From positions 1 through 64,000 of the forward strand of contig CAJQRD010000025.1 in assembly GCA_905480605.1 (NCBI GenBank): a stretch of DNA of 64,000 nucleotides. Direction: 5' to 3'. Positions 1-64,000 of this stretch are shown here, piece by piece; position 1 is the stretch's first letter, and each line of letters opens with the position of its first letter. Position numbers and translations under genes: made by a program. The notes beneath the pieces are model-generated. The model ran no database searches and was not told the DNA's origin. It was given only the letters and a program-made list of their open reading frames with translations. The stretch is from an uncultured Saprospiraceae bacterium (GTDB taxonomy: Bacteria > Bacteroidota > Bacteroidia > Chitinophagales > Saprospiraceae).

Positions 1-126
1 TCTTTTAGTAATATGGAAGAGCTAAAAAAATGGCTATACAATACAGTAAATAAAATGGAAAGCACAACTATAAAATCCATCGTCAGCAATCATCATTATT
101 TAAATGCGTTTAATATGACATTTTAA
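1..126 (+). CDS. C-terminal end of a truncated gene, possibly IS630-like transposase
   Basis: The reading frame is open from the first base and ends at a TAA at 124-126, giving 41 residues. The pattern 'EELKKWLYNTVNKM...IKSIVSNHHYL' resembles the helical tail of IS630-type transposases, but no catalytic residue lies inside the window, so the assignment is weak. It could equally be the end of an unrelated host gene. The start lies outside the window. Confidence 0.35.
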   Translation, partial: SFSNMEELKKWLYNTVNKMESTTIKSIVSNHHYLNAFNMTF

Positions 127-603
127 ATATTAAATGGTATAAGTTCAGCCTCTTTTTTTATCCTTTACTTATAGTATTCTTTAAACGTATGTATTGCATA
201 AATTGCAACCTCATACTTTATTATTAATTTTGATATTTCCCTATCTAATTATTGCCACATATCCAATATCCCTCCCAAAATAGCTAAAGTATAAACCCAA
301 AATCTTACATTTAGCAAATTGGTTTTCCAGCTTAACTTATAGAAAATTCATAGTGATGCAATAATTGGAGTTATAACTGACAAGCCTATCTTACCAACTG
401 CTTTCATGACATCACATTATGTTGCCATAATAAGTTTAAAAACAATAGATTAAAGGATATTTGAACTTAATGGTTAGGATTAATAGCCCAAAATTGACAC
501 GCCTGAGAACTTTTAAAGAGTGTTGAGTTAGGTCTTTAGTTACAACCACTCAAAATCTAAAAACTGGATGTAATAATTATGAATGCCATATTCTAAATAA
601 GCC
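127..603. other. Intergenic region, possibly with a decayed minus-strand ORF
   Basis: No intact gene is seen in these 477 bases. On the minus strand between about 170 and 420 one frame reads as a hydrophobic, membrane-protein-like sequence (for example 'VYTLAILGGILDMW') interrupted by two stop codons. That may be a degenerate gene or chance. No tRNA, terminator or clear promoter was recognised. Confidence 0.4.
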
Positions 604-1317
604 TCAAAATGCCAAATAAAAATCCTTGGTTAAATGAATATATTCGTCCGAATAATTATGCTGCCCGTTATGATGCATAAACATATCAGAAATTTCTAGG
701 ACACAAAACTCAGGTTTTCTGAATTCAATAATCACCCGTTTTGTTTTACTGTCAACCTTGGGTCGAATATTCAGAATTTTGTGAATTCCAAAATTTCTCG
801 TTTTAGCCAATTCAATGAAATATTTAGACTCATCAAAAGGTAAAATTACACTTACCGAAGAACGGTTGTGAGTTAACTTTTCAACCGCATCCCAAAAATC
901 CAAAAAAGACAAATCATCATTATGTTTTGCAACATTAAGGCCTGCATCAATTGGCTTTGTGGCATTCTGAAAATAAGGAGGATTTGAAACGATATGGTCA
1001 AAGGTCTTACCTATACTTGAATAATTTTGAACGGCTTCCAGAACCACATTAATATTAGAAGCTTCATTTAATTTTACATTAAATGAAGCTTCGTTATAAC
1101 TTAATTTATCTACATCAATTGCAGTAATATTGACAGATGGAAATCTTTGATTCAACATCAGAGCAATGACCCCGGATCCTGTACCAATTTCTAGGACATT
1201 ATCATTTTTATTTAGACTAGCCCACGCTCCTAAAAGTACACCATCTGTATTCACTTTTAAAGCAGAATTGGTATTTCTTACTTTAAACTTTTTGAAATTG
1301 AAATAGTCATCGGACAC
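604..1317 (-). CDS. trmN6: tRNA1(Val) (adenine(37)-N6)-methyltransferase
   Basis: This 237-residue class I S-adenosylmethionine methyltransferase of the YfiC/TrmN6 family is expected to methylate N6 of A37 in tRNA-Val(1) in the cytoplasm. Near residue 25 it has the family hallmark 'VNTDGVLLGAWA'. The SAM-binding motif I 'VLEIGTGSGVIALML' follows at about 42-56, and the N6-adenine catalytic motif 'NPPYF' lies near 112-116. Length is typical for the family. It is transcribed on the minus strand with a 15-bp gap after the 1333-3540 gene, so it may be read through from that locus, although its function is unrelated. Start is the ATG at 1317, directly before 'SDDYFNFKKF', a typical N-terminus for this family. 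Confidence 0.9.
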   Translation of the reverse strand: MSDDYFNFKKFKVRNTNSALKVNTDGVLLGAWASLNKNDNVLEIGTGSGVIALMLNQRFPSVNITAIDVDKLSYNEASFNVKLNEASNINVVLEAVQNYSSIGKTFDHIVSNPPYFQNATKPIDAGLNVAKHNDDLSFLDFWDAVEKLTHNRSSVSVILPFDESKYFIELAKTRNFGIHKILNIRPKVDSKTKRVIIEFRKPEFCVLEISDMFMHHNGQHNYSDEYIHLTKDFYLAF

Positions 1318-1332
1318 CTAAATACATTTGGT

Positions 1333-3540
1333 TTATTTCGAAACATTTATCATTTCAATCACACTTTCTTGGTCAGCAGTGATTTGCAGCAAATATGTCC
1401 CCGGAGCAAAACCATTGAAGTTAAGTTCAATGTTGTCTTTGCCTATGGAATTTCGTTTTATGACTGAAGAAATAACCTGTCCATTAATTGAAAGCACATT
1501 GACTGTAACATCTTTAACTTCATCCAATTCCAGACTTACCGTAGCAAAATCAGCTACCGGATTAGGATAAATGGTATGTGAAATTCCAGACAATTTATCT
1601 ACAACATTTGCAGAAGTCGTACAATTACTTCCGCCTTGAACTTCACACCAACGTGCCTCAAATTCTTGCAAGAAAATGTTGGCCACATTGTCATCATGAA
1701 ATATCAATGTATTCTCATCATTTCTTGTTTCAGCACCACCAGACCAATTATGTGATCCTGTAACAACTGTAGGATTAGAACTTGAATCTTTGGCATCTAT
1801 AATACAGTATTTATGGTGAGTACTTGTTGTCGTATTATCATCAGTTACATCTACACCAATACCTTCTAAGAATGCAAATTCGCCACCTTGATCATTAATA
1901 TTATCAATAATTCCTCTTACATCAACATTCCTATTAAATGCATTTGCAACAGCTGTTCCCAATTCGTTATTGGTAAAAGTCAACAAAGCAAATTGCAAAT
2001 CAGAATCAGCTTGAGATATGTTTTTTGAAATATTCAATGTTGTATTGTCAGATGGAGAAAAGTATTGCTCCACAGGCATACCGTTAATGATGAAATTATG
2101 TGGTGTATTGTCAGTTTTCTCAGGCCCAAAACGCACATTGAAGATTCCAGGTTGTGGACCTTCAGATCCCCACATTTCTTCAAACTCTATAGTATAAGCT
2201 TTAGCCAATGCTTGATCTTGGATTATGACCATGTTGTTATAATCTGAAACTATATTCTGTTGAGTCCAGTTTGTTGATCCACTTAAAACCCATGAATCAT
2301 TCAAGGAATTGGCATCAACTACGAGGAATTTATTATGCATTAAGCCATCAACATTTCCTCTAATAACACTAAAGGGAGGAGATGGATTTGACAAAGCCAA
2401 ATTAGCGGTTTCGTTATCAGCAACATACCTAACAACTACCCCTCTATTATGTGCTGCTGTCAACGCATTAACAATTCTATCTCTGTTGTTATTATAGACA
2501 GAAGCATCTATTGTAGATTGTGCATTTTCAATCAAATTAATAATTGCATTTTCAGATGCTAAACCAGTATATCCATTAGCGTAACTACCATTACTTACAC
2601 TACCATTGACATCATAATTGAAATAAATTCTCATCTCACCTGTAGAGTTCGAGGCCGTTGAATAATATTGCACAGCAGAAGAGACTTCACTTGTTCCATT
2701 ATCAGATGATACCTCAACGTAATAAAATTCTCCGGCATCTAAACCAGTCAAAGTCAGTGAATGAGATGTAACCATATCACTGGAAACCATTTCATCACCT
2801 AGAGAAGATGTTGTACCATATCTTACTACAGAATTCCCAGCTGCATTTGTTTCCCAACTAACAGTAAAGCCCTCATTGGTAATATCAGTTTGCCTAGGAG
2901 CACTTGTCAGAAAGAAATTGTCTTTCACCACGATATCTTCAAGACCTCTGGGTAACAATTGATAAGTTGAATTGAATTGAGAAACAACACCAGTTATATC
3001 AACAGATGCTAAAGGAATTTCCTCTCCTAGCATCGGGTGATTACTTCTTACATATATTTCACCTTCGTCACCATTTGCACTGAATGTAAAATTACCAACT
3101 CCAAAAACATTACCTCCTGCATCAAATTTTACATTTGAAATAGTCATCAATATAGCTTCATTACCTTCATTCAAGTCATTTGGTGTACCCATAAATGGTT
3201 CAGGCAAATCATTGTTTGAACTCACTACACTAAAAGACATAACTGGATCCAATTCTAGCAATCCGTTAAATTCCTTTAATGCACCAGTAACCGTTACAAG
3301 GTCTCCTCTGTTAACTTCCCCTGGAAAATCACCGTTTGATCCTGCACCGGGATATACGGCTACTGCACCAGTAGCGTCTTGTAAATATCTGATAATGCCC
3401 AATTCACCTCCATTCGTTGCAACACCTTCGATTGTAACAACATCACCGATATTCATTCCCCTAGCGTCAGCAATAGTAGTTTGTGCATTTAATGTATTGA
3501 AAAAGAAAAAACCTACTACAAAAATTAAAATATGTCTCAT
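1333..3540 (-). CDS. Secreted phospholipase D-type nuclease/phosphodiesterase, T9SS type A
   Basis: A 735-residue secreted protein. After a signal peptide (residues 1-19, ending 'NTLNAQ') comes an OB-fold-like domain (about 21-200, 'IADARGMNIGDVVTIEGV'), a fibronectin type III-like domain (about 212-295) and two phospholipase D half-domains. The half-domains carry HxKxxxxD motifs 'HNKFLVVD' (402-409) and 'HHKYCIID' (575-582), each followed by the G/S-x-x-NW signature ('SGSTNWT', 'TGSHNWS'). The C-terminus (about 660-735, 'IYPNPVADFATV...') is a T9SS type A sorting domain, so the protein is probably exported and surface-attached or released. PLD superfamily enzymes cleave phosphodiester bonds in DNA or phospholipids; the neighbouring nuclease-like genes favour a nucleic-acid substrate, which is inference. 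It lies 10 bp after the TonB receptor gene, so the two are probably cotranscribed. Confidence 0.88.
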   Translation of the reverse strand: MRHILIFVVGFFFFNTLNAQTTIADARGMNIGDVVTIEGVATNGGELGIIRYLQDATGAVAVYPGAGSNGDFPGEVNRGDLVTVTGALKEFNGLLELDPVMSFSVVSSNNDLPEPFMGTPNDLNEGNEAILMTISNVKFDAGGNVFGVGNFTFSANGDEGEIYVRSNHPMLGEEIPLASVDITGVVSQFNSTYQLLPRGLEDIVVKDNFFLTSAPRQTDITNEGFTVSWETNAAGNSVVRYGTTSSLGDEMVSSDMVTSHSLTLTGLDAGEFYYVEVSSDNGTSEVSSAVQYYSTASNSTGEMRIYFNYDVNGSVSNGSYANGYTGLASENAIINLIENAQSTIDASVYNNNRDRIVNALTAAHNRGVVVRYVADNETANLALSNPSPPFSVIRGNVDGLMHNKFLVVDANSLNDSWVLSGSTNWTQQNIVSDYNNMVIIQDQALAKAYTIEFEEMWGSEGPQPGIFNVRFGPEKTDNTPHNFIINGMPVEQYFSPSDNTTLNISKNISQADSDLQFALLTFTNNELGTAVANAFNRNVDVRGIIDNINDQGGEFAFLEGIGVDVTDDNTTTSTHHKYCIIDAKDSSSNPTVVTGSHNWSGGAETRNDENTLIFHDDNVANIFLQEFEARWCEVQGGSNCTTSANVVDKLSGISHTIYPNPVADFATVSLELDEVKDVTVNVLSINGQVISSVIKRNSIGKDNIELNFNGFAPGTYLLQITADQESVIEMINVSK

Positions 3541-3550
3541 TTATTTATTT

Positions 3551-6142
3551 TTAAAAATTCGCTTGAACTGAAATTGACCATCTCCTTCCTTGCCCAAAAA
3601 ATACAGACGCCGATTTGGCATCAAAATCCTCAAAACTTGGAGAATTAAAATTATCATTATTACGTGCATCACTTAAATACACAGCATCAAAAAGGTTAAG
3701 AATATTAAACCTTAATTTCAAAGGAATATTATCATTGAACTTAAAACTATATCCCATGTGAAAAGATGATAACATATACGAAGGTAACTTCCATGAATCT
3801 CTTCCTCCATTATCACCTTGAAGTGTTTCTGGTTGAAACTCAGAATAGTTGTTTCCAAAATATGTTGTTTTTATTTTTAAGTAAGCACCTTTAATTGGTT
3901 CATATCTTACAAGACCTCCAAATTGCAACTGAGCGGCATCACCGACATGTACCCCGTTAGCATCAAATTCATACTCATAAGGAACTCCATTTGGCAATAC
4001 GCCATTAACAGTTTCCCCTGACACCCATTTCCAATCTCCTATAGAAGTTAAGCCCTCAATAGATATTTGCTTGTTTGGTTTAAATGCAAAATCAATCTCA
4101 ATTCCTTTATGAAGGGCATCAATTCCAGGAATATTTACTGGAATCCTATTGCCTTCAGGATCATCTGCATCTTCTGCTATTGTAGGCAATCTATCCAAGG
4201 GTTTATTTCCCCATACTGTATAATAGGCATTGACATTAGCAGAGAATTTTGGACTCTTGAAATTATAACCTAATTCAACAGCTTTGATGTCTTCATTTTT
4301 AAAAGTGTTGGCCAGTTGCGCGTCAGTTCCTGGAGCCCAAAAGTTTGTTATTATGACATTTCTATATTGTTGAGCTCTACTTAACCAACCTGTATTAATG
4401 AAGACTCCATTTCTATCATTAATATTATAAGTTGCTCCTAATTTTAATGTTCCTGTTTGTACGTTTTCATCATCTAAAACAAAACCTGTTTCATTATCTA
4501 AATAACCATATTTAGTATTAGCAACGGATATATTTAAAAAACTCGCCCACTTATCAAATTTATATTCCAGCAAGCCGAATGTACCGATTTGATCTACTTT
4601 TCCTGTATACCAGTAATCAAACTTATCTCCAACCTGCAAGCCTTCTCTAAATCCTTGGCCTCCCAAGAGGTCATAAACTTCACGATAATGTTCGCCTTCG
4701 TAAGATCTTCCATCTAAACCAGCAGAGAATGTCAAAGATTCACTAATATCATATTTCAGTGTTGATAATAATCCATACCAAAAGTGATTATTTTTACCAG
4801 CTCTTATAATTGTACTTGAATACAAATTAGGATTTGTAAATCTAGGCGTTTGATTATCAATAATTCGAGCATCAATGTTTAGTTGCCCCGTGCTTTCATC
4901 TTCCTCAAAGCTATCACCGTCAGGTGCTGTCCCTCCACCATCTCCTATCGATAGATATGCTACGTTTGATAAAAACAATTTATCACTGGCTTGCCAAGAA
5001 TGTCTTAAACTCAGTTGTGGTTTGTGATAGAAGTTTTTTCTTACATTAAATATCTCTCCATTTCTCAAGCCCCAAGCATCATTAAATCGTCTTCCTCTAT
5101 TTTTATATTCCAAAGGCTCAATTGCAGATTCAGGGACATTTAATTTTCTTGCAAGCTCTGTATCTACCTGCCCAATTTCAGCCGAGAACGGTCTTTGACC
5201 ATGTTCTTGTGGAGCCCCAAAACCTGAAAAACTTATCAAGTGATCACCCAATTGCTTATCAACTCTCAAGTAGTAAAAATAACCTTTGGTAAAGTTTCCA
5301 TCTACCCAGCCATCTCCTTGCTTATATGAACCAGCCAATGAAACTCCCCAACCACTATCCATTCGTCCAGTTGTCATACCAAGTGTTGTTCTTAAATAGC
5401 CATTAACACCAAATTCTTGTCTGACTTTTAGACCTTTTTTGGCATCAATACCTTGAGTTAATATATTGATTGTACCTCCAACTGAAGGTATAGATAATTT
5501 AGATGCTCCTAGTCCTCTTTGAACTTGCATTGTTTGAGTTACCAAATCTAGACCAAACCAGTTTGACCAAAACACTCTGCCATTTTCCATGTCGTTAACA
5601 GGGATGCCATCAAGCATTACAGCAATATTTCTTTGATCAAACCCCCTGATTGAAATACGTGCATCTCCATCACCTCCACCTGATTCTGTAGCATATGCAC
5701 CAGGTGTAGAATTTAATAGCATTGGAATATCTTGTGCTGCCAATTCCTCCTCAATTTTTATCGTTGGAATATTAGAAAAAGCAACTGGTGTTTCACGCTC
5801 AATTGCAATGTCAGCAGTTACTACAACTTCATTTAAAATAGCACTTGGACCAAGCGACATATTTAATGTTTGATCAGAAGTAATGTTAACGTTGATATTT
5901 TCAGTTTGGTAACCTACATATGAAAAAGTCAAAGAATGAAAACCTTCTTTTAATTTTATTATATAAGACCCATCAATATCGGATGTTGTACCGTCTACGC
6001 CATTGGAAATGGTTGCACCAATTAAGGTTTCACCTGATACTTTATCAGTTACCACACCAGACAAATTAAATGTCTGTGCATTTAAACTTAATGCAATGGC
6101 TACCAGAGCCAGAGTCATTATATTTTTTAATTGTGCTTTCAT
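3551..6142 (-). CDS. TonB-dependent outer-membrane receptor with CarboxypepD_reg-like domain
   Basis: An 863-residue outer-membrane transporter. The signal peptide (about 1-22) is followed by a carboxypeptidase-regulatory-like beta-sandwich (about 26-105, 'GVVTDKVSGETLIGATI'), a plug domain (about 120-235, with 'RISIRGFDQRNIAVMLDGIP' and 'GGTINILTQG') and a beta-barrel ending in an aromatic residue ('ISVQANF'). It imports a substrate across the outer membrane using TonB/ExbBD energy. No SusD-like gene is adjacent, so this is not a classical glycan SusCD pair. The flanking nuclease, lamin-tail and phospholipase-D genes suggest the cargo is a nucleic-acid or phosphate-containing breakdown product. 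The substrate cannot be read from the sequence. Confidence 0.92.
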   Translation of the reverse strand: MKAQLKNIMTLALVAIALSLNAQTFNLSGVVTDKVSGETLIGATISNGVDGTTSDIDGSYIIKLKEGFHSLTFSYVGYQTENINVNITSDQTLNMSLGPSAILNEVVVTADIAIERETPVAFSNIPTIKIEEELAAQDIPMLLNSTPGAYATESGGGDGDARISIRGFDQRNIAVMLDGIPVNDMENGRVFWSNWFGLDLVTQTMQVQRGLGASKLSIPSVGGTINILTQGIDAKKGLKVRQEFGVNGYLRTTLGMTTGRMDSGWGVSLAGSYKQGDGWVDGNFTKGYFYYLRVDKQLGDHLISFSGFGAPQEHGQRPFSAEIGQVDTELARKLNVPESAIEPLEYKNRGRRFNDAWGLRNGEIFNVRKNFYHKPQLSLRHSWQASDKLFLSNVAYLSIGDGGGTAPDGDSFEEDESTGQLNIDARIIDNQTPRFTNPNLYSSTIIRAGKNNHFWYGLLSTLKYDISESLTFSAGLDGRSYEGEHYREVYDLLGGQGFREGLQVGDKFDYWYTGKVDQIGTFGLLEYKFDKWASFLNISVANTKYGYLDNETGFVLDDENVQTGTLKLGATYNINDRNGVFINTGWLSRAQQYRNVIITNFWAPGTDAQLANTFKNEDIKAVELGYNFKSPKFSANVNAYYTVWGNKPLDRLPTIAEDADDPEGNRIPVNIPGIDALHKGIEIDFAFKPNKQISIEGLTSIGDWKWVSGETVNGVLPNGVPYEYEFDANGVHVGDAAQLQFGGLVRYEPIKGAYLKIKTTYFGNNYSEFQPETLQGDNGGRDSWKLPSYMLSSFHMGYSFKFNDNIPLKLRFNILNLFDAVYLSDARNNDNFNSPSFEDFDAKSASVFFGQGRRWSISVQANF

Positions 6143-6156
6143 ATTTTTGACAAAAT

Positions 6157-6196
6157 AAAAGGCAGAAAAATAAATTTTTATTCTCCTGCCTTTTGT
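6157..6196 (-). terminator. Hairpin terminator or attenuator after the lamin-tail gene
   Basis: An inverted repeat AAAAGGCAG ... CTGCCTTTT with an A/T-rich loop is followed on the minus strand by a T-rich stretch. It lies between the 6219-7361 gene and the TonB receptor gene, so it may end transcription or reduce readthrough and set different levels for the two parts of the locus. Confidence 0.6.
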
Positions 6197-6218
6197 TCTT
6201 TAATATTTATCTCTATGC

Positions 6219-7361
6219 TTACTCAACAACCAACCTTTGGATTGATACATAACTATTTTCAAAAGTGATATTTACTACATAGAGTCCACTTTCCAAATTA
6301 GTAACATTTAATTCTTGTGTATTATTCAATGAAGTATTTAAACTACTTGAAACCAATTGTCCCATTAAGTTATAAACAGAAATTTTTCTAATATTTTCAT
6401 CTGCCTCTACAAATAATGATCCTCCAGAATTTGGATTAGGATACATTTTGAAAGGAATAGAATTGATATTGTTTGTTCCAGTAATTGGACCTAAAGAGCA
6501 AGAGTATCTAGCTGGTGTTGCCACAGCATTACAATCACAATCATGAATTCCAAGAAATTCAAAAGTGTTTGAACTGTAGTCATTCCATTCCTCACCAGTG
6601 AAAGTTCCACCAGCTTGTGCAATTACTTGTTCAACAGCAAATCGTCCTCCCGTAATTTCTGGCTTTCTAACAATAGAGCTATTTTTTGTAACCCAAAATC
6701 CATCAGCGTTTACCCAAGCATCTTCCATTATTGTGGTGGTAGGATCTTCTCCAATTACACCAATTACATCAAGTATATTATCTCCACTATTAGAAACAGT
6801 TGTTCCTTTTACTAAGACCATGGCATCATTGCCATTAAAGTACATTGCGTTATTTGTATCATAATCAGGACAAAGAAAAGCGTCTGCTTTACATTGCAGA
6901 TCATATTCTTCATTATATTCAGTACCAAATAATGCTGCACCTTCATCAGTAAATTGAGGTCCAAATAAAATATTACCTGCAGCATCAACTCTAGGCTCAC
7001 CCGTCACAAAATCGAAAAGTGTATCAATTACATTGTATCCATTCCAAGCTGGTTTGTCAAACTGAGAATCCCAGTCAGCTGTATCCGTCAGGTCGACCAC
7101 AATTACAAAAACATCACCCGCATCTAACATTGCATCAGGTAATTGTTGAGTTTTACTTGCAACTGGGTTGGTTGAGCCATTGCTGAATCTTATAATTGCA
7201 TATTCTGATAAATTAACTGCTTCAGATGTAGGATTGTAAATTTCTAATGCTTTGTTATTGGCATAACCTTCAACATATTCAGAAAAAAACAAATCTTCAC
7301 ATTGACCAAACATAACTAAGCTCGTCATTGTAAACAGGAAAAAAGGTATAATTCTTTTCAT
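6219..7361 (-). CDS. Lamin-tail (LTD) domain secreted protein, T9SS type A
   Basis: A 380-residue secreted protein. A signal peptide (about 1-19, ending 'VMFGQC') leads into a lamin-tail domain ('EDLFFSEYVEGYANNKALEI', about 22-150), an immunoglobulin-fold module common in bacterial surface nucleases and phosphatases. The last ~75 residues ('FKMYPNPNSGGSLFVEA...') are a T9SS type A sorting domain. LTDs are not catalytic by themselves; in extracellular nucleases of the ExeM type they precede an endonuclease/exonuclease/phosphatase domain. Here that catalytic domain is encoded by the separate upstream gene at 7505-8719. It probably binds or positions substrate or anchors the complex at the surface, which is inference. 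Confidence 0.82.
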   Translation of the reverse strand: MKRIIPFFLFTMTSLVMFGQCEDLFFSEYVEGYANNKALEIYNPTSEAVNLSEYAIIRFSNGSTNPVASKTQQLPDAMLDAGDVFVIVVDLTDTADWDSQFDKPAWNGYNVIDTLFDFVTGEPRVDAAGNILFGPQFTDEGAALFGTEYNEEYDLQCKADAFLCPDYDTNNAMYFNGNDAMVLVKGTTVSNSGDNILDVIGVIGEDPTTTIMEDAWVNADGFWVTKNSSIVRKPEITGGRFAVEQVIAQAGGTFTGEEWNDYSSNTFEFLGIHDCDCNAVATPARYSCSLGPITGTNNINSIPFKMYPNPNSGGSLFVEADENIRKISVYNLMGQLVSSSLNTSLNNTQELNVTNLESGLYVVNITFENSYVSIQRLVVE

Positions 7362-7504
7362 TTTAATTAAAATTTGATTTTATTCGATAAAAATACGATA
7401 TATATAGTCAATCCTTGTATATATTTCTTAAATATATGTCTTGAAATAACATTAACCCTACAAGTTTGAAAATTTTGAAAAAAGAAGAAAATTTTAAACC
7501 AGTA

Positions 7505-8719
7505 CTAATATTCAATCACTAAATCAGCCCAAACCATTAAATGATCAGATGCAGCTCCATTATCGACTAAAATGTGTCCTTCTTCAGACTCTGAAGGCCA
7601 AAAAACACCAGTTGTTAATGCTTCTAAATCACTAGATGGTAAAACGTAATCGACTCTTAAACCAAAAAAAGAAGTATCATTTTTTGGGTCTCCCATATCA
7701 CCAGAATTGCGATTATGCTCAGCACCTCCATTACTAGAAGGAATCAAATCCCCATTTGCAACAGCTTGATTTACCCTACTATTGTTTAATAATTGATTGA
7801 TAGCGCCATCAAAAGAATCACCATCAAGCGGGTCTGCATTTAAGTCTCCAAAGACTATAAAAGAACTACTGGCATCTAATCCCCCTATCGCACCTTTGTC
7901 ATCAACTAAATAAGACTCATTATTAATATAATCTGACCATAACCTAATTTCATCATGGTTTCGCTTGCCATTTCGATCCTCTGCACCATCGAAAACAGGC
8001 GGTGTAGGATGAGAGATCAAGGCATGAACAGTTTTATTTTCAGAAAATACGATTGGAATATCAATGTGATTTTTAGAAGAAAGTCTGAATTCGTTAAGTG
8101 CATCTTCACTATAATATGAGCTTCCATCAGAATTGACAGGTAACGCCGCATTTGGCATATCCTTCCAAATGAAATTCTTGAAACTTCTAATATTATTGAT
8201 ATCCAGTTCATATTTAGAAAGAATAGCAGAAGCATATTGTCCAGGAAATTGACCAAAACCATATGCATCATCTGGTAATTTTATTTGACCGTCGCCAGAT
8301 AAGTCAACAGGAGATATAACCCCAGTATTAGATTCAATTTGATAGGTGTATTGATAATCTATAGCTTCATCACCATTTTGGCTAACATTTAATAATTTAT
8401 CGTTGAAATCAACAATAGACTGTCCAGTACTGTCAAAATCAAATTCCATTAAAACCAAAACATCAGGTTGTACACTCTGAATCACAGTTGCCAATCTTTT
8501 AAACTTGATAAATTGATCTGCTGTTTGAAGTTGATTAGCAATTAGTCCTTCGCTACTTCCAAACAACGATACATTGTATGAAGCAAATCTTATAGTATCT
8601 TTTGTAAGCTCTACAGGTGGAATTGGTGGCATCACACCGTCTTTAATTTCTACATCATCTGAGCAAGAAGACGCAAAAAGTGTAAAAATTCCTATTAAAA
8701 AAGCCATGTATTTTATCAT
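7505..8719 (-). CDS. Lipoprotein endonuclease/exonuclease/phosphatase family protein
   Basis: A 404-residue predicted lipoprotein. The N-terminus 'LIGIFTLFASSCSDD' contains a lipobox ending in Cys (about residue 19). The rest is an endonuclease/exonuclease/phosphatase fold: 'IRFASYNVSLFG' (metal-site Asn), 'PDVLVLMEFDFD' (metal-binding Glu), 'FGDLNADPLDGDS' (catalytic D-x-N) and the C-terminal 'GAASDHLMVWADL' (the D-H pair). All core residues appear present, so it should be an active metal-dependent phosphodiesterase or phosphatase. It is the first gene of the minus-strand set reaching down to 1333, which suggests extracellular nuclease or phosphate scavenging. Start is an ATG; the divergent helicase gene begins 155 bp away. 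Confidence 0.87.
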   Translation of the reverse strand: MIKYMAFLIGIFTLFASSCSDDVEIKDGVMPPIPPVELTKDTIRFASYNVSLFGSSEGLIANQLQTADQFIKFKRLATVIQSVQPDVLVLMEFDFDSTGQSIVDFNDKLLNVSQNGDEAIDYQYTYQIESNTGVISPVDLSGDGQIKLPDDAYGFGQFPGQYASAILSKYELDINNIRSFKNFIWKDMPNAALPVNSDGSSYYSEDALNEFRLSSKNHIDIPIVFSENKTVHALISHPTPPVFDGAEDRNGKRNHDEIRLWSDYINNESYLVDDKGAIGGLDASSSFIVFGDLNADPLDGDSFDGAINQLLNNSRVNQAVANGDLIPSSNGGAEHNRNSGDMGDPKNDTSFFGLRVDYVLPSSDLEALTTGVFWPSESEEGHILVDNGAASDHLMVWADLVIEY

Positions 8720-8827
8720 GGCGCTAGTTTACAATTAATATTGTAAAAAGTAGGCTTTCAAATTGTTAATATATTTTCAAATTAACATTTAATTGGAAAT
8801 TTAGAATTTTGAGAGCCGATAAGCCAG

Positions 8828-8861
8828 TTGACATTTAAATCAGTTCATTATGCTACATTTG
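8828..8861 (+). promoter_or_regulatory. Predicted promoter of the Pif1-like helicase gene
   Basis: TTG at 8828-8830 and TACATTTG at 8854-8861 match the Bacteroidota -33 TTG / -7 TAnnTTTG consensus, with a 23-bp spacer at the wide end of the accepted range. Transcription would begin only a few bases before the TTG start codon at 8874. Confidence 0.6.
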
Positions 8862-8873
8862 TAAAAAAAAGTC

Positions 8874-10172
8874 TTGTTAGGAAAAGAACCTGTAGTTTTT
8901 AATGATGAATTCAATGCGATACTTGATCTAATTGAAAATCAAAATGATAATCTCTTCATAACAGGTCGGGCAGGAACCGGTAAGTCTACCCTTTTAAGTT
9001 TATTGAAAAGAACCACTAGGAAGAATGCTGTGGTATTAGCACCTACAGGAATTGCTGCTTTAAATGTTGGAGGACAAACAATCCACTCCTTTTTTAAGTT
9101 TCCGCCTAAAATGATAGACCCGAGAGAACTCACTAAGAGGAAAAATCATAGATTTTATAAGAAACTGAAGCTTTTAATCATTGATGAAATTTCAATGGTT
9201 AGAGCTGATATGATAGACTGTATTGATATCTTTCTCAGGAATAACATTGAAAACTCAAGACCCTTTGGAGGTGTGCAAGTTGTGGTTTTTGGTGATTTAT
9301 TTCAATTGCCCCCTGTAGTGGCTTCTCAATTCGAACGCCAATTCTTAAAGGAACGATATGGTTCACCATACTTCTTCGCAGCCAGTGTTTTTCAAAATGA
9401 AATAGAACTCACAATGATTGAACTTGTCACAGTTTACAGACAAACTGAAAGGCGGTTTATCAATCTACTTGATAACATTAGAACCAGATCATTTGATTAT
9501 GAAGATTTAGAAGAAATTAACCAGCGATTTGAAGGAGAAATTGATGAAGACGAATACTCAATCACTTTATGTGCCACCAATGCAAAAGTAAATGCTATTA
9601 ACAATGAGCGACTCAAGCAAATTGCCGCACCAACTTATGAATTCCTAGCAAAAGTATCAGGACAGTTTGCAACCAGCATCTTCCCGTCGGATCAATACCT
9701 TTGGCTGAAGGAAGGAGCACAGGTTATGTTCGTTAAGAATGATCCAGAAGGAAATTATGTAAATGGTTCTCTAGGACGTATCTCACAAATCTCTAATGAT
9801 AAAATAATAGTTGAAACCAAGATAAGAGGAGAAGACAAAGTCCTCGATTTAGACCGCGTAGAATGGGAAGTTCTAAAGTACGAAGTCGACCCCAAAGAAC
9901 CAGAAAGATTTAAAACAAGTGTTTCAGGAACATTTACCCAGTATCCAATAAAGTTGGCCTGGGCGATAACTATCCATAAGTCTCAAGGTAAAACATTTGA
10001 CAATATAATTATTGATCTTGGAAAAGGAGCTTTTGATTTTGGTCAAACCTATGTAGCCTTAAGTAGATGCAGGACTCTTGGCGGAATAAGCTTGAATAAA
10101 ATGATCACTGGCCGTGATATTATTGTTGACCCAATAATAGTCGACTATTACGAAACTATGAAAAGAAGATAG
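8874..10172 (+). CDS. Pif1/RecD-like superfamily 1 DNA helicase
   Basis: A 432-residue ATP-dependent helicase. Walker A 'GRAGTGKST' is at 31-39, Walker B 'IIDEIS' near 102-107 and motif III 'GDLFQLPPV' near 140-148. The C-terminal SF1B motif 'AITIHKSQGKTFD' and motif VI 'YVALSRCRTL' are both present. This is the standard short bacterial Pif1 layout; such helicases unwind 5'-to-3' and often act on G-quadruplexes or stalled forks. The start is a TTG: no in-frame ATG exists before the Walker A motif. The predicted -7 box ends only 12 bases before this TTG, so the transcript would have almost no leader. Confidence 0.88.
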   Translation: MLGKEPVVFNDEFNAILDLIENQNDNLFITGRAGTGKSTLLSLLKRTTRKNAVVLAPTGIAALNVGGQTIHSFFKFPPKMIDPRELTKRKNHRFYKKLKLLIIDEISMVRADMIDCIDIFLRNNIENSRPFGGVQVVVFGDLFQLPPVVASQFERQFLKERYGSPYFFAASVFQNEIELTMIELVTVYRQTERRFINLLDNIRTRSFDYEDLEEINQRFEGEIDEDEYSITLCATNAKVNAINNERLKQIAAPTYEFLAKVSGQFATSIFPSDQYLWLKEGAQVMFVKNDPEGNYVNGSLGRISQISNDKIIVETKIRGEDKVLDLDRVEWEVLKYEVDPKEPERFKTSVSGTFTQYPIKLAWAITIHKSQGKTFDNIIIDLGKGAFDFGQTYVALSRCRTLGGISLNKMITGRDIIVDPIIVDYYETMKRR

Positions 10173-10295
10173 CCTAGCAACCACCTAAATTAAATAGTTA
10201 TAAAATCACAAACACTTTTTACCTCCAATATTTCAGCATATTAAATTTTAATTATAAATTGCAATTGTAATTTTTACCCAATTAAAATTTCGGTT

Positions 10296-10424
10296 ATGTC
10301 AAAAAGTAGAAACAAACGTTCGGCCAATGCAAAAAAGCAAGAAAAAAAATTCTTTCTTGTAGCTTCTATTGTCACAGTACTCATGTTGGTAATTCTTTAC
10401 ATTATGTTTATGCTTAATGGCTAA
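10296..10424 (+). CDS. Small single-pass membrane protein (42 aa)
   Basis: The frame starts at ATG 10296 and ends at TAA 10422-10424. It encodes 42 residues: a highly basic N-terminus ('MSKSRNKRSANAKKQEKK') followed by one hydrophobic segment ('FFLVASIVTVLMLVILYIMF') and a short tail. This charge pattern fits an inner-membrane protein with the N-terminus in the cytoplasm. No family was recognised. It sits alone between the helicase gene and miaE. A TA-rich upstream region precedes it, but no clean TAnnTTTG box was found. Confidence 0.6.
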   Translation: MSKSRNKRSANAKKQEKKFFLVASIVTVLMLVILYIMFMLNG

Positions 10425-10472
10425 TGCGGCAGCTTTCTTGAAAATAGCTCAATTAGAAACTCCTTTTAAACA

Positions 10473-10500
10473 TTGCTTTAAGGTTAAATTTTTACTTTTG
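10473..10500 (+). promoter_or_regulatory. Predicted promoter of miaE
   Basis: TTG at 10473-10475, a 17-bp spacer, then TACTTTTG at 10493-10500: an exact Bacteroidota -33/-7 promoter match. It ends 16 bp before the miaE ATG at 10517. Confidence 0.7.
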
Positions 10501-10516
10501 CACAAAGTGTTGACGT

Positions 10517-11101
10517 ATGAAATTAAACCTAGATCTTGCAGTTGCTAGTAAACAAGAATGGATTGATGCCGTAATGGCAGACTTTGATGCATTTTTAAAA
10601 GACCATGCTGATTGTGAGCGAAAAGCTTCCTCAATGGCTATGAGTTTTGTAGCAAAATACCCTAACAGGATTGAAATAATTCCTGAACTTATTGAAATTG
10701 GGATTGAAGAATTAGAGCACTTCCAACAAGTTTATGAACTTATGGCTTCGAAAGGAATTGAATTAACACATTCTATCGGTGAAGATCCTTATCTCAAGGC
10801 ACTTTTAAAATTATGTCATTCAGGAAGAGAAGAAAGATTTCTTGACAGATTATTGATTGCTTCTATTGTTGAAACAAGAGGCGCTGAAAGGTTTAGAATG
10901 GTGGCAGAAGCACAAACAGAACCTGAAATGCAAAAATTCTACAAAACGCTGTGGGTTTCAGAAGCTAAGCATGGTCACGTATTTGTAAAAATGGCCTTGA
11001 ACTACTTTGACAAAGAAACTGTTTATAAAAGATTAGAATGGTGGGTTGAGCAAGAGGCTCCAATTATCGACAACTTGCCTATTAGAGCAGCCTTGCATTA
11101 A
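10517..11101 (+). CDS. miaE: tRNA-(ms2io6A)-hydroxylase
   Basis: A 194-residue ferritin-like di-iron enzyme that hydroxylates the isopentenyl group of 2-methylthio-N6-isopentenyl-adenosine at position 37 of tRNAs. Iron ligands are visible in 'IEELEHFQQVYE' (E-x-x-H, near 70-80), 'ETRGAERFRM' (near 118) and 'SEAKHGHVFV' (E-x-x-H, near 150). The length matches the Bacteroidota form, which is shorter than the roughly 250-270-residue Salmonella enzyme. It is a single gene with its own promoter, convergent with the 11142-12383 glycosyltransferase. Start is ATG, preceded by a good -7 box. Confidence 0.92.
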   Translation: MKLNLDLAVASKQEWIDAVMADFDAFLKDHADCERKASSMAMSFVAKYPNRIEIIPELIEIGIEELEHFQQVYELMASKGIELTHSIGEDPYLKALLKLCHSGREERFLDRLLIASIVETRGAERFRMVAEAQTEPEMQKFYKTLWVSEAKHGHVFVKMALNYFDKETVYKRLEWWVEQEAPIIDNLPIRAALH

Positions 11102-11141
11102 AGACAATTGGCTTGTCAAATGCAATCAATTGCAATAATTT

Positions 11142-12383
11142 TCAATAATGATAAACATTATTCAAGTCGTAGGATCTTAGAGTTTTAAGTTTTTCGTTTC
11201 GATTGGGATTATTGTTCAACTTTAATTGCTCAAAAAGAAAATCACAAGCTTCATCTATGGGAATATCAGCGTATCCTAAATCTCTCACATAGTGTAAATA
11301 CTTCATCAATGTAAATGCATCAAACCAATTGTAGAATCTTTTTTTGAAAGCTTCGTAATTTGTTACGTTTTCTACGATTTGTTTTATATTGACTTGGGCT
11401 TCAATTGATTCAAGGAACTTGTTCAAGAATGAATCATCTGACTTAGCCCAATCTTCTTTATATTCTAATTTTACTTTGGCTTTATTATGGATTTTTATCA
11501 ACCACTCCTCTAGCACTATAAAACTTTTAGTATTGTATGTCGTCGAAGAATGTGCACCAAAATCATTTAGATCATTTACAGCTTTTCCTGTTCCAAATGG
11601 GACACGATCAGAACCTCTACTTGATGGAAAGACACAAGTCGTATTAATATCAAAAAGCGTTTGATTCTTTGAGTATTTATGAAGGAAGTAAAAGTCTTCA
11701 CCCGCTTGACGTTTTACCATACCTCCTTCTTTAGCATAAGCATCCCGCCGCACAACCATTGCACTTCCCACCGTTTGATATGCAAAAGGCAATTTCAGAA
11801 GACGTTGCATATTAACAAAGCACCTTAAATGCAATTCATAGGCTGTAATAGAATCATTGTTATTAGAATCATCAATATGTTCAAAGGCAATACTTGCCGC
11901 TTCGCATCTAGGGTGAAGTAAAAATTGCTTATCTATTTCTGTGAAGTAATTGCCAGAAACAGCTGTATCTGCGTCAAGATTTATAATCAGCCCATCAATA
12001 CCAAACTGCAACATATTTCTAAATGCTGTATCCATTAGTATTTTTCTGGCCATTCCTACTCCTGATTTCTTACCAGATAACTCATTTTTAAATACTTTAA
12101 AATGACAATATTCTAATTCAAGTTCTACTAAGTTTGAATGTAAGTCATAAGATAATTCTATAGTATTTTGATCATCCCTAGCATTCCAATTGACAAGCAC
12201 CAGGACAGAAACTTTTTTATCATAATTCTTAGCTGCAATATTAAGTGACTCTAAAGTTCTTTTTACAACAGAAAATTTCTCTTTGTAGGCAGGAATAACA
12301 ACAAACATAGGATGAACCAACGATATATCTAATTCATAACTGATGTCGCAACTAAGCTTTCTATATCTTTCTAAATATTTCAA
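11142..12383 (-). CDS. Family 2-like (GT-A) glycosyltransferase
   Basis: A 413-residue cytoplasmic protein without a signal peptide or membrane segment. The N-terminal nucleotide-sugar region has 'FVVIPAYKEKFSVVKRTLES' (about 27-46), a DxD-type motif 'INLDADTAV' near residue 135 and the acceptor/base motif 'AGEDFYFLHK' near 228. This is the normal order for a GT-A glycosyltransferase. The donor and acceptor cannot be told. It is transcribed alone; WbqC, another protein linked to polysaccharide clusters, is divergent from it and begins about 100 bp away, which may be meaningful. Confidence 0.75.
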   Translation of the reverse strand: MKYLERYRKLSCDISYELDISLVHPMFVVIPAYKEKFSVVKRTLESLNIAAKNYDKKVSVLVLVNWNARDDQNTIELSYDLHSNLVELELEYCHFKVFKNELSGKKSGVGMARKILMDTAFRNMLQFGIDGLIINLDADTAVSGNYFTEIDKQFLLHPRCEAASIAFEHIDDSNNNDSITAYELHLRCFVNMQRLLKLPFAYQTVGSAMVVRRDAYAKEGGMVKRQAGEDFYFLHKYSKNQTLFDINTTCVFPSSRGSDRVPFGTGKAVNDLNDFGAHSSTTYNTKSFIVLEEWLIKIHNKAKVKLEYKEDWAKSDDSFLNKFLESIEAQVNIKQIVENVTNYEAFKKRFYNWFDAFTLMKYLHYVRDLGYADIPIDEACDFLFEQLKLNNNPNRNEKLKTLRSYDLNNVYHY

Positions 12384-12483
12384 TATCTTGTATGCTGTTT
12401 GAAGTTTTAATTATAAGGTGAAATGATTCTCATCTAGGAAGACTCAAAGCTAAACAAATTCATAACTTTTGATTTAAATAAAT

Positions 12484-13110
12484 TTGAATAAACTTAAAGC
12501 CATAGCGCCAATTTCAATTTTTGGACCAATTATTAAATATGCCACAATCAAGCAATGCGATACCAAAATTGAAATTCATGAAAATTATCAAAAACGATCA
12601 ATGCGAAATCGCACTCAAATTTTGGCAGCAAATGGCATTTTAAATTTAAGTATACCACTTGAAAAGGGTAAAAATAAAAGGACAATCAAAGACGTCAAAA
12701 TCTCATATGATGACAATTGGTCACGTGAACATATCATGACTTTAAGATCGGCGTATGGAAGCTCTCCATATTTTGAATACTACTTCGATCGTTTAGAAAA
12801 AATCATAAGCACAAAGCACACTTTTTTATTTGACCTGTTTGAATCTACATATGATTTTTGCTATAAGGTTATAGGTCCAATAGAATTAAATACAACAGAT
12901 CAATATGTGGACTTTAGAGAAGATGTAATAGATTTGAGACAATCCAAGCCAAATGTAAAATTTGAGATACCACAATACTTCCAGGTTTTTGAAGACAAAT
13001 TTGGTCACGTTCAGAATCTAAGCATATTAGATGCTATCTTTAACCTAGGTCCTGAAACCAGTATTATTTTAAAAAATACTAAAATAGAACTAAGCAACAA
13101 TGATCATTAA
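12484..13110 (+). CDS. WbqC family protein
   Basis: A 208-residue cytoplasmic protein of the WbqC-like family, found in polysaccharide clusters and as a lone conserved gene in Bacteroidota; the biochemical role is not firmly known. Recognisable features are the N-terminal 'APISIFGPIIKYA' and the conserved core 'ENYQKRSMRNRTQILAANG', 'LSIPLEKGKNKRTIKDVKIS', 'WSREHIMTLRSAYGSSPYFE' and 'YYFDRLEKI'. The start codon is a TTG; no ATG lies before the conserved core. The 3' end overlaps the dynamin-like gene by 11 bp, so the two are translationally coupled. Confidence 0.83.
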   Translation: MNKLKAIAPISIFGPIIKYATIKQCDTKIEIHENYQKRSMRNRTQILAANGILNLSIPLEKGKNKRTIKDVKISYDDNWSREHIMTLRSAYGSSPYFEYYFDRLEKIISTKHTFLFDLFESTYDFCYKVIGPIELNTTDQYVDFREDVIDLRQSKPNVKFEIPQYFQVFEDKFGHVQNLSILDAIFNLGPETSIILKNTKIELSNNDH

Positions 13111-14824
13111 CGAAAACATTAAACCTCATCACGAACTATTGGTAAATGCGGTTCAAGAATTGGTTCTGACATCTGATGTAATAGGACACAATGAACTGTC
13201 TAAAACTATTTCGGACATTGCGCAAAGAATTGAGGATCCATTTATGTTTGTGATTGTAGGAGAAGTGAAAGCAGGAAAGAGTAGTTTCATCAATGCATTA
13301 TTGGGATCAGGTAAAGAAATATGTAAGGTTGCCGCTTCACCAATGACCGATACGATTCAGCAAATTGTATATGGCGAAAAAGAATCTATACAAGATATAA
13401 ATCCATATCTAAAAAGAATAACTCAGCCTGTTGAAATCCTAAAGGATATTGCAATTGTAGATACTCCTGGTACAAATACAATCATTGACCATCACCAGGA
13501 AATTACAGAAAGTTTTATTCCATCATCCGATCTTATCGTTTTTGTTTTTGAAAGTAAAAATCCATACAGAGAATCAGCATGGTCGTTCTTTAATTTTATA
13601 AATAAAGAATGGCATAAGAAGATTGTCTTTGTAATGCAACAGAAAGACTTGATGAACGAAGCTGATTTAAATACCAATATTAATGGGGTCACAGAATATG
13701 CAAAAAAACAAGGCATTATGGAGCCTAAAATATTTCCTGTTTCAGCACTCCTGGAACAACAAGGTCATACTGTTATAAGTGGATTCAAAGAAATAAGAAA
13801 GTACATTGCAGATAATATCACTGGTGGTCAAGCTCCTTACTTAAAGATAATAAACAACGCAGATACTATTCTAAATGTCAATAAACGTATTGCTGATGGC
13901 GTATCACTTAGAAAAAGACAATATCTGTCAGATTACAAGTTCAGAGAAAACATTCGTGAATCATTAGATCACCAAGAAGACAAAACAAAAAGACAGGTGG
14001 TAATATTAGTCGATAGTTTACTAGCTGCTTATGACAAAATAACAATGAAGAAACGCAATGAACTTTCTGAAGGTATAGGATTTTTCAGTTTGCTTAAAAG
14101 ATCATTTAAGTCAACATTTGGCGGAGGGCAAAATATCAAAGAATGGATGGGCCAATTCACAAAGGACTTAGAGCAAGACCTAAACAAACACTTTAAAGAT
14201 AAGCTCCATGAAGGTGTTATAGATATTGCAGATAACATTCAAAATATGGGTAAAATCATTGATTTAAAAATTCGAAGCAGTGAAACAATCCTCAAAGACA
14301 ATCATGAAATATTTTCAGACATTGCAGAGAAACGCGCCAATGTTTTAAAAGATCTGCAAAAAGCGTTTTCGGGATTTCTCAAGAGATCTGAAAACTTCTA
14401 TGATGAAGATTTAGCAAAGGATGGAACAAGCTTTGTTCCCAATCTCGCTACAGGAAGTGGAATAGCTATTGTTGGTGTCATATTAACTACTTTGACAAAT
14501 GGCGTTGTATTCGATGTAACAGGAGGAATACTAACAGCGATAGGCGTGTTATTTGCAGGCGTCACAATTGGTTTAAATAGAGGCAAGATTTTAAAAACCT
14601 ATGAAAATGCAGTAGCACAAGGACACTCAAAAATTGAAGAAGAAATAACTGAAAAACTCAATAGATATACAGAAGGCATTAAAACTAAAATAAACGACAA
14701 CTTTTATAAGTTTGATAAATTATTAGCCGAAGAAAAGTCAACAATTGATGCGTTAGAAAATAAAATTGTCAGTATTGAATCTAGTGTTTCAAAAGTAAAA
14801 AGTGAAGTTCAGGAATTGATGTAG
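13100..14824 (+). CDS. Dynamin-family large GTPase (bacterial dynamin-like protein)
   Basis: A 574-residue membrane-associated GTPase. G1/P-loop 'GEVKAGKSS' is at 54-62, G2 is a Thr around 'PMTDTIQQI' (81-89), G3 'DTPGTN' at 121-126 and a G4-like 'QQKDLM' near 179 (Gln in place of the usual Asn/Thr). After the GTPase domain come long helical, coiled-coil-rich regions. A paired hydrophobic stretch at about 450-495 (Gly/Ile/Val/Thr-rich, 'GSGIAIVGVILTTLTNG' and 'GGILTAIGVLFAGVTIG') corresponds to the membrane-insertion paddle. Known family members remodel or protect membranes, some in phage defence. Many bacteria carry two such genes in tandem; here only one is present, in an 11-bp overlap with WbqC. 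Confidence 0.88.
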   Translation: MIINENIKPHHELLVNAVQELVLTSDVIGHNELSKTISDIAQRIEDPFMFVIVGEVKAGKSSFINALLGSGKEICKVAASPMTDTIQQIVYGEKESIQDINPYLKRITQPVEILKDIAIVDTPGTNTIIDHHQEITESFIPSSDLIVFVFESKNPYRESAWSFFNFINKEWHKKIVFVMQQKDLMNEADLNTNINGVTEYAKKQGIMEPKIFPVSALLEQQGHTVISGFKEIRKYIADNITGGQAPYLKIINNADTILNVNKRIADGVSLRKRQYLSDYKFRENIRESLDHQEDKTKRQVVILVDSLLAAYDKITMKKRNELSEGIGFFSLLKRSFKSTFGGGQNIKEWMGQFTKDLEQDLNKHFKDKLHEGVIDIADNIQNMGKIIDLKIRSSETILKDNHEIFSDIAEKRANVLKDLQKAFSGFLKRSENFYDEDLAKDGTSFVPNLATGSGIAIVGVILTTLTNGVVFDVTGGILTAIGVLFAGVTIGLNRGKILKTYENAVAQGHSKIEEEITEKLNRYTEGIKTKINDNFYKFDKLLAEEKSTIDALENKIVSIESSVSKVKSEVQELM

Positions 14825-14961
14825 AACAAACCAAATAGTATAATATAGAATTTTTCTATGCTTTAGTTTTGCTTTGCTTCACTACCGTAGAAGTCATTTC
14901 TTGCTTTACTTAACTTTGTAAGTATGAATTTAGAAATCAAGTTCATCTAAGCCCTAAGCAT

Positions 14962-14996
14962 AAAAAAAGGCCGTCAAAAATGACAGCCTTTTTTTA
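14962..14996. terminator. Bidirectional Rho-independent terminator
   Basis: A-run, stem GGC(C)GTCA / TGAC(A)GCC with one mismatch and an AAAA loop, then a T-run. It separates the converging dynamin-like gene (+) and the giant T9SS gene (-) and can serve both strands. Confidence 0.8.
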
Positions 14997-15009
14997 TGTT
15001 ACTCTTCTC

Positions 15010-18000
15010 TTATAATTTGATAAACGCTTTTGAACTTTGATATTCACCAGATAATATTTTTATATAGTATAGTCCAGAAGAATAATCAGCTAATATTATA
15101 TCAGTTGATTGTTCAACCAAGTTTACACGCTCAATAATCTTACCCATTCTGTCATACACAAACATTTGAGTTCCGACCATTGGTACATTATCCGTTCTAA
15201 TTGTCATTTGCTCAACAGCAGGGTTTGGCATCACTTCAAAGGATTGGACCAACTCTGGTGTCACAGCAATTTCTTCTTCCTCTTCTTCTTCATCAATAAT
15301 ATTAGGAGAAGTACAATCTGTGCCTGACAATCTTATAACAGTAATAGGATTTGACAATGCGAAGCAACCTAGTAAATCAGCAGCATTTAATCCAACTTCA
15401 GCTCCAACCAAACCATCAGAATAAGTTAAGTACCAAATTAAACAAACCCCAGCACCTGCACCTTCGACATCAAAAGAAGGACCAGCAGGTAATTCCAATA
15501 TATTTAAACTTTCATCAGTTATAACCCAAGCAGCATGATCTCCTGAAGCACCAAAAACCATTGTATTAAATGCATCAGAAATACCATCATCAGCACAAAT
15601 TTCTAGCTCTGTTAATCCATCTACAGTTGACAACACACCAGAACTCAAACCAGTTGTACAAGAAGAACCAATGATAACTTCATCAATGTCCCAAACACTT
15701 TCTGAGGCACCATTTTCAATTCTGCAATATCCTAATAATTCAAAATCAAATCTTGTCACAGCATCAATTACGAAGTCAGGATTTGTAGAAAAATCAAAAG
15801 ATTCTAATGTCCATTCACTAGAAGTGGTAATCCCTTCTTGCTTGAATACCTCAACTCCATTCTTTAATATTCTAACACCATATTTTGTAGGGAAGTTATT
15901 CAATCCTGAAGGACCATTTATCCACTCATAAGTTATTGGAGCTTTTTCATAAAAACTTAATGAAGAAAGTGCACCTTGGCCGTTAGCCGCAGGAGACACA
16001 TTGACACTGAATTTAATTGCACTATCATTGTCATCCATAAAATCACATAGTGGCAATGAGCTTACACACATAGCCGTTGTTCCGCTTACTCCTGGAGTAC
16101 ATGAATGAGAATTAACACCTGGGTTTGTTCTATTCAAAGTTCCAATTACCTCATAAGTTGTGCAAAGAGAATCATTATTTACTGTTCCAGTGAACTCCGA
16201 ATAATCATTTCCAGTCCCATCTTGAGTATCAGACTCACAAGCATCCAAACTAAAGTTTACAAATGAACTCGCTGTTGCTGCGCCTTCAGTAACAACTCTA
16301 TGTACTGTTATTGAATTTGATAGATCGAAACAACCCAATAAATTTCCAGCATTTTCACCTAATGTCATGCCGGTAACTGAGCTAGAATAACAGATTCTCC
16401 AAATCAAACAAGTTCCTGCTCCAGCATTTTCTAGATCAAATGGAGGACCTGCAGGTAAACCTACAATATCTAGATTTTCATCTGTAATAATCCATCCTAT
16501 ATTTCCAGTTACATCACCTCCACTTACAAACACATCAATAGGATCCGCTATCCCATCGCCTGCACAAATTGTATACTCAGTTTCGCCATCATTCAATGAA
16601 ATATCACCTGCATCTTTTTGCTCTCTATTTACAGTTATTGAATTAGATAAATCAAAACATCCCGTAAGAATTGATACATTATTTCCAACAGCAAGTCCAT
16701 CTATATTTTCATAACTTACATTCCAGATCAAACAAGTTCCTATACCATTTGGGTCAAAGTCAAATGGAGGTGATAATGGTAAACCTAATATATCTCCATT
16801 TACATCAGTTATAACCCATTGATTATTCAAGCCAGTGGCACCACTTAAAACTACGTCAATATCATCATTAATACCATCTACACATACTGTTATGACATTT
16901 CCAAAAGAAGAAGATATTGTACCACCATTTACATTTGTTTTATCAACTGTAATAGAATTCGAAATATCAAAACATCCTTGGAATCCTGAAACATTGCTAC
17001 CCACTTGAACACCAGTTAATGAACTATAGCTTACATGCCAAATAAAACATGAGCTACTTGTTCCGTTATCAACGTCAAATAGTGGTAATCCAGGTAAGCT
17101 TGTTATATTTCCTGAAGTATCAGTAATGACCCAAAGTGAGTTCGCACCAACATTTCCAGATAAAGTAACATCAATAAGATCAGCAACTCCGTCTCCTGAA
17201 CATATTGTTATATTTGATCCATTAGAACTAGAGATAGTGCCACCATTAACACTTACAATTGTAATTGCAATGTAGTTTGATAACCCAAAGCAATCTCCAG
17301 ATAAGTTATTGGCATTTTGTCCTATTTCTGCACCATTTAAAGTTCCATTAGATGATAAATGCCATATTCTATAATCACCATCACCGTATCCTGAAAAATC
17401 GAAAGGAGGGCCAGAAGGCAAATCTAAAATATTACCATCTGTATCTGTCAAAACCCAATTTGAATCTTCACCTTCAGCATTATTTAGAACTACATCAACA
17501 AGTTGATTTGGATTAGCGCCACAAATTGAAAGAGATGTATTTACACCATCCAAAGTTAAGACACCGCCTACAGCTGTTTGCTTATTCAACGTAATTGCGT
17601 TTGACAAACCATAACAACCTGTAAATGCTGCAATATTGTTTCCTAAAAATAAACCAGTAAAAGATGGTTCATAACTTAGGTGAAATAATAAACATTGTGG
17701 AATTCCGATAAAACTAAGACTAAAAGGTGGAGCACTTGGTAGGCCTACTATGTTACCGCTTAGATCTGTTACCAACCACCTTGAAAATGAACCTATATTT
17801 CCAGTTAGAGTAAAATCAGTTGACATAGAAGAAGGACCTTGTATACATAAGTTAACAACATCTCCAGTCAACGAACCTATCATACCACCAACTGCATTTT
17901 CAATTGCCACGATTAATGGATTGGATAAGCCAGCACAATTATTGGTTAAAATTTCAACGTTCTCACCAATAACAATCCCAGAATCTGTTCCATCATAACT

Positions 18001-19905
18001 TAAAGCATATATTCTGTAACGCCCAGTAGCTCTGCCACCCAAATCAAAAGGAGGTTCTGGTAGAAATTCTAAAACATTTCCTAGATCATCAGTTAATACC
18101 CAAGTTAGATTTGCACCAGTATTTCCATTTAAAACAGGTTGTAAAGAATTCAATAAAGTATCTCCCCCACACAACTGCAAAAACGTTTTATTGTCATATG
18201 ACAATACACCACCTGAAGTTCTAGTTTTATTAACAGTAATAGAATTTGACAATCCAAAACATCCAGTAAGATTTGATGCATTTTGACCAATTGCCAAACC
18301 CCCAATACTGCCATAATAACTTAAATGCCAAATGAAACATTGTCCACTCACTGCACCATCTAAATTGAATGGAGGTCCAGCAGGTAGATTTATAATATCT
18401 CCATTAGAGTTTGTAATAATCCATGCTTGAAAAGCACCAACATTTCCAGAAACCTGAACATCAATTAAATCAGCAATACCATCTCCAGCGCATATTGAAA
18501 ATTCAGTTTGTCCATTTGATGTGATTGTTCCAGCTGCAGCAGTAACTCCTGTAACAGTAATTGCGTTTGATACGCCAAAACATCCAACAATGTCAGAAAC
18601 ATTATTTCCAACATCAACACCTGTCAGTGTTCCATCGTATCCTAAATTCCATATTAGACAAACTCCTACACCTGCGCCTTCCAAATCAAAAGGAGGGCCA
18701 GATGGCAATTCTAATATATTACCTGTTAAATCAGTAATTACCCAAGATTCAAACGCAGACGTATTCCCTGAGATATTAACGTCAATAGGATCTGCAATAC
18801 CGTCTCCTGTACATATTGTAACTTCTGTTACACCTGTAGTCGTAACTATCGATGCTCCAACAGAAATATTTTTTGTAACTGTAATAGGATTTGACACAGC
18901 ATAACAGCCTACAATAGTATTCACATTTACCCCACTTGTCAAACCATTTAAAATACCCTTATATGTTAAGTGCCAAATAAGACAAACACCAGCACCTGAA
19001 CCTTCCAAATCGAATGGAGGACCAATTGGTAAATCAAGTATAACTCCACTTTCATCTGTAATCAACCATGCTGACTCTGAACCAGTTTGACCAGTCAAAA
19101 TAACATCAAAAGCATCTGAAATTCCATCATTTGCACAAATAGAAAGACTTGTTTCTCCATTTGTCATTGACAATGAACCTCCTTGGATTGGGTCTCCAAG
19201 GCAAATAGAGGTAACTACAATATTATCAATATCCCATACAGAAACACCAGAGTTGTTACCAACTAAGCAGTATGCTAACAATTCAAAAGTAAAAATTGAA
19301 GGTTGGGTAACTGTGAATTCCGGATTACTGGTAAAATCAAAATTCTCTAGGGTCCAATCCTGGGTTGTTTCTAGTTCAGATGATGTATATACTTCAACAC
19401 CATTTTTTAAAACACGAACACCATATTTGGTTGGATAATCATTCAACCCAGAAGGACCTGATACCTAGCTGTAATTTTGAGGCGACAATTCGTAAAACGA
19501 AAGGTTAGAGATATTTCCTGAACCTGATGTCCCTGGCATGACCATAACATCAAACTTGATAGATTCAATATTTCCCGGATCATACGAACAACTGGCTAAT
19601 GAAGTGACACACATTGCACTTGTCCCATTAACACCAGAAGTACACGAATGCTTATTTACAGTTGGGTTATCTCTATAGATAGTGGAAATTGCTTCTAATT
19701 GAGTACACTCTGAATCGTTTTGAACGATACCTGTAAACTCTGAGTAATCACCTACTGTGCCAGCCAATACAAAGGCTTCACAAGCATCTAAATCGTAGGT
19801 AATTGTTGAAGTTGTAGAATTACCTCCTCCAAAGTTAGAATTAGCATTTAGATTTAAGATCAAACCTAAAAACGAACTTAGTATTAAAATCAAAGTCTTT
19901 TTCAT
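15010..19905 (-). pseudogene. Giant repetitive secreted T9SS type A protein, interrupted by an amber codon
   Basis: One long frame of about 1,630 codons is broken by an in-frame TAG at 19465-19467. The upstream piece (146 codons from ATG 19905) has a signal peptide ('LILILSSFLGLILNLNA'); the downstream piece continues in the same frame to a C-terminal T9SS type A sorting domain ('EVMPNPAVEQMTIRT'). Architecture: domain A (about 200 residues, starting 'YDLDACEAF'), nine ~107-residue repeats, a second copy of domain A ('FSLDACESD'), a tenth repeat, a Glu-rich linker, then the sorting domain. In the second copy of domain A the residue matching the TAG is Trp ('YEWINGPSGLN' against 'YS*VSGPSGLN'), so the lesion is best explained as TGG to TAG. 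The protein is probably an adhesin-like surface protein; no catalytic domain is seen. If translation stops there, only a useless secreted fragment is made. Confidence 0.8.
16282..19182 (-). repeat. Nine tandem ~107-aa (~322 bp) coding repeats
   Basis: Within the giant T9SS gene, nine consecutive units share the pattern 'ICxxDGIxDxIDVxxSGN', 'W(V/I)ITDxxGNI', 'LPxGPPFDL', 'CLIWHLSY' and 'GCFxLSNxITV'. The units are clearly diverged from each other, so this is an old expansion rather than a recent slippage tract. A tenth unit lies at about 15310-15640 after the second copy of domain A. Paired Cys residues in most units could form disulfides. Confidence 0.85.
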
Positions 19906-20391
19906 TTAATATGGTTGTAGTTAATTTCTTAATTAATTGATTGATAACGAAACAAATACACCTATTTAATTGTAATACAATAAAATACATATACTTTTAT
20001 TCTATATATAAAAACTTTTTAATCAACGATTTGTAAAGAAAATGTTTTCATAATGTAATTAACGAATTTAACTGCCTTTTTGTCCATAACAAAAGATTTA
20101 CCCTTTAACTTTTAGGTATTTATTACATAAATAAATGTTTAATTTATAATATGAAGCTAGACACTTAGATTATATAAATAATTAATTAAGTGACACACGT
20201 ATTTATTATATATAGGCCCGATTAAATTTGTATATCACATTTTGAAATTTAGACATGACTACTCAAATACTAAAAGCCATACCAATAATTCTATAACTTA
20301 TTGAACAGATTGCTTTTATCTTTATAAGCTTTATATAATCAAATATGTGTAGGATTCCTCTAACTTTACATTAGTAAAAAAATACAGAAAT
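19906..20391. other. Intergenic region without recognisable genes
   Basis: 486 very AT-rich bases between two divergent genes for secreted proteins. I see no open frame with protein-like content, no tRNA and no strong hairpin. Promoters for both flanking genes should lie here, but the nearest -7-like match to the S46 gene (TAACTTTA, about 20359-20366) is imperfect. Confidence 0.5.
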
Positions 20392-22491
20392 ATGAACAAA
20401 GTAAAATTCAACAGAGCGTACACTTTTATACTGGCCTTTTTAATGATGCCAATGACTTTGATCTTCTCCCAAGAAAAAGAAGCAAGTCCATTTGATTTTG
20501 GAAGAATGTGGACATTTGAAAATCCACCTCTAGATTGGTTCAAAGAAGCTTATGATATGGATGTTGATCAAGCATGGTTTGATGATGTCAGAAAATCATC
20601 ATTAAAGTTCGCATCTTGGTGTTCAGCATCTTTCGTATCTCCAAATGGCCTTATTATGACCAATCATCATTGCAGTCGTGACGTTGCAATTTCTATTCAA
20701 AATGAAGGAGAGAATTTTGACAATAACGGATTTTATGCAACCAATTTAAATGATGAAAGACGGGTACCTGAATTATTTGTTGAACAGCTAATAATGGTTG
20801 CAGACATTACCGATCTTATACATTCTAAAACAAAGAATGCAGAAAATGACGCCATGTCAGCGGAAATTGCAGCCAAGACTTTAGAAGAAGTAAAAGCAGA
20901 TTATAGTAACAGAAAAGACTGGATGAATTTAAGGTTAGAAACTGTCACTTTCTACTCGGGAGGAAAGTATTCTCTTTATGGGTACAAAAGATTTAACGAC
21001 ATCAGGTTGGTTCTTATACCAGAAAATGATCTAGGATTCTACGGTGGTGATCCTGACAACTTCACCTATCCTAGGTATAACTTAGATTTTACGTTTTGGA
21101 GAGCATATGATGACAATGGAGAACCAATGAACACTTCTGAAAATTACTATGAATTTAATATCGATGGTATCCAAGAAGGTACACCTGTATTCGTTATTGG
21201 TAATCCCGGAAGCACAGAACGATACCGTACAAACGCTCAGTTAAAATATGACAGAGACCACCGATTCAAATATTTATTGAGGTGGTTGACGAACAGACGA
21301 AACTTGATGCTTGATGAATACAATGCAAAATCAGATGATGATAAAAACAAGATGGAAGCCCAAGAACTTCTAGGAACAATCAACAACTTATCTAACTCTA
21401 TTAAAGCATACGAAGGAATCGTTGGCGGACTTCACAACACCTCTTTCATGAACCGTAAAAAGCAAATGGAAGAAAAGATTAAGGAAGTATCACCTGGAAT
21501 CAATTACTGGTCTGATTTGGAAAACGAATACACTAAATTAGCACCTCACGCTTGGGCCGTATCACATTTGAGCCCAAGCCCATTAAGAGGCAGCTCATTT
21601 GTGCTTATGCACCAGTTAGCAGGATATAAAACTGCATTAGAATCAAGTGAAGCATCTGAGGAGGATCTAGCCAGTAGTGAAAAAGCACTCATTGAAATGG
21701 CGTCGTCATTAGATATAGAAAAAGAAAAGCAAATGCTTACTTTACTACTTAATGAAATCAAAACAGATATCTATCCTGGCGACAATACCCTATCTCGATT
21801 GCTAGAAGGAAAAAATATTAATTCATTTGTAGATGACTTATTCTCCAAATCAAAAATATTAAAGTCTTCTGAAGCAGCTGCTAAATGCATTTCTAAAAAG
21901 AAAAATATTACTAAAGCAAAAGATCCTTTAATAAAAGCTTCTGTTATTTTAGCCAATAGATATAATGAAGCCGCTAAAGCATTCGGTTCATCGGGGGCAA
22001 AACGCAAAGCCTTAGAAGCTAAAATTGCAAATCAAGCTTTTAATGTATATGGAACATCATTACCACCAGATGCAACATTCACTCTTAGAATTTCTGATGG
22101 TGTTGTTAAAAAATACAATTACAATGGTACTACTGCACCAGTTAATACGACTTACTTTGGTCTTTACGATAGACATTATTCTAACAATAAAACTTTCCCT
22201 TGGGCTCTCCCTGAAAAATGGGCTAACCCATCGTTAGAATTATTGAAGTCACCTTTAAACTTGGTATCAACCAATGATATTATTGGCGGTAACTCAGGAA
22301 GTGCCTTGATCAATGCCAAGGGTGAGGCAGTAGGTTTAATCTTTGATGGTAACATAGAATCTCTGCCCGGAAATTTCATCTTTGATGAAGAAGCCAACAG
22401 ATCTGTTTCTGTTCATGCAGGAGGAATTCATGCGGCTCTTAAACATGTTTATAAGGCAAAAAGGTTAATCAAAGAATTGCTGAACAAATAA
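20392..22491 (+). CDS. S46 family dipeptidyl-peptidase (DPP7/DPP11 type)
   Basis: A 699-residue periplasmic or surface serine exopeptidase that releases dipeptides from the N-terminus of oligopeptides. The signal peptide covers about residues 1-26 ('MPMTLIFSQ'). The chymotrypsin-like catalytic His is in 'GLIMTNHHCSRD' (His 92 or 93), and the catalytic Ser in 'GGNSGSALINAKGE' near residue 640. The helical insert typical of S46 lies between. The specificity-determining end reads 'FDGNIESLPGNFIF...NRSVSVH'; the 'ESLPG' form looks to me closer to DPP11 (Asp/Glu preference) than to DPP7, but this needs alignment. Length is close to the ~710-720 of known enzymes. A strong terminator follows it. Confidence 0.9.
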   Translation: MNKVKFNRAYTFILAFLMMPMTLIFSQEKEASPFDFGRMWTFENPPLDWFKEAYDMDVDQAWFDDVRKSSLKFASWCSASFVSPNGLIMTNHHCSRDVAISIQNEGENFDNNGFYATNLNDERRVPELFVEQLIMVADITDLIHSKTKNAENDAMSAEIAAKTLEEVKADYSNRKDWMNLRLETVTFYSGGKYSLYGYKRFNDIRLVLIPENDLGFYGGDPDNFTYPRYNLDFTFWRAYDDNGEPMNTSENYYEFNIDGIQEGTPVFVIGNPGSTERYRTNAQLKYDRDHRFKYLLRWLTNRRNLMLDEYNAKSDDDKNKMEAQELLGTINNLSNSIKAYEGIVGGLHNTSFMNRKKQMEEKIKEVSPGINYWSDLENEYTKLAPHAWAVSHLSPSPLRGSSFVLMHQLAGYKTALESSEASEEDLASSEKALIEMASSLDIEKEKQMLTLLLNEIKTDIYPGDNTLSRLLEGKNINSFVDDLFSKSKILKSSEAAAKCISKKKNITKAKDPLIKASVILANRYNEAAKAFGSSGAKRKALEAKIANQAFNVYGTSLPPDATFTLRISDGVVKKYNYNGTTAPVNTTYFGLYDRHYSNNKTFPWALPEKWANPSLELLKSPLNLVSTNDIIGGNSGSALINAKGEAVGLIFDGNIESLPGNFIFDEEANRSVSVHAGGIHAALKHVYKAKRLIKELLNK

Positions 22492-22526
22492 TTTAGTCGA
22501 GAATAAACTTATTTTCTCAAGTTCGT

Positions 22527-22563
22527 AAAAGCCTCTTTTCTTATTAAAGAAAAGAGGCTTTTT
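22527..22563 (+). terminator. Rho-independent terminator of the S46 peptidase gene
   Basis: A long stem AAAAGCCTCTTTTCTT / AAGAAAAGAGGCTTTT with a short loop is followed by T residues, 35 bp after the stop codon. Confidence 0.85.
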
Positions 22564-22651
22564 GGTTTATTGCTTTTAGAAAGAGCATTGCACTAAGACT
22601 ATATATTCATACATATTAATTGTAAAATTCAAATCATTTATTCGACTGAGC

Positions 22652-22685
22652 AAAAAAAAAGTGGTGAAAATTAATTCACCACTTT
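22652..22685 (-). terminator. dnaK: Rho-independent terminator of dnaK
   Basis: Stem AAAGTGGTGAA / TTCACCACTTT, followed on the minus strand by a run of T (A9 on the plus strand at 22652-22660). It starts 25 bp past the dnaK stop. Confidence 0.85.
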
Positions 22686-22709
22686 CTATATTTCTATTTG
22701 AGAAATAGA

Positions 22710-24629
22710 CTACTTATCATCAACTTCTTCAAATTCAACATCAGTCACTTCTTCCTCACCTTCCTTAGTATCTGTTGCACCATTATCAGCTGTTGCGCCT
22801 GGATCTGCTCCATTGGCACCAGCTTCTTGTGAAGCAGCATAAATATCTTGACTTGCAGCTTGCCACGCCACGTTCATCTTGTTCATAGCCTCGTCAATCT
22901 TATCCACTTCTTGCATTTTATGTGCTTCTTTCAACTCAGTTAATGCTTCTTCGATAGGTGCTTTTTTATCCTCAGGAATTTTTTCACCATACTCTTTCAT
23001 TTGCTTTTCCGTTTGGAAAATTAAATTATCAGCCGTGTTGATCTTGTCAATTTTCTCTTTAGCTATTTTATCAGTATCCGCATTGGCGGCTGCCTCAGCT
23101 TTCATCTTTTCTATCTCTTCTTTAGACAATCCAGTAGATGCTTCAATTCTTACATTTTGCTCCTTACCTGTACCTTTGTCCAATGCTTTGATATTTAGGA
23201 TACCGTTAGCATCCATATCAAATGATACTTCAACTTGTGGTACTCCTCTTGGTGATGGAGGAATTCCATCTAGGATAAACCTTCCAACTGTTCTGTTATC
23301 TTTTGCCATTGGACGCTCACCTTGTAAGATGTGAATCTCAACACTTGGCTGATTATCAGCAGCAGTAGAATAAACTTTAGATTTCTTTGTTGGTATAGTA
23401 GAATTCGCTTCAATTACTACATCATAAACACCACCCATTGTTTCAATTCCCAATGACAATGGAGTTACATCTAGTAATAAAACATCTTGAACATCTCCAC
23501 TCAATACTCCACCTTGGATTGATGCACCAACAGCTACTACCTCATCAGGATTTACACCTTTATTTGGCTTTTTACCAAAGAATTTCTCAACAGCTTCTTG
23601 AATTTTAGGAATTCTAGTTGATCCACCAACTAAAATCACTTCATCAATATCACCCTTAGACAATCCCGCATCTTTTAATGCTTGAACACATGGTTTTAAT
23701 GTTCTTTCTACCAAGTCATCAGCCAATTGCTCAAACTTAGATCTACTCAATTTCGTTACCAAGTGCTTAGGAACCCCATCAACAGCAGTTACATATGGCA
23801 AGTTAATATCCGCTTCTGAAGAAGAAGATAATTCAATTTTTGCTTTTTCTGCCGCATCTTTTAGTCTCTGCAAAGCCATTGGATCTTTTCTCAAATCCAT
23901 ATTTTCCTGAGACTTAAATTGCTCTGCTAACCAATCGATGATAAGTTGATCAAAATCATCTCCACCTAAGTGCGTATCACCGTTTGTAGACTTCACTTCA
24001 AAAACACCATCACCCAATTCTAGAACTGAGACATCAAATGTACCACCACCCAAATCGTAAACAGCAATTGTGATATCTTGATCTTTTTTGTCAAGACCAA
24101 AAGCCAACGCTGCAGCAGTAGGTTCATTTATTATTCTAGATACTTTCAATCCTGCAATTTCTCCAGCTTCTTTAGTTGCTTGTCTTTGCGAATCGTTAAA
24201 ATATGCTGGAACAGTAATCACAGCTTCAGTAACTTCTTGACCAAGAAAATCCTCTGCTGTCTTCTTCATCTTTTGAAGTACCATTGCTGAAATCTCTTGA
24301 GCAGTATATTGTCTGTCATCAATTTGAACACGTACAGTGTTGTTATCACCTTTAACAACTTTATATGCTGATCTTGCAATTTCCGCAGACACCTCATCAA
24401 ACCTATGACCCATAAATCTTTTGATAGATGATACGGTTCTTTCCGGATTTGTAATCGCTTGTCTTTTGGCAGGATCCCCTACCTTTCTTTCGCCATTATC
24501 CAAAAATGCCACAACTGACGGAGTTGTTCTTTTGCCTTCTTCGTTTGGAATGACTACTGGCTCGTTACCTTCCATTACGGCTACACACGAGTTCGTTGTA
24601 CCTAAATCAATACCAATTATTTTACCCAT
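22710..24629 (-). CDS. dnaK: Molecular chaperone DnaK (Hsp70)
   Basis: A 639-residue ATP-dependent chaperone. The nucleotide-binding domain (1-~380) begins '[20 protein letters not shown]' and contains the phosphate-2 motif '[20 protein letters not shown]' and the adenosine motif '[15 protein letters not shown]'. The conserved linker '[19 protein letters not shown]' leads into the substrate-binding domain and helical lid. The C-terminal acidic tail ('[14 protein letters not shown]') is the usual co-chaperone-binding end. No grpE or dnaJ is adjacent, so dnaK is monocistronic here, between terminators at 22652-22685 and 24790-24826. No CIRCE element was recognised upstream. Confidence 0.98.
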
Positions 24630-24789
24630 CTTTTATTAGTTCTTATTATTTAAATTAAAAGGATACAACCCTTCTTAATCAATCCCTATGCCATGCCATT
24701 TATATGACAAATTGTAAGTAAATAAGCTTTAAAACACTGACACGAATGGAAAAACACCGCGAACTATATGACAAAACGGCAGAATCATA

Positions 24790-24826
24790 AAAAAAGCCTT
24801 GTCATAATTAAACGACAAGGCTTTTT
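24790..24826. terminator. Rho-independent terminator after the DUF4249-like gene
   Basis: Perfect stem AAAAAGCCTTGTC / GACAAGGCTTTTT with a short A/T loop. It lies 20 bp past the stop of the 24847-25845 gene and works on the minus strand, where a T-run follows; the symmetric A/T tails could also allow plus-strand function. Confidence 0.85.
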
Positions 24827-24846
24827 ATATTGTAATACCAAATAGA

Positions 24847-25845
24847 CTATTGGAATCCTAAATTACTTGTAAACTGACCATCTTTAATTGAATCTAAAGT
24901 CTGATTTGTAATCGCAACATCATTTAAAACCAATTCATACGTTGAAGAAAAAACACCTCTTCCTCCCTCAATATTTGAGAAAAATGCTGGATCTTGAGTA
25001 GAAGTTATTCCTAAATTAGCAGAGCCTATCTGTACAAAATCTCTTATTTCTTCACCACCACCAGATATTTTAATAGTCAAATTATCAAACCGTCTTTCAA
25101 TGTTTGCGTCTTCATCAATGGCACCTCTTAAAAATGCATAAAAATTAACGCCTTCAATATTTAGTGAAACTCTACCTGTTTCTTCATCAGATTTAAAATT
25201 TCTAATTGCTTTCCATGTCACTGATTTCTTTTCAAAAACATTGCTTGATGAAGCTTCTCGTTCTTGGTAATTAAAATCAAAATTGACGTTGTAAATCTTA
25301 GCTGCTGGACTTCCTGACCATGTTAACTTTGTAAAAGCAATAGAATTGAACGAAATTGGAGATCCAGTTTTAACATTTGGAACCCTAAGATCAGATTCTC
25401 CAATTAAAACAGTAGTCGTTTCTATAACATCGAACCCTTCACCTCTATTTAAAATAAATTTATACTCGTCTTCAGCAATCAAATTGATGTCTGCATTTCT
25501 TAATTTATATAAATAATTAGGTGACTGAGCAAAGACGCCCTCATCTCTGACGTAACCTTCTAGATTACCATCAACTCTTGTCATTTCGTATTGAGTTCCA
25601 GTCTTTGCATGCTCCAAAGTAACTTTAGCATTACTATAATACAAAGAATCTGGAATTTGTGCCAATTCTAAACCTGAAGTGGATTGATCAATAAAGGCTC
25701 TTTCAACTCTAATATATTGGGCTGTATCAGATAATGATATAAAACCATATACAACAGGAATGTCTTTAAAGTCTTCTACAACATCCAATTCGTTATCACA
25801 TGAAACGAAAATTGTAAAAATAATTAGGTACGCGATGTATTTCAT
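24847..25845 (-). CDS. DUF4249-like outer-membrane-associated lipoprotein
   Basis: A 332-residue lipoprotein with signal 'LIIFTIFVSCDNE' (Cys near residue 16). The start of the mature protein, 'IPVVYGFISLSDTAQYIRVE', followed by 'KVTLEH...GTQYEM', matches the opening strands of the DUF4249 family, in which a C-terminal FN3/beta-rich half ('FTKLTWSGSPAAKIYNVNF') is also usual. DUF4249 genes often lie next to TonB receptors; none is adjacent here. The function is unknown. It is transcribed alone and ends in a terminator. Confidence 0.72.
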   Translation of the reverse strand: MKYIAYLIIFTIFVSCDNELDVVEDFKDIPVVYGFISLSDTAQYIRVERAFIDQSTSGLELAQIPDSLYYSNAKVTLEHAKTGTQYEMTRVDGNLEGYVRDEGVFAQSPNYLYKLRNADINLIAEDEYKFILNRGEGFDVIETTTVLIGESDLRVPNVKTGSPISFNSIAFTKLTWSGSPAAKIYNVNFDFNYQEREASSSNVFEKKSVTWKAIRNFKSDEETGRVSLNIEGVNFYAFLRGAIDEDANIERRFDNLTIKISGGGEEIRDFVQIGSANLGITSTQDPAFFSNIEGGRGVFSSTYELVLNDVAITNQTLDSIKDGQFTSNLGFQ

Positions 25846-25925
25846 GCTGCAAAAATAATTGATTTATTGATTCCAAGTCACTTTCTAAATTCTATTTTAT
25901 ATCTTGTCGCAATAACTTATAAAAA

Positions 25926-26744
25926 ATGTCAGCAGTAAGCAAAGATGCCAAGCGTGTAACAACACATATCCTTCAAAAAATGAAAGATGAAGGTGAAAGA
26001 ATCTCAATGTTAACAGCCTATGATTTTAGTATGGCTAAAATTATCGACAGTGCCGGAATAGATGTCATCTTGGTTGGTGATTCTGCATCTAATGTAATGG
26101 CTGGTCATGAGACGACACTACCAATCACTCTAGATCAAATGATTTATCATGCTTCTAGTGTGGTTAGAGCCGTAAAAAGAGCTCTAATTGTTGTCGACTT
26201 GCCATTTGGAACATATCAAGGCAATAGTAAAAAAGCACTGTCTTCAGCAATTAGGATTATGAAAGAATCTGGTGCACACGCTGTAAAACTAGAAGGTGGT
26301 GAGAGTGTAAAAGGATCAATTCAACGCATACTTTCTGCTGGAGTGCCTGTTATGGGGCACTTAGGATTAATACCTCAATCGATTTATAAATTTGGCACTT
26401 ATACTGTGAGAGCTAAAAAAGATATAGAAGCCCAGCAACTGCTCAAAGATGCCAAAATGCTTCAAAAAATAGGATGCTTTGGTGTTGTTCTTGAAAAAAT
26501 CCCTGCTGAACTGGCAACTGAGGTAAGTGAATCCATTACAATTCCGACGATTGGCATTGGTGCTGGAAATGGTTGTGACGGACAAGTATTGGTTTCTCAT
26601 GATATGTTTGGAATTACAAAAGACTTCCATCCACGATTTCTAAGAAGATATATGAGCTTGTTCGATGATATGCAAGGTGCTGTCCAATCATATATCAAAG
26701 ATGTCAAGTCTAGAGATTTTCCGAATGACAAAGAGCAATATTAA
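25926..26744 (+). CDS. panB: 3-methyl-2-oxobutanoate hydroxymethyltransferase
   Basis: A 272-residue enzyme that transfers a hydroxymethyl group from 5,10-methylenetetrahydrofolate to 2-oxoisovalerate to make ketopantoate, the first committed step of pantothenate and CoA synthesis. Family motifs: '[19 protein letters not shown]', '[20 protein letters not shown]' (metal-binding Asp), '[10 protein letters not shown]' (second metal Asp), 'AVKLEGGE' (metal Glu), '[12 protein letters not shown]' and '[16 protein letters not shown]'. Length is typical. panC and panD are not adjacent. mltG starts 41 bp downstream on the same strand and may be cotranscribed. Confidence 0.97.
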
Positions 26745-26785
26745 TTGTTATTGCAAGAGTTTAGTTAAGTACTTATTTAGTCTAA

Positions 26786-27811
26786 ATGAAAAAAAAGATA
26801 TTATTAATCCTTCTGGTAGTTCTCGTCATTGTTGGAATCATTGCATCAAAGTTCTACTCGGACATTTTCTTACCCAATATAAAATTGGATGAAGATAACA
26901 CCTTGATTCACATACCTTCGGGTGCTAACTTTGATATGCTTGTCGACACATTGTCAAGTAGAAAAATCCTAAAAAACCATAAATCTTTTAAATGGGTTGC
27001 TGGAAAAATGAGTTTTAAAAATCCCAAACCAGGCAGATATCGTATCAATAACAATTGGTCAAACAAAGAATTGATAACCGTTTTAAGAGCTGGAAGACAA
27101 GAAGCAAAAAAGATTACCTTCAACAATGTCAGAACTATAAATGAATTGGCTGAAATATTTGGAACAGAACTCGAAGCCTCAAATGATGATTTTATCAATT
27201 ATTTTTTAAATGACGCCACACTATCAAAGTACAAACAGACAAAAGAAAGTATGTTAAGCGTTTTTATTCCGAACACTTATGAATTTTATTGGAATACTTC
27301 CCCTACAAAACTATTAGAAAAGCTTTACAAGGAACACAACAATTTCTGGAACGATACTCGATTGAAAGCGATAGAAAAAATTGGACTATCAAAAGAGGAG
27401 GCTTATACAATGGCATCAATTGTCCAAAAAGAAAGCAATTCAGTTAAGGAGAAACCAATAATTGCTGGACTTTATCTCAATAGAATAAAAAAAGGCATGT
27501 TGTTACAAGCAGATCCCACAGTCATTTTTGGAGTAGGTGATTTTGAAATAAGGCGTGTACTTAACAAGCATTTAGCGTATGATTCACCTTACAATACTTA
27601 TATGTATGCAGGTTTACCACCTGGACCTATTTGTATGCCAGATATAAGCAGTATTGATGCTGTAGTAAATCCGGAAAAGCATGATTATTTATACTTTTGC
27701 GTTAGTCCAGGAACAGGATTTGAGCATGCTTTTGCAAAAACATTGACACAACACAATCGAAATGCCCAACGTTATCGAAAGTGGCTAAATTCTCAAAAAA
27801 TATATAAATAG
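26786..27811 (+). CDS. mltG: Endolytic murein transglycosylase MltG
   Basis: A 341-residue inner-membrane enzyme that cuts nascent glycan strands in peptidoglycan. One N-terminal transmembrane helix ('ILLILLVVLVIVGIIA', about 5-22) is followed by a LysM-like subdomain ('HIPSGANFDMLVDTL') and the YceG catalytic domain. That domain has 'SIVQKESNSVKEKPIIAG' (catalytic Glu), 'LQADPTVIFG' and 'SPYNTYMYAGLPPGPICMP'. All core motifs are intact. It follows panB closely; no functional tie between the two is known. Confidence 0.95.
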   Translation: MKKKILLILLVVLVIVGIIASKFYSDIFLPNIKLDEDNTLIHIPSGANFDMLVDTLSSRKILKNHKSFKWVAGKMSFKNPKPGRYRINNNWSNKELITVLRAGRQEAKKITFNNVRTINELAEIFGTELEASNDDFINYFLNDATLSKYKQTKESMLSVFIPNTYEFYWNTSPTKLLEKLYKEHNNFWNDTRLKAIEKIGLSKEEAYTMASIVQKESNSVKEKPIIAGLYLNRIKKGMLLQADPTVIFGVGDFEIRRVLNKHLAYDSPYNTYMYAGLPPGPICMPDISSIDAVVNPEKHDYLYFCVSPGTGFEHAFAKTLTQHNRNAQRYRKWLNSQKIYK

Positions 27812-27861
27812 AATCTTAAAGGAGTAAGAAAGTATTAATGGAAAAGGTACATAATGCGATA

Positions 27862-28440
27862 TTAGTCTTTAATTGACTCCTTTACACGTTCTAATTTCAT
27901 TTGTGTAGCATTATCCTTATAAGTAGAAGTCCCAATCAGAATCATAACATCCCCAGCGTTTTTTACACTCCACTCTTGAGGTTTTTGAGAGCTATCGTTG
28001 TCAACAATAAGCAACTCATTTCGATTTAGGTTATAATTATATTTACCTGAGCCCATAACTTGAGATGCTTTCCCGTAGTCATAAGTATGATCACTATTAA
28101 AATCTATCCAAGTATTATCATATTCACCTGGTTTAGACATCTCGCCGTTAAAAACAAACTTATATTCCCACACATCAGCATCAATAATTGCATATGTGGT
28201 AGAGTCTTTTTTCATTCTATGATTTAGTATAGAAAGAGCCTGGACGCGCATTGCTGGAATGTTATTGGTCTTGTTCTTCCTCTTCATTTCCTCCAAACGT
28301 TCCCTTTTTAAGGGGTTTTCCATGATTGTGGATTTAGTTTTAGCTGCATCCCCAAGAGGTTCTGGACGATTCGGAGCATCATTTTTACATGAAATCAGGT
28401 AAAAACATAGACAAATAAAGAAATAAGTATATACCTTCAA
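27862..28440 (-). CDS. Hypothetical lipoprotein, possibly lipocalin-like
   Basis: A 192-residue predicted lipoprotein: the signal 'FFICLCFYLISCKND' has a lipobox Cys near residue 19. The middle is basic and Lys/Arg-rich. The C-terminal ~90 residues ('WEYKFVFNGEM', 'YDYGKASQVMGSGKYNYNL', 'WSVKNAGDVMILIG') look like the beta-strand rhythm of small lipocalin-like Bacteroidota domains, but I cannot name the family. It is convergent with mltG and divergent from tilS, whose start lies 29 bp from this gene's ATG. Confidence 0.55.
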   Translation of the reverse strand: MKVYTYFFICLCFYLISCKNDAPNRPEPLGDAAKTKSTIMENPLKRERLEEMKRKNKTNNIPAMRVQALSILNHRMKKDSTTYAIIDADVWEYKFVFNGEMSKPGEYDNTWIDFNSDHTYDYGKASQVMGSGKYNYNLNRNELLIVDNDSSQKPQEWSVKNAGDVMILIGTSTYKDNATQMKLERVKESIKD

Positions 28441-28469
28441 GGTTATGAATTTTAATACAAATATAAAGA

Positions 28470-29762
28470 TTGTTTAGTAGGTTTTATACACATATCACAG
28501 AACAAAATTATTTTGCGGCAAACGATACACTTTTAGTGGCCGTTAGTGGAGGTATAGACTCCATGGTCTTATTGCATTTACTACAAAAACATAACTTTGA
28601 ATTTGCAGTTGCTCATTTCGATCATTTAACAAGACAAGGGCAATCATCTCAAGACCTACAATTCGTTAAAGATTATTGTAATAAGCATCAAATTGAATTT
28701 CACTCTAAGTGTATGAACAATTCTATGAATTACAAAAACTTTCACGATGAAGCTCACAAGCAACGTTATTCGTTTTTTAACTCTTTAGGTTATACCAAAA
28801 TCGTGACAGGGCATCACAAAGGTGATGTTACTGAATCTATTTTTTTAAACTTCCTAAATGGTAAATCTGTTTATGGAATTTCAGACAAAAACCAAAACAT
28901 TGTAAGACCATTAATCATTTTTAGTAAAAACGAAATAGAAGAATATGCCATAAAGAATAAGATTTCATTTGCTGAAGATGTTTCAAACAATGAATCAGTT
29001 TATGACAGAAATTATATACGCAACAAAATACTCCCTAGAGTATATGAAAACTTTGACAACTTTGATTCAAAAATAGCCAATTTAAGTACCCGCATATCCA
29101 ATAGAGACATTGCATTTTTGGCATTATCAGAAAAAGTACTTGCCCCAAAAGAAAATGACAATTATACGTCTATTAGTAAAGCGTTAATTGTAAACTTAGA
29201 CAATCTAGCTTATCAAGTTTTACATCAATACATAATGAAATTTGGGTTTAACCTAACGCATTCTAAAGACATCATTAGTACTATTGATAAACCTGGGGGT
29301 ATTTTTAATAGCCAGGATTACAATATTATTATTGACAGAGATGAAATACGCATATATAAAAAGTCTGTTCGATCTGAAAATATTGAGATCTTCATACAAA
29401 ACGAAGCACTTAGCGTTGATTATAATGGTAATTGTTTTTTGATTCAAAAAGTTGAAGATATTAACTCGACAAGTAAGAGAAACGAAGCCTTTCTAGATCT
29501 AAAGAAGGTGGGTCAAACTTTAAGAATTAGGAATTGGAAAGAAGGTGATTCTTTCTATCCGTTAAATATGGGTGGAAAAAGGCAGAGCTTAAAAAAATAC
29601 TTTGCTAATGAAAAATTAGATAGAATTGAAAAGAGAAATGTCCCAGTCCTTACAACTTCGAAAAATGAAATAATTTGGATTGGTGGTTATCGAGTTGATG
29701 ATAGATTTAAAATCACAAATGAGACAAAATCAATTTTGAAAATAAGCTTACTTTCCAAATAA
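28470..29762 (+). CDS. tilS: tRNA(Ile)-lysidine synthetase
   Basis: A 430-residue enzyme that attaches lysine to C34 of tRNA-Ile(CAU), making the codon AUA readable as Ile; it is essential in most bacteria. The PP-loop 'VAVSGGIDSMVLLH' (SGGxDS at 26-31) and 'IVTGHHKGDVTESIFLNFL' define the N-terminal ATPase domain. The C-terminal TilS domain reads 'LRIRNWKEGDSFYPLNMGGK' followed by 'SLKKYFANEKLDRIEKRNVP'. The start codon is a TTG only 29 bp from the divergent lipoprotein gene. The 3' end overlaps the convergent 29748-30608 gene by 15 bp. Confidence 0.94.
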   Translation: MFSRFYTHITEQNYFAANDTLLVAVSGGIDSMVLLHLLQKHNFEFAVAHFDHLTRQGQSSQDLQFVKDYCNKHQIEFHSKCMNNSMNYKNFHDEAHKQRYSFFNSLGYTKIVTGHHKGDVTESIFLNFLNGKSVYGISDKNQNIVRPLIIFSKNEIEEYAIKNKISFAEDVSNNESVYDRNYIRNKILPRVYENFDNFDSKIANLSTRISNRDIAFLALSEKVLAPKENDNYTSISKALIVNLDNLAYQVLHQYIMKFGFNLTHSKDIISTIDKPGGIFNSQDYNIIIDRDEIRIYKKSVRSENIEIFIQNEALSVDYNGNCFLIQKVEDINSTSKRNEAFLDLKKVGQTLRIRNWKEGDSFYPLNMGGKRQSLKKYFANEKLDRIEKRNVPVLTTSKNEIIWIGGYRVDDRFKITNETKSILKISLLSK

Positions 29763-30608
29763 ATTTTTCTTCTTTTTATTTAATATTGGTTTTGGTCTTG
29801 GAGCATTGTTTTCTCCATAGCTGTGGTCGTATATCTTTTCCTTATACATCCATTTACCGTTTTCAAGTTTATATCCCTCATAAGATCCATCTGGTACATT
29901 TGTAGGTCCTTGGCCTTCAAGTTGACCCATCCTTTGAATCAAATGATCATGCACGATCATTTCTAGACCAGGGTTATAATTGAGATTGACACTTGCATCA
30001 CCCGAGTATGTCAAGATAATTCTATTTTGATAAGTATCAAGATCGTTTTTGTCTTCAAATATCTCCTCACCTAAAGTAACCGTTCCATCTTTTACGTGGA
30101 TCATATCTAATACCTTGGCATTTTTAAACTGATCAATTTGATTGAACCCAAAAATTAAATATTTATTTTCTTCTAACTTCTTGATACTGTAATACAAAGC
30201 ACCATACCACGATTCTGGTGTGACACTTTCAAAAGCTAAATCTTGAGTAAAATCAGAATTGTCTTTAAGTTGAACATAACTGCCATCAGGAAATACTATA
30301 AAACCATAATATTTAGATTTATTTTCTAAAAATCTAACTTGCCATGATACCAATTTAAAGTCACCATCAACACTTTCAAGAACAGACACAGTTTTAATAT
30401 CACCTGGGCTTAATTCAAAAGCATTGGGCTCATTTAAAAAAGAAAGAAAAGCATCGTAAAACAAATCACCGGCTTTGGCTCTATTCTGATATTCTAAGGC
30501 ATTTAACATTACATCTCCATAGAAAAATAAGTTCTCTGTCGTCTTTGATTCTTGACTATAAATGTTTTGAGAGGAAATAAATAGAAAGCATAAAACAATA
30601 ATTTTCAT
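29748..30608 (-). CDS. Conserved hypothetical periplasmic protein
   Basis: About 286 residues with a clean signal peptide when started at ATG 30608 ('MKIIVLCFLFISSQNIYSQ'). An upstream in-frame ATG at 30650 would add 14 residues before that signal and is less likely. The mature protein has no motif I recognise. It is mixed alpha/beta with 'SVLESVDGDFKLVSWQVRF', 'PESWYGALYYSIKKLEENKY' and a C-terminal 'NGKWMYKEKIYDH', and ends in a Lys-rich tail. It lies just downstream of the peroxiredoxin-like gene on the same strand, so it may share the mdh transcript. Its 3' end overlaps tilS by 15 bp. Confidence 0.65.
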   Translation of the reverse strand: MKIIVLCFLFISSQNIYSQESKTTENLFFYGDVMLNALEYQNRAKAGDLFYDAFLSFLNEPNAFELSPGDIKTVSVLESVDGDFKLVSWQVRFLENKSKYYGFIVFPDGSYVQLKDNSDFTQDLAFESVTPESWYGALYYSIKKLEENKYLIFGFNQIDQFKNAKVLDMIHVKDGTVTLGEEIFEDKNDLDTYQNRIILTYSGDASVNLNYNPGLEMIVHDHLIQRMGQLEGQGPTNVPDGSYEGYKLENGKWMYKEKIYDHSYGENNAPRPKPILNKKKKNLFGK

Positions 30609-30656
30609 GACACAAGATTTAGATTTATATAACGGAAATAAGAATTTCAAATTGTA

Positions 30657-31172
30657 CTATCGGATACAACATGAAATTAACTTATCATAATCAGGTCTAT
30701 CAGAAGCTACTTTGTGAATGTAACTATCTATAACTGTACCTTTATCAAGAATAAAAATACCTGGCATTTGTAGAGAGTCGCCAATTTGTGTTAATGATCC
30801 AGATATTCCATCCTTTTTAGCTTCATAGCCCCTTATCCATGTTTTAAATCCAAAAAGTTGGCCAAAGGTTCCTTTCATAAGTCCAAAATCACGATAAACT
30901 CTACAATTGGGACTTGAGACATGCTTAATTCCTTTTAGTCCATACTCCTCAAAGTACTGATCTGCGACAGAATTTGAAGCCATATGGACAAAAATCAATT
31001 CAATTCTCCTAGAATCGATTTCAGGCTTGCGTTTGGAAATATCAGTGAGGGCTTGTCTGCAAAAAATACATCCAAAATGCCTTAAGAATACCAACAACAC
31101 AGGATTTTCTTGACTAAGATCAGCCAGTGATTCGTGTGTATTGGTGTAGACATTTTGGATGCTTGTATTCAT
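30657..31172 (-). CDS. Peroxiredoxin-like (AhpC/TSA_2, SelL-related) redox protein
   Basis: A 171-residue cytoplasmic thioredoxin-fold protein. The CxxC active site is in 'VFLRHFGCIFCRQALTDISK' near residue 34, followed by the family's 'IELIFVHMAS' and 'PNCRVYRDFGLMKGTFGQLF' segments and a C-terminal 'PGIFILDKGTVIDSYIH'. The fold and motif order fit AhpC-TSA_2 proteins, probably thiol-disulfide or peroxide reductases; the substrate is unknown. It starts 10 bp after mdh on the same strand, so an mdh operon is likely. Confidence 0.78.
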   Translation of the reverse strand: MNTSIQNVYTNTHESLADLSQENPVLLVFLRHFGCIFCRQALTDISKRKPEIDSRRIELIFVHMASNSVADQYFEEYGLKGIKHVSSPNCRVYRDFGLMKGTFGQLFGFKTWIRGYEAKKDGISGSLTQIGDSLQMPGIFILDKGTVIDSYIHKVASDRPDYDKLISCCIR

Positions 31173-31182
31173 ATATAATTGA

Positions 31183-32118
31183 TTAAACCAGTTTCATCTT
31201 CTTGAATGAATCGATTACTGACTTAACTGCTTTTGCTGAAGATTTTAATCCCTTTTTCTCTTCAGGATTAAGTTTAAGCTTGATGATTTTCTTAATTCCT
31301 TCCTTACCTAATTGAACAGGAACGCCTAAGAACATATCTTTCACGCCATATTCTCCTTGTAACCAAACGCTACATGGGAAAATTCTACCATCATCTTTAA
31401 CAATTGACTCAACCATTTGTGCAGCTGCTGCACCTGGAGCATACCAAGCTGAAGTACCCATTAGCTTTACCAATTCTCCTCCGCCTTTCTTAGTTCTCTC
31501 AACAATTTTATTCAACTTAGATTTAGCTATCATATCTGTTACTGGAATACCAGCTACGGTTGTAAATCTAGGAAGAGGTACCATAGTATCACCATGACCA
31601 CCCATCAATACAGCTTGAATATCTTTAGGAGATACTTCTAGCTCAGTAGATAAAAAGGCTCTATATCTTGCAGTGTCCAGAATCCCTGCCATTCCAATAA
31701 CTCTTGTAGGGTCAAGTTTCGCTGCCTTTAAACAAGCATATGACATTACATCAAGAGGATTAGAGACAATAATAAAAATTGGATTTTTTGAATGCTTTAA
31801 AATCGACTTTGTTACTGAAACAACGATTTTTGCATTTGTTGAGATAAGATCATCTCTGCTCATTCCTGGCTTTCTAGGAATACCAGCAGTAATAACAACG
31901 ATATCTGAACCTGCTGTATCAGCATAATCGGATGTACCTGTTAATTTACTGCTATAATAGTCAATAGGTGCTTGTTGCCAAGAATCCAATGCTTTTCCTT
32001 TTGCAAAATCGCCTTTAATGTCAATAAGTACAACTTCATTTACGATATCTTTGTGCGCTAAAACGTTGGCTACAGTAGCTCCTACATTACCCGCTCCAAC
32101 AACGGTAACTTTACTCAT
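31183..32118 (-). CDS. mdh: Malate dehydrogenase
   Basis: A 311-residue NAD-dependent enzyme of the LDH-like MDH group, converting malate to oxaloacetate in the TCA cycle. The Rossmann motif 'VTVVGAGNVGATVANVLAH' opens the protein. 'TAGIPRKPGMSRDDLISTNA' (substrate-binding Arg residues), 'IIVSNPLDVMSY' and the catalytic 'LMGGHGDTMVPLPR' (active-site His) follow. Length is typical. A -7 box lies 37 bp upstream. It is the first gene of a probable three-gene unit with the peroxiredoxin-like and periplasmic genes. Confidence 0.97.
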   Translation of the reverse strand: MSKVTVVGAGNVGATVANVLAHKDIVNEVVLIDIKGDFAKGKALDSWQQAPIDYYSSKLTGTSDYADTAGSDIVVITAGIPRKPGMSRDDLISTNAKIVVSVTKSILKHSKNPIFIIVSNPLDVMSYACLKAAKLDPTRVIGMAGILDTARYRAFLSTELEVSPKDIQAVLMGGHGDTMVPLPRFTTVAGIPVTDMIAKSKLNKIVERTKKGGGELVKLMGTSAWYAPGAAAAQMVESIVKDDGRIFPCSVWLQGEYGVKDMFLGVPVQLGKEGIKKIIKLKLNPEEKKGLKSSAKAVKSVIDSFKKMKLV

Positions 32119-32154
32119 AATAATTTTTATTTAATTTGTTTTAATATTGCGCTG

Positions 32155-32162
32155 CAAATGTA
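32155..32162 (-). promoter_or_regulatory. Predicted -7 promoter box of mdh
   Basis: CAAATGTA on the plus strand reads TACATTTG on the minus strand, an exact TAnnTTTG box 37 bp before the mdh ATG. No good -33 TTG is seen at the usual distance, so confidence is moderate. Confidence 0.5.
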
Positions 32163-32251
32163 TAAAATATTTGAACCTATTAATGGCCTAAATGTTTTGA
32201 AGAAGAACTTTTAACGCTATTTTTATTGGTATTTTTGATAAAATTTAAAAA

Positions 32252-33781
32252 ATGAGATTTATAAAGAGTTTGTTTCTTAGCTTAATTATGATTTTTAGTA
32301 TCAATAGTTATGCTCAAAAGATGAGATGTTCAACTGACCAAGATACTGAGTTTATGAAAAGGCTTCAAAGAAATGTTGATAATTCATTTACACAAAAAGC
32401 TAAGGTTGCAAGATTTGTACCTGTAGAATTGCACTTGGTTGCTGACAATGATGGTTCATTGACATTAACTGAAGATGAGATAATAAGCAAGATGTGTATC
32501 TTAAATAATAGATATGCAGATATAGAGATGCATTTTTACATAGCAGGTATCAATAAAATATTCAACACAACTTTGAATCACAGACAAGGACTTGCAAGTA
32601 GTAGAACTTTGATGAGAAATAATAAAAACGAAGATGCTATGAACATTTTCTTGGTGAATGAAATTTTACAAAATGATTTCGAGCCATCAGGAGCTGCTGG
32701 TTATTATACTGGAGGGGGGAATGATTTTATTGTAATGCTTCAATCAACTCCAGGCGATGATGGATATACGATGGAGCACGAAATTGGTCATCACTTTTCA
32801 CTAGCACATACACATTTTGGTTGGGAAGGTGATATTTCACAAGGATCAAGCTCTGGAGGTTATAATCCTCTTATTCATGGAGATACTGTCACTATTGAAA
32901 TAATTACGGGATCTACTCAAGCACCGCCTACAGAAGTTGAATTGATGGATGGCTCTAACTGCACAACAGCAGGAGATAGAATATGTGATACACCACCAGA
33001 TTATGGTTTTGGACAAGCATGCTCATGTTGCACAATGAGATGGGATGTTTGGGATAGAAATGGAGATATGATTATTCCTATGTTAGATAACATAATGTCT
33101 TATTCGCAAAATTGCCCAGAAAACTTCTTCACGGATGGTCAAAGAGATGCCATGTTTGAAGATTTTGATTCTCCATTAAGATCACATCTTAGAACTGGAG
33201 AAGTTACTGAATACACTCCTATAACAGAAGAAGTTACTATTACATCACCTCAGGTTGCAGATAAATTTGACAGTTTTGATGGCGTACTCATTGAATGGGA
33301 TGCTGTTTTGAATGCTGAAACTTATGTGGTTAATATCTCAGGAGGACAACAGTTGCGATATGAGACAAGTGATACTGAAATGTATATAGAGGAACTTGAG
33401 CCATCATCATTATATTTTGTTGATGTAAAAGCATACAATAAATTTGGTACGGGTTGTCAAAATAGTATCAGAGTATTTTTTGAAACTGGAACAGGATCTA
33501 CCTCAACCAATGAAACAGAATCTATAAATGATATCAATATCTATCCAAATCCTGTTAAAAATGCAGAAGATTTGGTGATTGACTACAATTCTGATAAGAA
33601 TATTGTAAGCAAAATCAGATTACATAATCTTCAAGGTAAGGTAGTTGAATTAATTAATACTACATTTGCTGCCGGAAATAATAAATTTAAAATCAATACC
33701 TCAGCATTAATTTCTGGTCTATATATTTTAGAAATTGAAACTGAAGAAGGTATTATTTCAGAAAAGATTATTGTAGAATAG
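32252..33781 (+). CDS. Secreted zinc metalloprotease (metzincin, M43/pappalysin-like), T9SS type A
   Basis: A 509-residue secreted protease. The signal peptide ends near residue 21 ('MIFSINSYAQ'). The zinc motif HExxHxxxxxH is complete: 'HEIGHHFSLAH' at 176-186, with metal ligands His176, His180 and His186 and catalytic Glu177. A downstream Met-turn-like 'NIMSYSQN' completes the metzincin signature, and several Cys residues around 'SNCTTAGDRICDTPP' fit pappalysin-type disulfides. A fibronectin type III-like domain (about 325-410) and a T9SS type A sorting domain ('NIYPNPVKNAEDLVIDY') follow. It precedes sucC by only 23 bp, a gene with no obvious link. Confidence 0.88.
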   Translation: MRFIKSLFLSLIMIFSINSYAQKMRCSTDQDTEFMKRLQRNVDNSFTQKAKVARFVPVELHLVADNDGSLTLTEDEIISKMCILNNRYADIEMHFYIAGINKIFNTTLNHRQGLASSRTLMRNNKNEDAMNIFLVNEILQNDFEPSGAAGYYTGGGNDFIVMLQSTPGDDGYTMEHEIGHHFSLAHTHFGWEGDISQGSSSGGYNPLIHGDTVTIEIITGSTQAPPTEVELMDGSNCTTAGDRICDTPPDYGFGQACSCCTMRWDVWDRNGDMIIPMLDNIMSYSQNCPENFFTDGQRDAMFEDFDSPLRSHLRTGEVTEYTPITEEVTITSPQVADKFDSFDGVLIEWDAVLNAETYVVNISGGQQLRYETSDTEMYIEELEPSSLYFVDVKAYNKFGTGCQNSIRVFFETGTGSTSTNETESINDINIYPNPVKNAEDLVIDYNSDKNIVSKIRLHNLQGKVVELINTTFAAGNNKFKINTSALISGLYILEIETEEGIISEKIIVE

Positions 33782-33804
33782 TAAAAAGCAAACTAAAATC
33801 AGGT

Positions 33805-35007
33805 ATGAATTTACACGAATATCAAGCGAAAGAAATAATTGAAAGTTATGGCGTGCCTATCCAAAAAGGCATGATGGCAGAAAATCTTGAAGAAGCAATT
33901 ACTGCTTATAAAAAAATTTCTGCAGATACAAAATCTCCTGTTGCCATTGTGAAAGCCCAAATTCATGCAGGCGGACGCGGAAAGGGTGGAGGAGTCAAAC
34001 TCGTTAAGAATTTAAACGAATTGAAGGAAGTTTCTGCTAACATACTAGGCATGATGCTCAAAACACCTCAGACACCAGGAGGTATGGAAGGTGCTGGAAA
34101 ACTTGTTCAAAAAATACTAGTTGCAGAAGATGCTTATGCACCTGACTTTGATGCTTGTAAAGAATACTATGTATCAATCTTGATGGATAGAGATAGACAA
34201 TGTAATGTAATCATCTACTCTACCGAAGGTGGAATGGATATTGAAAAAGTTGCAGAAGAAACACCACACTTGGTACACAAAGAATATATTGACCCAGAAT
34301 TGGGAATACAAGGTTTTCAATTGAGAAAAATTGCATTCAACCTAGGATTATCTGGTGTAGCTTTTAAATCGATGACTAAGTTTATCGCCGCTTTGTATAA
34401 AGCATATTTAGGTGCAGATGCTACATTAATTGAAATCAACCCTACTTTAAAAACAGGTGACGGTAGAATAATTGCAGTTGATACTAAACTTAGTGTTGAT
34501 GACAATGCATTATACAGACACAAAGACATTGCGGCTTTAAGAGACGAATCTGAAGAAGATGAGACTGAAGTTGAAGCAAGTAAGGTAGGACTTAACTATG
34601 TAAAACTTGACGGAAATGTAGGTTGTATGGTAAATGGTGCTGGATTGGCAATGGCAACTATGGATATCATCAAGTTATCAGGTGGTTCACCAGCAAATTT
34701 CTTAGACGTTGGAGGAACTGCAGATGCGCAAAGAGTTGAGCAAGCTTTTAAAATGATCTTAAAAGATCCAAATGTAAAAGCAATATTGATCAATATCTTT
34801 GGAGGAATCGTAAGATGCGATAGAGTTGCTCAAGGTGTGATTGATGCATACAAGAACATGGGTAATATCAATGTTCCAATTATCGTAAGATTACAAGGAA
34901 CAAATGCCGATATAGCAAAAGAACTTATTGACAACAGTGGATTAGAAGTTAAATCAGCTGTGTTATTGAAAGAAGCTGCTGATTTGGTAAAAGAAGTTGT
35001 TTCTTAA
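33805..35007 (+). CDS. sucC: Succinate-CoA ligase, ADP-forming, beta subunit
   Basis: A 400-residue ATP-grasp subunit of succinyl-CoA synthetase, which makes ATP from succinyl-CoA in the TCA cycle. Motifs: N-terminal 'MNLHEYQAKEIIESYGVPI', the Gly-rich loop 'AQIHAGGRGKGGGVKLV', 'LIEINPTLKT' and the CoA-ligase segment 'FLDVGGTADAQRVEQAFKMI' with 'IFGGIVRCDRVAQGV'. sucD is not adjacent. It is only 23 bp after the protease gene, so a promoter inside that gene or readthrough must serve it. A terminator follows. Confidence 0.97.
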   Translation: MNLHEYQAKEIIESYGVPIQKGMMAENLEEAITAYKKISADTKSPVAIVKAQIHAGGRGKGGGVKLVKNLNELKEVSANILGMMLKTPQTPGGMEGAGKLVQKILVAEDAYAPDFDACKEYYVSILMDRDRQCNVIIYSTEGGMDIEKVAEETPHLVHKEYIDPELGIQGFQLRKIAFNLGLSGVAFKSMTKFIAALYKAYLGADATLIEINPTLKTGDGRIIAVDTKLSVDDNALYRHKDIAALRDESEEDETEVEASKVGLNYVKLDGNVGCMVNGAGLAMATMDIIKLSGGSPANFLDVGGTADAQRVEQAFKMILKDPNVKAILINIFGGIVRCDRVAQGVIDAYKNMGNINVPIIVRLQGTNADIAKELIDNSGLEVKSAVLLKEAADLVKEVVS

Positions 35008-35041
35008 TTTAAACATTATTCTTTACCTAATTGGTTAAAAA

Positions 35042-35077
35042 TAAAAAGCCATCTTGTATTTCAAGATGGCTTTTTAT
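35042..35077 (+). terminator. Rho-independent terminator of sucC
   Basis: Stem AAAAAGCCATCTTG / CAAGATGGCTTTTT with a short loop (TATTT), then T-rich sequence, 35 bp past the sucC stop. Confidence 0.88.
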
Positions 35078-35201
35078 TTTGGTAATTAGATGTTTCACAT
35101 GATAAAGAACAAGTAGAAAAAAATAAAGGAGATTATTGGGTATATAGAAGAAGAAGCCTGAGACTTACTCCAGCACCAAAGTGCGAGGGCTAGAACTCTG
35201 A

Positions 35202-35357
35202 CTAGAACTATTAAGTGAGGGAGATCGTTTATTCAATCGACTTTCAAAAGATGATCAACAAAAACTTATTTATTTGATCATAGAAATTGATAGTTTAACT
35301 AAAAATAGAGAGTGCAATAAATATTTTAGATTGGGGCGTCCCTATAAACATATATAA
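35202..35357 (+). pseudogene. Remnant of a helix-turn-helix (XRE-type) regulator tail
   Basis: An open stretch without a start codon ends in TAA at 35355-35357. The segment 'LFNRLSKDDQQKLIYLI' resembles the C-terminal tail of small Bacteroidota XRE regulators. An in-frame TGA at 35199-35201 separates it from an upstream piece in another phase ('TPAPKCEG'). It is probably a decayed regulator fragment at the left edge of a pseudogene cluster. Family identification is tentative. Confidence 0.4.
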
Positions 35358-35393
35358 TGACAGGGGGCCGCTTTTGCTTTTAAATAATAAAAC

Positions 35394-36855
35394 TTATCGA
35401 ATAGGTCGAATTTTCTGTCTTCTAGCCTCTTTAATATTAATCTCCATAAATTGAGGATTGCCTGCAAGAATTTCAGGTTTTGCCTTATTGTGATAGTTGG
35501 CTGATCCTTCATTCACGGCACCAAGAAAAGAACTCCAAGATTTTTGCACAGAAGTTTCGAGTCCATTCATTGAATTATAAAGGTCATCTTGGGCGCTGCC
35601 ATGTTCAATATTTAAATCCCCCATTAAAGTAGTTTCAAGTGCGAACATTTTACTGCCATCACTATTCAAACTGAAAGCCAAGTAGGCATGCCCTGGTACC
35701 AAGACAATAGAAACGTCAATGCCTACTTTATATAGAAATGAGGCAAAAAGTACGGTGCCATCTATACAGTTTGCTTGTGAAGTTTGAAGTGCGTCTTTAA
35801 CAAAACGGATGACTTGCCCAGCAGAACGTTCATCACTCCCACTTTGTGTAGTAATATCGCTATACTTAAATCCTTTTTTTTGAAAATGGTACCACAATGT
35901 AAATACCTGAGATAATACTTGATCTTCACTGCCTTGGTATCCTGACCAACTTGGAATGATATTGTAGTCAAGCATTTCACCCAATTCCTTATCGAGGCTA
36001 GGTTCATTTTCGTTGACATAAGCAGCAAATATAAAGTTGAGGGCAGTGGCATTCCCATAATGGTCAATGCCGTAGAATACCGCATCATTGATGCTTCTTG
36101 TCCATACGACTTCTAACTGCTCACCAATTTGTTCATTATTTAAATATATAGAATACTTGAAATTTACGGGTTTTGCCTAGTTAACCGCTTTTAAGGCCTC
36201 ATAGTCATATTCCATAACAGGATAAATCTCATTGATCCCTTCCTTGGTCACTGTTATTGTATAGCTACTGCGTTTTGCTAGCGGTTCCCCTTCAATTTCT
36301 ACTCGAACAATTGAGCCAATTGGAAACTGGCTTAATTGTATCCCAAAATATCCATTTTTATCACCATATAAGCTATAAGGGGTATCTTCTAGTTCTACCT
36401 CAATATCTTGAGACCAGGTGGAAGTTGCTAAAACATAGGAAGGGTAGAAGTCTGTACCAAAGCGTTTGATAGGTGCCCAGGTGCTTTGTGAATAATCAAG
36501 AGGCTCTACGTCTTGAGGAAGTTCTGAAATGTAATCTAATTCAAATTGAATAGCTTCATCCCAAAGCGGTTCTTCATCTTTGTCCATAGGCATAACAATA
36601 AGGGTCATCACTTCAGTTTCCCAGGGTATAATGGCATAATTTTCGCCAAGCATTCCAATAAGTCCTTCTTCATCGTTAATGAAAATTGCTTCATAATAAC
36701 TTCCATCAGTATCCGCAAAGAGTCCAACAGCCCCTTCTTCAACTTCTTCTAGGTAGACTTACAGATCCATCTCCGTAAATACCATTGATAGATTGGGCAA
36801 GAGCAAATGAAGCAAAAAGGGTTAAAAAGATAAGTACAGATAAGGTCTTGCTCAT
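35394..36855 (-). pseudogene. Secreted transglutaminase-like protein, inactivated
   Basis: Reading from ATG 36855: signal peptide 'MSKTLSVLIFLTLFASFALA' and 'QSINGIYGDGS', then a frameshift near 36755-36765 into 'VYLEEVEEGAVGLFADTDG'. That frame continues to a TAG at 36177-36179, after which the same frame stays open to the stop at 35394. Joined, it encodes about 485 residues. The C-terminal half carries a transglutaminase-like core: 'QANCIDGTVLFASFLYKVG' (catalytic Cys) and 'VLVPGHAYLAF' (catalytic His). Two separate lesions make a sequencing error an unlikely sole cause. It lies in a cluster of decayed genes. The target of the ancestral protein is unknown. Confidence 0.75.
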
Positions 36856-37153
36856 GTAGGATCTTAGCATTAAGAATTTCATATTTTTTCGATGTTTATT
36901 TTTGTGACTCATATTGATAAATCGATAGTCAATATATTGGTCTGATTCTTATAAATAAATTTATATACTCAAAGTATTAATTGCCCTACCTAATTTAATG
37001 CTGATATGAATATTTAAATACTATTAAGTTAATGTAATTTAATTCCAATTATTATAAAGTCCAAATGAAATAGTTATATCAAAGGGTAGATTGAGAATTT
37101 TCTTAATTTAGGTATCCAACACCTTATATAACTTTCCATCAAAGACCTTACTG
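36856..37153. other. Intergenic region in the pseudogene cluster
   Basis: AT-rich, no open frame with protein-like content, no hairpin terminator and no tRNA recognised. It separates two decayed minus-strand genes. Confidence 0.5.
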
Positions 37154-37548
37154 CTATGCTCTATATTCCCAGATTTCGGCAGAACGATCTTTTGGATAGG
37201 CTTCTGTCTGTTTTGAAATTATTAGATTATCTGCAAGGTTTGATACTGCATAGGCTATATATTTTGAGTCTGTAAAATCTGTATCGATATTGATACAAGA
37301 CATATTGATCATGCTTGTCTCTGCCTCAGTAAAAAAGAAAGCGATCATGCGATTCTTGCTGTAGCGTTCTAAATAGGAAGTTTTTCCAAGAACACATTCC
37401 ATGATTACATCACTAAATAAGTCTACAAGTTTTTCTGCTTCATCTATATCCTTTTTTTGATTTTAACCCATTCATCTGCAGGTATCACATTGGCTACTAA
37501 ATAATCTACAAACTCTTTTTCTTTGGCTTTTAATTCCTCTACCATCAT
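37154..37548 (-). pseudogene. DUF6495-like protein, frameshifted
   Basis: From ATG 37548 the frame reads 'MMVEELKAKEKEFVDYLVAN' and 'ADEWVKIKK', then hits a stop just after a run of seven T (plus strand 37452-37458). Adding one base restores 'KKKDIDEAEKLVDLFSDVIM' and the rest to the stop at 37154 ('AEIWEYRA'). The combined pattern (ExxFVxFL, ADEWVKxK, AEKxxDLFSDV, KxSYLERYSKN) resembles the Bacteroidota family DUF6495, of unknown function, as I recall it. A homopolymer indel could also be an assembly error, so its pseudogene status is moderately certain. Confidence 0.6.
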
Positions 37549-37601
37549 TGATCATTATTTTGGCATTTTCCAATTTACAATATTAAAAAATATTTATAGT
37601 A

Positions 37602-37999
37602 TTACTTATTTTTTTCTTTATCAAACCATTTTTCAATATAGTGATCTAAAGATTCTGCATTGCTAAAGCCCAGTTGCATTATAATATTAGTATCCAGCTT
37701 AATAAAGTTTCGAAGATTTTGCTTTTGCTTTTTAATCACCGTCTGACTCACTTCAAATGACTCATAAATTTTAGCGCCTTTTTAACTTTCTAAATTTGCT
37801 CTATATGTAACAAAAGCTTTCGACATAGCCTCATCGTTAAAGCTCTCGAAATATGCTTTGCTCCTATTAAGTTTTTATTCCCAATAAATACATGTGCAAA
37901 AACAGCAAATGCCTCAGGATTTTGTATTAACGGAAATTCTAACCTTCCTTTAAGAGTGAATTATTGAGCATCTTTAAATAATACTTTTTTAAATGGCAT
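37602..37999 (-). pseudogene. Unidentified small protein gene with multiple lesions
   Basis: Starting from ATG 37999 ('MPFKKVLFKDAQ') there is an in-frame TAA, then 'LKGRLEFPLIQNPEAFAVFA', a frameshift near 37860, then 'KAYFESFNDEAMSKAFVTYR', another TAA, and 'SQTVIKKQKQNLRNFI' ending '...WFDKEKNK'. Three lesions over ~130 codons show it is not functional. I do not recognise the family. It is co-oriented with the neighbouring decayed genes. Confidence 0.6.
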
Positions 38000-38012
38000 A
38001 TGCTAATTAATT

Positions 38013-38540
38013 TTAGTAATAATCTGATCGAATTAAACTATAAACATAAGAATCACAAACTTTATCATGATCAATATAATGCTCCCGTAACACTCCCTCT
38101 TGCACAAAACCCCTTTTTAATAAAACCATCTCGGATGCGAAGTTGTCTTTATCTAAAAAGGCTTCAATTCTATTTAGTTTGAGTTCTTCAAACCCAAATT
38201 TGATAACTTCCTCTAAAGCTTCAGAAATTACTCCTTTGCGTCTCCACTTTTTGTCGCACCAATACCCTACCTCTGATCTTTTATGATGCATCAGAAGATT
38301 GTGAAAACCTAAGTTACCAATATTACCTAGAGTATTTTTCTCTTGGATATCCCATAGTATATATTCCTCGGGATTTCGATCTAATAATCTAAGCGATCTT
38401 GATCTTTCGTTCTCAACTTCCTTTTCAGTACTAAAATTAAACCTTCGTAACAATTCATCAAATGACATTTTAGTAACATCTAGCAGGTCCGCTTGAGTTC
38501 TCAAAATTAAATTAAACCTTTTAGTCTCTAAATTTTTCAT
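38013..38540 (-). CDS. GNAT family N-acetyltransferase (RimJ/RimL-like)
   Basis: A 175-residue cytoplasmic acetyltransferase with 'LETKRFNLILRTQADLLDVT' at the start, 'LGNIGNLGFHNLLMHHKRSE' and the acetyl-CoA-binding region 'VGYWCDKKWRRKGVISEALE' (R/Q-x-x-G-x-G/A variant: RRKGVI). It ends with 'LNRIEAFLDKDNFASEMVLL' and 'GFVQEGVLREHYIDHDKVCD', the usual RimJ-type close. The substrate (amine, ribosomal protein or drug) is unknown. It is the only intact gene inside a run of pseudogenes, which may mean it is under selection. Confidence 0.85.
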   Translation of the reverse strand: MKNLETKRFNLILRTQADLLDVTKMSFDELLRRFNFSTEKEVENERSRSLRLLDRNPEEYILWDIQEKNTLGNIGNLGFHNLLMHHKRSEVGYWCDKKWRRKGVISEALEEVIKFGFEELKLNRIEAFLDKDNFASEMVLLKRGFVQEGVLREHYIDHDKVCDSYVYSLIRSDYY

Positions 38541-38650
38541 ATATATCAGATTCCATATTTAATGAAAACTACGAGAATTACTTTCTTCTTAAAATAAAAA
38601 ATATTCAATGTGAATATAAACATACATAAACATTTGATGTTTATAACTGT

Positions 38651-39244
38651 ATGATTGAAGAACGAAATTACCTCATACATCCAACTTACATAGTATTGGC
38701 ACTTCTATTAGCAGGAATAACGTCTTTGTTTTTTGGTTTTTCCTGTGCTTATTTATACACTAGGATTCAAAGTGGTTCACCGGCTTTGCAATTGCCGATG
38801 TTATTTATTTTCAATACCGTTATTTTGATTTCCGCGAGTTACACATTGGTCAAATCAATGCATTTTTACAAAACTGATCAAACAAGAAATTATCAAATAA
38901 GCTTAGGAGTTACTTTAATATTAACATTAATTTTTCTTGTGAGTCAAATCATAGCATGGAAACAATTATATGGAGAAGGTATAATGGTTGACCATAGTAA
39001 CATGGCTTCTTACTTGTATATTATTTCAATTGTTCATTTCGCTCATGTCATAATAGGAATTCCATTTCTTGCGCTTTTCCTTTATCACTCAATAAAAAGG
39101 ATGAAAGAACCCGTAAGTGTTTTGGTTTACTTCTCAGATCCTGACAAAAAGCGAAAACTTAAACTGCTAACAATCTATTGGCATTTTATAGATATTCTTT
39201 GGGTCTATTTGGTTATCTTTTTCCTTATCAATTCACTTTTCTGA
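38651..39244 (+). CDS. Orphan cytochrome c oxidase subunit III-like membrane protein
   Basis: A 197-residue protein with about five transmembrane helices. Heme-copper oxidase subunit III hallmarks are 'FFGFSCAYLYTRIQ' in helix 1, 'SIVHFAHVIIGIPFLALF' and the last helix 'IYWHFIDILWVYLVIFFLI'. Subunit III stabilises the proton-pumping oxidase in the inner membrane. No subunit I, II or assembly genes are nearby, so this is a detached copy that may be an accessory or alternative subunit. Bacteroidota often have more than one subunit III-like gene. Confidence 0.8.
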   Translation: MIEERNYLIHPTYIVLALLLAGITSLFFGFSCAYLYTRIQSGSPALQLPMLFIFNTVILISASYTLVKSMHFYKTDQTRNYQISLGVTLILTLIFLVSQIIAWKQLYGEGIMVDHSNMASYLYIISIVHFAHVIIGIPFLALFLYHSIKRMKEPVSVLVYFSDPDKKRKLKLLTIYWHFIDILWVYLVIFFLINSLF

Positions 39245-39482
39245 ATCAATAGAACTTAAATGCAATAAATTTATGCCTATTCAAACGAAGAACTGAATTG
39301 ATGTGAAACAGCCCCTTTTCCCAATTTTTGAGAAAACTATATTGTCAACATAAATAGTAATTACTGCAGCAACTTTACTTAATAATTCAAGAATCTTATA
39401 AGAGATATTTGAATCAATTGGAATTCGTTGATACAAACCAAAACCAGATTGAATCAAAATTTATTTTAGTTAATTTCTCATC

Positions 39483-40077
39483 TTAATAGTGTTTCATGAC
39501 AACCAAGAGTTCCATTAATACGACATCAATATAATGCCGCTGTTTGACATGAACTAATTCGTGTTAATAATTATTTTTGTCTTAGAATCTTTGGTATCAC
39601 TCCAGAAAAAAATAATAAAAGAAGCCAAGTAGTTTTCATCTTTTGGTCTCAGCACAGTATTTCCGGTGTGTTGCATTGGATGCATTAATAACATCATACA
39701 TTTTAAAAATTTCAGACAGTAATTTAATACCAAACAAGAAAACGCCAAACTTATACATAGACTTACAAAATCGCCACCAGACATAGCACAAAGTATAGGA
39801 TCTTAAACTGACTTGAAAGCACTTTCCTTATGAACATTATAAATTTCAAGTTTTGGTAAAAGCTCACCCATTGCCGCTGTCTAATCAGATAAATTTGGAA
39901 CAATATTAATTTGTAAAACTGGCATTATTAAAGATAAACCAGCAGATATTAACAAGTAAAAACGATTGAATTGAAAAAATGTCTCTTTTCATAATAACGT
40001 TTAATACTGAAGGTAAAAGCAGTTAAGCATACACTTAATTCGAAAAGATATTAAGTCAGTGGAGGTATATTTATCAT
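39483..40077 (-). pseudogene. Decayed M56 (BlaR1/MecR1-type) sensor protease gene
   Basis: From ATG 40077 ('MINIPPLTYLFELSVCLTAF' with one stop inside) a degenerate membrane-protein frame runs down to a TAA at 39483-39485. Near its end it still encodes 'HELVHVKQRHYIDVVLMELL' (HExxH at 39549-39563), the zinc motif and following helix of M56 metallopeptidases. At least three stops or frameshifts interrupt it. The preceding BlaI remnant overlaps its start by TGA/ATG, the usual blaI-blaR1 arrangement. It once sensed a cell-wall or envelope signal and cleaved the repressor; it is now dead. Confidence 0.65.
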
Positions 40078-40430
40078 GATTTAGCTTTTTTACTTTTTAA
40101 CAATAACTGAACCTCTTTTATGACAATTTCTCCTTTAGTCACAAAACATTGAAAGTAGCCATAAAGGCGATCCACTAAAATTATCAACCACAAAACAAGA
40201 CATTAAGCATCTCGATACTTTTCCTTTGTTAATAAAGGACAATATCTATAGGTCCTCCCGAAAGCATCAAAGCCAACCAGCTCAAGCGACTCTAACTTTC
40301 TGATTATAGATGAAACGGTATTATACGAAATGGAATTGTAACCAAGTTAAGAGATTATTTTCTTGACAAATGCATTTTTTAGTCTCCAAAGTATGTTTTA
40401 TTACTTCCCTCACTTTGAAATTAAATTTGA
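40074..40430 (-). pseudogene. Decayed BlaI/MecI-family repressor gene
   Basis: The minus strand encodes 'NILWRLKNAFVKKIIS', a stop, then 'YNTVSSIIRKLESLELVGFD' followed by 'AFGRTYRYCPLLTKEKYRDA', which is the winged-helix core of BlaI-type repressors. After another lesion comes 'VVDNFSGSPLWLLSMF' in a shifted frame and a tail ending 'LLLKSKKAKS' with TGA at 40074-40076. The TGA overlaps the ATG of the M56 remnant. Stops and compensating frameshifts leave no intact frame. Confidence 0.65.
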
Positions 40431-40567
40431 TTATTAAATGAAATTATACCTCTTATTCAAATTTAACCTAGAATTATTATCATTAAATATCTAAATATTA
40501 AAATATTAAAATCATCTTGAAATTAATATGCGATTATTTCACTAGATTGGACTTATAAATAATACCA

Positions 40568-43500
40568 TTGAGAAAAACATTAAAATATATACTGCTATTT
40601 AGTTTTTTTGTTTGCAGTTCAAATAGTATAAACGCTCAACTGTGCGAACAATGTGATATAAGCTGTATCATATGCGAAGATTTAGATGGCTTCACTGGCA
40701 ATAACGGATCAACCTCTGCAGGTTCTGGGCCAGCATCTTTTTGTACAATTGTACAACATCAAATGTTATGGCTAGGATTTGTCGCTTCAAGTGAAGACTT
40801 AAGTATTGAAGTTGAAGTTTCTGCCTGCACAGCTGGTAACCTTGAAGTTGGCTTATATGAAGCTATAGATTGTAATGATCCAACATTAATTAGCAATTGC
40901 TTTGGAGGATCAAATGGGAACACAATTGGTCCTGGTCAATCTGGAGTTGTAACAGCTAATCAATCGTTGACAATAGGTCAGTATTACTTTTTAGTATTCG
41001 ATATGACCAGTGATATTCCAAACAACTGTGATTTTAACTTATCTGTCATTAATGGTGAAACAGGTGCCTCTGATATAGATGAACAAGCTGTCCTAACAGG
41101 GCCGGACGTTTTATGCGACGGAGAAGAACACGTATTTGTACCTGAAGTGATTGATCAAGCCTCCAACTACACCTGGACAATTAATGGAGAAGAACAAGAT
41201 GAAGGTTTAGAATTAAATTTTAGTGAAGAAGATTTAGGATCCTACACAATATGTGCAACACCTTTTAACTATTGTAGTGTTGGTTTGGAAGGCTGCTTCA
41301 CTTTGAATGTTGGTGAGAGCTATGAAGAATATTATCTTATACAAGCTTGTTATGAAAATTGTGCCGAATTCGAAGGACAACTTTATTGCAATGATGGAGT
41401 CCGAGATTTTGAATACATAACTGAATTAGGTTGCGATAGTATTATTATAATTGAAATTGAATGGTATAATTCTGATGATGAAATTTATATCGGAGAATTT
41501 TCAATTTGCGATGGGGAAACTTTTGAATATGAAAATTATGATTTTAACGAAGCAGGTACTTATCACCTAACATTAGAAGATAGTCATGAATGCGATTCTT
41601 TTGTAGAGTTTGACTTGATAATAATTGATACTATAAAATCATTTTCCCAACAGACAATTTGTGCCAATGAAATATTCATTTGGAATCAAGATACGCTTAG
41701 TACCTCTGGATTTTATTCTAGTTTTTTGACTAGCATTGATGGATGTGATAGTTCATCTCAATTACAATTGATTGTTCTTGATCAATTTGAAACAAATATT
41801 GATGAACAATTCTGCAATTTTCAAACTGTTGCTATTGGTGATACTTTAATTACTGAAGAAGGAATTCATATTATTAACCTACTTTCAACTAACGGATGCG
41901 ACTCTATTGTAACTTTAAACCTCACTATAACAGATTCAATATTCGTCTCCTATTTTGAAAGTATTTGCGAAGGAGATAGTTTATCTTTTGGAGGAACTTG
42001 GTATAATACTGAAGGAACATTCCAGCAAAATCATATTACTTTTGACGGTTGCGACAGTATCGAAACACTACAATTAACAATTAACAATAGACCAACAACC
42101 GAATTGTTTGAAACCATCTGTGCAGGAGAAGTTTTTAATTATCAGCTTCAACAATTTAATACTTCAGGCAGTTATCAATTTGAACTATCTGATATTAATA
42201 ATTGCGACAGTCTGATTACTGTTCATTTATCAGTATTAGATTCTTTAAAAAGTGAATTAACCATTAATCTTTGCCAAGGTGATTCATTAAATTATTTAGG
42301 AACCTTGTATACAGGAAATGGAATACATAACTTAATAACAAACTCTTTTAATGGGTGTGATTCATTTATCACATTGCGACTGGAATATTTTGATAGTTAT
42401 ATTTTTGAATTTGACAACTCTATATGTGAGGGCGATTCAGTTTTATTTGATAATTCATTTCAACATAATGAAGGTATTTATTCAGAATTGTTATCATCGT
42501 CATTCGGATGCGATAGTACAACAATTTTGAACCTTACTGTATTGGAAAACTCAGAAATTAATTTAAATGTAGAAATATGCAATGGTGAGTTATATCCTTT
42601 TGGAAATGATCAACTCGATAAGACAGGCAATTATACTATTAGTGAATTAAATATAAATGGATGTGACAGTATAGTTACACTTGATCTACTTGTCAATGAG
42701 GTTTATTTTACTGAGCTAGAGAATATTATTTGCAATAATGATTCTGTTTATTTCAATGATGAATTCCTTTCTACACCTGGCATCTATAATCAGGTTTTAC
42801 AAAGCACCAGATCATGTGATAGTTTAATTCAGCTCAATTTAATAGTACAAGAAGAAATTATAAATAATCAATTTATTACTTTATGTGAATTTGAAAGTTT
42901 CAATTTTGAAGGTGATTTAATTTCTACATCAGGTTTGTATTCAACAACTTACATTACTGATACTGGATGCGATAGCATCATCAATTTAAATGCAATCTTT
43001 GAGGATTGTAGTATTCAATTTAATAGTCTAGTTGAAAACGTCACCTGCAATGACCTTGATGATGGACTGATTGAACTTTTCGAAATTGTAGGGATTTATC
43101 CTATAGAATACAATTTGATAAACATTGACAATACTTTAACTCTGGTATCAGGTACCTTAGATCAATTTCAAGAATCACTTGTTATCGAGTTTCTTTCAGC
43201 GGGATTCTATAATATTGAAATCATTGATGGGCTTGGTGAAATTATAAACTATGAATTTGAAATTACAGAACCCGATCCTCTTGAATTAATTTCAATGATC
43301 TCTGATTTCAATGGGTTTAATACTAGCTGTTTTGGTGTAGCAAATGGAGATGTTTCAATTTCAGTAACCGGAGGAACTAAACCTTACTATGAGGCGAAAT
43401 GGTCAGATGGATACATTGGGAATACAAGAGATTCAATAGCTATAGGAACATATAGCGTAACAATTGAAGATAAGAATGGATGCGTGACAGATTTAGAATT

Positions 43501-44278
43501 TGATTTATTACAACCTGATGAATTGAGAATTGATTATGAACTTGAAATAATAGATCCGTGTGATTCAAATCTATCAATTCTTTTTGCTAATACTTCTGGA
43601 GGTTCAGGAATGCTGATTTATGGAGTTGAAAATTTTGATGGTAATCCAATTGCAGTAGACAATATTCCTGAAGGTGAATTTATTCTTTTCCTTACAGACG
43701 AAAATGGATGTCGGACAGAGCAAATCATTGCAGTTCCAGAATTTACACCACTAGAATTAGATTTAGGAGCAGATTTAGAAATCAATTTTGGGCAGAATAT
43801 AAATATAGAACCAGAAGTTAATTTTGAGGTGCAACAATATTCTTGGTCAACCATTCCTGTCACTAATATTTGCACTACATGTGAAGTCTTACAGCTATCC
43901 GCCTCTGATAATCTATTAGTAATTTTAGAAGCAATTAATAATGACAATTGCTCTGTAAGAGATACAATAGAACTCAAAGTGATTTCACCTCTAAAGATTT
44001 ATTTACCTAATGTAATATCATCTAAAAATGGTATAAATTCAATTTTCAATATCGCTCACAATGTAGAATTAACTATACAAGAATTTAAAATTTATTCACG
44101 TTGGGGTGAATTAATCTATGACAATGTTAATATAAATACGAATTCAATATCAGATGGCTGGGATGGCACTTATAATGATAAAAAAATGGATAGTGGTGTA
44201 TTCGTTTACCGCATCAGTTTTACCGATATAAACGGAATTTCAGAAACAATTATTGGAACAGTTACATTACTGAATTAA
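40568..44278 (+). CDS. Large secreted repeat protein, T9SS type B (gliding-motility-associated C-terminal domain)
   Basis: A 1,236-residue surface protein. Signal peptide about 1-24 ('LLFSFFVCSSNSINAQ'); an N-terminal Cys-rich region; a PKD/Ig-like stretch ('VLCDGEEHVFVPEV'). Then come eleven ~50-residue repeats, each ending in a CDS core such as 'GCDSIVTLNLTI' and starting with 'E(T/S)IC..GDS'. A SprB-like repeat ('CFGVANGDVSISVTGGTKPY' onwards) and a type B sorting domain ending 'GVFVYRISFTDINGISETII' close the protein. Type B domains are typical of SprB-type gliding adhesins, but no gld genes are near. The start is a TTG; no ATG precedes the signal peptide. Confidence 0.85.
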   Translation: MRKTLKYILLFSFFVCSSNSINAQLCEQCDISCIICEDLDGFTGNNGSTSAGSGPASFCTIVQHQMLWLGFVASSEDLSIEVEVSACTAGNLEVGLYEAIDCNDPTLISNCFGGSNGNTIGPGQSGVVTANQSLTIGQYYFLVFDMTSDIPNNCDFNLSVINGETGASDIDEQAVLTGPDVLCDGEEHVFVPEVIDQASNYTWTINGEEQDEGLELNFSEEDLGSYTICATPFNYCSVGLEGCFTLNVGESYEEYYLIQACYENCAEFEGQLYCNDGVRDFEYITELGCDSIIIIEIEWYNSDDEIYIGEFSICDGETFEYENYDFNEAGTYHLTLEDSHECDSFVEFDLIIIDTIKSFSQQTICANEIFIWNQDTLSTSGFYSSFLTSIDGCDSSSQLQLIVLDQFETNIDEQFCNFQTVAIGDTLITEEGIHIINLLSTNGCDSIVTLNLTITDSIFVSYFESICEGDSLSFGGTWYNTEGTFQQNHITFDGCDSIETLQLTINNRPTTELFETICAGEVFNYQLQQFNTSGSYQFELSDINNCDSLITVHLSVLDSLKSELTINLCQGDSLNYLGTLYTGNGIHNLITNSFNGCDSFITLRLEYFDSYIFEFDNSICEGDSVLFDNSFQHNEGIYSELLSSSFGCDSTTILNLTVLENSEINLNVEICNGELYPFGNDQLDKTGNYTISELNINGCDSIVTLDLLVNEVYFTELENIICNNDSVYFNDEFLSTPGIYNQVLQSTRSCDSLIQLNLIVQEEIINNQFITLCEFESFNFEGDLISTSGLYSTTYITDTGCDSIINLNAIFEDCSIQFNSLVENVTCNDLDDGLIELFEIVGIYPIEYNLINIDNTLTLVSGTLDQFQESLVIEFLSAGFYNIEIIDGLGEIINYEFEITEPDPLELISMISDFNGFNTSCFGVANGDVSISVTGGTKPYYEAKWSDGYIGNTRDSIAIGTYSVTIEDKNGCVTDLEFDLLQPDELRIDYELEIIDPCDSNLSILFANTSGGSGMLIYGVENFDGNPIAVDNIPEGEFILFLTDENGCRTEQIIAVPEFTPLELDLGADLEINFGQNINIEPEVNFEVQQYSWSTIPVTNICTTCEVLQLSASDNLLVILEAINNDNCSVRDTIELKVISPLKIYLPNVISSKNGINSIFNIAHNVELTIQEFKIYSRWGELIYDNVNINTNSISDGWDGTYNDKKMDSGVFVYRISFTDINGISETIIGTVTLLN

Positions 44279-44448
44279 AATAAAAAAAGATATTACTCAT
44301 AATATGCTTTTTAAAAATTTGTTTCGATTCATTCATCTTACAACGCAATGAAATCTGACCTGAATGATAATTACTATGTCCGATCAAACCAAAGATATTT
44401 TAATAATATGAACCTTACTTATTTGTTCCACCAAAATACTCATTTAGT

Positions 44449-44739
44449 TTATTGAACGTAAAGTTTGTCTACCTTTTTATACTTTAATGCTTTGTTTAAT
44501 TTCAGTATCACAGCATCCTTTGACATCGATAATTCTTGTTTGAGTGGTGCAGAGGAAATGCAAACAGTTAAAGTTCCTTTGTAATACTTTACAGAAGTTG
44601 TATAGCTGGCAATCATATCTCCAAAAGTCTCTCTCCAGATTTGATCAATACTGAATTCATTGTACGCACGCGAAAGTCTATCTTCCTTCGTGAAGAGTTT
44701 ATTAATTATTCTTTTAAGTTTCTGATCGTCGTCGTTCAA
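44449..44739 (-). CDS. DUF721 (DciA-like) protein
   Basis: A 96-residue cytoplasmic protein. The DUF721 core 'QIWRETFGDMIASYTTSVKY' and 'GTLTVCISSAPLKQELSM' is complete. Proteins of this family related to DciA help load replicative helicase or bind DNA in bacteria lacking DnaC; direct function in Bacteroidota is inferred. It overlaps recF by 4 bp in the same direction, a conserved pairing that supports a DNA-replication or repair role. Confidence 0.85.
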   Translation of the reverse strand: MNDDDQKLKRIINKLFTKEDRLSRAYNEFSIDQIWRETFGDMIASYTTSVKYYKGTLTVCISSAPLKQELSMSKDAVILKLNKALKYKKVDKLYVQ

Positions 44740-45842
44740 TTTTTAATTTTTCCTTCTTCAATTATATAATGCTGAAAATCCAATTTAAGTTTCTTCAGCG
44801 TATCCACTACTCTATCTGCATCCGTATCTGTTATAAATATTTGCGATTGTAACTTTTCAACACAAAGCTTCACAAATGTATAAACTCTTTCCTTATCAAG
44901 TTTATCAAATATATCATCTAACAACAAAATAGGCAAAGTCCCAGTTTGGCTTTTAACCCATTCGATTTGTGCCAACTTAATAGCAATGATTGCAGATTTC
45001 AACTGTCCTTGTGATCCATATTTTTTTATATCATAACCATTTAGCTTAATTGTTAAATCATCACGATGTATGCCTTCATGAGTTTTTCCCATGATATAAT
45101 CTCTAGTTGCATTCTCTTCAAACAATTCCTCCAAAGTTGACGTACCCAACTTAGATTTATAAATTATAGAAACAGATTCTTTATCTGTAGCTATAAGGTT
45201 ATAAAACTCCTCAACAATTGGAATGATGCTTTCTACGTATTCATTTCTTTTATTGTAAATGTAATTTGCAGGCTCTACCATCTTAGAATTCAATGCCTCA
45301 ATGAGTAGTTCATCTTTTCGACCTGTTTTCAAGAAGGACTTCAAAGCAACGTTTCTTTGCTTTAACAGCTTATTATAAATCAAAAGACTTTTAAAATATA
45401 CTTTATCGACTTGAGACAAAGTCTTATTGATTAGCTTTCTCCTTTCTATACTGCTTTCAACCAAAATCAAAATATCCTTAGGTGCAATCATAAAACAAGG
45501 AAATCGACCATAATACTCAGTTATACTTTTAATGACTTTGTCATCAACATTGATTTCCTTACCCTTTCTTGATGAAGTGATCATCAAAGGATAAGCATCA
45601 TACTCATTAAACATCTTCCCTTTCAAATTGAAAAAATCACTTCCCTTTTTATAAAGTACCGAATCAAGATGTGTAAAATAGCTTTTGCCATTACATAAAT
45701 AGTAGATAGCATCCAAAATAGATGTCTTACCTGCCCCATTTAGTCCTGTTATGACATTTATATGGTTATGTAGGTTACAATTTACAGTTTCGTAATTTCT
45801 GAAACTGTTTATTCTTAATAATTCTATTCTAATCCGCTCCAA
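44736..45842 (-). CDS. recF: DNA replication and repair protein RecF
   Basis: A 368-residue SMC-like ATPase of the RecFOR recombination pathway, which loads RecA onto gaps. Walker A 'GLNGAGKTSILDAIYYLC' is near residue 34; the signature 'YGSQGQLKSAIIAIKLAQIE' and Walker B 'LPILLLDDIFDKLD' lie in the C-terminal third, followed by the D-loop 'QIFITDTDAD'. Length matches the family. It heads a two-gene unit with DUF721. A predicted pdhA promoter overlaps its divergent 5' edge. Confidence 0.96.
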   Translation of the reverse strand: MERIRIELLRINSFRNYETVNCNLHNHINVITGLNGAGKTSILDAIYYLCNGKSYFTHLDSVLYKKGSDFFNLKGKMFNEYDAYPLMITSSRKGKEINVDDKVIKSITEYYGRFPCFMIAPKDILILVESSIERRKLINKTLSQVDKVYFKSLLIYNKLLKQRNVALKSFLKTGRKDELLIEALNSKMVEPANYIYNKRNEYVESIIPIVEEFYNLIATDKESVSIIYKSKLGTSTLEELFEENATRDYIMGKTHEGIHRDDLTIKLNGYDIKKYGSQGQLKSAIIAIKLAQIEWVKSQTGTLPILLLDDIFDKLDKERVYTFVKLCVEKLQSQIFITDTDADRVVDTLKKLKLDFQHYIIEEGKIKN

Positions 45843-45847
45843 ATAGT

Positions 45848-45855
45848 TATTTTTG
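45848..45855 (+). promoter_or_regulatory. Predicted -7 promoter box of pdhA
   Basis: TATTTTTG matches TAnnTTTG, 52 bp before the pdhA ATG and immediately outside the recF start. No -33 TTG at the usual distance, so only a partial match. Confidence 0.45.
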
Positions 45856-45907
45856 TACTCCGAATTTCAAATGTATCGAGAAATAATATAATATTTAAAT
45901 AATTATT

Positions 45908-46939
45908 ATGCCTACAGTAGCTACAAAGAAGAAAACGACGAAGAAAGCAAAAGCTAAATTCAGCAAAGAAACATACTTAAACTGGTATGAAGTGATGTTG
46001 AGAATCAGAAGATTTGAAGAAGCATCACTAAAAGCATACAGTCTACAAAAAATAAGAGGATTCTTACATGTATATATTGGTCAGGAAGCAATTGCTGCCG
46101 GAATTGTATCTGCATTGACCACAGAAGACAGCATTGTTACTGGATACAGGCAGCACGGTATTGCTTTATCAAGAGGAATCTCTTCTAAAGCATGTATGGC
46201 CGAACTTTATGGAAAGGCAACTGGTGTGGTTAAAGGAAAAGGTGGTTCTATGCACTTTTCTTCTGCTAAACATAATTATATGGGAGGAAATGGTATAGTT
46301 GGAGCTCAAATTCCAATCGGGACTGGTATTGCTCTTGCTGAACAATATAGAGGTACTGAAAACCTATGTGTAACCATGTTTGGTGATGGTGCTGCACGAC
46401 AAGGAGCACTGCATGAATCATTCAACATGGCAATGACATGGAAATTACCTGTTCTTTATATATGTGAGAACAATCAATATGCAATGGGAACTTCAGTTGA
46501 AAGAACTACAAATGTTCCAGACATTTACAAATTAGGATTGGGTTATGATATGCCAAGTGAACAAGTAGATGGTATGGATCCAGAAGCTGTACATGATGCA
46601 TTGGCTAAAGCGGCAAAACATATAAGAAGCGGGAAAGGTCCTTACTTTTTAGAAATAAAAACTTATAGATATAGAGGTCATTCAGTTTCAGACCCAGGAA
46701 ATTACCGAACAAAAGAGGAATTGAACTCATTTAAAGACAGAGATCCCATAAATGAGGTTGAAGTAAAAATGCTAAAAAATAAATTAGCCACAGTTAAAGA
46801 AATTGATGCAATTAAGGATAAAATAAAAGCAGAAATAGCTGAAGCTGTTGAGTTTGCAGAAAACTCTGATTTCCCATTAGGATCTGAATTGTATGACGAC
46901 AACTACGTGCAAGAGGATTATCCATACATCATGGACTGA
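45908..46939 (+). CDS. pdhA: Pyruvate dehydrogenase E1 component subunit alpha
   Basis: A 343-residue thiamine-diphosphate enzyme subunit that decarboxylates pyruvate for transfer to the E2 lipoyl group. After a Lys-rich N-terminus ('TKKKTTKKAKAK') come 'RRFEEASLKAYSLQKIRGF' and 'HVYIGQEAIAAGIVSAL', the TPP motif 'TMFGDGAARQGALHESFNMA' and 'YICENNQYAMGTS', and the phosphorylation-loop-like 'YRYRGHSVSDPGNYR'. The E1 beta and E2 genes are not next to it, which is common in Bacteroidota. It sits between recF and the TPR/ribH pair. Confidence 0.96.
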   Translation: MPTVATKKKTTKKAKAKFSKETYLNWYEVMLRIRRFEEASLKAYSLQKIRGFLHVYIGQEAIAAGIVSALTTEDSIVTGYRQHGIALSRGISSKACMAELYGKATGVVKGKGGSMHFSSAKHNYMGGNGIVGAQIPIGTGIALAEQYRGTENLCVTMFGDGAARQGALHESFNMAMTWKLPVLYICENNQYAMGTSVERTTNVPDIYKLGLGYDMPSEQVDGMDPEAVHDALAKAAKHIRSGKGPYFLEIKTYRYRGHSVSDPGNYRTKEELNSFKDRDPINEVEVKMLKNKLATVKEIDAIKDKIKAEIAEAVEFAENSDFPLGSELYDDNYVQEDYPYIMD

Positions 46940-46988
46940 CATTAGACATATTACAATAATTAACATAATTAGATAAGCCAGAATAAAT

Positions 46989-47010
46989 AAAGTATTTTCT
47001 AAAATACTTT
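46989..47010. promoter_or_regulatory. Perfect 10-bp inverted repeat upstream of the TPR gene
   Basis: AAAGTATTTT-CT-AAAATACTTT is a perfect palindrome with a 2-bp centre, ending 3 bp before the -7 box at 47014-47021. It could be an operator, or an AT-rich hairpin ending pdhA transcription. Confidence 0.5.
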
Positions 47011-47013
47011 ATT

Positions 47014-47021
47014 TACTTTTG
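47014..47021 (+). promoter_or_regulatory. Predicted -7 promoter box of the TPR-ribH unit
   Basis: TACTTTTG is an exact TAnnTTTG box ending 26 bp before the ATG at 47048. It covers the G of an upstream in-frame GTG, which argues that the GTG is not the start codon. Confidence 0.6.
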
Positions 47022-47047
47022 TGCAAATTTTTCAATTAGTATATAAA

Positions 47048-47728
47048 ATGGCAAAAAGCAGAAAAGAAAAACGTCAAGAAGAAACTCTAATCGATATTGT
47101 TGAAGCTAAACAAGGAGCTGTAGAATATTTTGAGAAGAATAAAACATTAATCATAGGAGCTATTGTAGCGGTAATCCTATTAGTTGGTGGTTATATTATA
47201 AACAAGTATTTGCTTCAAATGCCTAAAGAAAATCAAGCGAAATCCGCTATTTTCAAAGCAGAGCAACAATTTCAAAGAGATTCATTTGCATTGGCATTAG
47301 AAAATCCAGGAGGAGGATATGAAGGATTTCTTGACATCATTGAAAACTACAGCGGTACACAAACAGCTAACTTAGCTAAATTGTATGCAGGTATTTCTTA
47401 TATGAATGTTGGAAGATTTAATGATGCAGTTGAATATTTAAATGCACATTCAGCAAGCGGTGACTATTCTCCAATTCTTAAGAATGGTAATCTTGGTGAT
47501 GCATATTCTGAACTAGGTGATATGGACAAAGCAGTTTCTGCTTACAAATCAGCTACCACAGGTGCGCAAGATGCTCTTTTAACACCTTATTACTTGTATA
47601 AGTTGGGATTGCTTTCAAAAAGAAATGGTGACGAAGCTGGAGCTAATGCCGCTTTTGCTAAAATCATGGATTCTTACCCGACTTCAGAGGAAGGAACTAA
47701 AGTAGATAAACTTTTATCTGGACTTTAA
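47048..47728 (+). CDS. Membrane-anchored tetratricopeptide repeat protein
   Basis: About 226 residues from ATG 47048 ('MAKSRKEKRQEETLIDIVEA'). The start was chosen because a predicted -7 box overlaps the upstream GTG at 47021. One transmembrane helix ('LIIGAIVAVILLVGGYIINK', about 30-50) is followed by periplasmic TPR-like helices: 'AKLYAGISYMNVGRFNDAVE', 'GDAYSELGDMDKAVSAYKSA' and 'LYKLGLLSKRNGDEAGANAA'. The layout resembles YfgM/BamD-like adaptor proteins, with unknown partners. Gene order with ribH (10 bp downstream) and recF nearby is familiar from Bacteroidota. Confidence 0.82.
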   Translation: MAKSRKEKRQEETLIDIVEAKQGAVEYFEKNKTLIIGAIVAVILLVGGYIINKYLLQMPKENQAKSAIFKAEQQFQRDSFALALENPGGGYEGFLDIIENYSGTQTANLAKLYAGISYMNVGRFNDAVEYLNAHSASGDYSPILKNGNLGDAYSELGDMDKAVSAYKSATTGAQDALLTPYYLYKLGLLSKRNGDEAGANAAFAKIMDSYPTSEEGTKVDKLLSGL

Positions 47729-47738
47729 TAGATAAGAT

Positions 47739-48254
47739 TTGAGTTCAAAAGACCAAAATCTATCGACATACAACAAAGATAATTGTCCTTCCGGGAAGGG
47801 CATGAAAATACATATCGCTATTTCTGAATGGAATAGCGATATTACTTTAAAGCTACTGGAAGGGGCTAGATCTGCATTGATAGAATTAGATGTAGATCCG
47901 TCTAACATTGAAGTCATGCACGTTCCCGGCACATTTGAACTGCCGTTTGCTGCTAAGTGTCTTATCAAATCTCACAATACTGATGCCGTAATATGCCTTG
48001 GGTGTGTTGTCAAAGGAGACACTAAACATGATGACTATATCAACAATGCTGTTGCTAACGGTATAACTCAACTTTCTCTTCTCTCTGATAAACCAGTCAT
48101 ATTTGGGGTTGTCACGACAAATGATATGCAACAAGCTATTGACAGATCAGGTGGGAAACACGGAAATAAAGGTACTGAAGCTGCTGTGACTGCGGTCAAG
48201 ATGGTTTATGCTACACAACAGATGAATAACCCTAAGAAAAGCATAGGATTTTAA
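47739..48254 (+). CDS. ribH: 6,7-dimethyl-8-ribityllumazine synthase
   Basis: A 171-residue enzyme that joins the ribityl-pyrimidine and dihydroxybutanone phosphate to form lumazine, the penultimate step of riboflavin synthesis; subunits build an icosahedral or pentameric shell. Motifs: 'IHIAISEWNSDITLKLLEGA', 'VMHVPGTFELPFAAKCLI', 'ICLGCVVKGDTKHDDYINNA' (catalytic His) and 'QAIDRSGGKHGNKGTEAAVT'. The start is TTG 47739, 10 bp after the TPR gene, likely cotranscribed. Other rib genes are not in view. Confidence 0.95.
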   Translation: MSSKDQNLSTYNKDNCPSGKGMKIHIAISEWNSDITLKLLEGARSALIELDVDPSNIEVMHVPGTFELPFAAKCLIKSHNTDAVICLGCVVKGDTKHDDYINNAVANGITQLSLLSDKPVIFGVVTTNDMQQAIDRSGGKHGNKGTEAAVTAVKMVYATQQMNNPKKSIGF

Positions 48255-48311
48255 AATTCTTCTCTTTAGACACGAAATGCCTTCGATTCAACTTCAATAA
48301 CACAGTATAAA

Positions 48312-49649
48312 CTATTGATAATTAAATAGTAGCCTTTCTCCAGCTAAAGTTTTAGTCAAAGATTCATTCTCGTAAACCCACTTACCATTACACATGGTTG
48401 ACGTCACTTTACCTTTAAATTTAAAGCCCTCTAAAGGAGACCACCCACACTTATATTCGATATTAGACTTATCAATTGTCCATTCCTTATTAGGATCAAC
48501 TATAACCAAGTCTGCAAATTTACCTTCGTCAATATAACCCCTATCTTTAATTCTAAATAATTCTGCAGGTGCATGACACATTTTATCAACTATAAATTCA
48601 ATTGGAAGAAGCCCTTTATGGTAAAAATCGAGCATCAAAGTCAAACTATGTTGTACCAACGGCAACCCAGATGGTGCGCCCATGTAAGGCTTTGATTTTT
48701 CTTCAATTGTATGAGGGGCGTGATCCGTAGCAATCACATCAAAGTAACCATTTATCAGGCCTTGAAATAGAGCTGTTTTATCAGAAGCCTTCTTGATAGC
48801 AGGATTACATTTGACCTTATTGCCTAAGGTCTTATAATATGATTCATCAAAAAATAAATGGTGTACACAAACCTCAGCCGTTATGTTTTTTTCCCTTATT
48901 GGAAGGTTATTCACAAACAAATCAATTTCTTTAGCCGTGCTTATATGCAATATATGCAGTCTCGTTCCATATCTTTTTGCCATTTTAATTGCCATACTTG
49001 AGGATTTGTAACAACCTTCAGTATTACGAATTACTGGATGCATTTCTATTGGTATATCCTCACCAAACTCTTCCTTGGCTATAGCTAAGTTTCCTCTAAT
49101 TGTTGCCTCATCCTCACAATGCGTCGCAATTAGCATTTTTACCTTCGAAAACAACTCATTAAGTGTCGCCTCATTATCAACTAGCATATTACCTGTACTA
49201 GATCCCATGAATATCTTGACCCCACAAACATTTTCGGGGTTTGTTTTAAGTACTTCATCCAGATTATCATTCGTTGCTCCCATAAAGAAGGAATAATTCA
49301 CTGTGGAAGTTTGACTTGCTGATATGTACTTTTTTTCAAGCTCATCCTGAGTAACTGCAGGAGGCTTAGTATTAGGCATTTCCATAAACGAAGTAACCCC
49401 TCCTGCTGCTGCTGCTGCAGACTCTGTTGCGATATTGGCTTTATGAGTCAATCCTGGCTCTCTAAAATGAACTTGATCATCAATTATTCCCGGAATAACC
49501 CATTTGCCCTCACAATCAATCACAATAGCATTATCTGAATCAATATTTGTGTCTATCTTTGATATGCGGTCGCCTTCAATTAAGATATCAACTTTTTTGA
49601 TTTGGTTTCTATTGATTAAAGTTGCGTCACGCAGTAAAGTCTTGATCAT
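48312..49649 (-). CDS. pyrC: Dihydroorotase (type I)
   Basis: About 445 residues from ATG 49649 ('MIKTLLRDATLINRNQIKKV'); an upstream in-frame ATG at 49724 adds 25 unlikely residues. A zinc amidohydrolase that closes carbamoyl-aspartate to dihydroorotate in pyrimidine synthesis. 'IPGIIDDQVHFREPGLTHKA' carries the DxHxR-type metal motif ('QVHFRE', with Gln before Val). Others are 'VKIFMGSSTGNMLV' (carboxylated Lys), 'LIATHCEDE', 'LHILHIST' and 'DVIATDHAPHT' (metal Asp). It is divergent from purK. The gene is monocistronic as far as seen. Confidence 0.93.
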   Translation of the reverse strand: MIKTLLRDATLINRNQIKKVDILIEGDRISKIDTNIDSDNAIVIDCEGKWVIPGIIDDQVHFREPGLTHKANIATESAAAAAGGVTSFMEMPNTKPPAVTQDELEKKYISASQTSTVNYSFFMGATNDNLDEVLKTNPENVCGVKIFMGSSTGNMLVDNEATLNELFSKVKMLIATHCEDEATIRGNLAIAKEEFGEDIPIEMHPVIRNTEGCYKSSSMAIKMAKRYGTRLHILHISTAKEIDLFVNNLPIREKNITAEVCVHHLFFDESYYKTLGNKVKCNPAIKKASDKTALFQGLINGYFDVIATDHAPHTIEEKSKPYMGAPSGLPLVQHSLTLMLDFYHKGLLPIEFIVDKMCHAPAELFRIKDRGYIDEGKFADLVIVDPNKEWTIDKSNIEYKCGWSPLEGFKFKGKVTSTMCNGKWVYENESLTKTLAGERLLFNYQ

Positions 49650-49743
49650 CTTATTGTTTTTAAAGACATAAAAAATATTGGGATGAATATAAGAAGGTCT
49701 AGAATATAAAATACATTTACACAAAAAAACTATTATTAAAAAT

Positions 49744-50898
49744 ATTACAAAAAAGAAGATTGGGGTTTTAGGAGGCGGTCAATTAGGCAGAATGCTTCAG
49801 CAAGAAGCTTCGACTATGGACTTAGATATCCACTTTTTAGATAAATCAAGCGATTTTCCTGCTGGACTTATATCTCATAATTTCCAGATAGGGGATTTTC
49901 AAAATTTTGATGATGTGCTCTCATTTGGCCAAGACAAAGATATCTTGACAATCGAGATTGAAAATGTAAATACAGAAGCCTTAAAACAGCTAGAGGCTGA
50001 TGGGAAAAAAGTGTATCCACAACCATATGTAATTGAGATTATCAAGGACAAGGGACTGCAAAAGCAATTTTATCTTAAGCACTCTATACCCACTTCCAGT
50101 TTTTTCATAGTAGAAAATAAAAATGACATAATCAATAAAATAAATGATGGCTCCTTAGAATATCCATTTGTACAAAAATCGAGATTAGCTGGATACGATG
50201 GTAAAGGTGTCGTTGTTATTAGATGCGAAAATGATATAGTCAAGCTTTTTAATGTAGGTTCAGTCATTGAAGAATTGATTGATATTGAAAAAGAACTGGC
50301 TGTAATCATTGCAAGAAATGAGAAGGGTGAAATCAATCATTTTCCAATTACAGAAATGATATTTAATGAAAAAGGGAACCTCTTAGATTATTTGATATGT
50401 CCATCTGATATTTCAGAAAATATAAACCTTAAGTCCATAGAAATTGCAAAAAATATTATAACCACGTTTGAGATGGTTGGTGTTTTAGCTGTCGAATTAT
50501 TTTTAACAAAAAAAGGAGATATTATCGTCAATGAAGTTGCCCCAAGAACACACAACTCTGGTCATCATACTATTGATGCCAATATAAATTCACAATTCAA
50601 TTTACACATAAGATCTATCCTGAATTTATCTCTTGGAAGTACCGAACAAATAAGACCTTTTGCCGCATTATTAAATGTACTTGGAGATATCAATTCAAAT
50701 GTAGGACCTCCAACTTACCATGGTCTTGAAGAAATAATAAATGTAAATGAAATATATCCTCATTTTTATGGAAAAAAGGTTGTCAAACCACTAAGAAAAA
50801 TGGGACATGTAAATATTACAGCTACTACAAAAGAAACATTAATCGAAAAAATAAATAAAATAAAAAACACCTTAATCGTTAACAATGAAGAATCCTAA
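49744..50898 (+). CDS. purK: 5-(carboxyamino)imidazole ribonucleotide synthase
   Basis: An ATP-grasp enzyme of purine synthesis making N5-CAIR from AIR and bicarbonate. The nucleotide-binding N-terminus '[20 protein letters not shown]' is encoded partly before the first ATG (49792), and no ATG, GTG or TTG lies in frame between the stop at 49690-49692 and that ATG. I therefore place the start at ATT 49744, giving 384 residues; ATG 49792 (368 residues) would remove most of the conserved loop. Other motifs: '[20 protein letters not shown]', '[20 protein letters not shown]' and '[19 protein letters not shown]'. The 3' end overlaps purE by 14 bp. Confidence 0.85.
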
Positions 50899-51385
50899 AG
50901 TAGGAATAATAATGGGGTCAGATTCTGACTTACCAGTTATGAAAGCAGCTGCTGAAATTCTAAAGACGTTCAATATAGAATATGAAATGACTGTAGTGTC
51001 TGCACACAGGACTCCTGAACGTATGTTTGACTACGCAAAATCAGCAAGATCAAAAGGATTAAAGGTAATCATAGCAGGTGCAGGAGGTGCAGCGCACCTT
51101 CCTGGAATGGTTGCATCTATCACTACCCTTCCAGTTATTGGTGTACCTGTAAAGTCATCTAACTCGATTGATGGATGGGATTCAATATTATCGATCCTTC
51201 AGATGCCTAACGGTATCCCAGTAGCAACCGTAGCGTTGAATGCATCTAAGAATGCAGGAATTCTAGCTGCATCAATACTTTCCACAAGCGATGATGAATT
51301 ATCATTAGCATTAGAATCATATAAGGAAGACATGAAAAAAGCTGTATTGGTGAAAGCTAAAAACGTAGAGGATACAGAAATTTAG
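50885..51385 (+). CDS. purE: N5-carboxyaminoimidazole ribonucleotide mutase
   Basis: A 166-residue class I PurE that shifts the carboxylate of N5-CAIR to give CAIR, following PurK. Motifs: '[20 protein letters not shown]', '[18 protein letters not shown]', '[18 protein letters not shown]' and '[20 protein letters not shown]'. It overlaps purK by 14 bp, so translation is coupled. Length is normal. A terminator follows 58 bp downstream. Confidence 0.97.
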
Positions 51386-51443
51386 ACAACAATCTCCTAC
51401 CAGGAAATCTATAATTATATACTTCCAAACCAAGATTTGAAAA

Positions 51444-51484
51444 AAAACAAAAGGTGCTAATCATTGATCAGCACCTTTTGTTTT
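51444..51484. terminator. Bidirectional Rho-independent terminator
   Basis: Arms AAAACAAAAGGTGCT / AGCACCTTTTGTTTT with an 11-base loop containing TGATCA. It lies between the converging purE (+) and OmpA-family (-) genes. Confidence 0.85.
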
Positions 51485-51507
51485 AACGACCTTATTTTAT
51501 TTTACTT

Positions 51508-53028
51508 TTATTTCGGTGTTAAGTTAAACTCAACCCTTCTATTTAGTGAACGACCACTTAGCGTGCTGTTACCAGCAATTGGAGAAACTTCTCCATAACC
51601 AGCATAGTTCATTCTAGTTGTTGAAATTCCTTTTCTCTGGAGGTATTCATAGCATGCCCTTGCTCTTCTTTCAGATAACAATTGATTATTCACTGCACTA
51701 CCTACATTATCTGTATGACCTTCAATTGTTAAATTATAGTTTGGATATCGTTCCATGATATTCCCAATCTGATTCAATATGGGGTATGATGTTGGCTTCA
51801 ATGTCGTTTTTCCTGTATCGAATGATACGGCTCGCATAGCAGTTTCCAATGTTGACAAATCAGCATCAGAAATTACTGGACAACCATTGGAAGCGACTGA
51901 TCCTGGTGTATCTGGGCATTTATCTCTGCTGTCATCTATGCCATCTCCATCACTATCTGGACAACCATTCATTGCTCTAATGCCTGGTTCATATGGACAC
52001 TTATCATCAGAATCCATTATGCCATCTTGATCTGCATCAGGACATCCGTTTGCAGAAATAGAACCTGGTATACTTGGACATTTGTCATCAGTATCTACGA
52101 CACCATCACCATCTTGATCACTTATGGAGATCACTTCATCTCCGGAATTATCATTGGTCCCATCTCTGGTGTCATTATTACTTTCACCTGATTGTCCATC
52201 TGGACAACCATTGTTTTTTATCGTACCTGCTAAATTAGGACACTCATCGTTGCTGTCTGAAACACCATCGCCATCGGTATCGGGGCATCCTTTAAAAATT
52301 GCGATACCTTTTATTGAAGGACAATCATCTCGATAATCCGGAATTCCATCGTCATCTCTATCAGGACATCCTTTCAGTTCTTTAGGACCCCATATTTGAG
52401 GACAAAGATCAATGTCGTCTTCTAATCCATCATTATCGCTATCAAGCATCTCGATGTTATCTTCTTTTTCTATCTCTGGTAAATCTTTCTTAGCTCCAAA
52501 AAGATAAGTAAATCCCAAACCATGATGAAGATTATTACGGTCATCTTCTAATGCATATCTAAATTCAGACTGCAAATTGATAAATGCATTTTCAGCAACT
52601 TTAAAATGTAAGCCTAAACCAAAAGGAATTTGAATATTAAACTTTCCTTCTGTTTCGGTTACTGCACCTACACCTCCAAGTACATAAGGGATAACAGCAC
52701 TTTCTGGTTTATAGAACTGATAGTGTACTTGAGCATCCAATCCCAAGATTCGTTTGTGATTATATTCCGAATCCGATTCATGAGATCTAACAACCCCATA
52801 TTTAAATGGAAGAACTATGTTTATATTTGAATTAATACTTTTTTGAGCAGATATTTCAAATCCATGATGGTATGAACTGAAGTTAGAAATATCACCACCA
52901 TTTTGAGATTGGTAGTCCATAAATAAAGACTTCATACTCAAACCATAAGGAAACGCAGGATTCTGTGCGCTCAATTCAGTTAATGAGATAATTAGTACAA
53001 AGCTAAAAATTGCTAATATTCTTACCAT
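51508..53028 (-). CDS. OmpA family outer-membrane protein with thrombospondin type 3 repeats
   Basis: A 506-residue outer-membrane protein. The signal peptide (about 1-21, 'SLTELSAQ') leads an 8-strand-like beta-barrel domain (about 25-185). It is followed by Ca-binding thrombospondin type 3 repeats rich in 'DxDGDGxxDxxDxCP' units (about 195-380), such as 'DTDGDGVSDSNDECPNLAG'. The C-terminal OmpA peptidoglycan-binding domain has 'YNLTIEGHTDNVGSAVNNQL' and 'LSERRARACYEYLQRKG'. It links the outer membrane to the wall. It is transcribed alone and ends at the terminator at 51444-51484. Confidence 0.93.
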   Translation of the reverse strand: MVRILAIFSFVLIISLTELSAQNPAFPYGLSMKSLFMDYQSQNGGDISNFSSYHHGFEISAQKSINSNINIVLPFKYGVVRSHESDSEYNHKRILGLDAQVHYQFYKPESAVIPYVLGGVGAVTETEGKFNIQIPFGLGLHFKVAENAFINLQSEFRYALEDDRNNLHHGLGFTYLFGAKKDLPEIEKEDNIEMLDSDNDGLEDDIDLCPQIWGPKELKGCPDRDDDGIPDYRDDCPSIKGIAIFKGCPDTDGDGVSDSNDECPNLAGTIKNNGCPDGQSGESNNDTRDGTNDNSGDEVISISDQDGDGVVDTDDKCPSIPGSISANGCPDADQDGIMDSDDKCPYEPGIRAMNGCPDSDGDGIDDSRDKCPDTPGSVASNGCPVISDADLSTLETAMRAVSFDTGKTTLKPTSYPILNQIGNIMERYPNYNLTIEGHTDNVGSAVNNQLLSERRARACYEYLQRKGISTTRMNYAGYGEVSPIAGNSTLSGRSLNRRVEFNLTPK

Positions 53029-53201
53029 AGTTCAGATATTCGAAGAGTAAAGATAGCACTTAATATAAATTAATTACAAATTTTTACTATATATCGTAAA
53101 AATTTAGTATATATTTTCTATTGAAGACCAAGGAATTACAGATTAATAAATTCAAATGATAAAGACTAGTATTCAATAAACGAAATTTAATAAGATTTTG
53201 T

Positions 53202-53702
53202 CTACTCTAAAGACTGAAAATATCCTGTATCTAGGTTTTTTACAACCTTATCCCATTCAAAGTATTTACCATTCATTGCTATAAATACACCAGGTGGTAA
53301 AAGCTGTGCAAACGCCAATGCACTCCCCAAATTAAAAAAACCATCCGATGATGTACCAAAGGCAATCGGAATCATAGCGCCAGTCAACACAATTGTCTTT
53401 CCTTCAATTTTTGCCCTTGATAAAACACCTGCAGTTTCAACCATCTTATCAGTACCATGAGTGATAAGTATTTTATTAGACTTACAAGCTTTGCAATTAT
53501 AAGTAATGATATCCCTCTCGGCAGCACCCATTTCTAAACTGTCAACCATCATCAAAGTCTTAATATCTAAATTAAGTGTTGCTCTACCTTGCGCAAACAT
53601 ATCATTAAGGTGAGTATTTTTAAAGTACAACTCCCCATTGATAAAATTATACGCCTTATCAAAGGTTCCTCCAGTTACAAACACTTGTATTAGTTTATTC
53701 AT
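53202..53702 (-). CDS. Asparaginase N-domain-only protein
   Basis: A 166-residue cytoplasmic protein matching only the N-terminal domain of type I/II L-asparaginases (whole enzymes are about 330 residues). The nucleophile loop 'QVFVTGGTFDKAY' (Thr near residue 12) and the second active-site motif 'ILITHGTDKMVETAGVLSRA' are present, though the usual T-D-T reads T-D-K here. 'KTIVLTGAMIPIAFGTSSDG' is also typical. Single-domain asparaginase-like proteins occur in Bacteroidota; whether they hydrolyse Asn is uncertain. It is not a fragment of a longer frame: the neighbourhood has no second half. Confidence 0.8.
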   Translation of the reverse strand: MNKLIQVFVTGGTFDKAYNFINGELYFKNTHLNDMFAQGRATLNLDIKTLMMVDSLEMGAAERDIITYNCKACKSNKILITHGTDKMVETAGVLSRAKIEGKTIVLTGAMIPIAFGTSSDGFFNLGSALAFAQLLPPGVFIAMNGKYFEWDKVVKNLDTGYFQSLE

Positions 53703-54115
53703 TAATTTATGGTTTCTGCGATTATATCAGATTGGGATATGATCAATTAGTAATTTTAGGTGAAACAAAAATACCAACTATTAAAGTGATTTAAAAGCAT
53801 AATGTCAATTGCTTTGCAAGTTATTGATTCCCAATACTTCACATTTCTCCTCTGCACATATTGCAACCTCAAAACTATATGAACATTTCACCTTTCTACA
53901 CTAAATCTTCGATATACCACATATGTTGATGTTTTTCTATGAATTTTATTTGATTGAAAATCAACCTCAGTTAAATTATTAAAAAACTTCGAGTTTAAGT
54001 TATTTTAGATTTAATCAGTTTCTGTGATTTATAATAAATTCATTGATAAATATTTATAGTAAAAAATAGTAATGTTCGGTCAAAGTAATAATTTTACTGT
54101 ATAAATAAATAATAC
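53703..54115. other. Intergenic region without recognisable genes
   Basis: 413 AT-rich bases between divergent genes. No protein-like frame, tRNA-like fold or strong hairpin was seen. Promoters for both flanking genes should lie here; no exact TAnnTTTG box was found near either start. Confidence 0.5.
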
Positions 54116-55315
54116 ATGTCACAAAGCTATTTGTCTCAAAAGTTGCTCAATATGAGCGAGTCTGCAACATTATTGATGGCACAGAAAGCTAGAGAATTAG
54201 GAAACACTGGAGTAGATGTCATTTCATTAAGTCTTGGGGAACCAGATTTTGATACTCCTGACTATATCAAAGAAGCTGCAAAAAAGGCCCTTGATGATGG
54301 ATTTACCAAGTATACACCTGTCCCTGGATTAATGGAATTAAGACAAGCTATATGTGCCAAACTAAAACGTGATAACAATCTTAACTACACTCCTAAAGAG
54401 ATTGTCGTTTCCAATGGAGCTAAACAATGTATAGCAAACACATGTTTGGCATTATTAGATGAAGGAGACGAAGTAATCATTTTTACACCATATTGGGTCT
54501 CTTATTTTCATATTGTAAAATTTGCAGGAGGTAAGCCAATTTCATTATATGCTGGGCTTGATCAAGAGTACAAAGTGAGCCCCGAACAATTGGAAGAAGC
54601 ACTAACAGACAAAACAAAGTTAATCATCTTCTCCTCTCCAAGTAATCCAACTGGAAGTGTATATTCAAAATCGGAAATTGAAGCCTTAGCTAAAGTAATT
54701 AGCAAGCGTTCTGGACTATTTGTAATAGCAGATGAGATTTATGAATACATCACTTTTGAAGATAAAAATACAAGTATCGCTCAGTTTGAAGGCATGAAAG
54801 ACAAAACCATTACTATCAATGGGATGTCAAAAGGTTTTGCCATGACAGGATGGAGATTGGGATACATGGCGGCTCCACAATGGATTGCCAGTGCATGCAC
54901 AAAAGTACAAGGTCAGTTTACTTCTGGTGCCAATGCTTTTGGGCAAAAGGCTGCAGTTACAGCTTTGAAAGCCCCACCCTCTGATCAAGACTATATGAAA
55001 GAAAAGTATAAGGAACGTAAAAAGTTACTTAAGAAGTTGCTAGATGAGATTGATGGAATAAAAACAAATAACCCTGAAGGTGCTTTTTATTTCTTTCCAA
55101 ATATCGCTGCATTCTTTGGACGAACTAATGGAAAGAGAATAATCCATAATGCTGATGAATTTGTAGATATTCTTTTAGATGAAGCTCATGTTGCTGCTGT
55201 ATCGGGAACTTCATTTGGAGACCCTAACTCTTTCAGAATATCTTACGCAACTTCTAATGAGCGATTGATTGAGGCTATGGCTCGGATAAAGAAGGTATTG
55301 GGGGAATATAAGTAA
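54116..55315 (+). CDS. Pyridoxal-phosphate-dependent class I aminotransferase (aspartate aminotransferase-like)
   Basis: A 399-residue fold-type I PLP enzyme. 'ISLSLGEPDFDTPDYIKEAA' opens the family region. 'IVVSNGAKQCIANTCLALLD' and 'IIFSSPSNPTGSVYSKSEIE' (substrate Asn) precede 'IADEIYEYITFE' (PLP Asp/Tyr). The PLP Lys is in 'INGMSKGFAMTGWRLGYMAA' near residue 240, and the carboxylate-binding Arg in 'SFRISYATSNERLIEAM'. The subgroup resembles prokaryotic aspartate/aromatic transaminases, but exact specificity is not decided. The 3' end is 30 bp from the first 176-bp repeat unit. Confidence 0.93.
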   Translation: MSQSYLSQKLLNMSESATLLMAQKARELGNTGVDVISLSLGEPDFDTPDYIKEAAKKALDDGFTKYTPVPGLMELRQAICAKLKRDNNLNYTPKEIVVSNGAKQCIANTCLALLDEGDEVIIFTPYWVSYFHIVKFAGGKPISLYAGLDQEYKVSPEQLEEALTDKTKLIIFSSPSNPTGSVYSKSEIEALAKVISKRSGLFVIADEIYEYITFEDKNTSIAQFEGMKDKTITINGMSKGFAMTGWRLGYMAAPQWIASACTKVQGQFTSGANAFGQKAAVTALKAPPSDQDYMKEKYKERKKLLKKLLDEIDGIKTNNPEGAFYFFPNIAAFFGRTNGKRIIHNADEFVDILLDEAHVAAVSGTSFGDPNSFRISYATSNERLIEAMARIKKVLGEYK

Positions 55316-55345
55316 ATTAAACCTAGCCACTAAACATCTCTTTTC

Positions 55346-55521
55346 CACTCACCCCCGAATTTCGTAAACGAAATACACCCCCTCTCTATTCTATAGAGGG
55401 GGAAAGTCAGTTCTTACGATGTATTATATACAATAAATTAGGAGTAAAAAACTAGCCGTTACACAAGTCTGCTCTTTTCTTAAAGAGAAGGGAAAAATTT
55501 CGTAGAAATTAGGGGCGAGTG
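55346..55521. repeat. 176-bp hairpin repeat element, unit 1
   Basis: Left end CACTCACCCCCGAATTTCG; right end AATTAGGGGCGAGTG, an imperfect inverted copy of it. Inside are small hairpins, including ATTTCGTAAACGAAAT (55359-55374), a C5/G5 stem CCCCCTCTCTA...TAGAGGGGG, and CTTTTCTTAAAGAG. Repeated three times downstream with the same length. Confidence 0.9.
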
Positions 55522-55555
55522 AACTTTTGTTCTAGGGATGAGTGAAAACTACTTC

Positions 55556-55731
55556 CACTCACCCACGAATTTCGTAAACGAAATACACCCCCTCTCTATC
55601 CTATAGAGGGGGAAAGTAAGTTCTTACGTTGTATTATATACAATAAATTAGGAGTAAAAAACTAGCCTTTACACAAGTCTGCTCTTTTCTTAAAGAGAAG
55701 GGAAAAATTTCGTAGAAATTAGAGGTGAGTG
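55556..55731. repeat. 176-bp hairpin repeat element, unit 2
   Basis: Nearly identical to unit 1, starting exactly 210 bp after it; a 34-bp spacer separates them. The right terminus reads AATTAGAGGTGAGTG, the left CACTCACCCACGAATTTCG. Confidence 0.9.
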
Positions 55732-55765
55732 AACTTTTGTTCTAGGGATGAGTGAAGACTACTTC

Positions 55766-55941
55766 CACTCACCCCCGAATTTCGTAAACGAAACACACCC
55801 CCTCTCTATTCTATAGAAGGGGAAAGTCAGTTCTTACGATGTATTATATACAATAAATTAGGAGTAAAAAACTAGCCTTTACACAAGTCTGCTCTTTTCT
55901 TAAAGAGAAGGGAAAAATTTCGTAGAAATTAGGGGTGAGTG
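55766..55941. repeat. 176-bp hairpin repeat element, unit 3
   Basis: Again 210 bp after unit 2, with the same 34-bp spacer. The right terminus AATTAGGGGTGAGTG overlaps the 3' end of the DUF559 gene on the minus strand and supplies its TAA stop. Confidence 0.9.
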
Positions 55942-56303
55942 AATACTTTAGAAGTAATCTTCAAATAAAGAGCTATCCTTTGTTCTACAACAGATATGTT
56001 ATCCAAAACATCTTTATTTGAAAACCTCAGAATAAAATATCCCATTTCATTAAGTACTTTCTCCCTTGTAATATCATAATCCCTTTGTGCATGATGTATA
56101 CTTCCATCAATTTCTATTATTAGTTTATGTTCTAAACAAATAAAGTCAACAATAAAATAATGTGCCTCATTATTAATTACAGCATGTTGTATCACATATT
56201 GTCTGTTAAATTTTAGAGAAAATAACTTTCGTCTCCTAACATGCTGCCAAAATAAATCTTCTGCTTTTGTAGGATTTTTACGCATATCTCTAGCGAAATG
56301 CAA
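55929..56303 (-). CDS. DUF559 domain (Vsr-like, PD-(D/E)XK) endonuclease
   Basis: A 124-residue protein of the DUF559 family, related to very-short-patch repair (Vsr) nucleases. 'ARDMRKNPTKAEDLFWQHVR' and 'RRKLFSLKFNRQYVI' are the usual N-terminus. The catalytic region is 'YFIVDFICLEHKLIIEIDG' (the D...ExD core), followed by 'HHAQRDYDITREKVLNEMGY' and 'FILRFSN'. All expected acidic residues are present, so it should be an active nuclease. Its last residues and stop are inside unit 3 of the 176-bp repeat, and its 5' end lies about 85 bp from unit 4. The gene and repeats look like parts of one element (inference). Confidence 0.88.
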   Translation of the reverse strand: MHFARDMRKNPTKAEDLFWQHVRRRKLFSLKFNRQYVIQHAVINNEAHYFIVDFICLEHKLIIEIDGSIHHAQRDYDITREKVLNEMGYFILRFSNKDVLDNISVVEQRIALYLKITSKVFTHP

Positions 56304-56388
56304 TGCTTTTACATATTTCTTAATACTAATGGATTGATTAAACTAAAATTATTTAAAATCTGTTTGAAAAGCAACCTTATAAAGTATA

Positions 56389-56564
56389 CACTCACCCCCG
56401 AATTTCGTAAACGAAATACACCCCCTCTCTATCCTATAGAGGGGGAAAGTAAGTTCTTACGTTTTAATTATATATTATGAGTTGTAAGCTATACCTAGCC
56501 AATAGACACCTCCCCTCTTTTCTTAAAGAGAGGGGAAAAATTTCTTTGAAATTAGGGGTGAGTG
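56389..56564. repeat. 176-bp hairpin repeat element, unit 4 (diverged)
   Basis: Same length and same termini as units 1-3 (CACTCACCCCCGAATTTCG ... AATTAGGGGTGAGTG), but the middle differs and its second hairpin is a better stem (CCCCTCTTT ... AAAGAGAGGGG). It ends 8 bp before the 3' end of the 56573-59017 gene, so it sits on the far side of the DUF559 gene. Confidence 0.88.
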
Positions 56565-56572
56565 AATATTAC

Positions 56573-59017
56573 TTAATCTATCTTCTGAATTTTCTTGGTG
56601 ATGATCTCACCTTGGCTAAATACTTTTACAAAGTATACACCTTGAATCACTGATGTTAAATCAACCTCATACTTGTAAGACTGAGATATTGTAGAAGAAC
56701 TAATTTTCTGTCCCAATGCATCGTAAATCTCAACACGATCTATGTTAAGATTATCAGCATCAATTGTAAATATAGAACTTGTAGGGTTAGGATAAACATC
56801 TACTTTTGAAGACAAATCTTCTTTGATATCATCATTACCCGAATTGATAGTAATTACCTTAGATTGTTTAGGATGCTTCTTAAATTGTCCTTTTTCATTG
56901 ACAGAGATAATGTCTGTCATAGCAATCAATTCTTGTGTAAAAGAATTAATTGAGAATCTTTTTTTCAAACCTTGAACCTCTTCCTCAATAATAAACTCAA
57001 GAGTTCCTATCAAACCAATACCATCTGTTGAAGCATTTGAAATTCTTGAAACTGCAATATCAATTTGTCCATCTTGAGGTACTTCATAGAACTCGTACAA
57101 TGGAGACTCATAAGACATCCAGTTATTGTCTGCTATGTTGAAAATGACACTTGATGAGTCAATTACATCAGGATTAATATTGAAGGTAAATGATGTACCG
57201 TAGAAATCCAATGCTGGGTTTGCTGCGTTACCTACGTAAATATCGATAAACATCCATTCACCAGAATCCACATCTGTTGATTGAGGAACAAACGATATAG
57301 GCAAGCTAGACAATTGACCTACATTATTAGGCACAAAATTATGGATATTACCATAGTGCTCTTCCAATTCATCAAAATCACCAAAATCAATATAACCATC
57401 ACCGTCACCATCTCCGCATTTCAAATCAATATTAGAACTCATTTGACCATGTCCCCAATCAGATGATTCTTGACCTGTCCAAAATAAGGTAAAGTCATTG
57501 GTTCTATCAAAACCTCCTTCACCTATGTTAAGACCTAAATCTAATGCATCTTTTGCATTTACTACACCATCATCATTGTAATCGCCTTCAAAAACACAAG
57601 AGTTCAAACAAAGACAATCAGTAAAATTAGAATCCAAGATATTGACATCAACCTTTACTATTTCACAATCACCAGAAATAGTACAATATTCAATATCAAA
57701 TTCATCAACTCCATTGAAGTCAGCATCTGGAATATAAATTATTGTATTCTCTCCAGAAATGACATCACATTCCAAAACTTCAGATTGATTGGCTCCTAAA
57801 ACTATTACTGATCCAAAAGTTGGAGCAACAGCCAAGGAGAAAGTATAATCTGATGTTGGTGTATCGTGGTTTATCTTTAAATCATGATTCTTTAAAATTG
57901 TAAAATCATAATCATACTCTTGAGATGGTGCAAAATCATCTACATGAATGGTAATGTTTCCTGTATGAAACTGAAAACCAGCAAATATCTTGTAGAAATA
58001 AGTTAAATCACCTGTAAAGTCAGCAGTTGGTTGGAATGAAAAGCTTCCATTTCCATTATAAGACAACTCTGGTGAATAGTCAACTATATTAAAGTCATCT
58101 CTGTAGTCATTGCTGAACACATTGAAGTCAATACTACCATTTGTTGTTACAAAAATCTGATCATCTTGAACAAATGAATTGTTTGCAGCCTTACTAATTA
58201 CATTGATATTATATGTGATTTCACCTCCGTTGGGCGCACTGAAGATTAGACTTTCAATCCCTTCAAAACTTGAATTCGGAGAATATACAGCAACATGACC
58301 ATTATATTCAAGGCTTCCATTTTGTGGAATAGTATTAGCCGTAAAATCGAGACTGTTGAGGTGTAAATTGATAGAAGATAAATTATCAACAAATAAATCA
58401 CGAGTTTCAATAAGATCGTCAGATTCACGTTGAACAAATAATTTACTGCCTTCTATATTTCCTGTAGAATCAGATACAAAATACCTAATGTAAGCCAAAT
58501 CGGCGTTTGTGTCAATGGAAAATTCAATTTTATTGTTTACAATTGATGCGATCCCTCCTTCAATCAGACCCAATCTATCAATTGTCAAACCACCATCAGA
58601 AGAATTATCATTGCTTAAAACATCAATTTCAACAGCAGAGCCAACACTAGCAAGAGCATAATCCTCTATTAAATCAATTTTAGAACTTTTGATTCTGTAG
58701 TGAAGTGTTGTGTAGTTGGGTATAACCATACCAGGAAAACCTCCCGGTACAAAATACTCTATAGTAATTGATTCATCTCCTATAAAACCATCAACAGGAG
58801 TAAATAAAAACTCAGTCTGTCCAGTTCCTGGAATAGGATCAAAACTAAGTGCATCAAAAGCAGTAGGTTCAACCACAACATTTGGACCTGAAGCTGTATT
58901 TAAAACCACATATACAGGCTCTCCTACTTTTGCATTGATATAGATGTCTTTAGGATTAAGTTGAGCACTCAAGCCTATAGAGATTAATAGTAATAAGAAA
59001 GCTATAAAGTTCTTCAC
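56573..59017 (-). CDS. Large secreted multidomain protein, T9SS type A
   Basis: An 814-residue secreted protein: signal peptide (about 1-18, 'LLLLISIGLSAQL'), several tandem Ig/cadherin-like beta-sandwich modules with 'DVLSNDNSSDGG'-type and 'VFSNDYRDDFNIVDYS'-type sequences. A dockerin/EF-hand-like Ca region ('GDYNDDGVVNAKDALDLGLN', 'CGDGDGDGYIDFGDFDELEE') and a cohesin-like segment come next. The C-terminal T9SS type A sorting domain is 'VDVYPNPTSSIFTIDADNL'. No catalytic domain is seen, so it is probably structural or adhesive. It is convergent with the aminotransferase gene; the 3' end lies next to repeat unit 4. Confidence 0.85.
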   Translation of the reverse strand: MKNFIAFLLLLISIGLSAQLNPKDIYINAKVGEPVYVVLNTASGPNVVVEPTAFDALSFDPIPGTGQTEFLFTPVDGFIGDESITIEYFVPGGFPGMVIPNYTTLHYRIKSSKIDLIEDYALASVGSAVEIDVLSNDNSSDGGLTIDRLGLIEGGIASIVNNKIEFSIDTNADLAYIRYFVSDSTGNIEGSKLFVQRESDDLIETRDLFVDNLSSINLHLNSLDFTANTIPQNGSLEYNGHVAVYSPNSSFEGIESLIFSAPNGGEITYNINVISKAANNSFVQDDQIFVTTNGSIDFNVFSNDYRDDFNIVDYSPELSYNGNGSFSFQPTADFTGDLTYFYKIFAGFQFHTGNITIHVDDFAPSQEYDYDFTILKNHDLKINHDTPTSDYTFSLAVAPTFGSVIVLGANQSEVLECDVISGENTIIYIPDADFNGVDEFDIEYCTISGDCEIVKVDVNILDSNFTDCLCLNSCVFEGDYNDDGVVNAKDALDLGLNIGEGGFDRTNDFTLFWTGQESSDWGHGQMSSNIDLKCGDGDGDGYIDFGDFDELEEHYGNIHNFVPNNVGQLSSLPISFVPQSTDVDSGEWMFIDIYVGNAANPALDFYGTSFTFNINPDVIDSSSVIFNIADNNWMSYESPLYEFYEVPQDGQIDIAVSRISNASTDGIGLIGTLEFIIEEEVQGLKKRFSINSFTQELIAMTDIISVNEKGQFKKHPKQSKVITINSGNDDIKEDLSSKVDVYPNPTSSIFTIDADNLNIDRVEIYDALGQKISSSTISQSYKYEVDLTSVIQGVYFVKVFSQGEIITKKIQKID

Positions 59018-59200
59018 TTTCGCCTATGAGTTTTGGTTATATGCAAATATATTTCAATTTCATCTAAAAACCTTATAAATAAGAGATGAATTTAAACTAA
59101 TAAAAATATCGAATATAATCATTTGATTATCAATTACTTAATAAAAGTTAAAGTTTAAAAGATTATCTATCATATGATTTAAAAATAATTTCGTAATTAC

Positions 59201-60691
59201 TTGTATTTAAGTAAATTACATATTAAATTTATTCTTTATAAATATAACACTTTGGAGAATACTCGAATATATAAAATACTAACTAAAACTAGCATCCCAA
59301 TGCTAAATAGGTTTCATAAGTTTATGAATTCTCCATATTTCAATGTCAATTCAAAATTGATTCAATTGATTGATATTCTTATAAACGATATCAAATCAAA
59401 AAAAGCTGTTACCTCCAAACAAGAAATATGGATAAAGACAAAAATGGAAGGTCCATACAAAGATGTAAAATTTAGAAAATTATGCAATGATCTTCTAGAG
59501 AGGTTTGAAAAATTTCTTGTAATAGAAGAAATGGAAAAAGATAAACCACTAAAAGCAAATTTATTAATTCGTTCACTCAAAGAAAACAAATTTAGTGAGT
59601 TAATAGATAAACATATTACCAAGACGTCTTTAGAATTTTCTAGAAACATTGATATTTCATCTGAAATCCATCTTCACAAATATAATTATGAAAAAAACCT
59701 TCAAAACTTAAAATCTAAATTTGAAAAAAAAGAAGACATTAAAACTAACTTAAAGAAGGAATCATTTGAATCAATGTCTTTTAACCTAGATACCTACTAC
59801 TTTATTGAAAAAATCAGACATGCCAGTGATATATCTACATGGACAAAACAGTATAAAATAGAATTTGACATTGATATCACAAATATTATAAATCAAATAA
59901 GCCAAGATCAATTAAATACAAGCCCTGCATTAAAGATTTACTATTTCATATACCAACTACTATATTCAGAGGAAGATTCTGAAAAATATTTTTTACTAAA
60001 AGAAATGGCTAAAAAAGAAATTTATAAATTTCCTAAAATTGAACAATCAGAAATTTTTGATGCACTTTTTAGTTATTGTATAAGGCACGTAAATAAAAAT
60101 AATACACCGTTTTTACATGAATACTTAGACTTAAATGATTGGGGGATAAACGAAGAGCTAACACTTAAAAATGGAATATTATCGCCAACTTCATTTAGAA
60201 ATTATGTTGTTATTGGACTAAGAGTTGGGGAATTTGATAGAGTTGAAAATTATATAAATAAAAACATAATTCTTTTAGAACATAAAAGGCGCGACAATGC
60301 TCTTAATTTCAATTTAGCAAGACTAGCCTGGTATAAAAAAGACTTCCAAACAACACTTTCATATTTACAAAAAGTTAACTATGATGACATATGGTATAAT
60401 GTGAATTCAAAGAATTACTTAATGGCTGTATATTATGATTTAGAAGAATTTGATGTTTTAGAATCTACTATTGATAGTTTCTTAGCTTTTTTAAGAAGAG
60501 AGAAATCCATTAATGAAAATTTTAAAAAAGCACATATGGACTTCGCAAGGTATTTAAAAATGTTACTGAAATTACCTATAGGAAATAAATCAAAAGCTTT
60601 GAGTCTAAAAGAAAAAATTAATTCTGAAAAGAATATGATAAACAAAACGTGGTTGTTAGAAAAAATAGACGAGCTACTAACAAAAAAATAA
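59201..60691 (+). CDS. Bacteroidota protein of unknown function, helical
   Basis: Up to 496 residues, almost all helical, with no signal peptide or membrane segment. It has a conserved-looking N-terminus 'LTKTSIPMLNRFHKFMNSPY' and 'FNVNSKLIQLIDILI', then Lys/Glu-rich helices that could be TPR-like repeats. The first in-frame start is TTG 59201; TTG 59252 and ATG 59300 are plausible later starts, and 59252 would retain the conserved region. I recall similar proteins as multigene families in Saprospiria-like genomes, but do not know a function. It is convergent with the photolyase gene, whose stop is 1 bp away. Confidence 0.7.
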   Translation: MYLSKLHIKFILYKYNTLENTRIYKILTKTSIPMLNRFHKFMNSPYFNVNSKLIQLIDILINDIKSKKAVTSKQEIWIKTKMEGPYKDVKFRKLCNDLLERFEKFLVIEEMEKDKPLKANLLIRSLKENKFSELIDKHITKTSLEFSRNIDISSEIHLHKYNYEKNLQNLKSKFEKKEDIKTNLKKESFESMSFNLDTYYFIEKIRHASDISTWTKQYKIEFDIDITNIINQISQDQLNTSPALKIYYFIYQLLYSEEDSEKYFLLKEMAKKEIYKFPKIEQSEIFDALFSYCIRHVNKNNTPFLHEYLDLNDWGINEELTLKNGILSPTSFRNYVVIGLRVGEFDRVENYINKNIILLEHKRRDNALNFNLARLAWYKKDFQTTLSYLQKVNYDDIWYNVNSKNYLMAVYYDLEEFDVLESTIDSFLAFLRREKSINENFKKAHMDFARYLKMLLKLPIGNKSKALSLKEKINSEKNMINKTWLLEKIDELLTKK

Positions 60692-60692
60692 T

Positions 60693-62006
60693 CTACGTCA
60701 ATCCCTCCTTATAAACCCTCAAGCACCTCTCTCTAGCAAACTTATGATCAACTATTGGTGATACGTAAGCATCACTCCCCCATTCTGGAATCCACTTTTT
60801 AATATACTTATACTCTTTGTCGAATTTCTTTTGCTGAGACTCTGGATTGAAGATCCTGAAGTAAGGCGCAGCATCTGTTCCACAACCAGCCGCCCATTGC
60901 CAGCCACCGTTGTTACTTGCTAGATCAAAGTCTAGTAATTTTTCAGCAAAGTATGCCTCGCCAAGTCTCCAGTCCATCAATAAGTGTTTGGTCAAAAAAC
61001 TGGCTGTCACCATTCTTACTCTATTGTGCATAAATCCTGTTGCGTTCAGTTCTCGCATGCCAGCGTCTACCATTGGGTAACCAGTTTGTCCATTACACCA
61101 TGCTTCAAACTCTTTATCATCATGACGCCACTCTACACGTTCATATTTTTCTCGGAAAGCATTCTTCTCTACATGTGGGAAGTTGGATAGTATCTGTGCG
61201 TAAAAATCTCTCCATACCAACTCAGATAAAAAGATGTCTGATAGTTTATGCGCTTTTCTTGCTTTCTCCCTAATACTGATAGTTCCAAAACGAAAATGTA
61301 TTCCCAATTTTGAAGTACCTAGTTTGGCTGGAAAATCACGATCATCGCCATATGACTTGATTACCTTTTGAGTCACAGTCGATTTAGGTAATTCAAGATT
61401 ACTTTTTTCAAAACCCATTTCACCTAACGTGATAAGTGGAGTGGAGTGACTTACTTTATTAAAATCCGAAAAATATTTTTTATTTGGATATTTTTTAAAA
61501 TAGTATGACAAACCAGCCTTGGATTTTGAATCAAGTTTAGCCAACCACTTTCTTTTATAAGGCGTAAAAACAGTATAAGGCAAACCATCATCTTTTGTAA
61601 CTTCTTTTCCTTCAAAGACTACATGATCTTTAAAGGTTTTAAATTCTATATTATTCTTTTGTGCCAAGTCAGCAACCTGTTGATCTCGTTTCAATGCATA
61701 AGATTCATAATCACGGTTGGTGTATATGTTTGAAATATCATTACCTTTTATAATTGTCTTCCAAATCTCAATTGGGTTACCATAATAAACATTCAAATCA
61801 CTTCCAAGAACAATAAGTTCTTCCTTTAGTTCAGTTATGGTGTTGTGTATAAAAGTTACCCTCGCATCTGATTTGTCCGAAAGGTTATCTAAGATGCTTG
61901 TATCAAAAATAAAAATGCATTGAACGTCTTTTTCATTTTTTAAAGCATGGTAAAGGCCAGCATTGTCATTTAATCGCAAATCTCTTCGGAACCAGAATAT
62001 GTTCAT
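60693..62006 (-). CDS. phr: Deoxyribodipyrimidine photolyase (photolyase/cryptochrome family)
   Basis: About 437 residues from ATG 62006 ('MNIFWFRRDLRLNDNAGLYH'). An upstream in-frame GTG in the heptamer repeat would add 18 unsupported residues. It is a FAD-dependent enzyme that repairs UV-induced pyrimidine dimers with blue light. Domain order: N-terminal alpha/beta antenna-binding domain, then the FAD-binding helical domain with 'ELVWRDFYAQIL', 'GYPMVDAGMRELNATGFMHN' and 'NRVRMVTASFLTKHLLMDWR', and 'LASNNGGWQWAAGCGTDAAP'. Class I CPD photolyase is most likely; a 6-4 photolyase cannot be excluded. Confidence 0.93.
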   Translation of the reverse strand: MNIFWFRRDLRLNDNAGLYHALKNEKDVQCIFIFDTSILDNLSDKSDARVTFIHNTITELKEELIVLGSDLNVYYGNPIEIWKTIIKGNDISNIYTNRDYESYALKRDQQVADLAQKNNIEFKTFKDHVVFEGKEVTKDDGLPYTVFTPYKRKWLAKLDSKSKAGLSYYFKKYPNKKYFSDFNKVSHSTPLITLGEMGFEKSNLELPKSTVTQKVIKSYGDDRDFPAKLGTSKLGIHFRFGTISIREKARKAHKLSDIFLSELVWRDFYAQILSNFPHVEKNAFREKYERVEWRHDDKEFEAWCNGQTGYPMVDAGMRELNATGFMHNRVRMVTASFLTKHLLMDWRLGEAYFAEKLLDFDLASNNGGWQWAAGCGTDAAPYFRIFNPESQQKKFDKEYKYIKKWIPEWGSDAYVSPIVDHKFARERCLRVYKEGLT

Positions 62007-62053
62007 TGGAATAAAATTAAGAATTATGAATTTAGAATTATGGATTATAAAAT

Positions 62054-62084
62054 CAGACACCAGACATCAGACATCAGACATCAG
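62054..62084. repeat. Four 7-bp tandem repeats (CAGACAT) upstream of phr
   Basis: CAGACAC followed by three CAGACAT and a partial copy, 48 bp before the phr start codon. Unit length is not a multiple of three and the tract is in the promoter region, so length changes could alter spacing. Confidence 0.8.
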
Positions 62085-62281
62085 AAAATTAATTAATTAT
62101 TATTTCAATTAAGTGTAACTTACTTTAAATAAATAAACTGTGAAATTGTTTAACGAAACAATTAGATTCATTTTTTCTGGTATATAATATATTGTTTTAA
62201 TGTGAATCATTACATTTGAACTTATAATTGTAGAAATTGCCCACTTTCCTTATGATAAAGGGCTTCATAATGATAATAACA

Positions 62282-63217
62282 ATGAAAAAGAACCTAAATA
62301 TATTCCTATTTCTATGCTTTGCGTTCCTAATTATTACTTCTTGCAAGCAAGATTCTTCTGCGTCTTCGGCTTTAGCTGGAGCCAGTGATCAACTTTTAAA
62401 ATTAGAAGCGGCTTATAACATTGCCCCAAGTGTTACAACTGCCAATACCTTATTAAAGGAAGTGATGAACAGCATAGGTACTCAAAAACTGGACAAGGCG
62501 ACACAGAAGCAGTACATGGAATACGGTTTAAAAGTATCGAATGAGCAGAATGTAATTACAAAAAAAGCTGGCTTTTTAATGGCTTTGATAAAAGATGATT
62601 ATGGGAATGCTGATACAGCAAAGAGAATCTATGAGTTGGCAGATATTATGAGAAAAATGAGAAAGGCAACGGTATCAAACACATTGGCAAAAGGACTGCT
62701 TAATGCTTTCCCAAATTTTACCAATGCTGATAAAGCCAAGGCTCTTTTAAGTGAGGATATTCCAAATCTTGAAGATTACATTGCTGGTATAGGTAAAAGT
62801 ATTTTTGAAAACCCTGACAATACGGGTATCAATAGAAATGCTTCGCTAGCATATGTTGATGCATGTGAAGCATATGCACTTGTTAATCCTCAGTCAGAAA
62901 CATCTCCAAGTTTACTCTTTAAAGCTGCAGAAGTTGCCAAGAGCTTAAGAACTTTTCCAAAGTCATTAACACTTTATGACTGGGTTATTGAGAAATATCC
63001 AAATTATGAAAAAGCCGGAACTGCTATGTTCTTAAAAGGCTTCATTATTGAAAACAATCTTGGAGATGACGTTAAAGCCAAGGAAGTATACGACGCATTT
63101 TTAAAGAAATACCCTAAGCATGACTTAGCCGATGATGTTCAGTTTTTAATTGATAATCTGGGCAAGTCAGATAAAGAGATATTGAAAATGATTGAGAGTA
63201 AGCAAAAGAATAATTAA
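62282..63217 (+). CDS. TPR-like lipoprotein
   Basis: About 311 residues from ATG 62282 ('MKKNLNIFLFLCFAFLIITS' then the lipobox Cys). An upstream in-frame start at 62237 adds 15 residues without signal character. The mature protein is helical with repeated TPR-like pairs: 'ADTAKRIYELADIMRKM', 'SLLFKAAEVAKSLRTFPKSL' and 'KAKEVYDAFLKKYPKHDLAD'. The last pair, 'YPNYEKAGTAMFLKGFI', resembles BamD/YbgF-like repeats. Function unknown; probably a periplasmic-facing scaffold lipoprotein. The 3' end lies within the first copy of a 188-bp tandem duplication. Confidence 0.8.
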   Translation: MKKNLNIFLFLCFAFLIITSCKQDSSASSALAGASDQLLKLEAAYNIAPSVTTANTLLKEVMNSIGTQKLDKATQKQYMEYGLKVSNEQNVITKKAGFLMALIKDDYGNADTAKRIYELADIMRKMRKATVSNTLAKGLLNAFPNFTNADKAKALLSEDIPNLEDYIAGIGKSIFENPDNTGINRNASLAYVDACEAYALVNPQSETSPSLLFKAAEVAKSLRTFPKSLTLYDWVIEKYPNYEKAGTAMFLKGFIIENNLGDDVKAKEVYDAFLKKYPKHDLADDVQFLIDNLGKSDKEILKMIESKQKNN

Positions 63218-63570
63218 CGTATAATAAATTCTATTGAATTTTACTAAAGAAAAATTATAAATTATGAATTCAGAATTATTCTTTGATTCTAGTCTACGTG
63301 GGTTAGTTGGTTAATATAACTTATGGTAAGTCAGTAGTAAAACACTATAATTTTATTAAGTTCCTAAACTTAAAATAATTCATAAGTAAGCAGAAGAATA
63401 AGTATCTAATACTTAACCCTATTGAATTATACTAAAGAATATTTATAAATTTATAATTATTCTTTGATTCTAGGCTACTTGGGTATTTGTTTTCTTAATA
63501 TAACTTTTCCTAAGTTTATAGTAAAGCACTATCACTTTGCTAAGTTCCTGAGCTTAAAATAATTCATAAT
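63197..63570. repeat. Diverged 188-bp tandem duplication
   Basis: Copy A from about 63197 and copy B from about 63385 share AGTAAGCA(A/G)AAGAATA, CTATTGAATT, ATTATTCTTTGATTCTAG, TAAAATAATTCAT and other blocks, with period 188 bp and many substitutions. Copy A begins inside the last codons of the TPR-like lipoprotein gene. Apart from that end, the region between 63218 and 63593 holds no gene. Confidence 0.75.
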
Positions 63571-63593
63571 TATAAATTCATAATTAATTTCAA

Positions 63594-64000
63594 CTACTCC
63601 TCTGGTCTAAACTTACGTTGCAATCCAAAAAGAAAATTTCGTAAAAACTGATCCTTACACTCTCTGTATTGTTTTTGTCCTGGTTTTCTAAAAAAGGCAC
63701 TTAATTCATGCTTGCTGATATCAAATTCAGCAATATCAAAAATATCTAGAACATCCGTATCCTTATAGTCTAGAGCAATCTTAAGTTTCCGAAGAATTAA
63801 GTTATTCGTTAGTTGTTTTTCAGGAATGGGCATTGGGCCATCTTTCTTACCTCTCTTGTGAGTTATAAAACCATTTAAAAAAGTAGCAAGTTTGACATCA
63901 TGAAGCTTTTTTTGCACAGGGTTATCATCTTTTTTAAGCCAATCACTGACTTCTGGCCTTGTGGTTTCTAATTCAGCTAATGAAAATATTTTTATCATAT
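63594..64000 (-). CDS. DUF1456 (YehS-like) protein, 5' end outside the window
   Basis: About 135 C-terminal residues of a DUF1456 protein, which normally consists of two similar halves. Visible are the end of repeat 1 ('IKIFSLAELETTRPEVSDWL', 'LATFLNGFITHKRGKKDGPM') and all of repeat 2 ('PEKQLTNNLILRKLKIALDY', 'FDIAEFDISKHELSAFFRKP', 'YRECKDQFLRNFLFGLQ'). The Met at 63998 matches an internal position of the family, so the true start lies past the window edge. Function unknown. Confidence 0.88.
   Translation of the reverse strand, partial: MIKIFSLAELETTRPEVSDWLKKDDNPVQKKLHDVKLATFLNGFITHKRGKKDGPMPIPEKQLTNNLILRKLKIALDYKDTDVLDIFDIAEFDISKHELSAFFRKPGQKQYRECKDQFLRNFLFGLQRKFRPEE

Follow-up and report, generated by a model that had tools for sequence, protein, structure and literature searches.

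A repeat block around a DUF559 gene

The window, by which we mean the whole 64-kb stretch of DNA that was analyzed, contains four ungapped copies of a 176-bp element, all in one orientation by direct sequence comparison, around an intact gene for a DUF559 nuclease (Table 1). Copies 1-3 form a tandem array with a period of 210 bp, separated by 34-bp spacers, and share 169-172 of 176 positions with one another. Copy 4, beyond the nuclease gene, is 139-142/176 identical to copies 1-3. The copies have terminal inverted repeats (CACTCACCCC / GGGGTGAGTG), with single substitutions at the right end of copy 1 and at both ends of copy 2, and several internal hairpins. The DUF559 ORF, placed between copies 3 and 4, is complete and is the only ORF of at least 80 aa in the block. 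Its start is uncertain (TTG at 56303; the frame is open for 137 codons). The window copies are intergenic as well as multi-copy, and copy 3 overlaps the end of the DUF559 ORF, whose stop codon is within the right end of that copy. The two neighbors of the block, genes for an aminotransferase and a T9SS-tail protein, converge on it. The initial annotation had described this arrangement, and its account of the number, exact length and order of the copies, of their inverted termini and hairpins, and of the convergent gene ends holds.

Table 1. Coordinates of the repeat block, its modules and its flanking genes in the window
Feature	Coordinates	Strand	Remarks
Aminotransferase gene	54116-55315	+	
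Copy 1, 176-bp element, two outward-facing modules	55346..55521	+	left arm/foot 10/10 triads; right module decayed, score 4
Foot (predicted third strand) GGGGTGAGTG, copy 1 left module	55346..55355	-	
Mini-hairpin GAATTTCGTAAACGAAATAC, between purine arm and foot, copy 1 left module	55357..55376	-	
C-first main hairpin, copy 1 left module	55378..55402	-	purine arm on minus strand
Equivalents of this main hairpin in copies 2, 3 and 4	55588-55612, 55798-55822, 56421-56445		
34-bp spacer, copies 1/2	55522..55555	+	contains partial foot GGGATGAGTG
Copy 2, 176-bp element	55556..55731	+	169/176 identical to copy 1; left 8 triads; right decayed, score 5
34-bp spacer, copies 2/3	55732..55765	+	
Copy 3, 176-bp element	55766..55941	+	172/176 identical to copy 1; left 10 triads; right score 6.5
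DUF559 (PF04480) PD-(D/E)XK nuclease gene, intact	55929..56303	-	PF04480 E=1.5e-30
Copy 4, 176-bp element, best-preserved	56389..56564	+	triplex rule kept by both modules: left 10 triads, right 9
C-first hairpin TCCCCTCTTTTCTTAAAGAGAGGGGA, copy 4 right module	56511..56536	+	
Foot GGGGTGAGTG, copy 4 right module	56555..56564	+	
T9SS-tail protein gene	56573-59017	-	

The element, which the initial annotation had proposed to look for in this and other genomes, has 13 DNA matches in the source assembly (4.5 Mb, 125 contigs), nine of them partial and outside the block (contigs C59, C56, C42, C64 and C8). The outside copies that were inspected (C59/C56, C42, C64/C8) are arrays and solo copies with the same design as the window element. 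Because there are nine further partial matches in the same genome, the repeat is not a chance likeness. In 99 other genomes, by contrast, a DNA search that scored at most eight candidates per genome gave no match at E<=0.001, and the design alone is therefore common to those genomes. A search of the window against Rfam gave no match at gathering thresholds. A profile search of the contigs gave no DUF559 match in the assembly besides the window gene. Most copies, nine of the 13 matches in the source genome, are not beside DUF559, and this was counted against a pairing with DUF559.

An empty allele of the window's own site, as envisaged in the initial annotation, was not found in clean form among 10 congeners with an orthologous aminotransferase gene. 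None of the 10 has C-first hairpins in the first 700 nt past that gene (441 nt on one contig), and the T9SS-tail neighbor is there in 0/10.

The nuclease had been called Vsr-like, and its predicted structure agrees. With the AlphaFold model (pLDDT 88.3, pTM 0.81) as query, Foldseek matched 3hrl at E=1.1e-6, the only match below 0.001, followed by 3r3p (E=2.5e-3) and 1vsr (E=0.063); the profile match of 3hrl, from N. gonorrhoeae, to DUF559 has E=3.2e-32. The best solved relatives of DUF559 are 3hrl, the homing endonuclease I-Bth0305I and PvuRts1I/AbaSI, with Vsr more weakly related. A library of defense systems gave a single weak match, to mREase_II (E=0.0015). Residues D53, E64 and D66 are invariant in both DUF559 alignments, and H70 is invariant in one and nearly so in the other, which suggests that the enzyme is active. 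DUF559 thus resembles Vsr and the EDxHD homing endonucleases (I-Bth0305I) in its predicted fold and in its conserved acidic and His residues. It differs from them in being bracketed by putative triplex modules, and no intron or intein context was seen.

Modules and the triplex rule

The unit of repetition is a module, in which a G-rich "foot" (GGGGTGAGTG) comes after a C-first hairpin (CCCCTCTC..GAGAGGGG), and each 176-bp copy consists of two modules that face outward. The foot can be read as a third strand that runs antiparallel along the purine arm of its own hairpin, which would give an intrastrand triplex with the triads G*G:C, A*A:T and T*A:T. For example, the right module of copy 4 has, in order, the hairpin TCCCCTCTTTTCTTAAAGAGAGGGGA, the mini-hairpin AATTTCTTTGAAATT and the foot GGGGTGAGTG, and its arm GGGGAGAGA (3' to 5') set against the foot GGGGTGAGT gives G*G, G*G, G*G, G*G, T*A, G*G, A*A, G*G and T*A. 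Both modules of copy 4 are free of mismatch, and the right modules of copies 1-3 fit the rule poorly compared with their left modules (Table 1). The window modules have 17-20 nt, including the mini-hairpin, between arm and foot, and many relatives have a 3-nt loop there. Exactly 3 nt separate stem and foot in 21/45 listed arm-foot pairs; some pairs have a mini-hairpin instead. Two module designs are common near DUF559, CCCCTCTCC..GGAGAGGGG with foot GGGGTGAGG, and CCCCTCCTT..AAGGAGGGG with foot GGGGTGGT.

Arm and foot covary. A G-rich foot accompanies 102 of the 163 hairpins close to DUF559 (it points toward the gene in 51 and away from it in 51), the foot in this count being the G-richer side of the hairpin by construction. 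In a permutation test on 57 non-redundant loci (reduced from 60), pairing each arm with its own foot gave a triplex score of 473.5, compared with 350.7 +/- 8.9 when feet were swapped (z=13.8, 0/10000). Scores under a strict mirror rule (z=10.1) or a T*A-only rule (z=12.7) were also high, and a nonsense rule gave z=0.06. The signal persisted when each distinct arm was used only once (z=12.9-13.8), when one pair was taken per locus and the foot chosen without the G filter (z=13.1), and within class A (the AGAG class) alone (z=6.4). Mirror symmetry is not usually a symmetry that is read by proteins. An intrastrand triplex would be a simple explanation for the mirror symmetry of arm and foot.

Knowledge of the BoxC/PIT/TM repeats goes back to the 1990s. 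Like the window modules, they have a C-first hairpin with a third strand, follow the antiparallel purine motif and are multi-copy, according to the accessible part of PMC4666352 (Holder et al. 2015). The same source reports that the E. coli motif folds as a triplex in vitro by CD and NMR, and that no support for a stable triplex came from in vivo footprinting. The initial annotation had taken the window repeats to be an undescribed class. We rejected that idea: the modules obey the BoxC/PIT/TM rule, and as intrastrand-triplex modules of this kind they are not a new class of repeat. There are differences. The published TM search used loops of 1-6 nt between arm and third strand (PMC4666352, as accessible), whereas the window modules have the longer interval with its mini-hairpin, and they are joined as outward-facing pairs. 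The window elements are therefore a variant and are not filed as BoxC, and we think that they would work like BoxC. Further, the accessible part of PMC4666352 names no partner enzyme, whereas the window repeats flank DUF559.

There is also a DUF559 gene beside a BoxC copy in E. coli. The gene ycjD of E. coli K-12 (NC_000913.3:1351407-1351760) encodes a DUF559 protein (PF04480 E=1.4e-49). A BoxC is 165 bp downstream of the ycjD stop codon, and a degenerate BoxC copy, which is complete in strain S1-SRB-02-B (by eye), overlaps the 3' end of the gene. A neighbor of ycjD is fabI, of which we take envM to be the old name. The block with ycjD and BoxC is present at >=80% in 3362/5426 E. coli genomes. 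Three strains without ycjD were inspected and have an efflux operon at that site; the ycjD site thus shows variation and no clean empty site. Such an efflux operon in strains lacking ycjD has been reported, and the authors read the variation at the site as loss of that operon (PMC12817139, accessible part). The 2015 survey of K-12 counted 23 copies, with flanking genes of no common function and no mobile elements, and states that mobility-providing activities were never found near E. coli copies (PMC4666352, as far as accessible). With 23 copies in K-12, nearly all are therefore away from ycjD. For BoxC itself that paper cites work on the envM sequence, and its accessible main text has no word beginning with "nuclease", "ycjD" or "duf". 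Our literature search found nothing linking DUF559 or Vsr to palindromic or triplex repeats; most subscription journals and bioRxiv were outside its scope, and a report elsewhere is possible. We know of no cutting activity of DUF559 on BoxC-like repeats. What is new here appears to be the partner enzyme, DUF559, and not the repeat class.

Association of DUF559 with the modules

We compared three sets of DUF559 loci. The relatives set has 30 loci of 69 listed matches from 100 related genomes and includes the window locus; 29 loci were usable in the hairpin and strict module tests and 28 in the flank-similarity test. PF04480 is present in 45 of these 100 genomes, the source genome counted. The multi-phylum set has the best 80 of at least 586 DUF559 matches in named genomes (79 usable, 78 for flank similarity), found with an alignment (A2) that included members for which repeats had been seen earlier. 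The plasmid set has 14 of 44 records, chosen for taxonomic variety before their flanks were inspected and found with a query (L075) already known to carry repeats. As controls we used other ORFs, taken from the multi-phylum loci alone with a simple ORF caller, and 30 loci from longer match lists for each of the S23 (PF05635), GxxExxY (PF13366) and Y1 families. The match ends of these families are off by some bases, since a single width was used per family (315, 348 and 350 bp).

Enrichment of repeats near DUF559 genes had been set beforehand as a test of the pairing, and it was found. C-first hairpins (stem of at least 8, CCC in the 5' arm, at most 250 bp from the gene) are present on both sides of DUF559 in 39/79 multi-phylum loci (best 80 of at least 586), on one side in 18 and on neither in 22. 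The corresponding counts are 12, 10 and 7 of 29 relatives, window locus included, and 11, 3 and 0 of 14 plasmids. Both sides have such hairpins at 14/882 other ORFs of the multi-phylum loci (best 80 of at least 586), 6/297 ORFs from these loci with intergenic DNA on each side, 0/28 S23, 0/29 GxxExxY and 4/27 Y1 transposase genes. The counts for S23 and GxxExxY rule out a general trait of small isolated genes.

A strict module, defined as a hairpin with a stem of at least 5 and a foot obeying the triplex rule, gave a similar picture. It is on both sides of DUF559 at 26/79 multi-phylum loci (best 80 of at least 586), 8/29 relatives and 4/14 plasmids, compared with 3/882 ORFs and 1/297 ORFs with intergenic DNA on each side (Fisher p=1.3e-18 for 26/79 vs 1/297). 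On at least one side it accompanies 45/79 (best 80 of at least 586), 20/29 and 11/14 DUF559 genes, and 30/882 ORFs, 11/297 ORFs with intergenic DNA on each side, 0/28 S23, 0/29 GxxExxY and 0/27 Y1 genes. DUF559 genes thus do not mostly lack the repeats; had they done so, the initial annotation would have counted it against its idea. The strict test was failed by 34/79 multi-phylum DUF559 genes (best 80 of at least 586). Of the 22/79 in the same best-80 set with a stem-8 C-first hairpin on neither side, 12 have shorter C-first hairpins such as CCCCTAAAGGGG on both sides and about eight have no obvious hairpin (by eye).

The similarity of the two flanks was less telling. A score of at least 20 was reached by 46/78 DUF559 genes (best 80 of at least 586) and 37/868 ordinary ORFs. 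Among small genes in the relatives, the counts are 15/28 for DUF559, 13/28 for S23, 12/29 for GxxExxY and 10/27 for Y1. What sets DUF559 apart from other small genes is its class of repeat alone, and not bare flank similarity. S23 and GxxExxY genes, each with its own class of flanking repeat, may be parallel systems. From the sequences compared, we are very nearly certain that DUF559 is associated with BoxC-like triplex modules and that the association is general across phyla.

The class of module also tends to follow the DUF559 phylogeny, in part. The tree has 45 proteins (15/60 loci, with arms that fitted none of the classes, were excluded, and two pairs of nearly identical sequences stayed in). 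On it, the three module classes change seven times, compared with a mean of 14.8 when shuffled (as low in 0/200). Class A (4 changes vs 13.3 shuffled, 0/500) and class B (3 vs 8.4, 0/500) are clustered, and class C is weakly clustered (5 vs 6.7, as low in 21/500). All nine rows of the GGGGTGGT class are in one clade of 16 rows, with members from Nomura- and Komeilibacteria, Bacteroidota and Nitrospinota/Nitrospirota; most Bacteroidota of the other module class fall outside that clade.

Genome-wide counts in the 100 related genomes point the same way. The hairpin pattern CCCCTYYN{1,14}RRAGGGG occurs on average 11.9 times (median 4) in 35 genomes with strong DUF559 matches and 2.5 times (median 1) in 55 without DUF559 (p=6e-5; reversed-pattern control p=0.17), a comparison uncorrected for genome size and kinship and with the strong/weak cut (E<1e-20) chosen after the table was seen. 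In 10 genomes with weak matches the mean is 7.8, and that of the control 4.8. Several congeners have few hairpins despite having DUF559 (G005, 3; G007, 1; G008, 0; G010, 0; G013, 1).

Cassettes, a proposed mechanism and its alternatives

DUF559 genes with C-first hairpins on both sides are found in frame in the same loop of LeuRS in two genomes of different families. In one of them, L231, there are 454 bp where its congener L233 has 46 bp, and the L233 gene is uninterrupted (926 codons). The second, L235, is listed as a match with one internal TGA, yet its frame is open for 1144 codons. In another genome the same LeuRS loop has a different nuclease-like insertion (PBECR3). At six other loci (L023, L024, L027, L028, L032 and L033), DUF559 is embedded in other long open frames and has a C-first hairpin on at least one side. 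Two Deinococcus plasmids share a homologous cassette (79% identical) whose place in the hpa operon differs between them. The L249 cassette is between hpaE and an oxidoreductase gene, a junction that is uninterrupted in L256; the L256 cassette, with 15-bp outer inverted repeats (by eye), separates the oxidoreductase gene from hpaB, an interval in which L249 carries a VOC gene and lacks the cassette. In both the LeuRS pair L231/L233 and the Deinococcus pair L249/L256, one member thus has a discrete cassette where the sequence of its relative runs on uninterrupted. Inspection by eye of LeuRS and Deinococcus cassette ends showed no target-site duplication. The idea of a mobile element in the initial annotation gains from cassettes of DUF559 plus hairpins at different places in relatives, and the lack of a visible target-site duplication counts against it.

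The comparison with REP/RAYT systems made at the outset is apt. In those systems, short tagged palindromes flank a small gene, and more copies are present elsewhere. The REP/REPIN elements with RAYT (TnpA-REP) are like the window block in just this respect. In contrast, the RAYT enzyme is a Y1 (HUH) transposase and the window enzyme is a PD-(D/E)XK nuclease. There is no Y1 transposase next to the window repeats; the genome has two Y1 matches, one of them placed on contig C47. The tags also differ: REP tags are named GTAG/CGTC (title of PMC3733652), whereas the window foot is GGGGTGAGTG, a predicted third strand of a triplex. The 176-bp elements are like MITEs too, being short and non-autonomous with inverted termini and presumably derived from a gene-bearing form. 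Unlike MITEs, the window block has no DDE transposase, and no target-site duplication was seen.

We postulate that BoxC-like triplex repeats have DUF559 as their cognate nuclease and owe their spread to it, as REPs do to the unrelated RAYT enzymes, a reading that we regard as probable. Two outward-facing modules would form the 176-bp non-autonomous element, and modules around a DUF559 gene would form an autonomous cassette. When a strand is made single, by replication or transcription, a module could fold. The DUF559 enzyme, similar to Vsr and to homing endonucleases, would recognize the folded module and nick at or near the foot. The released strand would be repaired or copied, and a module, a pair of modules or the entire cassette could come to be at a new site, mostly between genes and sometimes in frame within a gene. 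Module anatomy, the covariation of arm and foot, the association with DUF559, the partial match between class and phylogeny, and the varied sites of the cassettes are properties of the sequences themselves, and from them we infer recognition, nicking and mobilization of the modules by DUF559. That DUF559 acts on the modules seems quite likely to us; that it mobilizes them by a route similar to that of REP/RAYT is a fairly good prospect. Weighing against the preferred reading are the DUF559 genes that lack stem-8 hairpins (22/79) or fail the strict test (34/79; both in the best 80 of at least 586), the weak clustering of class C, the K-12 copies away from ycjD, the lack of a clean empty site in the E. 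coli strains inspected, the in vivo footprinting result, the DUF559-bearing genomes with few hairpins and the decayed right modules of copies 1-3. We also speculate, with slightly less than even confidence, that DUF559 proteins could be recombinase-like nucleases of mobile elements that span phyla, with ends recognized as intrastrand DNA triplexes, and that BoxC/PIT/TM repeats could be their non-autonomous copies.

Some of the same observations could be explained by homing, which we consider unlikely. DUF559 would cut element-free alleles of particular sites and the cassette would be copied by gene conversion, with the modules marking or protecting the occupied site. The relationship of DUF559 to 3r3p (I-Bth0305I) by both profile and fold fits this explanation, as does the finding that the same LeuRS loop houses DUF559 cassettes in two families and the PBECR3 insertion in another genome. 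However, homing does not account well for modules without a gene elsewhere in the source genome, nor for the hairpin pattern being commoner in genomes with DUF559, and a Deinococcus cassette at two different places is not predicted by classical homing.

It is rather improbable that the repeats spread by other means and that a domesticated DUF559 resolves their structures or limits damage, with adjacency aiding regulation or retention. The Caulobacter DUF559 protein VsrA, a predicted mismatch-repair enzyme, causes an SOS response in cells without a cytosine methyltransferase (PMC12907096, accessible part), and BoxC loci are unstable in E. coli and linked to genome instability (PMC4666352, accessible part); both would suit such a role. 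A caretaker would have no need, though, of repeats on both sides of its gene, nor of cassettes in LeuRS genes and at different places of an operon.

A further explanation, that DUF559 genes prefer to insert into C-rich palindromes that are already there (independent repeats or terminators), is very unlikely in our view, even though the window modules are at convergent gene ends and a strict module is near 30/882 ordinary ORFs too. Earlier work found no promoter or terminator activity for PIT/BoxC, as reported in the accessible part of PMC4666352. In addition, DUF559 proteins close to each other on the tree tend to share a module class, the hairpin pattern is rarer where DUF559 is absent, and modules are at 0/28 S23 and 0/29 GxxExxY loci in the same 100 genomes. 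Terminators or composition as a source of the pattern are ruled out by that reported lack of terminator activity together with G-first hairpins on both sides at 1/79 multi-phylum loci (best 80 of at least 586).

Lastly, an artefact of chance or composition, with C-rich hairpins near a small isolated gene, is scarcely credible: one-sided G-first hairpins are not rare (12/79 in the multi-phylum set, best 80 of at least 586, and 5/14 in the GC-richer plasmid set), but G-first hairpins on both sides (1/79 and 0/14), the 6/297 intergenic controls and the arm-foot permutation tests (z about 13) refute it at these sample sizes.

The preferred reading, in which DUF559 is the partner of BoxC-like modules, gives the BoxC/PIT/TM repeats, which are of no known origin, a candidate partner enzyme. 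It also gives DUF559, annotated as of "unknown function", a concrete hypothesis. Since there is a candidate enzyme in E. coli K-12 and a solved relative in 3hrl, the question is directly testable at the bench. To our knowledge, no mobile element with termini defined by a DNA triplex has been known before. If true, a PD-(D/E)XK nuclease together with a triplex-coded terminus would be what drives this system of transposition or copying.

Insertions in the leucyl-tRNA synthetase loop

The loop of leucyl-tRNA synthetase (LeuRS) that carries an in-frame DUF559 domain in some genomes holds a different insertion in a relative. In the LeuRS locus L232, the nuclease-like domain PBECR3 (Pfam match, E=1.6e-18) is inserted in frame and occupies the same loop as DUF559 does in relatives. 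This LeuRS loop may be a hot spot at which nucleases insert. An uninterrupted LeuRS gene (L233) has an AT-rich palindrome, also in frame, at the same loop.

Sequences at the LeuRS loop
Locus	Positions	Genome	Feature
L232	2385-2979	G083	PBECR3 insertion
L233	2366-2400	G063	Palindrome CGTCAATTTTCAAATC..GATTTGAAAATTGACG

Repeat arrays

At two contig ends of the window's own genome (L011 on C64 and L012 on C8), half-modules, consisting of the left module only, lie in tandem with a period of ~103 bp; these might be a single array divided by assembly. Elsewhere, a CRISPR-like array with the repeat CTTTAAATCATTGTCCAAATAAGGTTGGATTGAAAC lies near a DUF559 gene, on its downstream side (L021). On cyanobacterial plasmids (L243-L245), mixed arrays of AAATCCCC..GGGGACTT and CCCCCnnnGGGGG hairpins surround DUF559 genes, and these hairpin arrays are a further module style.

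Repeats beside S23 and GxxExxY genes

Genes for S23 four-helix bundle proteins (PF05635; L135-L164), from the same genomes as the DUF559 loci, have their own class of repeat on their flanks. These are often short, heptad-like repeats that are inverted between the two sides (e.g., GGTTAGAGGTTAGAG / CTCTAACCTCTAACC), and 13 of 28 S23 genes had a flank score (the similarity of a gene's two flanks) of at least 20. The PD-(D/E)XK genes of the GxxExxY family (PF13366; L165-L194) are flanked by other repeats again (CGCAGATTT.., CACAAAGACACAAAG.. and CTGAATTAGGATT..), and the same score was reached by 12/29. The GxxExxY genes and their flanking repeats could possibly be parallel enzyme-repeat systems.
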